Assembly (NCBI GenBank): GCA_017461235.1
Contig: JAFTYU010000019.1
Coordinates: 1 to 41,370 of the forward strand
Origin: Clostridia bacterium
Lineage (GTDB): Bacteria; Bacillota; Clostridia; Oscillospirales; Acutalibacteraceae
DNA: 41,370 bases
Reading direction: 5' to 3'
The notes under the pieces: model-generated
What the model saw: the letters and a program-made list of their open reading frames with translations, nothing else
Database searches by the model: none
Told to the model about the DNA's origin: nothing
Translations under genes and position numbers: made by a program
Shown: one piece after another, positions 1-41,370 of the stretch
Numbering within the stretch: position 1 is the first letter of the stretch
Layout of the letters: every line of letters starts with the position of its first letter

Positions 1-246
1 AACATCATCTTTTTTATTTTTAAAGTATTCCATAATATCCTGAAGAAGTACTCTTGCAAGCCTTTCATAAGCATCTTCAGGCGGTTTATAATTATCCATA
101 TTAAATGAGCAAATATCTTCGCCTGTTTCAAGTGAAAGGAATGCAACAGGTGCTCCTTTACGAATTAAATCTTTTTGCCCTTCAAACATCGATTCAAAAT
201 ATTCCCTCTGAATATCCGGAAGTTTTGTTTCATCAAATGAGTGCAT
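1..246 (-). CDS. Hypothetical protein, N-terminal part only (runs off the window)
   Basis: An open frame on the minus strand starts with ATG at 246 and is still open at base 1, giving 82 residues. The start is supported by a strong AAGGAGG about 7 bases upstream. The protein begins MHSFDETKLPDIQREYFESM and is acidic and apparently soluble, with no signal peptide or membrane segment in the visible part. I do not recognise a family. It lies 68 bases downstream of rlmD on the same strand with its own good ribosome binding site, so it may be co-transcribed or separate. The C-terminus is outside the window. Confidence 0.6.
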   Translation of the reverse strand, partial: MHSFDETKLPDIQREYFESMFEGQKDLIRKGAPVAFLSLETGEDICSFNMDNYKPPEDAYERLARVLLQDIMEYFKNKKDDV

Positions 247-314
247 AAAAAATCCTCCTTGTAATTTGGTAATACCATTTTACAAAGAGGATAAATTTTT
301 GTCTAACATGCAGG

Positions 315-1937
315 TTATATCATTTTGAAATACCTGAGTGCATTGATTATGGCTTTTTCTTTTTCGGGAGGACATTGGGGTACTCTACTCTTACCTTCGC
401 CTTTATTATAGTTTTCTCTTTCGATAATACCGAATTTAGTTTTTACTTGCGAAATGTTAAGAGAAGACACCTTCAAACCAAACTTATCAAGAACATAATC
501 CTTTATCTCCTGGTAAGTCGCTTTTGCCTCTGAAGCAGTTAAATCAAACTCGTCGAGGCTGATATCAAAGTCGATATGTGTATCTGGATTTTTTCTAACC
601 AACTGAACAACCGTCTCAACATGGCTTGTTCTCGGGAACATATCCACAGGCGTTACTTTTTTTACGGTGTAACCCAAATTGAGAAGTCTTGCGCAATCTC
701 TTGCAAGAGTTGCAGGGTCACAGGAAACATATACTATTTTTTCAGGATTGATTTCCGCCACGGTTTTGAGAAGCTCTTCTGCGCACCCTTTCCGCGGTGG
801 ATCAAGAATAACAACTTCAGGGGTGATACCTTCCCTTTTGAGTTCTTCAGCTGCTCCGGAAGCATCACCGCAAATAAAGCGTGCATTTTCAATGCCGTTT
901 ATCCGGGCGTTTGCATTGGCATCTTCGATGGCTTCGGGTATGATTTCAACACCGATAAGAGATTTTGCTTTATGTGCCATTGAAAGACCGATAGTACCCG
1001 TACCACAGTATAAATCAAGTATATCTTCTTTGCCTGTAAGACCTGCGTATTCGGCAGCTTTGTTATATAATCTTTGGGCGCCGTTTCTGTTAATCTGATA
1101 AAATGATAAGGGGGAAATTTTTATTTTCACATCACAGAGAATGTCTGTAATATAGCCGTTACCGTAAAGGGGTATGCATTCGTCGCCCAAAACAACATTA
1201 GTGTTTTTGCAATTAACATTAATTACAAGTGTTTTGAAGCCTTTAATCTTTTTTAATTGCTCCAAAAGGCGTTCGCTTTCGGGTAAAGCTTTTCCGTTAA
1301 TAACAATACATACCATTATTTCGCCCGTCGCAAAGGCTTTTCGCAGATAAATATGGCGTAAAAGTCCTTTGTTGGTGTTTTCACTATAAACGGTAATATT
1401 GCAGTCGTTAATCCATTTTCTGAAAATTTCAATAATTTCCGTGAATTCGACAGGCTGTAAAAGACAGTCACCGCCATCAATAACACGGTGGCTTTTCTTT
1501 GCGTAAAAGCCTATATTGAGTATTCCGTTTTCACGTCTAACGGGGTATTGGGCTTTGTTACGATATCTTGTGGTTTCAGGTGAAGGGATGATAGCTTCAA
1601 ACCCGGGAGAAATACCGCCGATTCTGTTGAAAGCGTCTATCACTTTTTGCTCTTTGGCTTTTAATTCTTCTTCATATTTTATATGGGCAAATGAACAACC
1701 GCCGCAGGATTTGAAAGCTTCACATTCCGGTTCAATGCGACTTTTTGCAGGCTTTATAATTTTCATGGCTTTGCCGATGGCATAAGTCTTTTTTGCCTTT
1801 ATTATGTGGCAGAGAATTTCATCACCTACTGCCGTATTTTCAACAAATATGGCCTGTCCGTCAAATTTGCCTACTCCACCGCCTTCGGAGGTGTAGCCGG
1901 TTATTTTTAAATTGAATTCATCGTTTTTATTAACCAT
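315..1937 (-). CDS. rlmD: 23S rRNA (uracil-5-)-methyltransferase, RlmD/RumA family, with C-terminal extension
   Basis: SAM-dependent C5 methylation of a uridine in 23S rRNA (U1939 in the E. coli family member). An N-terminal TRAM RNA-binding domain covers about residues 8-65. The [4Fe-4S] cysteines are C72, C78, C81 and C158. The Rossmann SAM motif DLYCGTGT is at 308-315 and the catalytic motif SCDPATLARD at 405-414, with nucleophile C406. The methyltransferase fold normally ends near the HVETVVQLVR stretch (about 439-448). Here roughly 90 further residues follow as a separate basic domain, which I believe occurs in other clostridial RumA-like proteins. The start ATG lies inside the end of rnmV (8-base overlap), suggesting translational coupling. 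The exact target base (U1939 versus U747, RlmC-like) cannot be fixed from sequence alone. Confidence 0.9.
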   Translation of the reverse strand: MVNKNDEFNLKITGYTSEGGGVGKFDGQAIFVENTAVGDEILCHIIKAKKTYAIGKAMKIIKPAKSRIEPECEAFKSCGGCSFAHIKYEEELKAKEQKVIDAFNRIGGISPGFEAIIPSPETTRYRNKAQYPVRRENGILNIGFYAKKSHRVIDGGDCLLQPVEFTEIIEIFRKWINDCNITVYSENTNKGLLRHIYLRKAFATGEIMVCIVINGKALPESERLLEQLKKIKGFKTLVINVNCKNTNVVLGDECIPLYGNGYITDILCDVKIKISPLSFYQINRNGAQRLYNKAAEYAGLTGKEDILDLYCGTGTIGLSMAHKAKSLIGVEIIPEAIEDANANARINGIENARFICGDASGAAEELKREGITPEVVILDPPRKGCAEELLKTVAEINPEKIVYVSCDPATLARDCARLLNLGYTVKKVTPVDMFPRTSHVETVVQLVRKNPDTHIDFDISLDEFDLTASEAKATYQEIKDYVLDKFGLKVSSLNISQVKTKFGIIERENYNKGEGKSRVPQCPPEKEKAIINALRYFKMI

Positions 1938-2523
1938 TTTTTATATCCTCAACGGCTTTTTTGTATTCTTCGTATGTCAGAAATGTATTAAGCACTTCTA
2001 TAAGTGCGTTGGAAGTGAGCTTTTCAGGTAAATCAAGGTGTAAAAGAAGCTTTTTGCGTAAAATATCACTATTTTGTTTGCCCGAAAGACCGTCTTCGTA
2101 TAAATCGAGTTTTGTTATTTGCTTGCGGTCAGTTTCCTGTATTTCTTCGCAAAGGACACCTGCTTTTTCGAGTGCATCTATAATAATCTGCGGTTTCACA
2201 CCTTCCACGCCGAGCTTTCCTTCTTTAGATGCTTCGGTCTTTCGTTTTTCTTTACCGAAAATATCGGGGATATAGGCGTGTTTTATTTGTTCTGAAGGCA
2301 CGATACCTTTTATAAAAGAACGAATTTTAAACCCTGCGGAGTCACTGTCCGTAAGGATTAAAAGCCCTTTTGTCTGTGCTAATCTGCGTATGAGCTTTTG
2401 CTTCTCCTTATCGTTGAAAATACCGAAACCTTCAGTTTCGATAATAACCGCATCTAAAATGGATGCAAGTTTAATCTTGTCGTAGCGACCTTCGACTATA
2501 ACGACTCTGTCAATTTTTATCAT
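1930..2523 (-). CDS. rnmV: Ribonuclease M5-like Toprim protein (5S rRNA maturation)
   Basis: RNase M5 cleaves precursor 5S rRNA bound to ribosomal protein L18 in Firmicutes. The 197-residue protein has the Toprim signature: the glutamate motif VEGRYDK at residues 10-16 and the acidic motif DSDSAG at 59-64. Downstream is a charged KRKTEASKEGKLGVEGVK-type region as in the RNase M5 family. Its length fits the family (about 185-195). It overlaps holA by one base (ATGA junction) and rlmD by 8 bases. In many Firmicutes rnmV is next to ksgA; here it sits beside another rRNA maturation gene, rlmD. A primase-like Toprim protein of other function is the alternative, but length and C-terminal half favour RNase M5. 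Confidence 0.82.
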   Translation of the reverse strand: MIKIDRVVIVEGRYDKIKLASILDAVIIETEGFGIFNDKEKQKLIRRLAQTKGLLILTDSDSAGFKIRSFIKGIVPSEQIKHAYIPDIFGKEKRKTEASKEGKLGVEGVKPQIIIDALEKAGVLCEEIQETDRKQITKLDLYEDGLSGKQNSDILRKKLLLHLDLPEKLTSNALIEVLNTFLTYEEYKKAVEDIKNG

Positions 2524-3566
2524 CAGATTCTCAACAACCTTAAAATAAGTTCCTCCAGAACTGTTTTTGCATCTTCGTTGGTGGATTTTAAACGCCTGTC
2601 TGCTTCACTAAGCAGATCAAGGGCGGTTTTTAGTTGGGTTACGGTGTATTTGGAGGCATCATTTGCCGCATTATCGAGTATAAAAGTCCTGCCCTTGTAT
2701 GCGGAAGGGAAGCTCTCGGCAAGCTTTGAGTATGAAACGCCTTTTTCTTTAATAGCTTTGACCCTGTACATATCAACAAATGCTTTGGAAAGCACGCTGA
2801 GTATCATCACGGGTTCTTCTCTCAGTTTGAACAGGTTTGAAAGATTTTCAAAGGCGTTGTCCGCTTCACCGCGTACAATCATACGCGAGAGTTGAAAAAC
2901 TTTTGCTTCAACACTGATAATAACGGTTTTGTCAATTACAGCTTTAGTGATATCGCCGGAATTAACATAGGCACAAACCTTGTTCAATTCATTCTGCAGG
3001 GTGCTCATATCTTCACCCACAAGGTTTATCATATAGTTTGCATTTTCTCCCGAAAGGGTACAGTTCCTTTTAGCGGCAGAAGCAATGATGAGCTTTTCTA
3101 ACCGGGAGCGTGTACGCTTGTCAATTTTTGCGCAAGCACCGATACCATCGATTATTTTCAGTATTTTGGTCCACTTGCCTGCTTTTTCGTCAACTTCTGT
3201 AGTGTCCATCCAGAAAATAAGTACGGAAGTTTCAGGGATATCGGAAAGGATGGTTTCAAGGTCCTTATCAAGTTTTCCGTTTTCATTTATGTAAGTATTC
3301 AGCGGGAAATCTTTTACGAGAGTGCAGGTGTAATCACTCATCATCGGGAATGATGAAATGCAATCGTATATCTCGTTTAATGTGGTTTCTTTGCCGTCAA
3401 GCTTTTTAAGATTGAAGTCCGCAAAATCTTTATCAACGGTTTTATCACAAATCATTGTGGCATAGTGTTGCTTGAGATACCCCTCGTTACCGTAGATAAT
3501 GTACACACGCATAAATTCGCCGCTTTTAATTTGTTTTTTTAAGGTTTCTTCGGTAAACTGTGCCAT
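2523..3566 (-). CDS. holA: DNA polymerase III subunit delta
   Basis: Clamp-loader delta subunit, which opens the beta sliding clamp during replication. The 347-residue length matches HolA. The N-terminus carries the typical VYIIYGNEGYLKQHY segment (about residues 20-34), followed by the usual degenerate AAA+ fold. The motif LIIASAAKRNCTLSGENANY (about 158-177) and the helical C-terminal collar with LLSEADRRLKSTNEDAKTVL (about 319-338) are characteristic of the family. No Walker A is expected or seen. It lies between comEC (19-base gap) and rnmV (one-base overlap). The comEC-holA order is common in Firmicutes. AGGAG lies just upstream of the ATG. Confidence 0.92.
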   Translation of the reverse strand: MAQFTEETLKKQIKSGEFMRVYIIYGNEGYLKQHYATMICDKTVDKDFADFNLKKLDGKETTLNEIYDCISSFPMMSDYTCTLVKDFPLNTYINENGKLDKDLETILSDIPETSVLIFWMDTTEVDEKAGKWTKILKIIDGIGACAKIDKRTRSRLEKLIIASAAKRNCTLSGENANYMINLVGEDMSTLQNELNKVCAYVNSGDITKAVIDKTVIISVEAKVFQLSRMIVRGEADNAFENLSNLFKLREEPVMILSVLSKAFVDMYRVKAIKEKGVSYSKLAESFPSAYKGRTFILDNAANDASKYTVTQLKTALDLLSEADRRLKSTNEDAKTVLEELILRLLRI

Positions 3567-3585
3567 GGGGTACTCCTTTCAGAAA

Positions 3586-5799
3586 TTAAATATAAAACTG
3601 AATATTGCCGTCGGATGCAGTAAGGTGTAAATCTTCAAACTCATTTTTGAGCTCTTTGTAGCCGGAATCGAAATAAATTTCCGCTTTGCCGTTTATTACA
3701 ATGTTCTCGGCACAATCGGGAATTTTATCGGGTATTTTGGAATTGTAAATAAAGATGTCACCCTGACTTGTATCTGTAACATCCGAAAATTCTGCATTAC
3801 CGTGCAGATGAACGAAAACAGTTTTTTTATCACCCTTTATTATAACATACTTCATACGGTATGTGTCAACGATTTCAATATTTATTTTATTGTTTAATAC
3901 ATAATTTCCTGATGCGGATATGAAGGTGTTTTGCGGTAAAGCTATGTTGTTTGTTACACATATATTGTGTATCTCAGGTGTAATGTGTGTTTCAAGTGTA
4001 TTAAAGCTATCGTTTGTTCTTTCTAAATCCTTGCAGGATGTGTACGTAAGATACGTTGCGATGTAGTAATCAAGGCTTTCACAAGTAGCTTTAGGAAGAT
4101 AGTTGTATGCATCGGTAGGATATTGCTCTGCTGAATTTGTGATATAAGCATATTTTGTACCGCTACGCATAATGATGTGCATATTGTTTCCGTGAGAAAC
4201 AACGGTAAGTGTGTCGCTATAGGGTGTTGGCAACAGGGGAATAAAAATATTAATGAATAACAGCAGAACTGCTATAACTGCAGTGATTTTTACGGATAAG
4301 CTGTTTTTTCTGATTTTAAATATTAAATAACCCGTAAGAATAAGAACAATCGTACAAAAAAGCCCGTTTATAAGCCAAATTTTATGGACCGGTAAGGTGC
4401 AATACCTGAAATCTGAGATTGTTTGTGATATATCGGCAACAGATGTCAGAAGAAAATCGGTGATATCATAAAGGAAAAATGCGACTTTTCTTATAAAGGG
4501 AAGGTTTATATAACTGACAGCAGTTGCTGTGCTGCCGAGAATCATGGCGTAAAACGCAGGCTTTACACACAAAATGTTGGTTATGGGTGCAGCAAAACTA
4601 ACAACACCGAAATTGTATGCGGATACGGGCATTGTAAATAAACCTGCAAATGCACTAAGAAGAACGGAACATACAATATAGCTTATAAATGAACGTGCCG
4701 GCTTTAGTTTTATTTTTGAAAGAATGTTTTTCAGGCGGATTTCAAAATAAGAAGCAATAAGCACGCCTATCGTTGCGGTTAAGGACAGCTGAAAGCTCAG
4801 GCTGAAAATAATGTAAGGGTTGCTCAAAAGTAAGACCGTAACTGCAAAGCCCAGCGAGTTGAATGAGTCGGGTACTGTTTTGAAAAAAGGTGCCGTGAGA
4901 ACCAAAAGCATCATAAGAGATGAGCGCAAAACAGACGGAGAGAATGCCGTAACAATGCAAAATAATGAAAGAAATACGATGCAGAGCGAGTTGCGTATTT
5001 TAGGCGGTACTTTAAAAAGATTTAAAATGAAAATCAAAAGACCGCACCAAAGTGATGTGTGCAGACCCGAAACAGCCAAAAGGTGAGAAATACCGCTGTT
5101 TTTGAAAGCGGTTGTTATTTTTTGCGGAATGTTTTTGCTACCGCCAAAAATCAGACCCTTTAAAATTGCACCTGCTTCTTCCCACATAAAGCCGTCAATG
5201 CGTTCGTTCACAAGTTCTTTGAAGCGCAGACAGTAATAGTATGGTGTTTTTTCACACTTCCATAGAATTTTTACAGAGCTGCCTTCGGCATATAACATAA
5301 TTCCGTCAGCGGCATAAGATAAATCGGGATTGTTATATTCATCACGAAATACAGAGAAGTGAGCTGATTGTATTGATATGTAATCATAAAGCAAGGGACT
5401 TTCTTCTTTATTGTGCGGTATGGTAACATCAACTTTCAGTTTCTCGTCTGATTTACCGATTTTTTCGGTTTCGAGTACAAATGTAAGCTTTCCGTCATAA
5501 GTTGCAGTCGGTGTTGTGACTATTTTGCCCGATAAATAAGCGGTTTCGGAGTCATATTTTAAACATGGTTCGATTTTAAAATGGGTGTATGCCAAAAAAG
5601 ACACACAAATGAGAACGGAAGAAAGGCAAACAACGGGTATGATTATGTATTTGCGCAGTTTAAGCGGTTTTATTAAATATAAAATAAAAGCCAACGCTCC
5701 CGTCAGCAACACAACAAAAGCACCGTTTTTCAGAAACGTCATTAAAAACGCGCTGACAATTGCGGTGGTTATGCCTGATATGAGCATTGGTCGTTTCAT
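3586..5799 (-). CDS. comEC: ComEC/Rec2 family competence DNA channel, degenerate C-terminal domain
   Basis: Polytopic inner-membrane protein expected to pass single-stranded DNA into the cytoplasm during transformation. Of 737 residues, the first 75 or so hold several hydrophobic helices and are followed by a soluble DUF4131-like region. The Competence domain starts near residue 235 with the hallmark GISHLLAVSGLHTSLW and continues with about eight membrane helices to roughly residue 510. The last 200 residues occupy the place of the beta-lactamase-like domain. However, the usual DVGQGD, DTG and HxHxDH metal-binding motifs are not recognisable; the equivalent region reads TYLTYTSCKDLE. The channel part looks intact and the hydrolase part looks dead or highly diverged. 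It follows the HIT gene by 27 bases, and GAAAGGG precedes the ATG. Confidence 0.9.
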   Translation of the reverse strand: MKRPMLISGITTAIVSAFLMTFLKNGAFVVLLTGALAFILYLIKPLKLRKYIIIPVVCLSSVLICVSFLAYTHFKIEPCLKYDSETAYLSGKIVTTPTATYDGKLTFVLETEKIGKSDEKLKVDVTIPHNKEESPLLYDYISIQSAHFSVFRDEYNNPDLSYAADGIMLYAEGSSVKILWKCEKTPYYYCLRFKELVNERIDGFMWEEAGAILKGLIFGGSKNIPQKITTAFKNSGISHLLAVSGLHTSLWCGLLIFILNLFKVPPKIRNSLCIVFLSLFCIVTAFSPSVLRSSLMMLLVLTAPFFKTVPDSFNSLGFAVTVLLLSNPYIIFSLSFQLSLTATIGVLIASYFEIRLKNILSKIKLKPARSFISYIVCSVLLSAFAGLFTMPVSAYNFGVVSFAAPITNILCVKPAFYAMILGSTATAVSYINLPFIRKVAFFLYDITDFLLTSVADISQTISDFRYCTLPVHKIWLINGLFCTIVLILTGYLIFKIRKNSLSVKITAVIAVLLLFINIFIPLLPTPYSDTLTVVSHGNNMHIIMRSGTKYAYITNSAEQYPTDAYNYLPKATCESLDYYIATYLTYTSCKDLERTNDSFNTLETHITPEIHNICVTNNIALPQNTFISASGNYVLNNKINIEIVDTYRMKYVIIKGDKKTVFVHLHGNAEFSDVTDTSQGDIFIYNSKIPDKIPDCAENIVINGKAEIYFDSGYKELKNEFEDLHLTASDGNIQFYI

Positions 5800-5826
5800 T
5801 TTAGTTTAGCCCTTTCCGTGATGTAA

Positions 5827-6165
5827 TCAACCTGCAGGCCAGGAGAAGTTGCGGCCGGACATAAGATGAAAGTGAATGTGTTTAACTGTCTGACCGGCAC
5901 TGTCACCACAGTTATTAACAACACGGAACCCGTCAACCATATTCTTCTCTTTTGCGATTTTAGCAATAACTTCAAAAATATGGGCGATAACACCACTGTT
6001 TTCTTCGGTAATATCTGCCGCAGAAGTGATGTGCTTTTTGGGGATAACGAGAATATGAGTGGGCGCCTGAGGCTCAAGGTCGTTAAACGCAATAACGGTG
6101 TCATCTTCGTAAACCTTTGTTGTTGGGATTTCACCGTTTGCTATTTTGCAAAAAATACAATCCAT
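5827..6165 (-). CDS. HIT family protein (histidine triad nucleotide hydrolase)
   Basis: A 112-residue HINT-branch protein, probably hydrolysing AMP-linked substrates in the cytoplasm. It starts MDCIFCKIANGEIPTTKVYE, typical of bacterial HIT proteins, and ends with the triad VKHIHFHLMSGRNF (about residues 95-108). The PTHILVIPKKHI motif is at about 40-51. An upstream in-frame ATG would add 41 residues, but family alignment and AGGAAG close to the inner ATG favour 6165. Gene order HIT-comEC-holA-rnmV-rlmD on one strand suggests an operon. No unusual residue was seen. Confidence 0.9.
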   Translation of the reverse strand: MDCIFCKIANGEIPTTKVYEDDTVIAFNDLEPQAPTHILVIPKKHITSAADITEENSGVIAHIFEVIAKIAKEKNMVDGFRVVNNCGDSAGQTVKHIHFHLMSGRNFSWPAG

Positions 6166-6238
6166 AAAAACACTTCCTGTAAAGAGATATTTTAATACAT
6201 TTATATAATACCCCTTATTGAGAAGCTTTTCAAGAACT

Positions 6239-6397
6239 TTATTCATTTTTGAAGGCACTGATGATTTTAATAACGGTGTATATAGCAAGAAATACCGTCA
6301 ATGCCGTTTTAAGACTTGAAATTCTGACATAGGTTCTCGCAATGCCTGAGATGTTTTCAAGAGCCTTTATATAATTTTCTTTTTTTGTAAAATCCAT
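6239..6397 (-). CDS. Small single-span membrane protein, unknown
   Basis: A 52-residue frame starting MDFTKKENYIKALENISGIA and ending in the hydrophobic stretch LTVFLAIYTVIKIISAF followed by KNE. The N-terminal half is charged and amphipathic and the C-terminal half is one predicted transmembrane helix with almost no tail. AAAGGAC lies about 5 bases before the ATG. It is 23 bases downstream of spoVAD on the same strand, so it is probably co-transcribed with a sporulation gene and may act in the spore or forespore membrane. That role is inference from position only. It does not resemble SpoVAE. Confidence 0.55.
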   Translation of the reverse strand: MDFTKKENYIKALENISGIARTYVRISSLKTALTVFLAIYTVIKIISAFKNE

Positions 6398-6420
6398 ATT
6401 AATGTCCTTTCGAGAGCTTT

Positions 6421-7446
6421 TTAATCGTTTGATGTGAGAAGAACACCGTGGGCAATGCCCGGGGTTGACTCCTTCTGAAGTGAAGAAGTAGGGGAGAGCA
6501 ATGCACCCGTACCTACAAATAGAACTTTGTTGAGCGATTTATTTTTCAGTTTGTCAAAAATATAGGAGCAGACTACAGATGCACTGCAACCGCAACCCGA
6601 ACCGCCCGAGTGAACGTCCTGTGTTTTTTGGTCAAAAATCATTATGCCACAATCCTTATGAACGTTTGAAATATCAAATCCCTGCTCGGTTTTTATGAGC
6701 TTTTGCAACAGATTACTTCCCGTAGAGCCAAGATCACCGGTAAGAATCATATCGTAATCTTCGGGCTTGGTGTTGGTATCAATTAAAAATTCAGCGATTG
6801 TCTGTGCCGCGGCAGGAGCCATAGCGGCGCCCATATTGTTAGGATCGGTTATACCTAAATCACGGACGGCGCCTATTATTGCTTTTTCAATCCGCGGTGA
6901 ATTGGTGTCTTTTGCTTTGTTGCTGACAATAGCGCATCCTGCACCAGTTACAGTCCATTGTGATGCAGGTGTTCGTTGACCGCCGTATTCAAGGGGCATA
7001 CGATATTGCCTTTCTGCAGAGCAAAAGTGAGATGATGCCGCGGCAACGGCGTTCTCTGCCGCACCCGAATCTACAAAAATTCCTGACATAGCTAAAGAAA
7101 GTGCCATTGTTGAACAAGCTCCGTAAAGCCCTGCGAAAGGAAACTTTAAATCGCGCATACCGAAAGATGAACCGATGCATTGATTTAAAAGGTCACCCGC
7201 AAAGGCACATTGAACATCGCTTTTAAGGAGCTTTGCTTTTTTTAAGGCTGTTTCGATAGCGGCCTTCTGAAGGTGAGTTTCGGCTTTTTCAAAGGTTTTT
7301 TCACCACAAAACTCATCGGTATATGCTTTGTCAAAAAACTCGGCTAAGGGTCCCGCGGATTCCTTTTTGCCGACTGCGGCGGCATAGCCGACAATGTAAG
7401 GCTTATTTTGAAGATTTACTGTGTGTTTTCCTATTCTTTCAGGCAT
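6421..7446 (-). CDS. spoVAD: Stage V sporulation protein AD
   Basis: Component of the SpoVA system that moves dipicolinic acid into the forespore and out at germination. SpoVAD has a thiolase-like fold and binds DPA on the inner spore membrane. The 341-residue length matches the family, and the segments GYAAAVGKKESAGPLAEFFD (about 19-38), GDLLNQCIGSSFGMRD (about 84-99), YGACSTMALSL (about 108-118) and HSGGSGCGCSASV (about 279-291) are typical. GGGAG sits 6 bases before the ATG. It follows spoVAC on the same strand, as in the usual AC-AD order. A strong two-way terminator at 7528-7556 lies between the two genes, so spoVAD may have its own promoter. Confidence 0.93.
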   Translation of the reverse strand: MPERIGKHTVNLQNKPYIVGYAAAVGKKESAGPLAEFFDKAYTDEFCGEKTFEKAETHLQKAAIETALKKAKLLKSDVQCAFAGDLLNQCIGSSFGMRDLKFPFAGLYGACSTMALSLAMSGIFVDSGAAENAVAAASSHFCSAERQYRMPLEYGGQRTPASQWTVTGAGCAIVSNKAKDTNSPRIEKAIIGAVRDLGITDPNNMGAAMAPAAAQTIAEFLIDTNTKPEDYDMILTGDLGSTGSNLLQKLIKTEQGFDISNVHKDCGIMIFDQKTQDVHSGGSGCGCSASVVCSYIFDKLKNKSLNKVLFVGTGALLSPTSSLQKESTPGIAHGVLLTSND

Positions 7447-7527
7447 AGCAGACTCCCGTATATATACTTTTGATATATGTATTTTTTGCGATTACGGTGA
7501 GTATATACGCCGGATTTTAAGAAAAAA

Positions 7528-7562
7528 GGATGTAAAAACGAAAGTTTTTTACATCCCTTTTT
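7528..7562. terminator. Bidirectional rho-independent terminator between spoVAC and spoVAD
   Basis: An 11-bp perfect stem, GGATGTAAAAA (7528-7538) with TTTTTACATCC (7546-7556), with a 7-base loop. A run of T follows on the plus strand (7558-7563) and a run of A precedes it (7522-7527), so the minus strand also ends in a U tract. It would stop spoVAC transcripts before spoVAD. The rest of 7447-7627 holds no gene. Confidence 0.75.
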
Positions 7563-7627
7563 TCGTCCTCCACGATGTCAGTTTGAGAGTAATACGGTTA
7601 ATGAAGTTGTTGACAGAAAGCTTGAAG

Positions 7628-8065
7628 TTATATTTTTGTTGTAATCCAATAAAATAACCCGTACAAGCTCGCACTACTGCAACCGTAAACTATAACAGGC
7701 CCTGCAAGGTTGAACATTTTTGCCGCAGTGCCTAAAATGAAGCCCTCAAGCTTGAATTCGACAGCAGGTGAAACTACAGAGTTTGCAAAGCCTGTAATCG
7801 GTACTGCCGTGCCTGCGCCGGCGTGCTTTGCAATTTTGTCAAAAACGCCTGCTCCTGTCAGAATTGCGGTTATAACAATCAGCGTTGCGGAAACGGCAAG
7901 CTTTATTTCGTCTTCATTAAGGCTTGTCATGCCGTAAAGTGTTTTAAGAGCTTCACCGAAGCAGCAAATACCGCCGCCGAAAACGAAAGCCTTGATACAA
8001 TCTTTTAATATGGGTGATTTTGGTGTTTCTTCGTGAACTAATTGAGCGTATTCCTGATTATGCGT
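7628..8065 (-). CDS. spoVAC: Stage V sporulation protein AC, start codon problematic
   Basis: Polytopic membrane subunit of the SpoVA dipicolinic acid channel. The frame carries the SpoVA family core AVPITGFANSVVSPAVEFKL followed by GFILGTAAKMF and AGPVIVYG. The N-terminal segment EYAQLVHEETPKSPILKD and the order AC-AD identify SpoVAC rather than SpoVAE. The first in-frame ATG (7930) would delete about 45 conserved residues. Upstream of it the frame is open to a TAA at 8099-8101 but contains no ATG, GTG or TTG. Two explanations fit. An ACG start at 8065 would have AAAGGA 9 bases upstream. Alternatively, an ATG at 8105 reads into this frame if one A of the A5 run at about 8098-8102 is removed. 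Coordinates given use the ACG. Identity is firm; the start is uncertain. Confidence 0.75.
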   Translation of the reverse strand, partial: THNQEYAQLVHEETPKSPILKDCIKAFVFGGGICCFGEALKTLYGMTSLNEDEIKLAVSATLIVITAILTGAGVFDKIAKHAGAGTAVPITGFANSVVSPAVEFKLEGFILGTAAKMFNLAGPVIVYGCSSASLYGLFYWITTKI

Positions 8066-8136
8066 AGTAACACGTCCTTTTTTATGTTTTTTATATTTTT
8101 ACCATTGGTTTTGTTATTATTCTTAAATTGACAGGG

Positions 8137-8165
8137 TTGATAATTATAAGTTTTTATAGTATAAT
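8137..8165 (+). promoter_or_regulatory. Sigma-A-type promoter for the hydrogenase maturation operon
   Basis: TTGATA (8137-8142), a 17-base spacer and TATAAT (8160-8165). Transcription would start near 8172, at the first strand of the structured leader. Confidence 0.75.
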
Positions 8166-8171
8166 GAAGCT

Positions 8172-8265
8172 GTACCTGACATAAAGGTTTATCCTGAGTG
8201 AAAGGTGCGGTGAAAACATAGGATAATTATATGTTGCCGTACCTTCTCGGGGTGCGGCATTTTTT
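8172..8265 (+). promoter_or_regulatory. Structured leader RNA with terminator/antiterminator switch (candidate riboswitch)
   Basis: Four segments alternate as GTACC (8172-8176), GGTGC (8204-8208), GTACC (8239-8243) and GGTGC (8251-8255). Segments 3 and 4 form a terminator: TGCCGTACC (8235-8243) with GGTGCGGCA (8251-8259), then six T. Segments 2 and 3 form an antiterminator: AAGGTGCGG (8202-8210) with CCGTACCTT (8237-8245). An inner stem AACATA (8215-8220) with TATGTT (8230-8235) stacks within the antiterminator. Segments 1 and 2 can also pair, which would release the terminator. The loop GGATAA (8221-8226) is complementary to TTATCC (8189-8194), a possible pseudoknot. I could not match it to a riboswitch class I know. 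Ligand or protein partner is unknown. Confidence 0.7.
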
Positions 8266-8284
8266 AGTTTTTTCGGAGGTTTCT

Positions 8285-8542
8285 ATGGCTTCAAGAGTGG
8301 GCGTTATCAGTATAATTGTTGAGAATGGGGATTCTGTTGAAGAACTCAACGGACTTCTTCATAAATACGGCGAATATATTGTTGGAAGAATGGGTATTCC
8401 TTATCGGCAAAGGAAAATTAATATTATAAGTGTGGCTGTTGATGCACCGCAGGATATTATATCGACTTTGAGCGGTAAAATCGGAAATCTGAAAGGTATA
8501 AGTGCCAAAACGGTATTGTCGAATGTCATAAACGATGAATAA
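8285..8542 (+). CDS. TM1266-like iron-only hydrogenase system regulator
   Basis: An 85-residue protein starting MASRVGVISIIVENGDSVEE, matching the small ACT/NikR-C-like family often found beside [FeFe]-hydrogenase maturation genes and annotated as an iron-only hydrogenase system regulator. Family features seen are the conserved LHKYGEYIVGRMGIPY (about residues 27-42) and the beta-alpha repeat ending GKIGNLKGISAKTVLSNV. It has no DNA-binding helix-turn-helix, so it may bind a ligand or protein. CGGAGG lies 7 bases before the ATG. It is first in the operon, directly behind the switch-like leader, and overlaps hydE by 8 bases. Its molecular function is not established. Confidence 0.88.
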   Translation: MASRVGVISIIVENGDSVEELNGLLHKYGEYIVGRMGIPYRQRKINIISVAVDAPQDIISTLSGKIGNLKGISAKTVLSNVINDE

Positions 8543-9623
8543 TGCTTTTTTACTTGCCGAAAAACTTTATCAAACCCATTCGTTGAGCACTGAAGAATAT
8601 GAAACACTTATAAAAGAACGTACACCTGAAACGGCACGATATCTTACTGAAAAAGCAGATGAAATAAGACGGAAATTTTACGGCAATCAGGTTTTTGTAC
8701 GGGGTCTTATTGAGATAAGCAATATCTGCAAAAACGATTGTTATTATTGCGGTATCAGAGGTAGTAATGCTAACTGTCAACGCTACAGACTTACTCCGCA
8801 AGAAATACTTGAGTGTTGCAAAGAAGGATATGCATTAGGGTTCAGAACCTTTGTTATGCAAGGTGGCGAAGACGGGTTTTTCACAGATGAAATTCTTTGT
8901 GATTTAATATGTGAGATTAAAAAAATTTATCCTGATTGTGCCGTTACGCTGTCTTTAGGTGAGCGCAGTAAAGATAGTTACGAGAAGCTTTACAATGCCG
9001 GAGCCGACAGATATCTGTTAAGGCACGAAGCGGTTGATGAAGAGCTTTACAGCAAGCTTCATCCCGATAAAATGCAGTTGGAAAACCGACTCCAATGTGT
9101 CAGAAATCTTAAGGAAATCGGGTTTCAGACCGGATGTGGTTTTATGGTGGGTGCACCTTGCCAAAACGCATCGCATATAGCGAAGGATTTAAAATTCATT
9201 GAGAGTTTTAAACCTGATATGTGCGGTATAGGGCCTTTTGTACCACATAAAGACACAATTTTTAAATCATTTGAGCAGGGCAGCGCGGAGTTGACAATAT
9301 ACTTGTTGTCAATAATACGTCTCATTTGTCCTAACGTGCTCTTGCCGGCAACAACAGCTCTCGGTACGGTTGACCCGACCGGGCGAGAAAAGGGAATTCT
9401 TGCAGGTGCAAATGTTGTTATGCCCAATCTTTCTCCCGAAACTGTTCGTAAAAAATACGACCTTTATGACAATAAAATAAGCACCGGTGCAGAAAGTGCA
9501 CAATGTTTGAAAAATCTTGAAGAACGGATGGAAAGCATCGGTTTCAAAGTGGTTTACAAACGCGGTGACGTAATAAAATTATCTGACGGGGAAGAAAAAA
9601 CTGACCCAAAGAAAGGAGCTTAA
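8535..9623 (+). CDS. hydE: [FeFe]-hydrogenase H-cluster radical SAM maturase HydE
   Basis: Radical SAM enzyme that acts after HydG in building the diiron subcluster of [FeFe]-hydrogenase. Of 362 residues, the [4Fe-4S] radical SAM triad is C65, C69 and C72 in the motif NICKNDCYYCGIRG. This is followed by the Gly/Glu motif MQGGEDGFF and a TIM-barrel with LRHEAVDEELYSKLHP, all typical of HydE. The ATG overlaps the end of the upstream regulator gene, and hydG begins 2 bases after the stop, so the cluster is translationally coupled. Biotin synthase and PylB are relatives, but sequence and context point to HydE. Confidence 0.95.
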   Translation: MNNAFLLAEKLYQTHSLSTEEYETLIKERTPETARYLTEKADEIRRKFYGNQVFVRGLIEISNICKNDCYYCGIRGSNANCQRYRLTPQEILECCKEGYALGFRTFVMQGGEDGFFTDEILCDLICEIKKIYPDCAVTLSLGERSKDSYEKLYNAGADRYLLRHEAVDEELYSKLHPDKMQLENRLQCVRNLKEIGFQTGCGFMVGAPCQNASHIAKDLKFIESFKPDMCGIGPFVPHKDTIFKSFEQGSAELTIYLLSIIRLICPNVLLPATTALGTVDPTGREKGILAGANVVMPNLSPETVRKKYDLYDNKISTGAESAQCLKNLEERMESIGFKVVYKRGDVIKLSDGEEKTDPKKGA

Positions 9624-9625
9624 TT

Positions 9626-11074
9626 ATGGCGATTTATAATCCGAAATCATTAAAGGCAGAAGAATTTATTAACGATGGCGAAATTCTTGAAACAATAAAA
9701 TACGCCGAGAAAAACAAAAATAATATTGAACTGATTGACGAGATTTTAGAGAAAGCCCGTCCTTTAAAAGAAGGTAACGGCTATCGTTGCACAGGACTTA
9801 CACATAGGGATGCGGCAGTGCTTCTTGCTTGCGAAATACCCGAAAAAATCGACGAGATGTTCAAGCTTGCAAACGATATCAAGCAGAAATTTTACGGTAA
9901 CAGAATTGTTATGTTTGCGCCGCTTTATCTTTCAAATTACTGCGTCAACGGCTGTGTCTATTGTCCTTATCATATGAAGAATAAGCACATTGCCCGTAAA
10001 AAGCTGACACAGGAAGAAGTAAAAAAAGAGGTTATCGCATTACAGGATATGGGTCACAAGCGCCTTGCAATTGAAGCGGGCGAAGACCCTAAAAATAATC
10101 CCATTGAGTACATACTCGAATGTATCAAAACTATTTATAGTGTTAACCACAAAAACGGTGCTATCCGCCGTGTAAATGTTAACATTGCGGCAACTACCGT
10201 TGAAAATTACCGCAAATTAAAGGATGCGGGAATCGGTACATATATACTTTTTCAGGAAACATATCATAAACAGAGTTATCTCGAGCTTCATCCCACAGGC
10301 CCCAAACATGACTATGATTACCATACCGAGGCTATGGACAGAGCTATGGAAGGCGGTATTGATGACGTAGGTCTGGGTGTGCTTTTCGGACTTGAGCGAT
10401 ATATGTATGAGTTTGTGGGTCTTCTTATGCATGCAGAGCATCTTGAAGCGGTTCACGGTGTAGGCCCCCATACGATAAGTGTTCCCAGACTGAAACGTGC
10501 AGATGATATTGATCCCGATACATTTGATAACGGTATAAGTGATGAAATGTTTAAAAAGATTATTGCTTGTATCCGTATCGCCGTTCCTTATACGGGTATG
10601 ATTATCTCCACACGCGAAAGCGAGAAAGTCCGCGGTGAAGCTTTACATCTCGGAATATCTCAGATAAGCGGTGCATCACGAACATCTGTCGGCGGATATA
10701 CTGAAGAAGAAAGGCCTCACGATTCCGAACAGTTTGATGTTTCGGACCAGCGTACTCTTGATGAGGTTGTGCATTGGCTTATGGAAAACGGTCATATGCC
10801 ATCGTTCTGTACTGCCTGTTACCGTGAGGGCAGAACAGGAGACAGATTTATGAGTCTTTGCAAAAGCGGTCAGATTCTTAACTGCTGTCATCCGAACGCT
10901 CTTATGACCTTGAGCGAGTATCTTCAGGACTACGCTTCTGACAAAACCAAAGCTACAGGCTATAAACTTATTGAGCGCGAACTCGAAAAAATACCTTCTG
11001 CCAAAGTTCGGGAAATAGCCGAAAAGAACATAGAAGATATTAAAAACTCCAATCGACGTGATTTCAGATTTTAA
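9626..11074 (+). CDS. hydG: [FeFe]-hydrogenase H-cluster radical SAM maturase HydG
   Basis: Tyrosine lyase that supplies CO and cyanide ligands as an Fe(CO)2(CN) synthon. The 482-residue protein has the radical SAM triad C106, C110 and C113 in NYCVNGCVYCPYH. ThiH-like barrel motifs follow, such as IEAGEDP and VGPHTISVPRLKRADD. The C-terminal CO-forming domain carries the second cluster ligands in CTACYREGRTGDRFMSLC (from about residue 395), followed by LNCCHPNAL. Both clusters therefore appear complete. AGGAG precedes the ATG and the gene is 2 bases after hydE. ThiH is the nearest relative but lacks this C-terminal cysteine pattern. Confidence 0.96.
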   Translation: MAIYNPKSLKAEEFINDGEILETIKYAEKNKNNIELIDEILEKARPLKEGNGYRCTGLTHRDAAVLLACEIPEKIDEMFKLANDIKQKFYGNRIVMFAPLYLSNYCVNGCVYCPYHMKNKHIARKKLTQEEVKKEVIALQDMGHKRLAIEAGEDPKNNPIEYILECIKTIYSVNHKNGAIRRVNVNIAATTVENYRKLKDAGIGTYILFQETYHKQSYLELHPTGPKHDYDYHTEAMDRAMEGGIDDVGLGVLFGLERYMYEFVGLLMHAEHLEAVHGVGPHTISVPRLKRADDIDPDTFDNGISDEMFKKIIACIRIAVPYTGMIISTRESEKVRGEALHLGISQISGASRTSVGGYTEEERPHDSEQFDVSDQRTLDEVVHWLMENGHMPSFCTACYREGRTGDRFMSLCKSGQILNCCHPNALMTLSEYLQDYASDKTKATGYKLIERELEKIPSAKVREIAEKNIEDIKNSNRRDFRF

Positions 11075-11083
11075 GGTGATTTT

Positions 11084-12283
11084 ATGAGCTTGAACGAAAC
11101 AGTATCCGCAGAGCGTGTGCATATAGGTTTTTTCGGCTTGCGTAATGCAGGAAAATCAAGCGTTGTGAACGCAGTGACAGGGCAACAGCTTGCGGTGGTA
11201 TCTGATATAAAAGGTACCACGACCGACCCTGTGAAAAAAGCGATGGAGCTTTTGCCCATAGGACCTGTAGTGATTATTGATACCCCCGGCATTGATGATG
11301 AGGGGACTCTGGGTGAAAAAAGAGTTGAAAAAACACGGGAGATTTTAACCAAGACCGATGTAGCGGTGCTGGTTATTGATGCTTTGCGCGGTAAGACGGA
11401 AGCAGATAGAAGACTGATTGAACTTTTCAAAAAACGAAGCCTTCCTTTTATTGTTGCATATAACAAAAGTGACGTTGCTGAAAACTTAATTGAGTTGTAT
11501 GAAAATGAAATCCTTGTAAGTGCCGTAACAGGTGAGAATATAAATGCCCTTAAAGAAAAAATCGGCGTGCTTGCAAAAACCAAAAAAACGCCCGGATTTA
11601 TCGTTTCGGATATGTTGTCGGAAGGTGATACGGTGGTTCTTGTAACACCTATTGATGAATCTGCACCAAAGGGCAGAATCATTCTTCCGCAACAAATGAC
11701 TTTAAGAGAAATTCTCGACAAAAACTGTACAGCAATAGTTTGTCAGGATGCTCAGTTAAAGGGTGCTTTAGAAAATTTAAAACAAAAACCGAAGCTTGTT
11801 ATTACTGATTCGCAAGTTTTCGGCAAGGTGGCATCCGTTGTGCCCGAGAACGTTAAGTTGACCTCCTTTTCAATACTTATGGCACGCTATAAAGGTGACC
11901 TTGAAGCTCTTGTTGAAGGTGCAGTTAAATTATCCGGGATTAAAGACGGGGATAAAATACTCATAAGCGAAGGTTGTACGCATCATCGACAGTGTAATGA
12001 TATAGGTACGGTGAAAATACCCAATTGGATAAGGGAATTCACAAACAGCAATCCCGAATTTGTTTTCACTTCGGGCGGTGATTTTCCGAAGGAGTTGACG
12101 GGGATATCTCTGATTGTTCATTGCGGCGGATGTATGCTCAACGAAAAAGAGATGAAATATCGTCTTCAGATTGCAAAAGAGCAAGGTGTACCCGTTGTAA
12201 ATTACGGTGTAGCAATAGCGCAGATGCATGGTATTCTGAAACGCAGTCTTGAAATATTTCCTTCTTTTTATGAAAGGGTATGA
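11084..12283 (+). CDS. hydF: [FeFe]-hydrogenase maturation GTPase HydF
   Basis: Scaffold GTPase that holds the diiron precursor and delivers it to the hydrogenase. Of 399 residues, the N-terminal G domain has the P-loop GLRNAGKSS (18-26), DTPGIDD (about 66-72) and NKSD (about 124-127). After a dimerisation domain, the C-terminal domain has the cluster-binding motifs GCTHHRQC (about 297-304) and HCGGCM (about 346-351), the usual CxH and CxxC pattern. It lies 9 bases after hydG with AAGGTGA upstream. It completes the maturation set E, G and F in one operon. The hydrogenase catalytic gene hydA is not in the window. Confidence 0.96.
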   Translation: MSLNETVSAERVHIGFFGLRNAGKSSVVNAVTGQQLAVVSDIKGTTTDPVKKAMELLPIGPVVIIDTPGIDDEGTLGEKRVEKTREILTKTDVAVLVIDALRGKTEADRRLIELFKKRSLPFIVAYNKSDVAENLIELYENEILVSAVTGENINALKEKIGVLAKTKKTPGFIVSDMLSEGDTVVLVTPIDESAPKGRIILPQQMTLREILDKNCTAIVCQDAQLKGALENLKQKPKLVITDSQVFGKVASVVPENVKLTSFSILMARYKGDLEALVEGAVKLSGIKDGDKILISEGCTHHRQCNDIGTVKIPNWIREFTNSNPEFVFTSGGDFPKELTGISLIVHCGGCMLNEKEMKYRLQIAKEQGVPVVNYGVAIAQMHGILKRSLEIFPSFYERV

Positions 12284-12286
12284 AAA

Positions 12287-12694
12287 ATGAAAGTAATCTT
12301 GTGCCTTGATGATAATAACGGGATGCTTTTTAATAAGCGTCGTCAGAGTCGTGACAGAATTGTTACGGAAGATGTTTTTTCGGATTTGAATGGTCAGAAG
12401 CTTAAGATATCACCTTTTTCAGAAAAACTTTTTGCAGATTATTCTCAAAGTGTATGTGTTGATGATGATTTTTTGAACAAAGCTGATGAAAATGATGTCT
12501 GTTTTGTTGAGGACAGGGCTCTTGCAACTTTTGATAATATAACAGAGATTGTTGTATATAAATGGAATAGAGTTTATCCTGCGGATTTTAAGTGTGATGT
12601 TGATTTTGAAGCTTTTGCTATGGTTGAAGAATATGAATTTCAAGGTTTTTCACACGAAAAAATAACAAAGCAGATTTTTCGTAAAAAGACTTAA
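12287..12694 (+). CDS. Conserved clostridial protein of unknown function
   Basis: A 135-residue soluble acidic protein starting MKVILCLDDNNGMLFNKRRQ, with internal VEDRALATFDNITEIVVYKW and NRVYPADF segments and a C-terminus ending SHEKITKQIFRKK. I recall near relatives in many Clostridia that automated pipelines sometimes label ribonuclease Z. I see no metallo-beta-lactamase HxHxDH motif and the protein is far too short, so that label should not be used. It starts 3 bases after the hydF stop and is followed by the nuclease gene, so it is likely read from the same transcript. No catalytic motif was recognised. Confidence 0.8.
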   Translation: MKVILCLDDNNGMLFNKRRQSRDRIVTEDVFSDLNGQKLKISPFSEKLFADYSQSVCVDDDFLNKADENDVCFVEDRALATFDNITEIVVYKWNRVYPADFKCDVDFEAFAMVEEYEFQGFSHEKITKQIFRKKT

Positions 12695-12712
12695 TGCAGG
12701 CAGGTGAATGTT

Positions 12713-13669
12713 ATGAAAAACAAACGATTGCTTCGGATAATCATTATGGTAACGGTTATTTTTTCCGTTATGATGGGTGGTTGCTTAGGTTCGGGTATAT
12801 CTTCTGATGACGGACCCGAACAGGTGCTGCAATCTGCAATCGCTACAGAAACATCCGGTCATTCCGTTGCGAATATTGATGCCATTCCCCAATTTAACGG
12901 TGAAGCATATTGTGTTATCAATGACAATATCCCTGATCTCACTTCTGAAGATGCTGACAGAACGTATTTTGAGAAGTACGCATCTTTAGATGATTTGGGC
13001 AGGTGCGGTGTTGCTTTTGCGTGTCTCGGCAAAGAAACTATGCCCACGGAAGACCGTGGTGAAATTGGTCAGGTGAAACCCAGCGGATGGAAAACCGCCA
13101 AATATGATTACGTTGACGGCAAATATCTTTTCAACCGTTGCCATCTTATAGGATTCCAGCTTTCGGGCGAAAACGCAAATCAGAGAAATCTTATTACAGG
13201 TACACGTTATATGAACGTGCAGGGTATGTTGCCATTTGAAAATATGGTTGCGGACTATATAAAAGAAACGGGTAATCACGTGTTATACAGAGTGACCCCG
13301 ATTTTTGACGGATATGAGCTTGTTGCGCGGGGTGTGCAGATGGAAGCCTTTTCCGTGGAAGATGATGGTGACGGTATCTGTTTTAACGTTTACTGTTATA
13401 ACAATCAACCCGGTGTAATTATAGATTACGCAACGGGCGACAGTCAGGCGAATGAAAACGACCCGTTTCTTTCGGGTAATGAAACTGACGAAGGAACGTC
13501 ATCGGGTGAAAAATGCGATTACGTTCTTAACACCAATACCCAAAAAATTCACAAACCGTCCTGTTCATCTGCCCAATCAATGAGCGAGAAAAACAAAGAA
13601 GAATATCACGGCACGAAAGAAGAATTGAAAAAACGCGGTTATACCGAATGCAGTATTTGTAATCCGTAA
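12713..13669 (+). CDS. Lipoprotein DNA/RNA non-specific endonuclease
   Basis: A 318-residue predicted surface lipoprotein nuclease. A basic N-terminus and hydrophobic segment lead to the lipobox MGGC with lipidated C24. The NUC1/EndA-type nuclease core has NRCHLIGFQLSGENANQRNL (about 140-159), equivalent to the DRGH catalytic histidine motif, followed by ITGTRYMNVQG. After a low-complexity acidic linker, a C-terminal cysteine domain reads HKPSCSS and YTECSICNP, which could bind zinc. The ATG at 12713 is preferred over the in-frame GTG at 12704 because AGGTGA ends 5 bases before it. The product could take up or feed on extracellular DNA. A strong terminator follows immediately. Confidence 0.87.
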   Translation: MKNKRLLRIIIMVTVIFSVMMGGCLGSGISSDDGPEQVLQSAIATETSGHSVANIDAIPQFNGEAYCVINDNIPDLTSEDADRTYFEKYASLDDLGRCGVAFACLGKETMPTEDRGEIGQVKPSGWKTAKYDYVDGKYLFNRCHLIGFQLSGENANQRNLITGTRYMNVQGMLPFENMVADYIKETGNHVLYRVTPIFDGYELVARGVQMEAFSVEDDGDGICFNVYCYNNQPGVIIDYATGDSQANENDPFLSGNETDEGTSSGEKCDYVLNTNTQKIHKPSCSSAQSMSEKNKEEYHGTKEELKKRGYTECSICNP

Positions 13670-13673
13670 AAAA

Positions 13674-13704
13674 GGTCCCTTGCAGAAACGCAAGGGACCT
13701 TTTT
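13674..13704. terminator. Bidirectional terminator between the nuclease and HAD genes
   Basis: A 10-bp perfect stem, GGTCCCTTGC (13674-13683) and GCAAGGGACC (13690-13699), with the 6-base loop AGAAAC. T5 follows and A6 precedes. It serves the convergent nuclease and HAD phosphatase genes. Confidence 0.9.
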
Positions 13705-13711
13705 GAAACTC

Positions 13712-14353
13712 TTAATACAATAAATCTTCGGGTGTGTTGAGTATGTATGTAGCACCGGCTTTTGTCAGCTCTTCTTCAGTACCGAAGCCGTAAACTGCTC
13801 CTGCACTGTCAACGCCTGCGCCTTTTGCTCCGTCGATATCATAAAATCTGTCACCGACCATTATTACTTCGGATTTTTCGGGCTTGTTGAAAAAGTCAAG
13901 ACAAGCGTTTATGAGATCTTTTTTGCTTGAATGATTGCTTTTGAAATCTTCTGCAGAAATGAAATCGTAAAACATATCAATATTATGAAATTTTGAGATT
14001 TCTTCCACAAAAACAAGGGGCTTTGATGATGCGATGGCTATTTTTTTGCCTCTGCTTTTCAATTCCTTCAGTAGATTTTTTATACCTTCATATAACTCGG
14101 ATTCTTCAGCCGCTTTAACCCTATAACGTTCGCGGTATTTTGCTATGAGCCATTGTGCATCGTCATCGCTGACGTTGTAAAGTGTCTTGTAGGATTCAAA
14201 AAGCGGCGGACCCACAAAGTAACGCAATTTTTCCCTGTCGGTTTCCTTTATTCCGTAACAGTCCAGCGAGTAAATTATGGAATTGAAAATACCTTCCGTA
14301 GTGTCACAGAGTGTGCCGTCAAAGTCAAAAAGATAGTAGTTGTATTCCTTCAT
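13712..14353 (-). CDS. HAD-superfamily hydrolase, phosphoglycolate-phosphatase-like
   Basis: A 213-residue Mg-dependent phosphatase with the nucleophile motif DFDGTLCDT (about residues 9-17, first Asp nucleophile). Motif II lies in KKIAIASSKP (about 99-108), and motif III/IV in the K-containing helix and MVGDRFYDIDGAKGAG (about 163-178). A helical cap domain lies between motifs I and II (Gph/PpaX class). Likely substrates are small phosphorylated metabolites such as phosphoglycolate or a nucleotide, but they cannot be told from sequence. It is transcribed alone on the minus strand, convergent with the nuclease gene and divergent from the electron-transfer operon. Confidence 0.9.
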   Translation of the reverse strand: MKEYNYYLFDFDGTLCDTTEGIFNSIIYSLDCYGIKETDREKLRYFVGPPLFESYKTLYNVSDDDAQWLIAKYRERYRVKAAEESELYEGIKNLLKELKSRGKKIAIASSKPLVFVEEISKFHNIDMFYDFISAEDFKSNHSSKKDLINACLDFFNKPEKSEVIMVGDRFYDIDGAKGAGVDSAGAVYGFGTEEELTKAGATYILNTPEDLLY

Positions 14354-14452
14354 ATTATCACCACTTTTATTTTATAATGATTTTTCCGAAAAGTAAATAG
14401 AAAGTGTCATAAATTAGCTGTAAATTATGTGTGTTTTTAGCGTATTTTACTA

Positions 14453-14481
14453 TTGCAAGAATCATAAGTGTGATGTAAAAT
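14453..14481 (+). promoter_or_regulatory. Promoter for the NuoEFG-like operon
   Basis: TTGCAA (14453-14458), a 17-base spacer and TAAAAT (14476-14481), 36 bases before the first start codon. No convincing Rex operator was seen in 14354-14516. Confidence 0.5.
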
Positions 14482-14516
14482 TTATATGAATTGTTTTTTG
14501 AAAGAAGGCGGCTTTT

Positions 14517-14993
14517 TTGGCTGGAAAAATTAATTTGGAAATCGACGCGGTTTTAGAAAAATACCCCGAACCTGAAGAGAGTCTTATCGCTGTTTTGCAG
14601 GGTGTTCAGGATATTTACGGCTATATTTCTAAAGATGCGGTTGAATATATAACCGAAAAGACAAATATACCATCAAGCAGAATAATGGGTGTTGCATCAT
14701 TTTATGCGGGATTCCGTCTTAAGCCCGTGGGTAAATACAGAATTATGGTGTGTATGGGTACGGCCTGCCACGTAAACGGAAGTGAGCGTATAGGTGACAC
14801 GGTAAAGCGTCAGCTTGGTATTGAAGCGGGCGATGTAACAGAAGACGGTCTTTTCTCGTGGGAGGAAGTTGCTTGCCTTGGTTGTTGCAGCATATCTCCT
14901 GCTATGATGATTAACGACACTGCTTACGGTATGCTCACTCAGGAAAAGGTTATTGAAATAATAGATTCAATCAAAAAGGGGGAAGGAAAATGA
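14517..14993 (+). CDS. NuoE/HydC-like thioredoxin-fold [2Fe-2S] subunit
   Basis: A 158-residue small subunit of an NAD(P)H-linked electron-transfer complex. The N-terminal helical region has PEESLIAVLQGVQDIYGYIS (about 19-38) and the ferredoxin fold carries the [2Fe-2S] cysteines in VCMGTACHVNG (about 78-88) and ACLGCCSISPAMM (about 120-132), all as in NuoE and HydC. The start is taken as TTG because AAGAAGG lies 8 bases upstream and the N-terminus aligns with the family; the next ATG would remove a third of the protein. The stop overlaps the next gene by 4 bases. HydC of trimeric hydrogenases and HytC-type subunits are equally close. Confidence 0.9.
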   Translation: MAGKINLEIDAVLEKYPEPEESLIAVLQGVQDIYGYISKDAVEYITEKTNIPSSRIMGVASFYAGFRLKPVGKYRIMVCMGTACHVNGSERIGDTVKRQLGIEAGDVTEDGLFSWEEVACLGCCSISPAMMINDTAYGMLTQEKVIEIIDSIKKGEGK

Positions 14994-16747
14994 GATTTCT
15001 TCTCGGCTACGGTTCCTGTGGTATAGCGTCGGGTGCCAACAGTGTTCTTGAAGGACTTAGCGAATGTTTTTTCGGTACTGAATTTACCGTTGAAAAAGTC
15101 GGTTGTAACGGTCTTTGCTTTGCAGAACCAATTGTTGAAGTTATATGCGATGACGGAGAAAGTGTACTGTACGGAAGACTTAATAAGCAAAGTGCCGTTA
15201 AGCTTGCCGAATCCGCAAAAACAGGCAAGCTTATGCAGGAAAACAGACTTTCTGACGATGAACTCAGGTTTTTACAGGGGCAAAAACGTATTGTCCTGTC
15301 AGGATGCGGTAAGGTTGACCCGGAAAGTCTTGATTCATATATTGAAAACGGTGGGTATAAAGCCCTTGAAAGGGCACTTTCAATGGGCTCAGACAAAATA
15401 ATTGAAGAAATAAAAATTTCAGGCTTGCGGGGCAGGGGCGGCGCAGGCTTCCCGACCCATATCAAATGGCAAGCCGCTAAAAACTCACAATCTGATGAAA
15501 AATATATTGTCTGTAACGCAGATGAAGGTGACCCCGGTGCATTTATGGACAGAGCCGTTCTCGAGGGTGACCCGCATCGCGTACTTGAAGGTATGATGAT
15601 TTCGGGTATCGCTATCGGAGCTCATATGGGTGTCATATATGTCAGAGCAGAATATCCTTTGGCAGTTAAACGTTTGAAAAAAGCTATAGGTGAGTTACGC
15701 GAAAAAGGTCTTTTGGGCGATAACATTCTCAATAGCGGTTTCAGCTTTGATTTTAATATAATGATGGGCGCAGGTGCTTTCGTTTGCGGTGAGGAAACTG
15801 CCTTGCTTGCATCTTTAAGCGGCAACAGGGGAATGCCTGTTACAAAACCGCCATTTCCTGCGCAGAAAGGCTTCAGAAAACAACCTACGAATATAAATAA
15901 CGTTGAAACCTTCGCCAACGTTTCATGGATAATCGAAAACGGCGGTGAAGCCTTTGCTTCAATGGGCACAGAAGGAAGTAAGGGTACGAAGGTTTTTGCA
16001 CTTGCAGGCAGAGTGAAGAGGGGCGGACTTGTTGAAGTCCCCATGGGGCTCACTATCAACGACATTGTTTTCGGAATTTGCGGCGGAATCAAGGATGACG
16101 CAAAGGTGAAAGCGGTTCAGATGGGCGGTCCTTCGGGCGGTTGTATCCCCGAAAATATGTTGGATACGGTTATTGACTATGAAAATATTGCCCGAACGGG
16201 TGCCATTATGGGCTCGGGCGGTATGATCGTTATGGATGAAAAAACCTGTATGGTTGATATGGCAAAATTCTTTATGGATTTTACCAGTAAGGAAAGCTGC
16301 GGCAAATGTGTTCCTTGCCGTATCGGCACTACACGTATGCTTGAAATTCTTGAAAGAATCGCAAACGGCAAGGGAGAAGAAAGTGATATAGATACTCTTG
16401 TTGAACTTGGTGAAAGTATAAAAACAGGTGCTTTGTGCGGTCTTGGTAACTCTGCACCAAACCCTGTTCTTACAACAATTAAGTATTTCAGGAATGAATA
16501 CGAAGCGCACATAAAGGAAAAGTGTTGTCCTGCTAAAAAATGTACTGCTCTTATCAGATACAGTATAGTAAAGGATTTGTGTAAGGGTTGCTCCTTGTGT
16601 AGCAGAAAATGTCCGGTTGAAGCCATCAGCGGTCAGATTAAATCCCCTTATGAAATCGATGCCGAAAAATGTGTGCGTTGCGGTCAGTGCATTGCTACAT
16701 GCAGATTCAACGCCATAAAGATTATAAGTGGGGAGGCGAAAGAATGA
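14990..16747 (+). CDS. NuoF/HydB-like FMN- and NADH-binding iron-sulfur subunit
   Basis: A 585-residue flavoprotein subunit. Domains in order: a thioredoxin-like [2Fe-2S] module (1-85, cysteines in GSCGIASGA and GCNGLCFAEP); the FMN/NAD(H) fold with GLRGRGGAGFPTHIKW (about 144-159), CNADEGDPGAFMDR and GAGAFVCGEETALL; the N3-type [4Fe-4S] motif ESCGKCVPCRIGT (about 438-450); and a C-terminal two-cluster ferredoxin with CKGCSLCSRKCP and CVRCGQCIATC (about 528-570). This is the layout of HydB and the BfuB-type subunits of electron-bifurcating hydrogenases and related enzymes. It overlaps the genes before and after by 4 bases. NAD versus NADP use cannot be read reliably. Confidence 0.93.
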   Translation: MRFLLGYGSCGIASGANSVLEGLSECFFGTEFTVEKVGCNGLCFAEPIVEVICDDGESVLYGRLNKQSAVKLAESAKTGKLMQENRLSDDELRFLQGQKRIVLSGCGKVDPESLDSYIENGGYKALERALSMGSDKIIEEIKISGLRGRGGAGFPTHIKWQAAKNSQSDEKYIVCNADEGDPGAFMDRAVLEGDPHRVLEGMMISGIAIGAHMGVIYVRAEYPLAVKRLKKAIGELREKGLLGDNILNSGFSFDFNIMMGAGAFVCGEETALLASLSGNRGMPVTKPPFPAQKGFRKQPTNINNVETFANVSWIIENGGEAFASMGTEGSKGTKVFALAGRVKRGGLVEVPMGLTINDIVFGICGGIKDDAKVKAVQMGGPSGGCIPENMLDTVIDYENIARTGAIMGSGGMIVMDEKTCMVDMAKFFMDFTSKESCGKCVPCRIGTTRMLEILERIANGKGEESDIDTLVELGESIKTGALCGLGNSAPNPVLTTIKYFRNEYEAHIKEKCCPAKKCTALIRYSIVKDLCKGCSLCSRKCPVEAISGQIKSPYEIDAEKCVRCGQCIATCRFNAIKIISGEAKE

Positions 16748-19080
16748 GCATCGTAAATATTTTTATTAACGGAAAAGAATGTTCTGCGGATACTTCTTTA
16801 AGCCTTCTTGATAATATTCTCAACAACGGTGTTTATTTGCCCCACCTTTGCCATAACAAAGAGCTTGAAAGTTACGGCGGTTGCGGTCTTTGTCTTGTTG
16901 AGGTTGAAGGAATAAGAAAGCCTTTGCGCGCTTGTTCAACAAGTGTCAGCGAAGGTATGAAGGTTGTAACAAGTACACCTGCTCTTGAAAAAAGCAGAAA
17001 GGTTTCGCTTTCTCTTATAATGTCAGACCATAGCGGCGACTGTAAGGCACCGTGCTATATGGCTTGTCCCACGCATCAGGATATTCAGGGGTATGTAGGT
17101 CTTATAGCAAACGGTAAGGAACGTGAAGCCGTTGAGCTTATAAAAAAGGATAATCCGTTGCCGGCATCAATCGGCAGAGTTTGTCCCCATCCCTGTGAAG
17201 AAAAATGTCGCAGAAAACATCTTGAAGGTGCGGTTTCAATCTGTGCGCTTAAAAGATATGCGGCGGATTCATATATGGATTATGTGCCGGAATGTGATGC
17301 TCCTAACGGAAAATCCGTTGCAGTTGTGGGCGCAGGCCCCGCAGGTCTTTCCTGTGCGTACTTTTTGGCTCTGAAGGGCTATAAGGTTAAGGTGTTTGAG
17401 GCACAAGCTGAGTGTGGCGGTATGTTGAGATACGGCATACCTGCGTACAGATTGCCCAAGGAGATAATTGACGAAGAAGTAAATGTTATAAAGAAAATGG
17501 GCGTTGAAATAGCCTGTTCAAAGATTTTAGGTAAGGATTTTACAGTTCAGTCACTTAAAAGTGATTTTGATGCGGTGTTTATAGCAACAGGTGCCTGGCG
17601 TTCTGCCAAATTAGGTTGTGAAGGCGACTCAGCAGAAGGTGTTGTTGGCGGTATTGAGATGCTTTACCGTGTGGCAAATGGCGAAAATGTAGATTTAGGA
17701 AAAAAGGTCTGTGTTGTCGGTGGCGGTAATACTGCAATAGATGCCGTGAGAACCGCAGTTCGCCTTGGTGCAGAAAAAGTTACTCTGGTTTACAGACGTA
17801 CTGAAGCCGAAATGCCTGCCGAGCCCGATGAAATAAGAGATGCAAAAGATGAAGGAGTTGAATTCAGATTCCTTGCATCACCGATTGAAGTGGTGTGCGA
17901 AAACGGTAAAGCAAAGGGTATTAAGGTTCAGAATATGATGTTGGGTGAGCCTGATGCTTCGGGCAGAAGAAGACCCGTTGCGGTAGAAGGCAGCACCGAA
18001 ATTATTGAGTGTGATACTGTTGTTTCTGCTATCGGTCAGCGTGTGAAAGCTGAAGATATAGACTCCTTGGAAATGACGGGTAAATCTACGATTGCTGTTG
18101 ATGAAGTGACTTATATGACATCTGTTGAAGGTGTTTTTGCTGCCGGTGACGTTATAAATAAAGGTCCTGACATTGCAATAAGGGCAATAGCCGGGGGCAA
18201 ATATGCGGCTCGTTCAATAGATTGCTATCTTAACGGCGTTCAGGTTCCGCCTGAGCTTCCCGTGTATTCTGTCAATAAGAACTTTGATGCTACGGTTCTT
18301 GATGGTACACCTGAAATTGAAAGACGCGAAATAAAGCTTGTTGAACCCCGGGTAAGAAAAAATACTTTTGAAGAAGCGGCATTCACATTTACAAGGGATG
18401 AAGCGTTGATGGAAGCATCACGTTGTCTTGAATGTGGTTGCTCGGCGGTATATTCCTGTGAGCTTTTACCTCTTATGCGCGATTATGACGCACTTTCATT
18501 GACTCTTGACGGTAAAACACGTCAGTATCCCAAGGATAAAAGTCATCCGTTTATTGTAAGAGATAATAATAAGTGTATTTTGTGCGGCCAATGCGTGAGA
18601 GCTTGTCGCGAAATATCCGGAACAGAAAATCTCGGTCTTTTCGGAAGGGGTTTCCCCACGGTGCCTATGAGTGCTTTCGGGTTGCCGTTGAATGAAAGCA
18701 GATGTATTTCTTGTGGTGCGTGTGTAAATGTTTGTCCCACAGGTGCTCTCGTTTCAAAAACTCCTGCGCTTAAAAATCCGCCGCTTCCCTTTGAAGATGA
18801 AGATTATATCTGTAAACTTTGCGACAGGGGTTGCTGTTTTGTAAAACGCAGTATCAACGGTAAGGTTGTAAAAATGATACCGCTGAAATTATCTGAAAGT
18901 TGCTCCTTGGGTGTGTTCGGATTGCCTGCGGTTGATAATGTTTCGGAATACACCACACAAGAACAAAAGGCGAGTATTGAAAAGAGCCTGTACGGTTCGC
19001 TCGATAAATATAAGGGTAATGTTCACGAAAAATTATCATTGGAAGAATTTGTTGCCGAGATAAAAAAGAGTAACACCTGA
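16744..19080 (+). CDS. NuoG-like iron-sulfur protein fused to a GltD/NfnB-type FAD oxidoreductase
   Basis: A 778-residue multidomain subunit. The N-terminal [2Fe-2S] ferredoxin has LCHNKELESYGGCGLCLVEV (about 36-55). A GltD-like helical cysteine region follows (CKAPCYMACP and CPHPCEEKC, about 100-160). The FAD fold has GAGPAGLSC (about 197), the NAD(P) fold GGGNTAID (about 326) and the FAD-closing AAGDV (about 467). Two ferredoxin clusters follow (CILCGQCVRAC, CISCGACVNVCP, about 612-662). Last is ICKLCDRGCC with a distal SCSLGVFG, which resembles the Fe4S4 entry domain of molybdopterin oxidoreductases. The protein stops there: no H-cluster motifs (TSCCP, MPCxxK) and no molybdopterin domain. 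The start at 16744 overlaps the previous gene; a longer upstream frame is only the shadow of that gene's ferredoxin. Confidence 0.88.
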   Translation: MSIVNIFINGKECSADTSLSLLDNILNNGVYLPHLCHNKELESYGGCGLCLVEVEGIRKPLRACSTSVSEGMKVVTSTPALEKSRKVSLSLIMSDHSGDCKAPCYMACPTHQDIQGYVGLIANGKEREAVELIKKDNPLPASIGRVCPHPCEEKCRRKHLEGAVSICALKRYAADSYMDYVPECDAPNGKSVAVVGAGPAGLSCAYFLALKGYKVKVFEAQAECGGMLRYGIPAYRLPKEIIDEEVNVIKKMGVEIACSKILGKDFTVQSLKSDFDAVFIATGAWRSAKLGCEGDSAEGVVGGIEMLYRVANGENVDLGKKVCVVGGGNTAIDAVRTAVRLGAEKVTLVYRRTEAEMPAEPDEIRDAKDEGVEFRFLASPIEVVCENGKAKGIKVQNMMLGEPDASGRRRPVAVEGSTEIIECDTVVSAIGQRVKAEDIDSLEMTGKSTIAVDEVTYMTSVEGVFAAGDVINKGPDIAIRAIAGGKYAARSIDCYLNGVQVPPELPVYSVNKNFDATVLDGTPEIERREIKLVEPRVRKNTFEEAAFTFTRDEALMEASRCLECGCSAVYSCELLPLMRDYDALSLTLDGKTRQYPKDKSHPFIVRDNNKCILCGQCVRACREISGTENLGLFGRGFPTVPMSAFGLPLNESRCISCGACVNVCPTGALVSKTPALKNPPLPFEDEDYICKLCDRGCCFVKRSINGKVVKMIPLKLSESCSLGVFGLPAVDNVSEYTTQEQKASIEKSLYGSLDKYKGNVHEKLSLEEFVAEIKKSNT

Positions 19081-19126
19081 TATCGGTTGGTAGAAAAAAA
19101 CAGAACTATTTTGTTAAAAATGCCGA

Positions 19127-19182
19127 AACGCCTTGAAAACCGTGTAATATAGCGGTTTTTAAGGTGTTGCGCGGTTTTATTT
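19127..19182 (+). terminator. Terminator after the NuoEFG-like operon
   Basis: A 16-bp stem, AACGCCTTGAAAACCG (19127-19142) and CGGTTTTTAAGGTGTT (19153-19168), with two G-U pairs and a 10-base loop. The T-rich GGTTTTATTTT follows. Confidence 0.6.
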
Positions 19183-19218
19183 TAGTTGAAAAAGTGATTA
19201 TTAAAAGTAAAATATCTG

Positions 19219-19247
19219 TTGACATTCCCCGCCGTTTGTAATATAAT
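19219..19247 (+). promoter_or_regulatory. Near-consensus promoter for the cohesin-like surface protein
   Basis: TTGACA (19219-19224), a 17-base spacer and TATAAT (19242-19247), a perfect sigma-A promoter. The roughly 80-base untranslated leader contains short palindromes (CCACGTGG, GGGTTTAACCC) but no terminator. Confidence 0.85.
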
Positions 19248-19334
19248 CTCATTAGGCTATAAGTGTCGGTATATCTATGCCCACGTGGTAGCACGGGGTT
19301 TAACCCAACAATTTCATGTAAAGGAAAGATTTTA

Positions 19335-20414
19335 ATGAAGAAAGTACTTGCGATTTTTCTTTCCGCACTTCTTATCTGCATCAGCATTGCGCCGATGAGT
19401 ATTGCGGCAACAAGTCCTACGCTTACAAACAGAGTAATCGAGGGCAATTACGCAGAGTCAGCCGATCAGGTTGCTGCGGTATCAACAACAACATTTACAG
19501 TTGTTATCAAAGCTCCTAAGGGGATTCAGAAACTCGTCGGTGTTAACTTATATTTTGAATTTGACCCCGCTGTTCTCAGCGTTGCGAAAGCAGGCCTTGC
19601 AGGTGCGGATGACGGTTCAGGTAATGTAACTCCCAACTTCAACGGTCTTCTCGTTTCAGGTCTTAAGTCCGGCTCTGATAATCAGTATGCTATGGCTTGG
19701 ATTCCTTCGGGTGACGGCGTCAGCAAAAATCAGGCAAGAGATCTTATGTATATTACATTCGCTGTTCGCGATACATCAAAGGCTCAGACTTCTTTGAATC
19801 TCTACATTGATGAGTTCCGTACAGACGATAAGGTAGATAACGATATCACAACAACAACTCTCTATGAGAACAGAGTTATAAACTTTAACTTTGCTCCCGA
19901 TACACCCCCTGCAGAGGAAACAGAGCCTTCAACAGGTGAAGGTGAAGATTCATCAGTATCCGAAATCAATGGTCTTCTCCAGACTATCAGAGATATGCTT
20001 TCAGGTAACGGCGTAACATTCGCAGATTTTGCTGATGCTATTGCAAACGTTCTCGGTAACGCAGAACTCACCGATATCATCGAACAGCTCGTTGACGGTG
20101 ACATCGACATCTCTGAATGGTTCCAGGAAATTCTCAGTGGTCTTGGTCTTGACTTCGGTTCATTCGAAGATATTCTTAATACAATTATCGATTTCATTAT
20201 GGGTCTCTTCGGTGGCGATGATGGCGGCGATGGTGACAAAACAACATCATCAGCTACAACAAATGCTGCACCCGGCAATGCTTCAACAACAGCAGCAGGT
20301 TCTTCATCAGGTTCTGAAAAGACAGGCGATATGGGTATTGCACTCGCAGCAACAGTTTGCGTAGCAGCAAGTGCAGCATTCGTACTCACAAGAAAGAGAA
20401 AAGAAATTATATAA
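19335..20414 (+). CDS. Secreted cohesin-like domain protein with C-terminal membrane anchor
   Basis: A 359-residue predicted surface protein. It has a Sec signal peptide (about 1-25, MKKVLAIFLSALLICISIAP). A cohesin/CBM-like beta-sandwich covers about 30-185, with VGVNLYFEFDPAVLSV and DLMYITFAVRD strands. An acidic linker (EETEPSTGEGEDSS) and a helical region (about 210-295) precede a Gly/Asp then Ser/Thr/Ala-rich spacer. The end is SEKTGD followed by one membrane helix and the basic tail RKRKEII. This resembles a sortase-type sorting signal, but I see no clear LPXTG, so plain membrane anchoring is possible. The start is fixed by AAAGGAAAG and family-like signal sequence. It may display a dockerin-bearing partner; that is inference. 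Confidence 0.75.
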   Translation: MKKVLAIFLSALLICISIAPMSIAATSPTLTNRVIEGNYAESADQVAAVSTTTFTVVIKAPKGIQKLVGVNLYFEFDPAVLSVAKAGLAGADDGSGNVTPNFNGLLVSGLKSGSDNQYAMAWIPSGDGVSKNQARDLMYITFAVRDTSKAQTSLNLYIDEFRTDDKVDNDITTTTLYENRVINFNFAPDTPPAEETEPSTGEGEDSSVSEINGLLQTIRDMLSGNGVTFADFADAIANVLGNAELTDIIEQLVDGDIDISEWFQEILSGLGLDFGSFEDILNTIIDFIMGLFGGDDGGDGDKTTSSATTNAAPGNASTTAAGSSSGSEKTGDMGIALAATVCVAASAAFVLTRKRKEII

Positions 20415-20446
20415 AACGAAATCGCAAGTTCGTTAAATAAAAAATC

Positions 20447-20476
20447 AGCACCGCCGAAAATTTCGGCGGTGCTTTT
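20447..20476. terminator. Terminator after the cohesin-like gene
   Basis: A GC-rich perfect stem, AGCACCGCCGAAA (20447-20459) and TTTCGGCGGTGCT (20461-20473), followed by TTTT. A-rich sequence upstream makes it work on the minus strand too. Confidence 0.85.
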
Positions 20477-20482
20477 ATGTAT

Positions 20483-20519
20483 AATGAAACACCGTTGCAT
20501 TAAGCAACGGTGTTTCATT
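20483..20519. repeat. Perfect 16-bp inverted repeat in a convergent intergenic region
   Basis: AATGAAACACCGTTGC (20483-20498) and GCAACGGTGTTTCATT (20504-20519), with a 5-base spacer. There is no T tract beside it on either strand. It could be a second transcript end or processing site between two convergent genes. Confidence 0.6.
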
Positions 20520-20538
20520 AAGCTGTTTAGTGAATTAA

Positions 20539-21417
20539 TTATATTCCGAGCATTGAAGAAAATAACCCTTTTTTCTTTTGTTTTTTCGGTTTGTAAACAG
20601 GGGGATGCTCAAGACGCATTCTTGCACTTTTGCTTTTTGCAAGATAGTTTACGATTTCTGTAACAGGTTCTTTCATTGTATCGCTGAAGTATTCCTGTGC
20701 GTTATCAAGCAATTCGATATTAGCGGCAAGTGTACTACCGAGAATTGTAACGCCTACAAGGCTCTGTGTATCATTTGTGCCGTCTTCATAAATATCGTTA
20801 AGTAATTTGAACAGCTGGCGCATTTTGATTTTGTCGTTTTCACGGATTGTTTCAAGCACAAGGGCATTGCCGTGGTTGACGAAGAAGTCTTCTGCCAAAA
20901 ATTCGCCGTATGCTTCAAGATTCTTTTTATACTCGTCACGGAGTTGGGGGAAGATTGTTGTGAAACGGCTGCCTAATGTGTTTGCATCGTATGCAAGAGC
21001 GCCGCTTTTAGCCTGTGTTCTTGAGACCGGTGTGGGGGCTTTTTTGCCACTGTAGGGTGATTTGGATGAGAAGTTCTTTTTGAAGGATTCACCATAGTCT
21101 TCAGAAAGATACTTTAAATCTTTTTCGTCGAAGGTTTCCAAATCCAGAAGAGAAAGAGAAACACGGCGCATATCATCATCGGGTGTGTCGCTTTCATTTG
21201 CGCGCGCACAGTGAAGAGATAATTTGTCACCTTCGTGTTCAATTCTTATACGTCCGTTTTCGCCACGGAACATAATAATAGATTTTTTACCGACAACCGA
21301 GACGGGGAGTTCGGGTGGGCGTACGCCTTCGGGATATTCAACCTTGAAACCGTATTCGGAAGAGAGTTCGTCAACAGTTTTTATAATAAGTTCAAGAGCT
21401 CTGTTTAATTCAAGCAC
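20539..21417 (-). CDS. Hypothetical protein
   Basis: A 292-residue soluble protein I do not recognise. It starts MLELNRALELIIKTVDELSS. Residues 1-95 look like an alpha/beta domain (PELPVSVVGKKSIIMFRGEN). Residues 110-140 are a Ser/Lys-rich linker, and 150-275 are mainly helical (for example FLAEDFFVNHGNALVLETIR). The tail PKKQKKKGLFSSMLGI is basic then hydrophobic and could touch membrane. No catalytic motif or signal peptide was seen. It has its own promoter (21453-21481) and lies 71 bases downstream of tex on the same strand. Conservation among related Clostridia is expected but not verified. Confidence 0.75.
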   Translation of the reverse strand: MLELNRALELIIKTVDELSSEYGFKVEYPEGVRPPELPVSVVGKKSIIMFRGENGRIRIEHEGDKLSLHCARANESDTPDDDMRRVSLSLLDLETFDEKDLKYLSEDYGESFKKNFSSKSPYSGKKAPTPVSRTQAKSGALAYDANTLGSRFTTIFPQLRDEYKKNLEAYGEFLAEDFFVNHGNALVLETIRENDKIKMRQLFKLLNDIYEDGTNDTQSLVGVTILGSTLAANIELLDNAQEYFSDTMKEPVTEIVNYLAKSKSARMRLEHPPVYKPKKQKKKGLFSSMLGI

Positions 21418-21452
21418 TGCATAGTACCTCGCATTTCATTAAAATCCAAGTA

Positions 21453-21481
21453 ATTATACCATAAAGAATAGTGTTTGTCAC
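21453..21481 (-). promoter_or_regulatory. Promoter with overlapping dyad, upstream of the 20539-21417 gene
   Basis: Read on the minus strand: GTGACA (21476-21481), a 17-base spacer and TATAAT (21453-21458). The -35 box sits inside the dyad AATAGTG-N5-CACTATT, which could be an operator. Confidence 0.65.
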
Positions 21482-21488
21482 TATTTAT

Positions 21489-23636
21489 TTAAACATTTTT
21501 CATAGTAAGTGAAATGCGTTTTTTCTGTGCATCTACGTTTAAAACTTTAACCTTTACGACGTCACCGACTTTGAGCACTTCCGACGGATGTTTTATAAAT
21601 CGGTCACAAATCTGAGAAATATGAACAAGACCGTCCTGATGTACACCGATATCAACGAACACACCAAAGTCGATAACGTTACGCACAGTGCCGGTTAATT
21701 CCATACCTTCTTTTAAGTCGTTCATATCCATTATATCTGAACGAAGCATGGGTTTTGGTAAATCGTCACGGATATCACGACCGGGCTTTTCTAATTCCGC
21801 CATAATATCGGTAAGGGTTGGTGTACCTATACCACATTCTTCGGCGGCTTTTGCTAAACCGTAGTCTTTAACTTTACCTGAAATGCCGGCAGCTCCGTTA
21901 GAGGCAACATCGTTCTGTGAATAACCGAATATTTCAAGAAGTTTTTTTGCGGCATCGTAACTTTCGGGATGAACACCGGTATTGTCAAGGGGAGTCTTTC
22001 CCTTGGGAATGCGCAAGAAACCTGCGCATTGTTGATATGCTTTTGGTCCCAGGCCTTTAACCTTTTTCAGTTCATTTCTGCCTGTGAAAGCACCATTTTC
22101 TTCACGATAGGCAACGATGTTTTTTGCAGTTGACGAACTGATACCCGAAATATATTTCAAAAGAGAAACTGATGCGGTATTAAGGTCAACACCGACGGAG
22201 TTAACGCAATCTTCAACAACTCCGGAAAGCGATTCTTCAAGTCTTGCAGGGGGTACGTCATGCTGATACTGACCTACACCGATGCTTTTCGGTTCAATTT
22301 TAACAAGCTCAGAAAGCGGATCCTGCAAACGTCTGGCAATAGAAACTGCAGAACGCACGGATACATCAAAATCAGGGAATTCTTCTGCACCGAGTTTTGA
22401 TGCAGAGTAAACAGATGCACCGGCTTCATTGACTACCATATACGATACGGGACGGCTTGACTTTTTAATAGTGTCCGCAATGAAAATTTCACTCTCTTTA
22501 CTTGCAGTACCGTTACCGATAGAAATGCAGTCGATATTGTATTTTTTTATAAGCTCGAGAACTCTTTTTTCGGATTCTTCAATTTTTGATTGTGGCGGTG
22601 TAGGATAAATAACGCCTGTAAAAAGCACACGACTGTTACCGTCAACAACTGCAAGTTTGCAACCTGTTCTGTAAGCAGGGTCAACAGCAAGCACGGTTTT
22701 GTTTTTTATAGGTGGCTGCATCAATAAGGGCTTAAGGTTACTGCCGAACATTTTTATTGCCTGTTCATCGGCTTTTTCCGTAAGATTATTGCGAGTTTCT
22801 CTTTCCAATGACGGTAGAATAAGTCGGGAATAACTGTCAGCGGCAGCATTTTTACAGAACTCTGTCGAAGAACTGCCTTCTTTTATGAAGAGTTGGTGTA
22901 TGAGAGACAACGCAGTTTCTTCTTCCACTTCAATACCGACCTTCAAGAAACCTTCTTTTTCGCCTCTGTTTATGGCAAGGATACGATGTGACGGGATTTT
23001 TGCAACAGGTTCCTGATATTCGTAATACATAGCGTAAACACTGTCATCGTCAGTTTTTGCAGTGGATTTTATAATACCGCGTTTGTTTATAAGGTCTTTA
23101 AGAACACGGCGTACGTCAGGTGAGTCAGAAATCTGTTCGGCGATAATGTCTGAAGCACCTTGTAAAGCATCTTCGGCACTTTCTACACCTTTTTCAGCGT
23201 TGATGTATTCTGTAGCAATTTCATTTAAATCAACACCTTTAAGGGTGAAGGATAAAAGAAGCTCTGCTAAAGGTTCAAGACCTTTTTCTTTTGCAACGGA
23301 AGCGCGGGTTTTTCGTTTCTGCTTATAGGGTCTGTAAATGTCTTCAACTTCTGCCAAGGTTACGGCTTCAGCAACTGCGGCAGAAATTTCTTCGGTTAAT
23401 TTGCCCTGTTCTTCAATAGAAGATAATACTTCTTCTTTACGTTTTTCAAGATTACGTAAGTAGGTAAGACGGTCGTTTATTTCTCTCAATTTCTGGTCGT
23501 CACAAGACCCTGTCATTTCTTTTCTGTAACGGGCAATGAAGGGTATAGTGTTGCCGTCATCAATAAGTTCAACAATATTTTTGATGTGGGTTTCGCTTAC
23601 GGCAAACTCATTGCATAAAGATTTTAAAATATCCAT
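21489..23636 (-). CDS. tex: Tex-family RNA-binding transcription accessory protein
   Basis: A 715-residue Tex/YhgF protein, a nucleic-acid-binding factor linked to transcription and stress tolerance. The N-terminal helical region has IPFIARYRKEMTGSCDD (about 32-48), a near-universal Tex motif. The YqgF/RNase H-like domain begins at AVDPAYRTGCKLAVVDG (about 319-335). Helix-hairpin-helix motifs follow (about 490-560), and a C-terminal S1 domain spans about 640-712 (GTVRNVIDFGVFVDIGVHQD, then LVHISQI). Length is normal (about 720). AGGAAG lies 8 bases before the ATG. It appears monocistronic with its own promoter at 23667-23695. Confidence 0.96.
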   Translation of the reverse strand: MDILKSLCNEFAVSETHIKNIVELIDDGNTIPFIARYRKEMTGSCDDQKLREINDRLTYLRNLEKRKEEVLSSIEEQGKLTEEISAAVAEAVTLAEVEDIYRPYKQKRKTRASVAKEKGLEPLAELLLSFTLKGVDLNEIATEYINAEKGVESAEDALQGASDIIAEQISDSPDVRRVLKDLINKRGIIKSTAKTDDDSVYAMYYEYQEPVAKIPSHRILAINRGEKEGFLKVGIEVEEETALSLIHQLFIKEGSSSTEFCKNAAADSYSRLILPSLERETRNNLTEKADEQAIKMFGSNLKPLLMQPPIKNKTVLAVDPAYRTGCKLAVVDGNSRVLFTGVIYPTPPQSKIEESEKRVLELIKKYNIDCISIGNGTASKESEIFIADTIKKSSRPVSYMVVNEAGASVYSASKLGAEEFPDFDVSVRSAVSIARRLQDPLSELVKIEPKSIGVGQYQHDVPPARLEESLSGVVEDCVNSVGVDLNTASVSLLKYISGISSSTAKNIVAYREENGAFTGRNELKKVKGLGPKAYQQCAGFLRIPKGKTPLDNTGVHPESYDAAKKLLEIFGYSQNDVASNGAAGISGKVKDYGLAKAAEECGIGTPTLTDIMAELEKPGRDIRDDLPKPMLRSDIMDMNDLKEGMELTGTVRNVIDFGVFVDIGVHQDGLVHISQICDRFIKHPSEVLKVGDVVKVKVLNVDAQKKRISLTMKNV

Positions 23637-23666
23637 ATAATCTTCCTTTGTTTAATTAATGTATAT

Positions 23667-23695
23667 ATAATACCATAATATAGTGAAAAAGTCAC
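23667..23695 (-). promoter_or_regulatory. Probable tex promoter with short dyad
   Basis: Read on the minus strand: GTGACT (23690-23695), a 17-base spacer and TATTAT (23667-23672). The -35 lies in a GTGA-N5-TCAC dyad like that upstream of the next gene. Confidence 0.5.
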
Positions 23696-23742
23696 CATAT
23701 AAGTATAATAATGGGCGGTATTTTGCAAAAAAACACATTCTG

Positions 23743-23885
23743 TTCACAAATTGTTTACATTTTTGTGAAATTAATGCAACATTGATATGTTATATAAAGT
23801 ATAGACAATTTGATTGCTCAATCATTTCATTTTCTCTTTCCAAAGAAATAATCCCTCGCAACAGCGGGGGGTTATTTCTTTTATA
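23743..23885 (+). ncRNA. Possible orphan small RNA with upstream dyad and terminator
   Basis: The gap 23637-23941 holds no convincing gene. On the plus strand it contains an 8-bp dyad TTCACAAA-N11-TTTGTGAA (23743-23769), an AT-rich -10-like region (about 23791-23803), then a short non-coding stretch. It ends in an 18-bp hairpin, AAAGAAATAATCCCTCGC (23842-23859) with its partner at 23864-23881, whose 3' side is U-rich. No start codon with a ribosome site lies between. The small transcript is inference; the hairpin could instead serve minus-strand transcription. Confidence 0.35.
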
Positions 23886-23892
23886 TAAATAT

Positions 23893-23940
23893 AAACCGTA
23901 TTCATAAACTTAAATTCAAGTTATGAATACGGTTTTTATT
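23893..23940. terminator. Terminator downstream of the GRE operon
   Basis: A 15-bp perfect stem, AAACCGTATTCATAA (23893-23907) and TTATGAATACGGTTT (23921-23935), with the loop narrowed by CTT/AAG. It lies directly after the stop of the minus-strand gene at 23942; A-rich flanks suit both strands. Confidence 0.75.
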
Positions 23941-23941
23941 C

Positions 23942-24592
23942 TTATAGTGTATTGATATAATCAATAAGCTTCTTGGGCGTTGGTAAATAGTCGGGGGTAG
24001 CGTCCTTACGGAATACCAAATCCAGGAAAAAGTATTCATCGGCTTTGATAATGGCTTTTATGCGTTTTTTCAACATTTCCGCGGTTTTTTCATCACCGTT
24101 ATTCTGCGCTGTTATAAGAGTGCCGATGTTTTCATACAGACGGTCTTTGCGAAGACCTAAATCGCTTTCACCGTAACTGAGATTAAGCTCTTTTTCCATT
24201 TCTTCTGAATATGTGAAGTCATCACGCAGCAAAAGAGCGCGTAATAAGACAGCGTGAACACCGCCGAAGTTTATGTTGTTAAGTTCATATTTTTTATACG
24301 CGGTATATGCCTTGATGAAATTTTCTTTATGACACTCATAAAGTTCTCCGAGACGATAATAAACAAGTGCCTTGTAATGCGTTGATTCAACGTCAAAATA
24401 CTGTTGTGTGGCGCAGATAAGGATTATTTCCGCACAGGAGATACTTTCTTCATCGCCGCGTTTCATAAGTTCTCGTGTAACGTCATAAATTATTTCACAT
24501 TTTTCTTCGTTGGTGAAATCCTTAAGATATCTAAAGAATTTTTCATTGGTTTTTGCGTTCCAATTTTTTTCGTTCAAAAGTTCATTTATCAT
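23942..24592 (-). CDS. Hypothetical helical (TPR-like) protein
   Basis: A 216-residue protein starting MINELLNEKNWNAKTNEKFF and predicted almost entirely alpha-helical, with TPR-like spacing (for example YKALVYYRLGELYECHKENF then IKAYTAYKKYELNN, about 80-113). No enzymatic motif was recognised. The inner ATG at 24592 is chosen over one 30 bases upstream because GGAGG lies 6 bases before it, within the end of the preceding isomerase gene. It is the last gene of the apparent glycyl radical enzyme operon. It may be a scaffold or regulator, but this is guesswork. Confidence 0.75.
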   Translation of the reverse strand: MINELLNEKNWNAKTNEKFFRYLKDFTNEEKCEIIYDVTRELMKRGDEESISCAEIILICATQQYFDVESTHYKALVYYRLGELYECHKENFIKAYTAYKKYELNNINFGGVHAVLLRALLLRDDFTYSEEMEKELNLSYGESDLGLRKDRLYENIGTLITAQNNGDEKTAEMLKKRIKAIIKADEYFFLDLVFRKDATPDYLPTPKKLIDYINTL

Positions 24593-24593
24593 A

Positions 24594-25652
24594 TTAAACC
24601 TCCGGTGGAAGACAAACCGCAAGAGTTAAATTACCGTTGCTTTTTACAGAGAATTTTTCATTACATGAATATGGCATAAAGAAATAATCGCCTTTTTTCA
24701 GTTTTTTTTCATAGCATTCACCTATCAGTGTGCCATTGCCGTCCGTAACGACATATACACAGGGTGCGTGAAGCTTTTCAGTTTCGCCGTTATTTATAAC
24801 GTAACGTTCCACGCCGAAACAAGTGGTGTCATTTTTACCTATAAGACTTTCTTTTTTGCATCCGTTATTTTCATATATAACAGCAGGAGATTTTTTGCAT
24901 TCCTTTTCAACTCTTTGGAGATTGTAGGAATAATCAAATACGGTTAAAGCAGTTTCTTTATCAAGACCTATATACATTTCGTTGTCCGATAGTTTATAAT
25001 CACCGCACCAACGCTCAGGTTGGATTGTGAAATCCGTAGGCTCCTGAACTTCAAGTATAAGGCAACCGTAACCGATTGCATGAACGGCTTTTGCAGGAAT
25101 GAAATATACATCGCCTGCGTTTACGGGGATTTTGTTCAGCAGTTTTTCCATAGCTGTTTTGTCTGTTTCGCTCATTATGACTGCATTTTCAAAATCACTC
25201 GATGTTACGCCGTCCTTGAAGCCAAAGTATATGCATGCGCCCTCTCTTGCAGCGAGAACAAGCCAACTTTCAGCTTTGCCGAATTCGGAATTGAAATGCT
25301 CACGTGAAAATGCTTTGTCAGGGTGAGCCTGAACAGGCAGACGGATAGCGGAGTCAAGGGCTTTAACGAGCACATCAAGACCGCTTCGGTTTCCCAGCAT
25401 AAGCTCTTTTTGTTCTTTTAAAAGCTCATCAAAATGAATGTCGGTGCCCTTAATGGTTGAAAGTCCCTCGAATTCGTCGGTACTGCCTTCGTTAAGGGCT
25501 TTTGTGGAAGAACAAATCCATTCTTCCGGATAAAAACAGTCTTCGCTGTTATCGCCGAAAAAGTCTGCGAAAAGCTTGCCGCCCGTATATACTCTGAAAA
25601 CTCTGTTTTTCTCAAAGAAAACAGGTTGTGATGCAATTTTTACCGTGTCCAT
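24594..25652 (-). CDS. manA: Mannose-6-phosphate isomerase, class I-like
   Basis: A 352-residue type I phosphomannose isomerase-like cupin enzyme, expected to interconvert aldose- and ketose-6-phosphates with Zn. Visible family motifs are LPVQAHPDKAFSREHF (about 104-119), with the Gln and His zinc ligands, GKAESWLVL (about 124-132), with a Glu ligand, and PAKAVHAIGYGCLILEVQEP (about 185-204). The start follows the FGGY kinase stop by 3 bases, and GGTGA precedes it. Its place in an operon with a sugar-type kinase and a glycyl radical enzyme suggests its true substrate could be a less common sugar phosphate. ManA is the family call, not a proven substrate. Confidence 0.85.
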   Translation of the reverse strand: MDTVKIASQPVFFEKNRVFRVYTGGKLFADFFGDNSEDCFYPEEWICSSTKALNEGSTDEFEGLSTIKGTDIHFDELLKEQKELMLGNRSGLDVLVKALDSAIRLPVQAHPDKAFSREHFNSEFGKAESWLVLAAREGACIYFGFKDGVTSSDFENAVIMSETDKTAMEKLLNKIPVNAGDVYFIPAKAVHAIGYGCLILEVQEPTDFTIQPERWCGDYKLSDNEMYIGLDKETALTVFDYSYNLQRVEKECKKSPAVIYENNGCKKESLIGKNDTTCFGVERYVINNGETEKLHAPCVYVVTDGNGTLIGECYEKKLKKGDYFFMPYSCNEKFSVKSNGNLTLAVCLPPEV

Positions 25653-25655
25653 AAT

Positions 25656-27017
25656 TCACCTCAGAAGTGCATCTTGCGATGCTTTTATATCTTTAAAGTA
25701 TCCGCTTGCCGCACCTGCAAAAACGCAGGCACCAACTGCCGCTTCTTCAGAGTGAAGGGGCAGCTCGCAAGGCAGAGAAAAATCACGACTGAATATTTCA
25801 CGCCATATATGGCTTTTTCTTAATCCGTTACCAGAGCAAACTAATTTTTGCGGTCTGTTATTCAGTAAATGCTCTGCTTGTGAATATAAATTTTTCAGTT
25901 CGGATGAAACCCCTTTTAATACACCGCATATAAGCTTCTCAGGGGTGAAATTGTCCGTGCCTATGTTTTCAATGCTACCGCGTTTTGCGGGATTTTCACG
26001 ACTTCCGCAAAATTCACAGTTGATATCAAGCTCATCGCTTAACGAGAAGACGTTTTCGGAAAGAGAATCCATTTTTTCATAAAGACCGTCACTTGAGCCG
26101 CCAAGCATATCGGCACATAAAGAGAAAAAGTTTTTAAGTATGGCGTATGCTCTGCCACCGCACAGTGAAGAGCCCACAAAGAGATATTCGTTATCAGTTA
26201 AGTGGCGAATTTCACCGCAGGGGACATCATCCGAGCTCTTGGTGACGAATGAAACTTGACTGCCTGTGCCCACATTTACCAGCACGGACCTTTCAGGTTC
26301 TGCAACAGAACCTAAAAAGCTTGCCTGATTATCACCGATAGCAACACCAACGGGTATGCCTGAAGGTAAAAAATCACAATCTGTTTTACCTGCAATAGTA
26401 GTGTTGTGGTAAACTTCGGGGAGAAAATCGGGGTTAATGCCTGCTTTGTTTAAGGCGGCTTTATCAAAGCAAAGTTTATTTAAATCAAAGAAACCGAGAC
26501 TGCCTGCATCACTTGAATGGGTTACGGGCTTTTGGTTGGTCAGAACACACACAAGATAATCATGTATGGTAGATAGCATAACTGTATCGTCGGGTACAAG
26601 ATTATTATGAAGATTATAGTAGTGGGTAGTAAGACCGAAGCCTGTTGCAGCTTTTATTCCCGTGGTGCGGGTCAGGTATTCTGCGTATGTTTCATTGTCT
26701 TTGAAAAGCTCATTGCCACGTTCATCCTGCCATATCATAAGCGGCGAGCAAGGCTTGTTGTCTTTATCAAGATAAAGGATGCCGTGCATCTGTCCCGTTA
26801 CACCGATTGCATCGGGGACAGATTGTGAACAAACATCTCTTATTGCGGTTTTTACCGTGTTCAATATAATATCGGGGTCCTGCAATTTTTCAAAGGCTCT
26901 ACCTTCAATAAAACTATCGTTTTTCAGAGTACAGCTTTCGATAACCTGCTTTTTATCCGTATTAAGCATAAGGCATGTTACGGTTGTAGTACCTATATCA
27001 ATTCCTAAAATATTCAT
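25656..27017 (-). CDS. FGGY-family carbohydrate kinase
   Basis: A 453-residue ATP-dependent sugar kinase. It starts MNILGIDIGTTTVTCLML, with the ATPase phosphate-1 motif, and has GVTGQMHGILYLD (about 74-86) with substrate-loop residues. DERGN (about 101-105) and VNVGTGSQVSFV (about 249-260) follow, as in FGGY kinases of the sedoheptulokinase/xylulokinase branch. Start choice: an upstream in-frame ATG would overlap the GRE gene by about 70 bases, whereas 27017 gives the canonical N-terminus 4 bases after the GRE stop. Its ribosome site is weak, so translation is probably coupled to the GRE. Substrate (heptulose, pentulose or polyol) cannot be assigned. Confidence 0.88.
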   Translation of the reverse strand: MNILGIDIGTTTVTCLMLNTDKKQVIESCTLKNDSFIEGRAFEKLQDPDIILNTVKTAIRDVCSQSVPDAIGVTGQMHGILYLDKDNKPCSPLMIWQDERGNELFKDNETYAEYLTRTTGIKAATGFGLTTHYYNLHNNLVPDDTVMLSTIHDYLVCVLTNQKPVTHSSDAGSLGFFDLNKLCFDKAALNKAGINPDFLPEVYHNTTIAGKTDCDFLPSGIPVGVAIGDNQASFLGSVAEPERSVLVNVGTGSQVSFVTKSSDDVPCGEIRHLTDNEYLFVGSSLCGGRAYAILKNFFSLCADMLGGSSDGLYEKMDSLSENVFSLSDELDINCEFCGSRENPAKRGSIENIGTDNFTPEKLICGVLKGVSSELKNLYSQAEHLLNNRPQKLVCSGNGLRKSHIWREIFSRDFSLPCELPLHSEEAAVGACVFAGAASGYFKDIKASQDALLR

Positions 27018-27021
27018 AAAA

Positions 27022-29388
27022 TCAGCACATAACTGCAGTTGATGCAGGGTCAAGACGGCGTATAATATCCTGTTGGATAGCGGGTGAAAGGTCAAGGAAG
27101 TTTACGAAGGTTCCGTGGATTCGCATAATATAAACGCCTGACGGAGCATATTTTTCAGGCTCTGCAAGAACTTTTTTAAGAATTTCTGCAGTGGTTACGT
27201 TAACATAAAGATAGAAGGGCGCAATATTTTTGTTGAGCTCATTGAAGAAAAGGGGATTCATAACCTTATCGCGGAACTCAACGCCTTTACCTTCGTAGTC
27301 CTTGCTTGTGAAATATTTGGGGTCAATGCCGAAGTGTGATGCATAGCCGCCGCACATTTTGTTGAAGGGGAGCTTCATAAGCGAAAGGGTGCGGAAACCA
27401 AGACCGTTCTGAGCTTCTCCGTAAAGGGGATCAACACCATAGTTGAGCATATCTCTTGATTTTCTTCCGCAGGGAAGCGCGCCAACCCAATAACCATAAA
27501 GTAGATGTGTTGATGGGGTGGAGAAGTCAGGTCTGAAATTGTTGCCGAGATAGTTCTTCTGTGCGCGAACCATATCTGCAATTTTTGATGTGACTTCTGC
27601 AGTTTCGCGGTCAACTTCTTCAATATTGTTTCCGAATTTCGGCGCAGAAATGAGAAATTCTCTCAACTCATCGTAACCTTCAAAATTGTTTTTGAGTGCA
27701 TCGAGAAGCTTTTGTGCATCTTCGGGACGTTCCTTAATAAGCCTGTCAATAGCAACAAATGAGTCGGCAACAACGCTTGTACCGTGTATAAGACATCCGC
27801 TGCCATTGTATTTTGTGCCTTGATGAGTAATATCTCTTGTGTCATAGCCTGTTTCAATACCGCCCATAACCGTGCTTAAGAACGGTACGGGAAGGTGGGA
27901 AATGGCGCGTGAAGCACCGTTTGCGGCTTTAACCATTTCGTCACAGAAATACTGTGCATTCTTATAGAAGCGTTCACGGATATTTTTTAAAGCTGTCAGC
28001 GCATCGGTTTCTTCGCATACCGTAGCTATTTTTTCGCCTGTTACGGTGGAATAACCATTGTTGAGGGTCAGTTCAAGAACTTTACCTAAGTTAAACCAGC
28101 TGTTAGTGGTGTTACCGTTATCTTTGCCCATAATAAGGGGTTCCTGACAGCCGGCAATAGACGTATCAACTACATCATCAATATCTATACCCGCCTGTGG
28201 CAGAACTTCAAAGAGCGAATCGTCGTTGAATAAGGACGGGGTAAGACAACCCGGTGTGAAAAGAAATCTTCCTAATTCTTCATAAAGCTTTTGGGGGGTG
28301 TTTTTATGGAGCTTTACAGAAAGAATGGGTTGGGGCAAATTCATATCATAATACGCGTCAAGGAGAGCATATGTAGAAGGATTTGTAAGGTCTTTTCCGT
28401 TTTTATCACGTCCGCTTACAATAAGGTTTTGTGATATAGCCCAGCTTCTGTCAGCAACGTTAAAGAACACAAGAAAATGTTTAAAAAGTGCGGCAGTTTC
28501 TTCTCTTGAGAGACCTTCAGCGGCTCTGTAGGGTTCAAATATTCTGTCTGCATTGCCTACGGAGAAAGCGAAGGGATTGGGTGCCTGTTCAAGACACATA
28601 ATTTCCCAAAGAAGTATGAAGCTTTGAATAGCCTCGTATAAAGTTTCGGCACCGTTTTCGGGAACCTTCGCGAGAGTAGCGCTGAGAAGCTTTAACTGTT
28701 CTTTTCTTTCTTCTTCAGCAGAAGAAAGCTTTTCGTCAACGATATCTTTATAACGCCTTGTAAGAATCAGAACACAGTCAAGGGCAGTTTTCATAGCCTC
28801 ATAATTTTGCTTCTGTTCATCATTTGCATTTTTTTGCTTTTCTTCAATGTCAGCAACCATCTGTTTGATACCATATTTTAAAGCATATCGCATATCGGGT
28901 ATAAGGTGACCCGTTACCTGCTCAATAAAGAATGCGACTTCTCCCGTCAGGTTTTCGCAGTTTTCATAGACTGCGCTTAAGAATTTTACGTAGTCGGTTT
29001 GTTTATCAAGCTCGCGAAGGGCATTGATTCGCTCTACCGTAAATTCTTCGGTAGGGTCAATGTCGTCGTAAACTGCGGTAGGGTCACAATAGCCGGCAAA
29101 GGTTTCAACGCGGAAGGATGGATTGATGAGAGCGTAGCTTCTTGCGAACGCGTCGCGTTGAGTGCCTGCAAAAATTGCGTGATCGCTGACGGAAAGCGGT
29201 AAAACCTTAACCGCTTCACGGAATTTTTCTGCGGCTCTGTTCATAGGTGGCAGAGCCTTGTATTCATTATCATATTTCTGTTCTGTTTCTTTAATGATAA
29301 ACCAGCCTTCAAGATGGTTTATGGCTCTCTCTTCTTTAAAAAGAAGTTTAGCGGATTCTGTTGTTTTTACAGGGTCAAATTTGTACAT
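27022..29388 (-). CDS. Glycyl radical enzyme of the pyruvate formate-lyase superfamily, unknown substrate
   Basis: A 788-residue GRE. The active-site cysteine is C414 in AGCQEPLIMG, keeping the Gly-Cys-x-Glu-Pro pattern of diol dehydratases and C-N or C-S lyases rather than the Cys-Cys pair of PFL. The radical-bearing glycine is G759 in MRIHGTFVNFLDLSPAIQQD near the C-terminus. Other conserved pieces are QPILSVKLHKNTP and LPCGRKSRDML, the second a variant of the usual PDGRKAGEP. The glycyl motif RIHGTF is also atypical beside RVSGYS/RVAGYS. The gene lies 9 bases downstream of its activase and 4 bases upstream of an FGGY kinase. It is not identifiable as CutC, HypD, IslA, PduC-like or an arylacetate decarboxylase by eye. 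Confidence 0.88.
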   Translation of the reverse strand: MYKFDPVKTTESAKLLFKEERAINHLEGWFIIKETEQKYDNEYKALPPMNRAAEKFREAVKVLPLSVSDHAIFAGTQRDAFARSYALINPSFRVETFAGYCDPTAVYDDIDPTEEFTVERINALRELDKQTDYVKFLSAVYENCENLTGEVAFFIEQVTGHLIPDMRYALKYGIKQMVADIEEKQKNANDEQKQNYEAMKTALDCVLILTRRYKDIVDEKLSSAEEERKEQLKLLSATLAKVPENGAETLYEAIQSFILLWEIMCLEQAPNPFAFSVGNADRIFEPYRAAEGLSREETAALFKHFLVFFNVADRSWAISQNLIVSGRDKNGKDLTNPSTYALLDAYYDMNLPQPILSVKLHKNTPQKLYEELGRFLFTPGCLTPSLFNDDSLFEVLPQAGIDIDDVVDTSIAGCQEPLIMGKDNGNTTNSWFNLGKVLELTLNNGYSTVTGEKIATVCEETDALTALKNIRERFYKNAQYFCDEMVKAANGASRAISHLPVPFLSTVMGGIETGYDTRDITHQGTKYNGSGCLIHGTSVVADSFVAIDRLIKERPEDAQKLLDALKNNFEGYDELREFLISAPKFGNNIEEVDRETAEVTSKIADMVRAQKNYLGNNFRPDFSTPSTHLLYGYWVGALPCGRKSRDMLNYGVDPLYGEAQNGLGFRTLSLMKLPFNKMCGGYASHFGIDPKYFTSKDYEGKGVEFRDKVMNPLFFNELNKNIAPFYLYVNVTTAEILKKVLAEPEKYAPSGVYIMRIHGTFVNFLDLSPAIQQDIIRRLDPASTAVMC

Positions 29389-29397
29389 AAAATCACC

Positions 29398-30141
29398 TCA
29401 GGTGTTAATTACATTTATTTTTCTTTTTTTGAATTCGGTTAATAGTATATTTATATCGTCATCTGAAACGTAGCCGTCAGTAACGGTGTAGTTCATACCG
29501 AGTTTTGCATATTTTTCTTTGCCGAATTCGTGATATGTAAGTATTTCAAAAAATACAGTATCATTACCGTATTTTTTAAGTTCTTGAAAAAATTCACCGA
29601 AAGCCGTGGCGTTGCCTTTTCCGCTGTTGAAAAATCTGATGAGCGGAATACGCACGAGCAAGGGCTTGCCTGTTTTTGCTCTGTGGATAAGATTGCTTTT
29701 AACGATGTCGATATCTGCACCCGTAATTTTCTTTAATGCTTCCTTTGACGGAGATTTGAAATCAGCAATCATATAATCAACTGTGTCGAAAATTTCTTCG
29801 CAACAGGGAAGGGAAGCATTGGTTTCGATACAGGTATGTATGCCGTTGTTACGGAGTTCTTTAATAAGTTTTAAAACACTGTCTTTCTGACAGGTAACTT
29901 CTCCACCCGTAAGGGTTACACCGCCGCCATCAATGAAAATCATTTTAGCGGAAACGGCTTCTTTTACAATGTCGTCAACGGTTAAAACAGTAGTGCTGCC
30001 ATCGGGGAAGAGCCCTTCGGGATTAGAGCACCAGGGACAGCGCATATTACACCCTGAAAGATGGTAAACGAGCCTGTTGCCCGGGCCATCCTGAGAGTAG
30101 TTGAAGCCTTTCTGGAATATTCGGATTGAAGAATTTTGCAT
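29398..30141 (-). CDS. Glycyl radical enzyme activating protein (radical SAM)
   Basis: A 247-residue radical SAM activase that installs the glycyl radical on the neighbouring GRE. The cluster cysteines are C31, C35 and C38 in SGCNMRCPWCSNPEGL. They are followed by GGGVTLTGGEVTCQ (about 73-86), the SAM-binding GGE motif. The protein is short, like PFL activase, and lacks the extra two-cluster ferredoxin insert common in clostridial GRE activases; only the radical SAM cluster is expected. It is first in the operon. A G-rich stretch precedes the ATG rather than a classical AGGAGG. Partnership with the downstream GRE is inferred from adjacency. Confidence 0.92.
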   Translation of the reverse strand: MQNSSIRIFQKGFNYSQDGPGNRLVYHLSGCNMRCPWCSNPEGLFPDGSTTVLTVDDIVKEAVSAKMIFIDGGGVTLTGGEVTCQKDSVLKLIKELRNNGIHTCIETNASLPCCEEIFDTVDYMIADFKSPSKEALKKITGADIDIVKSNLIHRAKTGKPLLVRIPLIRFFNSGKGNATAFGEFFQELKKYGNDTVFFEILTYHEFGKEKYAKLGMNYTVTDGYVSDDDINILLTEFKKRKINVINT

Positions 30142-30173
30142 AAAGCCGCCACCACCCCAATTTTTATTCTTTT

Positions 30174-30202
30174 ATTTTATACTATAAGTAAATTATATTC
30201 AA
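30174..30202 (-). promoter_or_regulatory. Probable promoter of the GRE operon
   Basis: Read on the minus strand: TTGAAT (30197-30202), a 17-base spacer and TAAAAT (30174-30179), 32 bases before the activase start codon. Confidence 0.5.
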
Positions 30203-30305
30203 TAATTAACGTTTTTTATATTGCCGAAAATACGGGGATAGTTTTGGTGAAAATTACAAAAAAACGGTTTTAATCAGTTTGGATAATCCGAATTTTCAGG
30301 ATTTC

Positions 30306-30334
30306 TTTACTTGCGGTTTTCTTTGTGGTAGAAT
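30306..30334 (+). promoter_or_regulatory. Probable promoter of the GDPD-like gene
   Basis: TTTACT (30306-30311), a 17-base spacer and TAGAAT (30329-30334), 28 bases before the ATG. Confidence 0.5.
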
Positions 30335-30362
30335 AGATAAAGAATGGTATCGGGGTGATGTT

Positions 30363-31199
30363 ATGAAATTTGATTTGTTTGAAAAAGCCAAGGAAAATAT
30401 TATTGTTGTTGCTCACAGGGGTGCCTGTGGCGGAAATATTCCCTGCAATACTCTGACAGCTTATGAAATTGCTTTGATGCAGGGAGCGGATATGATTGAG
30501 GTTGACGTGAGCCGCAGTAAAGATGATAAGCTTTTCCTTTTTCATCCGCGTATGGAGGAAGACCATTTTAATAAAAAGATGAATTTCAAAAGGATGAAAT
30601 ATGAAAATATCGCAAAGGAAAGATATGTGAATTATGATAACGCTGTCACACAGTTCGGTGTATCGCTTTTTGATGATTTTCTTGAACAGTTCAAGGGCAG
30701 ATGTTTTATAAATATTGATAAATTCTGGGATAATCCCGAGATGATTTACCGGGCAATCAAACGTCATAATATGTTGGATCAGGTGCTCGTGAAAAGCAAG
30801 CTTTCGTCCGCAATTATTAAAACTGTTGAAGATTTTTGTCCTGATGTTGCCTTTATGCCTGTTGTGAGAGATTCACATCCTTATCACGAAGAATTGATGA
30901 AGCGCAATATAAACTACGTGGGTGCAGAGGTTCTTTTTGAAAAAGATGATTCGTATATGGCAAACTCCGAGTTTATAGAAAAAATGCATGCTGACGGCAA
31001 GCTTGTGTGGGTGAATTCCATAATCTATGATTACACGCAACAGCTCGCCGGTGGTCACAGCGATGATACCGCTTTTACAGTTTCCAGAGATTACGGTTGG
31101 GGTTGGCTCGCAGAGCGCGGATACGATATGATTCAGACTGATTGGGCGCTTATGCTCATAGATTATCTTAAATCGACCGATATGTACTACAAAAAATAG
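30363..31199 (+). CDS. Glycerophosphodiester phosphodiesterase family protein
   Basis: A 278-residue cytoplasmic GDPD-fold enzyme, expected to hydrolyse glycerophosphodiesters to glycerol 3-phosphate and an alcohol. It shows the catalytic AHRGACGG (about 17-24, H18), the metal pair in IEVDVSRSKDDKLFLFH (E46, D48) and second catalytic H61. The strand that usually reads NIEIK with a third metal-binding Glu reads FINIDKFW here. The tail includes GWGWLAERGYDMIQTD, like the usual G-DGIITD end. GGGGTGATG precedes the ATG at 30363; the longer upstream frame has no support. It is divergent from the GRE operon and stands alone before the pyr genes. Actual substrate is uncertain because of the Glu-to-Asp change. 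Confidence 0.82.
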   Translation: MKFDLFEKAKENIIVVAHRGACGGNIPCNTLTAYEIALMQGADMIEVDVSRSKDDKLFLFHPRMEEDHFNKKMNFKRMKYENIAKERYVNYDNAVTQFGVSLFDDFLEQFKGRCFINIDKFWDNPEMIYRAIKRHNMLDQVLVKSKLSSAIIKTVEDFCPDVAFMPVVRDSHPYHEELMKRNINYVGAEVLFEKDDSYMANSEFIEKMHADGKLVWVNSIIYDYTQQLAGGHSDDTAFTVSRDYGWGWLAERGYDMIQTDWALMLIDYLKSTDMYYKK

Positions 31200-31282
31200 T
31201 ATTTGGTTATTTTTGACAAAAAAGACGGTTTATTTAGTTGAAAAAACATCTGCCGAATATGTCTAAAAACAACTTAATTCTA

Positions 31283-31311
31283 TTGACAAAGTGTAGCGTG
31301 TTTGGTATTAT
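31283..31311 (+). promoter_or_regulatory. Promoter of the pyr operon
   Basis: TTGACA (31283-31288), a 17-base spacer and TATTAT (31306-31311), upstream of an attenuator-like leader. Confidence 0.8.
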
Positions 31312-31316
31312 ATTAT

Positions 31317-31437
31317 CAATCTTTAAGACGGTACGAGATATCGGCAAGATTGAATATAAATTTATTCGGTACAGGTGCGACTGTATCAATCTTTTTGTGT
31401 GTTCGAGCCTTGCCGTGGTGCAAGGCTTTTATTTTTG
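31317..31437 (+). promoter_or_regulatory. Attenuator-like leader of pyrC
   Basis: The terminator is AGCCTTGC (31406-31413) with GCAAGGCT (31420-31427), then TTTTATTTTT. CGGCAAG (31342-31348) is exactly complementary to CTTGCCG (31409-31415) and would act as antiterminator. AAGATTGA (31346-31353), which overlaps that strand, can pair with either of two copies of TATCAATCTTT (31314-31324 and 31384-31394). A further hairpin GGTACAG-GTGCGA-CTGTATC lies at 31368-31387. This is a transcription attenuator typical of pyr operons. I do not see a clear PyrR-binding loop consensus, so the sensor is open. Confidence 0.7.
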
Positions 31438-31449
31438 AAAGGGATTTTT

Positions 31450-32679
31450 ATGAACAAGCAACTTGAAGCGAAAACAGTAAATATTGCTGCAATGGGGATA
31501 GACGCCGAGGCGTTCTGTTCAGATGTTGCGGCTCATTTGTCTTCCGATAGTGGTATTGCTGTCTTTAATTCACCTGAATATATTATTTTTCCCGGTTTTT
31601 GCGATGTGCATGTGCATTTTCGCGAGCCGGGTTTTTCTTATAAAGAGACTATTGAAAGTGGTTGCAAGGCTGCGGCGCGCGGTGGCTATACAGCGGTGTG
31701 CACAATGCCGAACCTTAATCCTGTGCCGGATAGTGTTGAACACCTTAAGGAGCAGATGGATATTATCCACAGGGATGCAGTTATCCATGTTTACCCTTAT
31801 GCTTCCATAACTGTGGGGCAGAAAGGTGAAGAACTTTCAGATATGAACGGTATGGCAGAATACAGCTTTGCTTTTTCCGATGACGGCAGGGGCGTTCAGA
31901 GAGAAGAGCTTATGCGTCAGGCAATGATGGAGGCAAAACGTCTGGGAAAAACAATAGTTGCCCATTGCGAAGATAACTCACTCCTTTTCGGCGGATATAT
32001 ACACGACGGTGATTATGCGAAAGAACATAATCATAAGGGTATATGCAGTGAAAGTGAATGGAAGCCGATTGAAAGGGATTTGCGACTTGTAAAAGAAATC
32101 GGTTGCAGATATCACGTTTGCCACATATCTGCAAAAGAAAGTGTTGAGCTAATAAGGAGAGCCAAGGCAGAAGGACTTGATGTAACCTGTGAAACGGGAC
32201 CGCATTACCTTGTGCTTGATGATAACGACCTTGAAGAAAGCGGTAGTTTTAAAATGAATCCGCCGCTTCGTTCCGAAGCAGACAGGTTAGCTCTTATTGA
32301 AGGCATAAAGGACGGTACTGTGGATATGATTGCCACTGACCACGCTCCGCATTCCGAAGAAGAAAAGAGCAAGGGTCTTGCCGGCAGTGCGTTCGGAATA
32401 GTAGGTCTTGAAACTGCTTTTCAGGTTATGTACACAAATCTTGTTAAAACAGGGGTAATAACCCTTGAAAAATTAATAGAGCTTTTAGCTGTAAATCCCC
32501 GAAAGAGATTTGATGTTCCGTTGGGTACGGATTATACCGTGTGGAAATTGGATGTGAATACAGTGATTGACTCCAAAGACTTTTTATCAAAGGGTAAAGC
32601 GACACCCTTTGAAGGAATGCCCGTGAACGGTGAATGTGTACTGACAGTTTGCGACGGAAAAGTTGTTTATAAATTATAA
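31450..32679 (+). CDS. pyrC: Dihydroorotase
   Basis: A 409-residue class I dihydroorotase catalysing cyclisation of carbamoyl-aspartate to dihydroorotate. The metal motif DVHVHFREPG (about 53-62) is followed by CTMPNLNP (substrate loop), the AHCED histidine, CHISAKES, and the catalytic ATDHAPHSEEEK (about 297-308). AAAGGGA lies 6 bases before the ATG; a longer in-frame start lies inside the leader terminator and is rejected. It is the first pyr gene after the attenuator, with carB 95 bases downstream. Its stop codon is embedded in a dispersed repeat. Confidence 0.95.
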   Translation: MNKQLEAKTVNIAAMGIDAEAFCSDVAAHLSSDSGIAVFNSPEYIIFPGFCDVHVHFREPGFSYKETIESGCKAAARGGYTAVCTMPNLNPVPDSVEHLKEQMDIIHRDAVIHVYPYASITVGQKGEELSDMNGMAEYSFAFSDDGRGVQREELMRQAMMEAKRLGKTIVAHCEDNSLLFGGYIHDGDYAKEHNHKGICSESEWKPIERDLRLVKEIGCRYHVCHISAKESVELIRRAKAEGLDVTCETGPHYLVLDDNDLEESGSFKMNPPLRSEADRLALIEGIKDGTVDMIATDHAPHSEEEKSKGLAGSAFGIVGLETAFQVMYTNLVKTGVITLEKLIELLAVNPRKRFDVPLGTDYTVWKLDVNTVIDSKDFLSKGKATPFEGMPVNGECVLTVCDGKVVYKL

Positions 32680-32732
32680 TCGGCACGAAGTGCCCTGAAA
32701 TTTTGCATTCTGAATTTTACATTCAACGAAAT
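32674..32732 (+). repeat. Dispersed intergenic repeat, copy A
   Basis: ATTATAATCGGC followed by a small hairpin (GGCAC-GAA-GTGCC) and AATTTTGCATTCTG. It shares the same order of elements with copy B at 41176-41230. Its first bases include the pyrC stop codon. Confidence 0.55.
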
Positions 32733-32774
32733 TGTTAATAATTGATTTGATATATATTTAAGGAGGCTTCTCAA

Positions 32775-35700
32775 ATGGCAAAGAGAACAGACATTAAGAA
32801 AGTTTTGATTATAGGCTCAGGTCCTATTGTTATCGGTCAGGCGGCTGAGTTTGACTATGCAGGTACTCAGGCTTGCCTTGCGCTCAAAGAAGAAGGTTAC
32901 GAGGTAGTTCTGGTTAACTCTAACCCTGCCACAATTATGACTGACACAATTATTGCTGATAAAGTATATATGGAGCCTTTGACTCTTGAATATGTGGCTA
33001 AGATTATACGTCACGAGCGTCCTGATGCCATCATTCCCGGTATCGGCGGTCAGACAGGTCTTAATCTCGCGATGCAGCTTGAGAAAAAAGGTGTCCTTAA
33101 GGAATGTAATGTTGAGCTTCTCGGTACTTCAAGTGCTTCTATTGAACGAGCAGAAGACCGTGAGCTTTTCAAAGAGCTTTGTGAATCTATCGGTGAACCG
33201 GTTATTCCTTCTGAAATCACTTATTCATTGGAAGAAGCAATGGCAGCCGCGAGCCGTATCGGTTATCCCGTTGTTGTTCGTCCTGCGTTCACACTCGGCG
33301 GTACAGGCGGCGGTTTCGCTTACAATGAAGAAGAGCTTATCGAAATCGGTACAAACGCATTCAAATTGTCACCCGTTCACCAGGCTCTTATTGAAAAGAG
33401 TGTAAAGGGTTATAAAGAAATCGAATTTGAAGTTATGCGTGACACAAATGACCACGCAATTACCATCTGCGGTATGGAAAATATAGACCCCGTAGGTGTT
33501 CATACAGGTGACTCCTGCGTTGTAGCACCCATTATGACACTCAGTAAAGAAGATGAGAAGATGCTTAACGATTCAGCCATCAAACTCATCAAGGAGCTTA
33601 AAATTGAAGGTGGATGTAACGTTCAGTTCGCTCTTAACCCCCATACTTCAGAATACTATCTCATCGAGGTTAACCCCAGAGTTTCACGTTCTTCGGCACT
33701 TGCTTCAAAGGCTTCGGGTTATCCCATTGCACGTGTTACTGCAAAAATTGCCGTGGGTATGGCTCTTGAGGATATTCAGATTGCTAACACCAACGCAGCA
33801 TTTGAGCCCAGACTCGACTATGTTATTGCTAAATTACCTCGTTTCCCCTTCGATAAGTTTACATCTGCAACAAATAAGCTTGGCACTCAGATGAAGGCTA
33901 CCGGCGAAATTATGGGTATCGGCTCAAATCTTGAAGAAGCGCTTCTTAAAGGTATCCGTTCTCTTGAAATCGGTGCTAATCATATGTACCTTTCAAAATT
34001 TGATAATATGAGCGTTGAGGAGCTCCTTGAGTATATTTCAGAGTTCCGCTCTGATAATATCTTTGCTATCGCAGAACTTATCTATCATGGCGTTTCTCTT
34101 GAAAAAATTCACGAAATTACCATGATTACACCCTACTTCCTTCAAGCGTTCAAAAACATTATTGATATGGAAGAAAAGCTTCGTGTCAATAAGGATAACG
34201 AAATTCTTGTTGCTGCAAAGAAGATGGGCTTCAGCGATAAGTATATTGCACGTCTTTGGAACTGTAACGAAAGCGACGTTTACGAAATGCGTAAGGAAAT
34301 AGGTCTTTTCCCCGCATTCAAAATGGTTGACACATGCCATACAAATGCATACATTCCTTACTTCTATTCATCTTACACAGGTGAGAATGCATCACGTCTT
34401 ACTGACAGAAAAAAGATTATAGTTCTTGGTGCCGGACCTATCCGTATCGGTCAGGGTGTTGAGTTTGACTACTCAACCGTTCACGCTGTTATGACTATTA
34501 AAAATGCAGGTTACGAGGCTATTATCATAAACAATAACCCTGAAACTGTTTCAACCGACTACACAACGGCGGATAAGCTTTACTTTGAGCCCCTTACTCC
34601 CGAAGATGTTATGAACATCATTGAATTTGAAAAACCCGAAGGTGTTATAACCACTCTCGGTGGTCAGACTGCTATCAACCTTGCACAGCCCCTTTATGAC
34701 CGCGGTGTTAAAATCATTGGTACTGATTGTGCAGCTATTGACCGCGCAGAAGATCGTAACGCATTCGAAAATCTTCTCAATGAATTGAACATTCCACGTG
34801 CAAAGGGTAAGGCTGTTACTAATCTTGAAGACGGTCTTGCAGCCGCTGCAGATATCGGATATCCCGTTCTTGTTCGTCCCAGTTTCGTTCTCGGCGGACG
34901 TGCTATGCAGATTGTTGCTAATGAGGACCAGCTTCGTCACTACCTTAAAACAGCCGTTGAAATTGATGAGGACAAGCCCGTTCTTGTTGATAAATACATT
35001 CAGGGTAAAGAGGTTGAGGTTGACGCTATCTGTGACGGCAGAGATGTTTTCGTTCCCGGTATTATGGAGCTTGTTGAAAAAACAGGTATTCATTCAGGTG
35101 ACTCCATAAGCGTATATCCGTCATTCAGCATTTCTGACAAGGTTAAGGGCATTATTCTTCAGTATGCTAAAAAGCTCGGTCTCGGTATAGGCATTGTAGG
35201 TCTTTATAACATTCAGTTCATTGTGGATGAGAAAGATGATGTTTATATAATTGAGGTTAACCCCCGTTCTTCAAGAACCGTTCCCTTCCTTTCAAAGGCA
35301 ACAGGTTACTCGCTTGCGGACATTGCAACAGAAGTTATTATGGGCAAGAGCCTTAAGGAACAGGGTATATTCGATATCTATCCCGAAGAGAAAAAACGTT
35401 GGTATGTAAAGGTTCCCGTATTCTCATTCAATAAAATACGTGGTCTCGACGCATATCTTTCACCCGAAATGAAGTCAACAGGTGAAGCTATCGGTTATGA
35501 CGATAAGCTCAACAGAGCTCTTTATAAGGCGCTCCAGGCATCGGGTATGCACCTTCAGAATTACGGAACTGTTTTCGTAACAGTTGCTGATAAGGATAAA
35601 CAGGAAGCACTGCCGCTTATCCGTCGTTTCTATAATCTCGGATTCAATATTCAGGCTACTATCGGTACTGCTAACTTCCTTAAGGAAAACGGTATCCGTA

Positions 35701-35945
35701 CTCACGTGCTTAAGAAGCTCAGTGACGGAAGTGACGAAATTGCAGATGCTCTTCGTCAGGGTCATATCGCATATGTTATCAATACCAAGGACATTGATTC
35801 AACAGGCTCTGCAAATGATGGTCTTGAAATCCGTCGTTACGCTATTGAAAATAACGTAACTATATTTACTGCTCTTGATACAGTACGTGTTCTTCTTGAT
35901 GTTCTTGAAGAAACAACACTTACAATTTCAACAATTGATGCTTAA
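32775..35945 (+). CDS. carB: Carbamoyl-phosphate synthase large subunit
   Basis: A 1056-residue ATP-grasp enzyme making carbamoyl phosphate from ammonia, bicarbonate and two ATP. The two homologous halves are visible: KVLIIGSGPIVIGQAAEFDY (about 9-28) and KIIVLGAGPIRIGQGVEFDY (about 545-564). VNPRVSRSSALASKATGY-like and VNPRSSRTVPFLSKATGY motifs mark each ATP-grasp site. The C-terminal MGS-like allosteric domain covers about 925-1056. Length is normal. AAGGAGG lies 8 bases before the ATG. The glutaminase partner carA is absent from this cluster, so glutamine-dependent activity needs a gene elsewhere. pyrK begins 11 bases downstream. Confidence 0.97.
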   Translation: MAKRTDIKKVLIIGSGPIVIGQAAEFDYAGTQACLALKEEGYEVVLVNSNPATIMTDTIIADKVYMEPLTLEYVAKIIRHERPDAIIPGIGGQTGLNLAMQLEKKGVLKECNVELLGTSSASIERAEDRELFKELCESIGEPVIPSEITYSLEEAMAAASRIGYPVVVRPAFTLGGTGGGFAYNEEELIEIGTNAFKLSPVHQALIEKSVKGYKEIEFEVMRDTNDHAITICGMENIDPVGVHTGDSCVVAPIMTLSKEDEKMLNDSAIKLIKELKIEGGCNVQFALNPHTSEYYLIEVNPRVSRSSALASKASGYPIARVTAKIAVGMALEDIQIANTNAAFEPRLDYVIAKLPRFPFDKFTSATNKLGTQMKATGEIMGIGSNLEEALLKGIRSLEIGANHMYLSKFDNMSVEELLEYISEFRSDNIFAIAELIYHGVSLEKIHEITMITPYFLQAFKNIIDMEEKLRVNKDNEILVAAKKMGFSDKYIARLWNCNESDVYEMRKEIGLFPAFKMVDTCHTNAYIPYFYSSYTGENASRLTDRKKIIVLGAGPIRIGQGVEFDYSTVHAVMTIKNAGYEAIIINNNPETVSTDYTTADKLYFEPLTPEDVMNIIEFEKPEGVITTLGGQTAINLAQPLYDRGVKIIGTDCAAIDRAEDRNAFENLLNELNIPRAKGKAVTNLEDGLAAAADIGYPVLVRPSFVLGGRAMQIVANEDQLRHYLKTAVEIDEDKPVLVDKYIQGKEVEVDAICDGRDVFVPGIMELVEKTGIHSGDSISVYPSFSISDKVKGIILQYAKKLGLGIGIVGLYNIQFIVDEKDDVYIIEVNPRSSRTVPFLSKATGYSLADIATEVIMGKSLKEQGIFDIYPEEKKRWYVKVPVFSFNKIRGLDAYLSPEMKSTGEAIGYDDKLNRALYKALQASGMHLQNYGTVFVTVADKDKQEALPLIRRFYNLGFNIQATIGTANFLKENGIRTHVLKKLSDGSDEIADALRQGHIAYVINTKDIDSTGSANDGLEIRRYAIENNVTIFTALDTVRVLLDVLEETTLTISTIDA

Positions 35946-35956
35946 GGTGTAAAAAT

Positions 35957-36694
35957 ATGAAACAAAGCATTTTTAAAATAATTGAAAACACACAACTTAC
36001 AGCTACGGTTTTCAGAATGAAGCTTTCAGGTGATGTGAGTGAAATCACATCACCCGGTCAGTTTGTGAATATTAAGCTTGACGGACTTTTTCTCAGACGT
36101 CCTATTTCCGTGTGTGATAGCGAAAACGGAGTTCTTACACTGATTTATAAAGTTGTAGGAAAGGGTACTGAACAGATGGCTCAGATGACTGAAGGTAAAG
36201 AACTTGATGTTCTTACAGGTCTCGGTAACGGCTACAATACTGACCTTTCAGGTGATAAGCCTGTACTTATCGGCGGTGGTGTAGGTGTTCCTCCGCTTTA
36301 TATGCTTGCAAAAAAACTTGTCGCAGAAGGTAAAAAAGTCAACGTAATACTCGGATTTAATACCAAAGATGAAATCTTCTGTGAAGATGACTTTAAAGCA
36401 CTTGGTGCAAATGTTACGGTTGCAACAGCAGACGGTTCATACGGTGTTAAAGGGTTTGTAACAGATGCTTTGCAGGGTATGGAATACAGTTATTTTTATA
36501 CCTGCGGTCCCGAGCCTATGCTCAAAGCACTTTACAAATCAACTGTCACAAGCGGTCAGTTCAGTTTTGAAGAACGTATGGGTTGCGGTTTCGGTGCTTG
36601 TATGGGTTGCTCCTGCAAAACAATTACAGGCTACAAACGTATTTGCAAAGACGGTCCCGTGCTTGAAAAGGAGGAAATATTATGGGCAGATTAA
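35957..36694 (+). CDS. pyrK: Dihydroorotate dehydrogenase B, electron transfer subunit
   Basis: A 245-residue FAD and [2Fe-2S] subunit that passes electrons from PyrD to NAD+. The FAD motif LRRPISVCD (about 48-56) is followed by the NAD site GGGVGVPPLYMLAKKL (about 102-117). The C-terminal cluster motif is CGFGACMGCSCKT...RICKDGPV (about 215-239). It overlaps pyrD by 13 bases, consistent with coupled synthesis of the heterotetramer. The ribosome site of pyrD (AAGGAGG) is within this gene. Confidence 0.96.
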   Translation: MKQSIFKIIENTQLTATVFRMKLSGDVSEITSPGQFVNIKLDGLFLRRPISVCDSENGVLTLIYKVVGKGTEQMAQMTEGKELDVLTGLGNGYNTDLSGDKPVLIGGGVGVPPLYMLAKKLVAEGKKVNVILGFNTKDEIFCEDDFKALGANVTVATADGSYGVKGFVTDALQGMEYSYFYTCGPEPMLKALYKSTVTSGQFSFEERMGCGFGACMGCSCKTITGYKRICKDGPVLEKEEILWAD

Positions 36695-37593
36695 GTGTTG
36701 ACCTTTGCGGAATAACCCTTGATAATCCTATTATTCCTGCAAGCGGAACTTTTGGTTTCGGTTACGAATTTGCAGAACTTTACGATATAAATGTGCTCGG
36801 TACTTTTTCATTTAAGGGTACTACAAAGGACCCGAGATTCGGTAATCCCACACCCCGTATTGCGGAATGTAACGCAGGTATGATTAATGCCGTAGGTCTT
36901 CAGAACCCCGGTGTTGAAAAGGTTATCGGTGAAGAATTGCCCAAACTCAAAAAATGTTTCAATAAAAAAGTAATGGCTAATGTCAGCGGTTTTGCCGTTG
37001 AAGATTATGCTTATACTTGTGAAAGGCTTGATAAAGAAGAACAGGTGGGTTGGCTTGAGGTAAATGTCAGTTGCCCCAACGTTCACGGCGGCGGTATGAG
37101 TTTCGGTACTAATCCCGAAGCAGCGGCAGAAGTAACTGCAGCAGTTAAAAAAGTAACTACAAAACCTGTTATCATAAAGCTTTCACCTAATGTTACGGAT
37201 ATTGTTTCAATTGCGAAAGCTTGTGAAGATGCAGGTGCCGATGGTATAAGCCTTATAAATACACTTTTGGGTATGCGCATTGACCTTAAGACCAAAAAGC
37301 CCGTTATAGCCAATAAGATGGGCGGTTTTTCGGGTAGTGCCATATTCCCTGTAGCGGTACGTATGGTTTATCAGGTTGCAAATGCAGTTAACATCCCCGT
37401 AGTCGGTATGGGTGGTGTTTCATCAGCGGAAGATGTAATTGAACTTATGCTTGCCGGTGCTACTGCAGTTGAAGTCGGTGCGGCAAACCTTATTGACCCG
37501 TACGCTTGTCGTGATATTATTAACGACTTGCCGAGAGTGATGGATAAATACGGAATAAATAATATTTCAGATATAATAGGAGGAGCAAAATAA
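36682..37593 (+). CDS. pyrD: Dihydroorotate dehydrogenase B (NAD+), catalytic subunit
   Basis: A 303-residue class 1B FMN enzyme oxidising dihydroorotate to orotate. The barrel has NPIIPASGTFGFG (about 15-27), VSCPNVHGGGMSFG (about 129-142) containing the catalytic Cys of class 1 enzymes, and the FMN phosphate site VVGMGGVSSAED (about 239-250). Pairing with pyrK confirms class 1B. The stop is immediately followed by the pyrF start (one-base overlap), with AGGAGG before pyrF. Confidence 0.96.
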   Translation: MGRLSVDLCGITLDNPIIPASGTFGFGYEFAELYDINVLGTFSFKGTTKDPRFGNPTPRIAECNAGMINAVGLQNPGVEKVIGEELPKLKKCFNKKVMANVSGFAVEDYAYTCERLDKEEQVGWLEVNVSCPNVHGGGMSFGTNPEAAAEVTAAVKKVTTKPVIIKLSPNVTDIVSIAKACEDAGADGISLINTLLGMRIDLKTKKPVIANKMGGFSGSAIFPVAVRMVYQVANAVNIPVVGMGGVSSAEDVIELMLAGATAVEVGAANLIDPYACRDIINDLPRVMDKYGINNISDIIGGAK

Positions 37594-38294
37594 TGGGTAA
37601 GGATGTAATTGTTGCTTGCGACTTTGCGAGCGCTGAGAAGGTTTACGAGTTTCTTGATAAATTCGAAGGCGGAAGAAAGCCTTTCGTGAAAATCGGTATG
37701 GAGCTTTTCTATGCCGAAGGTCCGCAGATTGTTCGTGAAATCAAAAAACGCGGTCATAAAATCTTCCTTGATCTTAAACTTCACGATATTCCTAATACTG
37801 TAAAAAAATCAATGGCAGTCCTTTCAGGTCTTGACGTTGATATTACCAACCTTCACGCATCAGGTACAATCCGTATGATGGAAGGTGCTCTTGAAGGTCT
37901 TACACGACCTGACGGTACAAGACCCCTTCTTATTGCGGTTACTCAGCTTACATCAACAGACCAAGAGAGTATGGAAAATGACCTTCTTATAAAAGAACCT
38001 ATAGATAAAGTTGTTATGCACTATGCTCACAATGCAAAGGTTGCGGGGCTTGACGGTGTTGTTTGCTCACCCCTTGAGGCAGGTAAGGTTCACGATACTT
38101 GCGGTAAGGAATTCCTTACAATCACTCCCGGTGTGCGTTTTGCAGACGGTGATATCGGTGACCAGAAACGTGTTATGACACCTGCTCAGGCAAAGGAAAT
38201 CGGTTCTGACTATATTGTTGTAGGCAGACCCATTACCGCTGCTGAAGATCCGGTTGCAGCATACAATCGTTGTGTAGCAGAATTCTGTGATTAA
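37593..38294 (+). CDS. pyrF: Orotidine 5'-phosphate decarboxylase
   Basis: A 233-residue enzyme converting OMP to UMP. The catalytic Asp-Lys-Asp-Lys array appears as FLDLKLHDIPNTV (about 58-70), and the phosphate-binding end reads SDYIVVGRPITAAEDP (about 207-222). Length and N-terminus (DVIVACDFAS) fit the bacterial type-1 subfamily. It is 21 bases before pyrE, the preceding enzyme in the pathway. Confidence 0.96.
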   Translation: MGKDVIVACDFASAEKVYEFLDKFEGGRKPFVKIGMELFYAEGPQIVREIKKRGHKIFLDLKLHDIPNTVKKSMAVLSGLDVDITNLHASGTIRMMEGALEGLTRPDGTRPLLIAVTQLTSTDQESMENDLLIKEPIDKVVMHYAHNAKVAGLDGVVCSPLEAGKVHDTCGKEFLTITPGVRFADGDIGDQKRVMTPAQAKEIGSDYIVVGRPITAAEDPVAAYNRCVAEFCD

Positions 38295-38315
38295 TTAAAG
38301 GAGAGTGTTAGTATT

Positions 38316-38972
38316 ATGGAAAGCTATAAAAGAGAATTTATACAGTTTTTAGAAGGTGCAGGCGTTCTTAAGTTTGGTGATTTTACTGCAAAAAGCGGTA
38401 GAAAAATTCCTTATTTCATCAACGCAGGCGATATCAAGACCGGTGAACAGATATGCAAATTAGGTGAATTTTACGCAAAAGCATATTTTGAAAAGGTAGG
38501 TAACAAAAAAACAGTTCTTTACGGTCCTGCATACAAGGGTATTCCCATTGCAGTTTCTGTTTCTGTTGCACTTGCAAAGAATGGTCTTGACGTTCCTTTC
38601 TTTTTCAATCGTAAAGAAGAAAAAGACCACGGTGAAGGCGGCGTGTTTGTAGGCTACAAACCTCAGGCAGGGGAAGAAATCGTTATCGTTGAAGATGTTA
38701 TTACTGCGGGTACTGCCATCCGTGAAAGTATGTCCATTCTTTCAGGTCTCGAAGGTACAAAGGTTGCCGCAACATTTGTTATGGTTGACCGTAAAGAAAA
38801 AGGCAAAACAGAAAAATCTGCAATGGCAGAAGTAGGCGAGGAGTACGGTTTCCCCGTATATTCGGTTGTTGACGTTTACGATATCATCGAATATCTTGAA
38901 GAAGATGAAAAGAATCGTGAAAATGTTGAGAGAATAAAGAATTATCTCGCTATTAACGGAGCAAAAGAATAA
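38316..38972 (+). CDS. pyrE: Orotate phosphoribosyltransferase
   Basis: A 218-residue type I PRTase joining orotate and PRPP to OMP. The PRPP-binding motif [16 protein letters not shown] is at about 127-142, the catalytic flexible loop [12 protein letters not shown] at about 98-109, and [15 protein letters not shown] at about 24-38. AAAGGAGAG lies about 10 bases upstream of the ATG. The C-terminal 30 residues are charged helix, as in other clostridial PyrE. Confidence 0.95.
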
Positions 38973-38992
38973 TCCGAAAGGAATATAATTTT

Positions 38993-39913
38993 ATGAGAAG
39001 CCTTATAGATATTCTCGATTTTACAACAGCGGAACTCGATGAGCTTATTGCTACGGCTAACGACATAATCGAAAATCCCGCAAAATATTCGGAAAAATGC
39101 AAAGGTAAAAAACTTGCTACACTTTTCTTTGAGCCTTCTACAAGAACAAGACTCAGCTTTGAAGCGGCTATGCTTGAGTTGGGCGGTAGTGTGTTAGGCT
39201 TTTCCGAGGCTAACAGCTCTTCTGCCGCAAAAGGTGAGAGCGTTGCAGATACCGCAAAAACAATCAGTTGCTACGCTGATATTATAGCAATGCGCCATCC
39301 CAAAGAGGGTGCACCGCTTGTTGCGGCACAGAATGCGTCTATCCCTGTTATCAATGCAGGTGACGGTGGTCACAATCATCCCACACAGACCCTTGCGGAT
39401 TTGCTTACAATAAATCGTGAAAAGGGCGGTTTCAATAATCTCACGGTAGGTTTCTGCGGTGACCTTAAATTCGGCAGAACCGTTCACTCTCTTATTACCG
39501 CGCTTTCAAGATATGAAGGCATAAACGTGGTGCTTATTTCACCCGATGAGCTTAAGCTTCCCAGCTATGTTAAAAAGGATATTCTTGAAAAGAATAATAT
39601 TCCTTACAAACAGACAACGGACCTTGAGTCAGTTATACCTGAACTTGATATTCTTTATATGACACGTGTTCAGCGTGAAAGATTTTTCAACGAAGAAGAC
39701 TATCTTCGTCTTAAAGACAGCTATGTTCTTGAACCCAAGAAGTTGAAAAATGCAAAAAAAGATTTATGTATTATGCATCCGCTTCCCCGTGTTAATGAGA
39801 TTTCCGTAGCGGTTGATGATGACCCGAGAGCGTGTTATTTCAAGCAGGTGCTTAACGGTAAGTTTATCCGTATGGCATTGATTTTGAAGCTGTTGGAGGA
39901 GGCAAAACGATGA
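38993..39913 (+). CDS. pyrB: Aspartate carbamoyltransferase catalytic subunit
   Basis: A 306-residue ATCase chain. The carbamoyl-phosphate loop [15 protein letters not shown] lies at about 46-60, HPKEGA in the 80s loop, [15 protein letters not shown] at about 122-136, and [10 protein letters not shown] at about 260-269. It overlaps the regulatory chain gene pyrI by 4 bases, indicating an E. coli-like catalytic/regulatory holoenzyme. AAAGGAA precedes the ATG. Confidence 0.97.
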
Positions 39914-40326
39914 ATATAGATTCCATTACCAACGGTTTTGTTATAGACCATATCACTGCCGGCAGAGGTATGCGTATATATGAGCTTTTAGGACTTGATA
40001 ACCTTGATTGTTCCGTTGCAATCATTAAAAATGTTGCAAGCAAAAAACTCGGTAAAAAAGACATTATAAAAATTGATGCGGATATTGAAATAGATTTTGA
40101 TGTTATCGGTTATGTTGACCCCGGTATTACCATCAATATTATCCGCGATTGCAAAAGGGTGGAAAAACTTACAGTCAGTCCCCCTGAAATGTTGACAAAC
40201 GTAATAAAATGTAAGAATCCCCGTTGTATCACAACTACGGAACAGGAGATAAACCATATCTTTAAACTCACCAATAAAGAGAAGGGTGAATACCGTTGTC
40301 TGTACTGTGAAACAAAGGCAAATTAA
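39910..40326 (+). CDS. pyrI: Aspartate carbamoyltransferase regulatory subunit
   Basis: A 138-residue allosteric chain that binds CTP/ATP and, through zinc, the PyrB chains. The N-terminal nucleotide-binding domain has [17 protein letters not shown] (about 11-27). The C-terminal zinc domain carries the four cysteines C98, C103, C128 and C131 (CKNPRC and CLYCE). Its presence indicates feedback control at enzyme level as well as at the leader. It is the last pyr gene. The 321-base gap to purE holds a weak hairpin (about 40353-40368), the purE promoter and a ZTP riboswitch. Confidence 0.95.
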
Positions 40327-40400
40327 CAGTTGAAAAAAGGTATTAGCATTTTCACTATATTAGTATAGTTTAATTACCGTTTTATTATACTTTATGCGCC

Positions 40401-40429
40401 TTGACACCAATTTTTCAAAATGATAAAAT
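40401..40429 (+). promoter_or_regulatory. Promoter of purE
   Basis: TTGACA (40401-40406), a 17-base spacer and TAAAAT (40424-40429). The start would be near 40436, just before the ZTP aptamer. Confidence 0.8.
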
Positions 40430-40440
40430 TATTACGATAT

Positions 40441-40572
40441 GAAAGTCGTGCCTGTGACTGACGGAATTATGTGGAGCACCACAAAGGAGCAGGTTTTCTG
40501 TCGGGGATTTTTTAAGCAAAATGTTGCGTTTGCGACAGAATGAATTATGACTTTAAGCCGACCGTCTGGGCA
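40441..40572 (+). promoter_or_regulatory. ZTP (pfl motif) riboswitch
   Basis: Known class sensing ZTP/ZMP, the purine intermediates that build up when formyl-THF is short. The 5' domain has CCTG (40451-40454) closing with CAGG (40490-40493), the conserved GACTGACGG, a GTGG-AGCA-CCAC hairpin and AAAGGAGC. The 3' hallmark CCGTCTGGGCA is at about 40563-40573. The linker is long and folds as its own stem, TTCTGTCG (40496-40503) with CGACAGAA (40533-40540). The terminator follows directly, so ZTP binding should switch purE on. Confidence 0.9.
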
Positions 40573-40606
40573 CACTTGTTCCCTTTGAACAAGTGCGCCC
40601 TTTTTG
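40568..40606 (+). terminator. Riboswitch-controlled terminator before purE
   Basis: GGGCACACTTGTTC (40568-40581) with GAACAAGTGCGCCC (40587-40600), with one internal A-C mismatch, then TTTTT. The 5' arm overlaps the conserved CTGGGCA of the ZTP aptamer, giving the switch. Confidence 0.88.
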
Positions 40607-40647
40607 TTTTTGTGTCGGTCAAAATACTATGTGAAAGGATGTTTTTA

Positions 40648-41142
40648 ATGAAAAAAGTCGGTATTATTATGGGCAGCGACAGTGATTTGCCCATAGTTGA
40701 AAAAGCAATAAACACTCTCAAGGAGTTTGAGGTTCCTTTTGAAGTACACGTTTTTTCTGCCCACAGAACACCTGTTGAAGCAAAGGAGTTCAGTGCAGGT
40801 GCACGCGAAAACGGTTTCGGTGTAATTATTGCTGCGGCAGGTATGGCGGCTCACCTTGCAGGTGCAGTTGCGGCTAACACAACCTTGCCCGTAATCGGCA
40901 TTCCTGTTAAATCACAGAATTTAGGCGGTATGGAAGCACTCCTTTCCACAGTACAGATGCCTTCGGGCATTCCCGTTGCCACGGTAGCGATTGACGGCGC
41001 AGTCAATGCGGCTCTGCTTGCGATAGAAATGCTTTCACTTTCAGAGCCTTCTCTCGAAAAGAAACTTGCAGACAAACGCGCTGCAGATACGGCGAAGGTA
41101 CTTGAAAAAAATAAAGCAATTGAAGAGAAATATAATTCGTAA
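40648..41142 (+). CDS. purE: N5-carboxyaminoimidazole ribonucleotide mutase (PurE)
   Basis: A 164-residue class I PurE that rearranges N5-CAIR to CAIR in purine synthesis. [20 protein letters not shown] is the N-terminus with the GSDSD phosphate loop, [10 protein letters not shown] (about 41-50) supplies the catalytic His region, and [13 protein letters not shown] plus [20 protein letters not shown] follow. Length is normal. AAAGGA lies before the ATG; a longer frame from 40540 begins inside the riboswitch and is rejected. It is controlled by a ZTP riboswitch. Its last codons lie within a 7-base tandem repeat. The next purine gene is not visible. Confidence 0.97.
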
Positions 41143-41160
41143 TGCGTAATTCGTAATTAT
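41133..41160 (+). repeat. Four-unit heptamer tandem repeat at the end of purE
   Basis: TAATTCG, TAATGCG, TAATTCG, TAATTAT in tandem. The first unit and part of the second encode the last residues and the stop codon of purE. Confidence 0.6.
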
Positions 41161-41175
41161 CGGGACTGTGTCAGT

Positions 41176-41230
41176 ATTATAATCGGCTTTGCCCCGGAAT
41201 TTTGCATTTTGCATTCTGCATTTTTACATA
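41176..41230 (+). repeat. Dispersed intergenic repeat, copy B
   Basis: ATTATAATCGGC, a small hairpin (GGC-TTT-GCC), then GAATTTTGCATT, TTGCATTCTG and CATTTTTACAT. It matches copy A at 32674-32732 in order and sequence. Confidence 0.55.
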
Positions 41231-41370
41231 GAGGTGACTAACTATTAAAAGTCAAGAATTTTTTAGATTTTTAATGGTTAGGAAAAAAAGGCATGACAAA
41301 ACAAGCCCTTATGAGAAGGACTTTGAAAAAAGATATAAATAAGAAGTTATCTAATCAACGAAGAATCGTA
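41231..41370 (+). other. Trailing sequence after purE, no firm gene
   Basis: GAGGTGA (41231-41237) is followed 6 bases later by an open 32-codon frame beginning with ATT (41244-41342), containing an internal ATG at 41274 and encoding a basic peptide ending EKDFEKRYK. ATT is a rare start and I know no matching family, so this may be a gene remnant or chance. Nothing else is evident up to the window end. Confidence 0.25.

Follow-up and report, generated by a model that had tools for sequence, protein, structure and literature searches.

The leader of the [FeFe]-hydrogenase maturation operon at positions 8172-8265 is, as judged by comparative sequence analysis, a real and conserved transcription switch that is unlisted in Rfam. 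Its core hairpin is probably an RNA operator that is read by a protein and exerts autogenous negative control of [FeFe]-hydrogenase maturation, with TM1266, the product of the first gene, as the putative reader. The first-pass annotation had described a switch-like leader ahead of TM1266, hydE, hydG and hydF, and this description stands: the leader is conserved, lies outside Rfam, and covaries in both of its alternative stems. The annotation had also called it a "riboswitch or protein-controlled attenuator". It had further considered a metabolite, iron-sulfur or redox signal. Of the two readings, control by a protein is favoured here by the dependence on TM1266, which extends to unlinked TM1266 genes, and by a second hairpin copy, overlooked in the first pass, next to the ribosome-binding site of hydG.

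The operon and its leader

The window, i.e., the whole stretch of DNA that was analysed, is a single contig of 41,370 bases from a genome assembly of 2.15 Mb in total. Family profile matches gave the gene order TM1266-like, HydE, HydG, and HydF between 8285 and 12283 (Table 1). An open reading frame of 135 amino acids without a Pfam or NCBIfam match was located immediately 3' of hydF (12287-12694, forward strand).

Table 1. Positions and supporting evidence of the leader, operon and second-copy features in the window.
Feature	Position	Strand	Evidence
Promoter-like site, sigma-70-type, TTGATA-17-TATAAT	8137..8165	+	11/12 positions match
Core hairpin, proposed TM1266 operator/anti-antiterminator	8172..8208	+	fold -15.1 kcal/mol, z -4.74; covariation
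Antiterminator (8202-8211 with 8236-8245, around hairpin 8215-8220/8230-8235)	8202..8245	+	fold, complementarity, covariation
Intrinsic terminator (hairpin 8236-8258, U-run 8260-8265)	8236..8265	+	
Shine-Dalgarno CGGAGG of TM1266	8274..8279	+	sequence
TM1266-like gene (PF21699 / TIGR03959), proposed RNA-binding regulator	8285..8542	+	family match
hydE	8535..9623	+	TIGR03956, 567.9 bits
Second hairpin copy	9582..9612	+	sequence; fold z -1.28; R2 12.4 bits; strong copies in relatives
Shine-Dalgarno AAGGAG of hydG (ATG at 9626)	9613..9618	+	sequence
hydG	9626..11074	+	TIGR03955, 929.4 bits
hydF	11084..12283	+	TIGR03918, 555.9 bits

Terminator and antiterminator as alternatives

The four complementary segments proposed in the first pass (GTACC at 8172-8176, GGTGC at 8204-8208, GTACC at 8239-8243, and GGTGC at 8251-8255) and the promoter before the first of them were found in the sequence, and the two alternative folds, segments 1:2 plus a terminator or an antiterminator, were reproduced computationally with the antiterminator strands of Table 1. 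Positions 8171-8260 fold into hairpin 1, a middle hairpin, and the terminator at -34.4 kcal/mol (z -4.98), and none of 200 shuffled sequences was equally stable. When the 3' half of the terminator is removed (8171-8245), the minimum is the antiterminator, at -22.7 kcal/mol (z -3.76). The antiterminator is formed by the 3' strand of the core (AAGGUGC), which is able to pair with the 5' arm of the terminator.

This competition was recovered among relatives. Complementarity between the 3' strand of the outer core helix (P1) and the terminator 5' arm averaged 17.0 in 81 leaders with a detectable terminator, vs 13.9 with arms from other species (p 5e-8) and 12.5 with shuffled arms (p 3e-14). Within P1, YCU covaried with AGR in the 68 of 80 leaders that could be scored ([51,3;0,14], p 5.5e-12), with 51 C-G, 14 U-A, and 3 U-G pairs. 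AGR also covaried with YCUU of the terminator arm in the 44 of 80 that could be scored ([30,0;4,10], p 4e-7), with 30 G-C and 10 A-U pairs and four mismatches. Because the same 3' letter of P1 covaries with both of its partners, the P1 5' letter and the terminator arm, the core hairpin and the antiterminator appear to have been selected as mutually exclusive alternatives.

A promoter-like site lay within 40 nt of the core in 70 of 81 leaders (shuffled mean 49), and its -10 box ended 8-13 nt 5' of the core in 47 of these 70, as compared with 31 of 245 sites in shuffled sequences; in the window it ends 9 nt before the YCU of the core. The core is therefore predicted to be placed at the 5' end of the transcript. 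The first-pass annotation had noted this predicted position of segment 1 and counted it as a weakness; the 47 leaders indicate that it is a feature of the family.

Structure and covariation of the core hairpin

The core follows the consensus YCU-GA-NNN(N)-AA-AGR-loop-YCU-GA-NNN(N)-AA-AGR, in which two dyad-related purine internal loops flank a covarying helix of 3-4 bp. The first 38 nt of the leader by themselves fold as ((((((..(((..(((.....)))..)))..)))))) with -15.1 kcal/mol, giving P1 (8172-8177/8203-8208), a GA/AA loop (8178-8179/8201-8202), the middle helix (8180-8182/8198-8200), an AA/GA loop (8183-8184/8196-8197), the inner helix (8185-8187/8193-8195), and the apical loop (8188-8192); the two 2x2 purine loops of this fold are related by the dyad. 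Many regions upstream of PF21699 genes in relatives carry CCUGACAYAAAGG...CCUGAGUGAAAGG or variants of it.

In 46 aligned copies, 82.5% of cells pair vs 73.4% after shuffling, two-sided changes occur at 11 of 12 core pairs, and covariation scores 0.311, compared with 0.149 for shuffled and at most 0.111 for slid alignments; the counts are biased by the fitting of this alignment to the covariance model. The window has CAU/GUG as its middle helix, and other copies have CAUC/GAUG, CACC/GGUG, CGCC/GGCG, CGUU/GACG, CUU/AAG, and further variants; the third pair of this helix is the least kept pair among the 3-bp forms. The purine loops are the most conserved letters of the element, and the apical loop differs in sequence and length among copies. 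A 5' UA in the inner loop was accompanied by a 3' GC in 11 of 11 leaders, and GC occurred in 11 of the 70 others (p 6e-8); this association is, from the aligned letters, a non-canonical covariation.

A pseudoknot between TTATCC (8189-8194) and GGATAA (8221-8226), which had been suggested as a further contact, was rejected. Both motifs exist in the window, and TTATCC overlaps the conserved inner helix of the core; the pairing was not seen in the close relatives L012, L017, and L026, and across 68 leaders the loop-to-spacer complementarity showed no excess (11.35 vs 10.67 shuffled, p 0.21).

A second copy at the hydG ribosome-binding site

Immediately before the Shine-Dalgarno sequence of hydG, the window reads UCUGACGGGGAAGAAAAAACUGACCCAAAGA-AAGGAG. 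This second copy overlaps the 3' end of hydE and folds with the same architecture (UCU 9582-9584/AGA 9610-9612, a GGG/CCC helix, and an inner AG/CU); its fold z-score is only -1.28 and its R2 score is weak (Table 1). At the same place, two congeners carry copies that score 44.2 bits (L017) and 35.0 bits (L026) with R2, and further copies precede hydG in other genera and families (L010, L064, L088, L089, L090, L095, and L098). No second copy was found in the congeners L011, L016, L025, and L027. By the structure descriptor, 13 of 41 named hydG starts carry a copy, as compared with 3 of 2050 shuffles, and the helices of the hydG sites in the named loci include CGGG/CCCG, UGGC/GCCA, and UCGG/CCGA.

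In the fold of the window hydG site, the Shine-Dalgarno sequence lies outside the hairpin and is without a sequestering partner. Since it is unpaired, blocking it would need something bulky on the hairpin, and a 31-nt site beside a predicted unpaired Shine-Dalgarno sequence suits a steric block by a protein.

Distribution of the element

PF21699 was present in 56 of 99 relatives. The first-pass annotation had suggested a covariance-model search and a comparison with Rfam. A covariance model (R1), for which the leader of the window was combined with those of 15 relatives (16 sequences), was used in a context-blind search of 295 genomes of the order (E <= 0.1). It matched 28 genomes and found further copies ahead of the same genes: of 27 non-self places (two of which, L053 and L055, come from R1 training genomes), 21 were before TM1266, two were before HydE without TM1266, and four were without hyd context. 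As expected of a regulator-controlled leader, TM1266 is thus the first gene downstream both in the window and at these 21 places. The four places without hyd context are L070, L071, L075, and L078, of which L070 (G290) runs up to the edge of its contig.

A second model (R2, 40 sequences) was trained partly on R1-found loci, and its scores at those loci are therefore partly by construction; the R1 search of the order and the R2 search of the phylum are the independent ones. R2 matched 60 genomes at E <= 1, and its 28 best matches (E <= 1e-4) all adjoin TM1266, hydE, or hydG. In a phylum sample of 348 genomes, it matched 15 genomes at 16 places (E <= 0.1), namely, the window, seven places before TM1266-hydE, hydE, or hydG, three before the S component of an ECF transporter, and five without such context (L110-L113 and L118). 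A wider regulon was rejected, as those R2 matches away from hyd loci that were inspected (in G000, G497 (C8), G248, and G264) lie within or antisense to coding sequence. With the structure descriptor, the element was found no more than 300 nt upstream of TM1266 in 34 of 79 loci (80 named loci, one too short); the reverse strand gave none in 79, and shuffled sets gave 0.05 each. The positive loci included MAGs labelled Lachnospiraceae, Acidaminococcaceae, Erysipelotrichaceae, and Desulfovibrio (possible misbinning), as well as Loigolactobacillus rennini DSM 20253. In the context-blind searches, the element was found mostly before TM1266, hydE, or hydG across many Bacillota families.

The three ECF cases (L107, L108, and L109, at about 1500-1560) belong to one genus (G463, G497, and G574). 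The hairpin overlaps the Shine-Dalgarno sequence of the S component gene with its P1 3' strand; the S component was PF12822 in the two genes tested, and the gene upstream is presumably trpS-like. The transporter may import something that the H-cluster needs, or the hairpin may be a recruited copy. Two neighbouring hairpin copies precede TM1266 in G425 (L351, 2443-2530), perhaps as a tandem operator. Degenerate leaders were seen upstream of TM1266 in the congeners L011 (G014), which contains repeated insert-like sequence, and L025 (G003); with R2, G014 gave no site and the site in G003 was weak.

Co-occurrence with TM1266

Hyd loci were compared between genomes with and without TM1266 by means of a general descriptor, which was widened after sequences of both groups had been viewed. 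The element was found at 54 of the 94 loci in the first group and at none of the 22 in the second (p 1.2e-7). In this limited sample the RNA occurs only with the regulator gene, as expected of a protein-controlled attenuator. Controls on the 94 loci gave two sites after shuffling and none on the reverse strand. When collapsed by GTDB family, which is the sole correction for relatedness in this comparison, the counts were 32 of 52 vs 0 of 17 (p 2.7e-6). Seven families contained members with and without TM1266: three (f14, f26, and f34) had sites only in the members with TM1266, and four had none.

The 94 loci comprised 62 from the phylum sample (38 with a site) and 32 from the order (16 with a site), and the 22 comprised 14 and 8. 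The 32 order loci were chosen down the list from about 74 genomes with HydE and TM1266 that lacked an accepted R2 match, and they work against the result because R2 had missed them. Two genomes with only a distant PF21699 match and no site (G393 and G438) and HydE-like matches of about 280-320 bits were excluded before counting. An earlier, stricter descriptor gave 14 of 62 vs 0 of 14 in the phylum sample (p 0.042). R2 matches alone gave 39 of 123 vs 0 of 8 (p 0.10); the R2 genome search uses strict filters, and direct reading of the loci is more sensitive. The TM1266-lacking locus L241 scored 26.5 before HydF (threshold 28). No site was called with the general descriptor in 40 of the 94 loci, and some of the called sites (e.g., L333 and L247) may be chance matches.

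The association also holds where TM1266 lies outside the fetched stretch (15 of 33 vs 0 of the 22 TM1266-lacking loci, p 8.7e-5; 14 of 32 by a stricter count, since TM1266 is about 1.4 kb beyond the fetched stretch in G456). Conversely, 11 of 11 RNA-containing genomes that were checked carry PF21699, mostly not beside the RNA. All 40 RNA-containing genomes of the order carry it as well, a count that is partly circular because most were accepted by nearness to TM1266; this circularity is not shared by the 22-locus comparison or by the unlinked cases. In families f67 and f118 (L120-L126), TM1266 is located away from the hyd genes in a conserved cluster with genes that we take to be DivIVA-, SepF-, and YlmG-like and of the cell-division type, and the element is still present in the leader of hydG. 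In G191, a divergent TM1266 (about 66 bits) goes together with an element before a hydG-hydF-hydE operon (L085, 566-608), and its congener G123 has a like element where a contig ends (L086, 500-542); this possible sub-family would be useful for studying specificity. Overall, the co-occurrence of TM1266 and the RNA is correlative, with 22 TM1266-lacking hyd loci in the sample.

TM1266 has 85 residues, and 2nzc (four chains) is its sole convincing solved relative. Its fold is presumably ACT/ferredoxin-like. An alignment of 37 proteins shows conservation of at least 90%, or invariance, at R4, N22, R35, G37, P39, G64, K65, and K75; the basic residues among these are R4, R35, K65, and K75. The literature describes TM1266 as a putative iron-only hydrogenase system (transcriptional) regulator and places it, by prediction, in the Rex regulon of C. 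thermocellum, where its orthologue is Clo1313_1572 (PMC8457756). In Thermotoga neapolitana it is listed among genes induced together with hydE and hydG (PMC7039931). The passages on TM1266 in both papers give neither a mechanism nor an RNA target.

Proposed mechanism and alternative explanations

In the proposed mechanism, TM1266 would bind the core hairpin, probably as a dimer whose subunits each occupy one half-site. The hairpin is dyad-symmetric and therefore invites a dimer, as does the RAT hairpin for LicT (PMC3369936). Bound TM1266 would hold the AAGG strand in the hairpin, so that the antiterminator could not form and RNA polymerase would stop before TM1266, and on the second copy it would keep ribosomes off hydG; both sites would thus repress. 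If TM1266 were scarce, titrated, or inactivated by a signal, the antiterminator would form and hydG would be translated. The signal may be an H-cluster building block or the iron-sulfur state.

A metabolite or ion riboswitch, in which the hairpin binds an H-cluster building block, tyrosine, SAM, or Fe to cause termination and TM1266 is a passenger, would share the compact conserved core with its expression platform, the use of both termination and ribosome-binding-site outputs, and, in one genus, the riboswitch-like association with an ECF transporter S component. It is nevertheless considered unlikely, because none of the 22 hyd loci from TM1266-lacking genomes has the RNA even though the enzymes are encoded, the RNA persists where TM1266 is unlinked, and the hydG site is without a partner that could sequester the Shine-Dalgarno sequence. 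The apparent link to TM1266 argues against sensing by RNA only. That link would also be seen if TM1266 modulated or merely accompanied another reader, such as HydF, HydG, HydE, or a general RNA-binding protein; all of the maturases are co-encoded, and binding by TM1266 is itself inferred. The 22 loci that lack the RNA do have HydE, HydG, and HydF, which are therefore not sufficient; this makes this reading quite improbable and TM1266 the best candidate reader. A factor-free attenuator or a plain conserved terminator, whose loops are not specifically recognised, agrees with the folding of the leader by itself into the terminating form; it is hardly credible given that the purine loops, unneeded for attenuation, are the most conserved letters and that the hydG copy exists without a terminator.

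With the protein-read operator as the preferred reading, the balance also tips, if less firmly, towards TM1266 founding a new family of RNA-binding regulators. Such a small protein, lacking a recognised DNA-binding domain, would use one dyad-symmetric hairpin operator for both termination and the block of the hydG ribosome-binding site. It would tune the assembly of [FeFe]-hydrogenase throughout Bacillota and perhaps outside this phylum as well, given one MAG labelled Desulfovibrio.

Novelty and comparison with known systems

Against Rfam 15, the leader had no match at the gathering score. The sole such match in the window was a ZMP/ZTP riboswitch (RF01750; 40444-40578, forward strand, 40.3 bits, gathering score 39), and 18 loci of relatives gave no match. 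At E up to 10, the best match of region 8100-8300 was sau-6072 (25.5 bits vs 50); this and the other sub-threshold matches (S774, PyrR, L10 leader, and others) were dropped, as all were below their cut-offs. The element was not described in the main texts ranked highest when the literature was searched for TM1266, for riboswitches in connection with HydG, or for surveys of structured RNAs that mention hydrogenase, nor in the relevant passages of PMC8040213, PMC11109978, PMC8632094, PMC2965389, PMC11124144, PMC6429828, and PMC7266159; it is possible that it was listed earlier under another name.

TM1266 has carried a regulator label without a mechanism, and the operator turns this label into a direct test with an 85-residue protein and a 37-nt RNA. 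If correct, the proposal adds an RNA family and probably a family of RNA-binding proteins, and explains how the amount of the [FeFe]-hydrogenase maturases is adjusted in many anaerobes. It would also give a point of access to the bacteria that produce H2 in the gut and in fermentations, as well as a compact terminator or ribosome-binding-site control part for anaerobes.

The RAT antiterminators of the CAT-type proteins (BglG, LicT, and SacY) are similar in that a hairpin with two internal loops competes with a terminator; both RAT loops are recognised in a similar way by a protein dimer (PMC3369936), and recognition by a dimer is proposed here for the two dyad-related loops. In RAT systems the hairpin serves as the antiterminator and switches genes on, whereas the hairpin described here lies 5' of the antiterminator and competes with it, so that the bound form is proposed to be an anti-antiterminator that turns genes off. 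In addition, its 2x2 purine loops are nearly symmetric, there is another copy at a ribosome-binding site, and TM1266 is by family search not a CAT-type protein. The ANTAR leaders (NasR and EutV) likewise have a dimeric RNA-binding regulator that controls a leader terminator, a role that is proposed here for TM1266; they contain two hairpins with critical loop residues A1 and G4 (PMC3369936), whereas each leader here has one conserved hairpin with a variable apical loop. Metabolite riboswitches share the 5' leader, the alternative folds, and the terminator or ribosome-binding-site output, and differ in that the present element matches no Rfam class and goes with a protein gene. A PyrR site (RF00515) was rejected, as the model match was 17.4 bits against a cut-off of 54. 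PyrR attenuators combine autogenous attenuation with an anti-antiterminator that is stabilised by the protein, an arrangement that is also proposed here.
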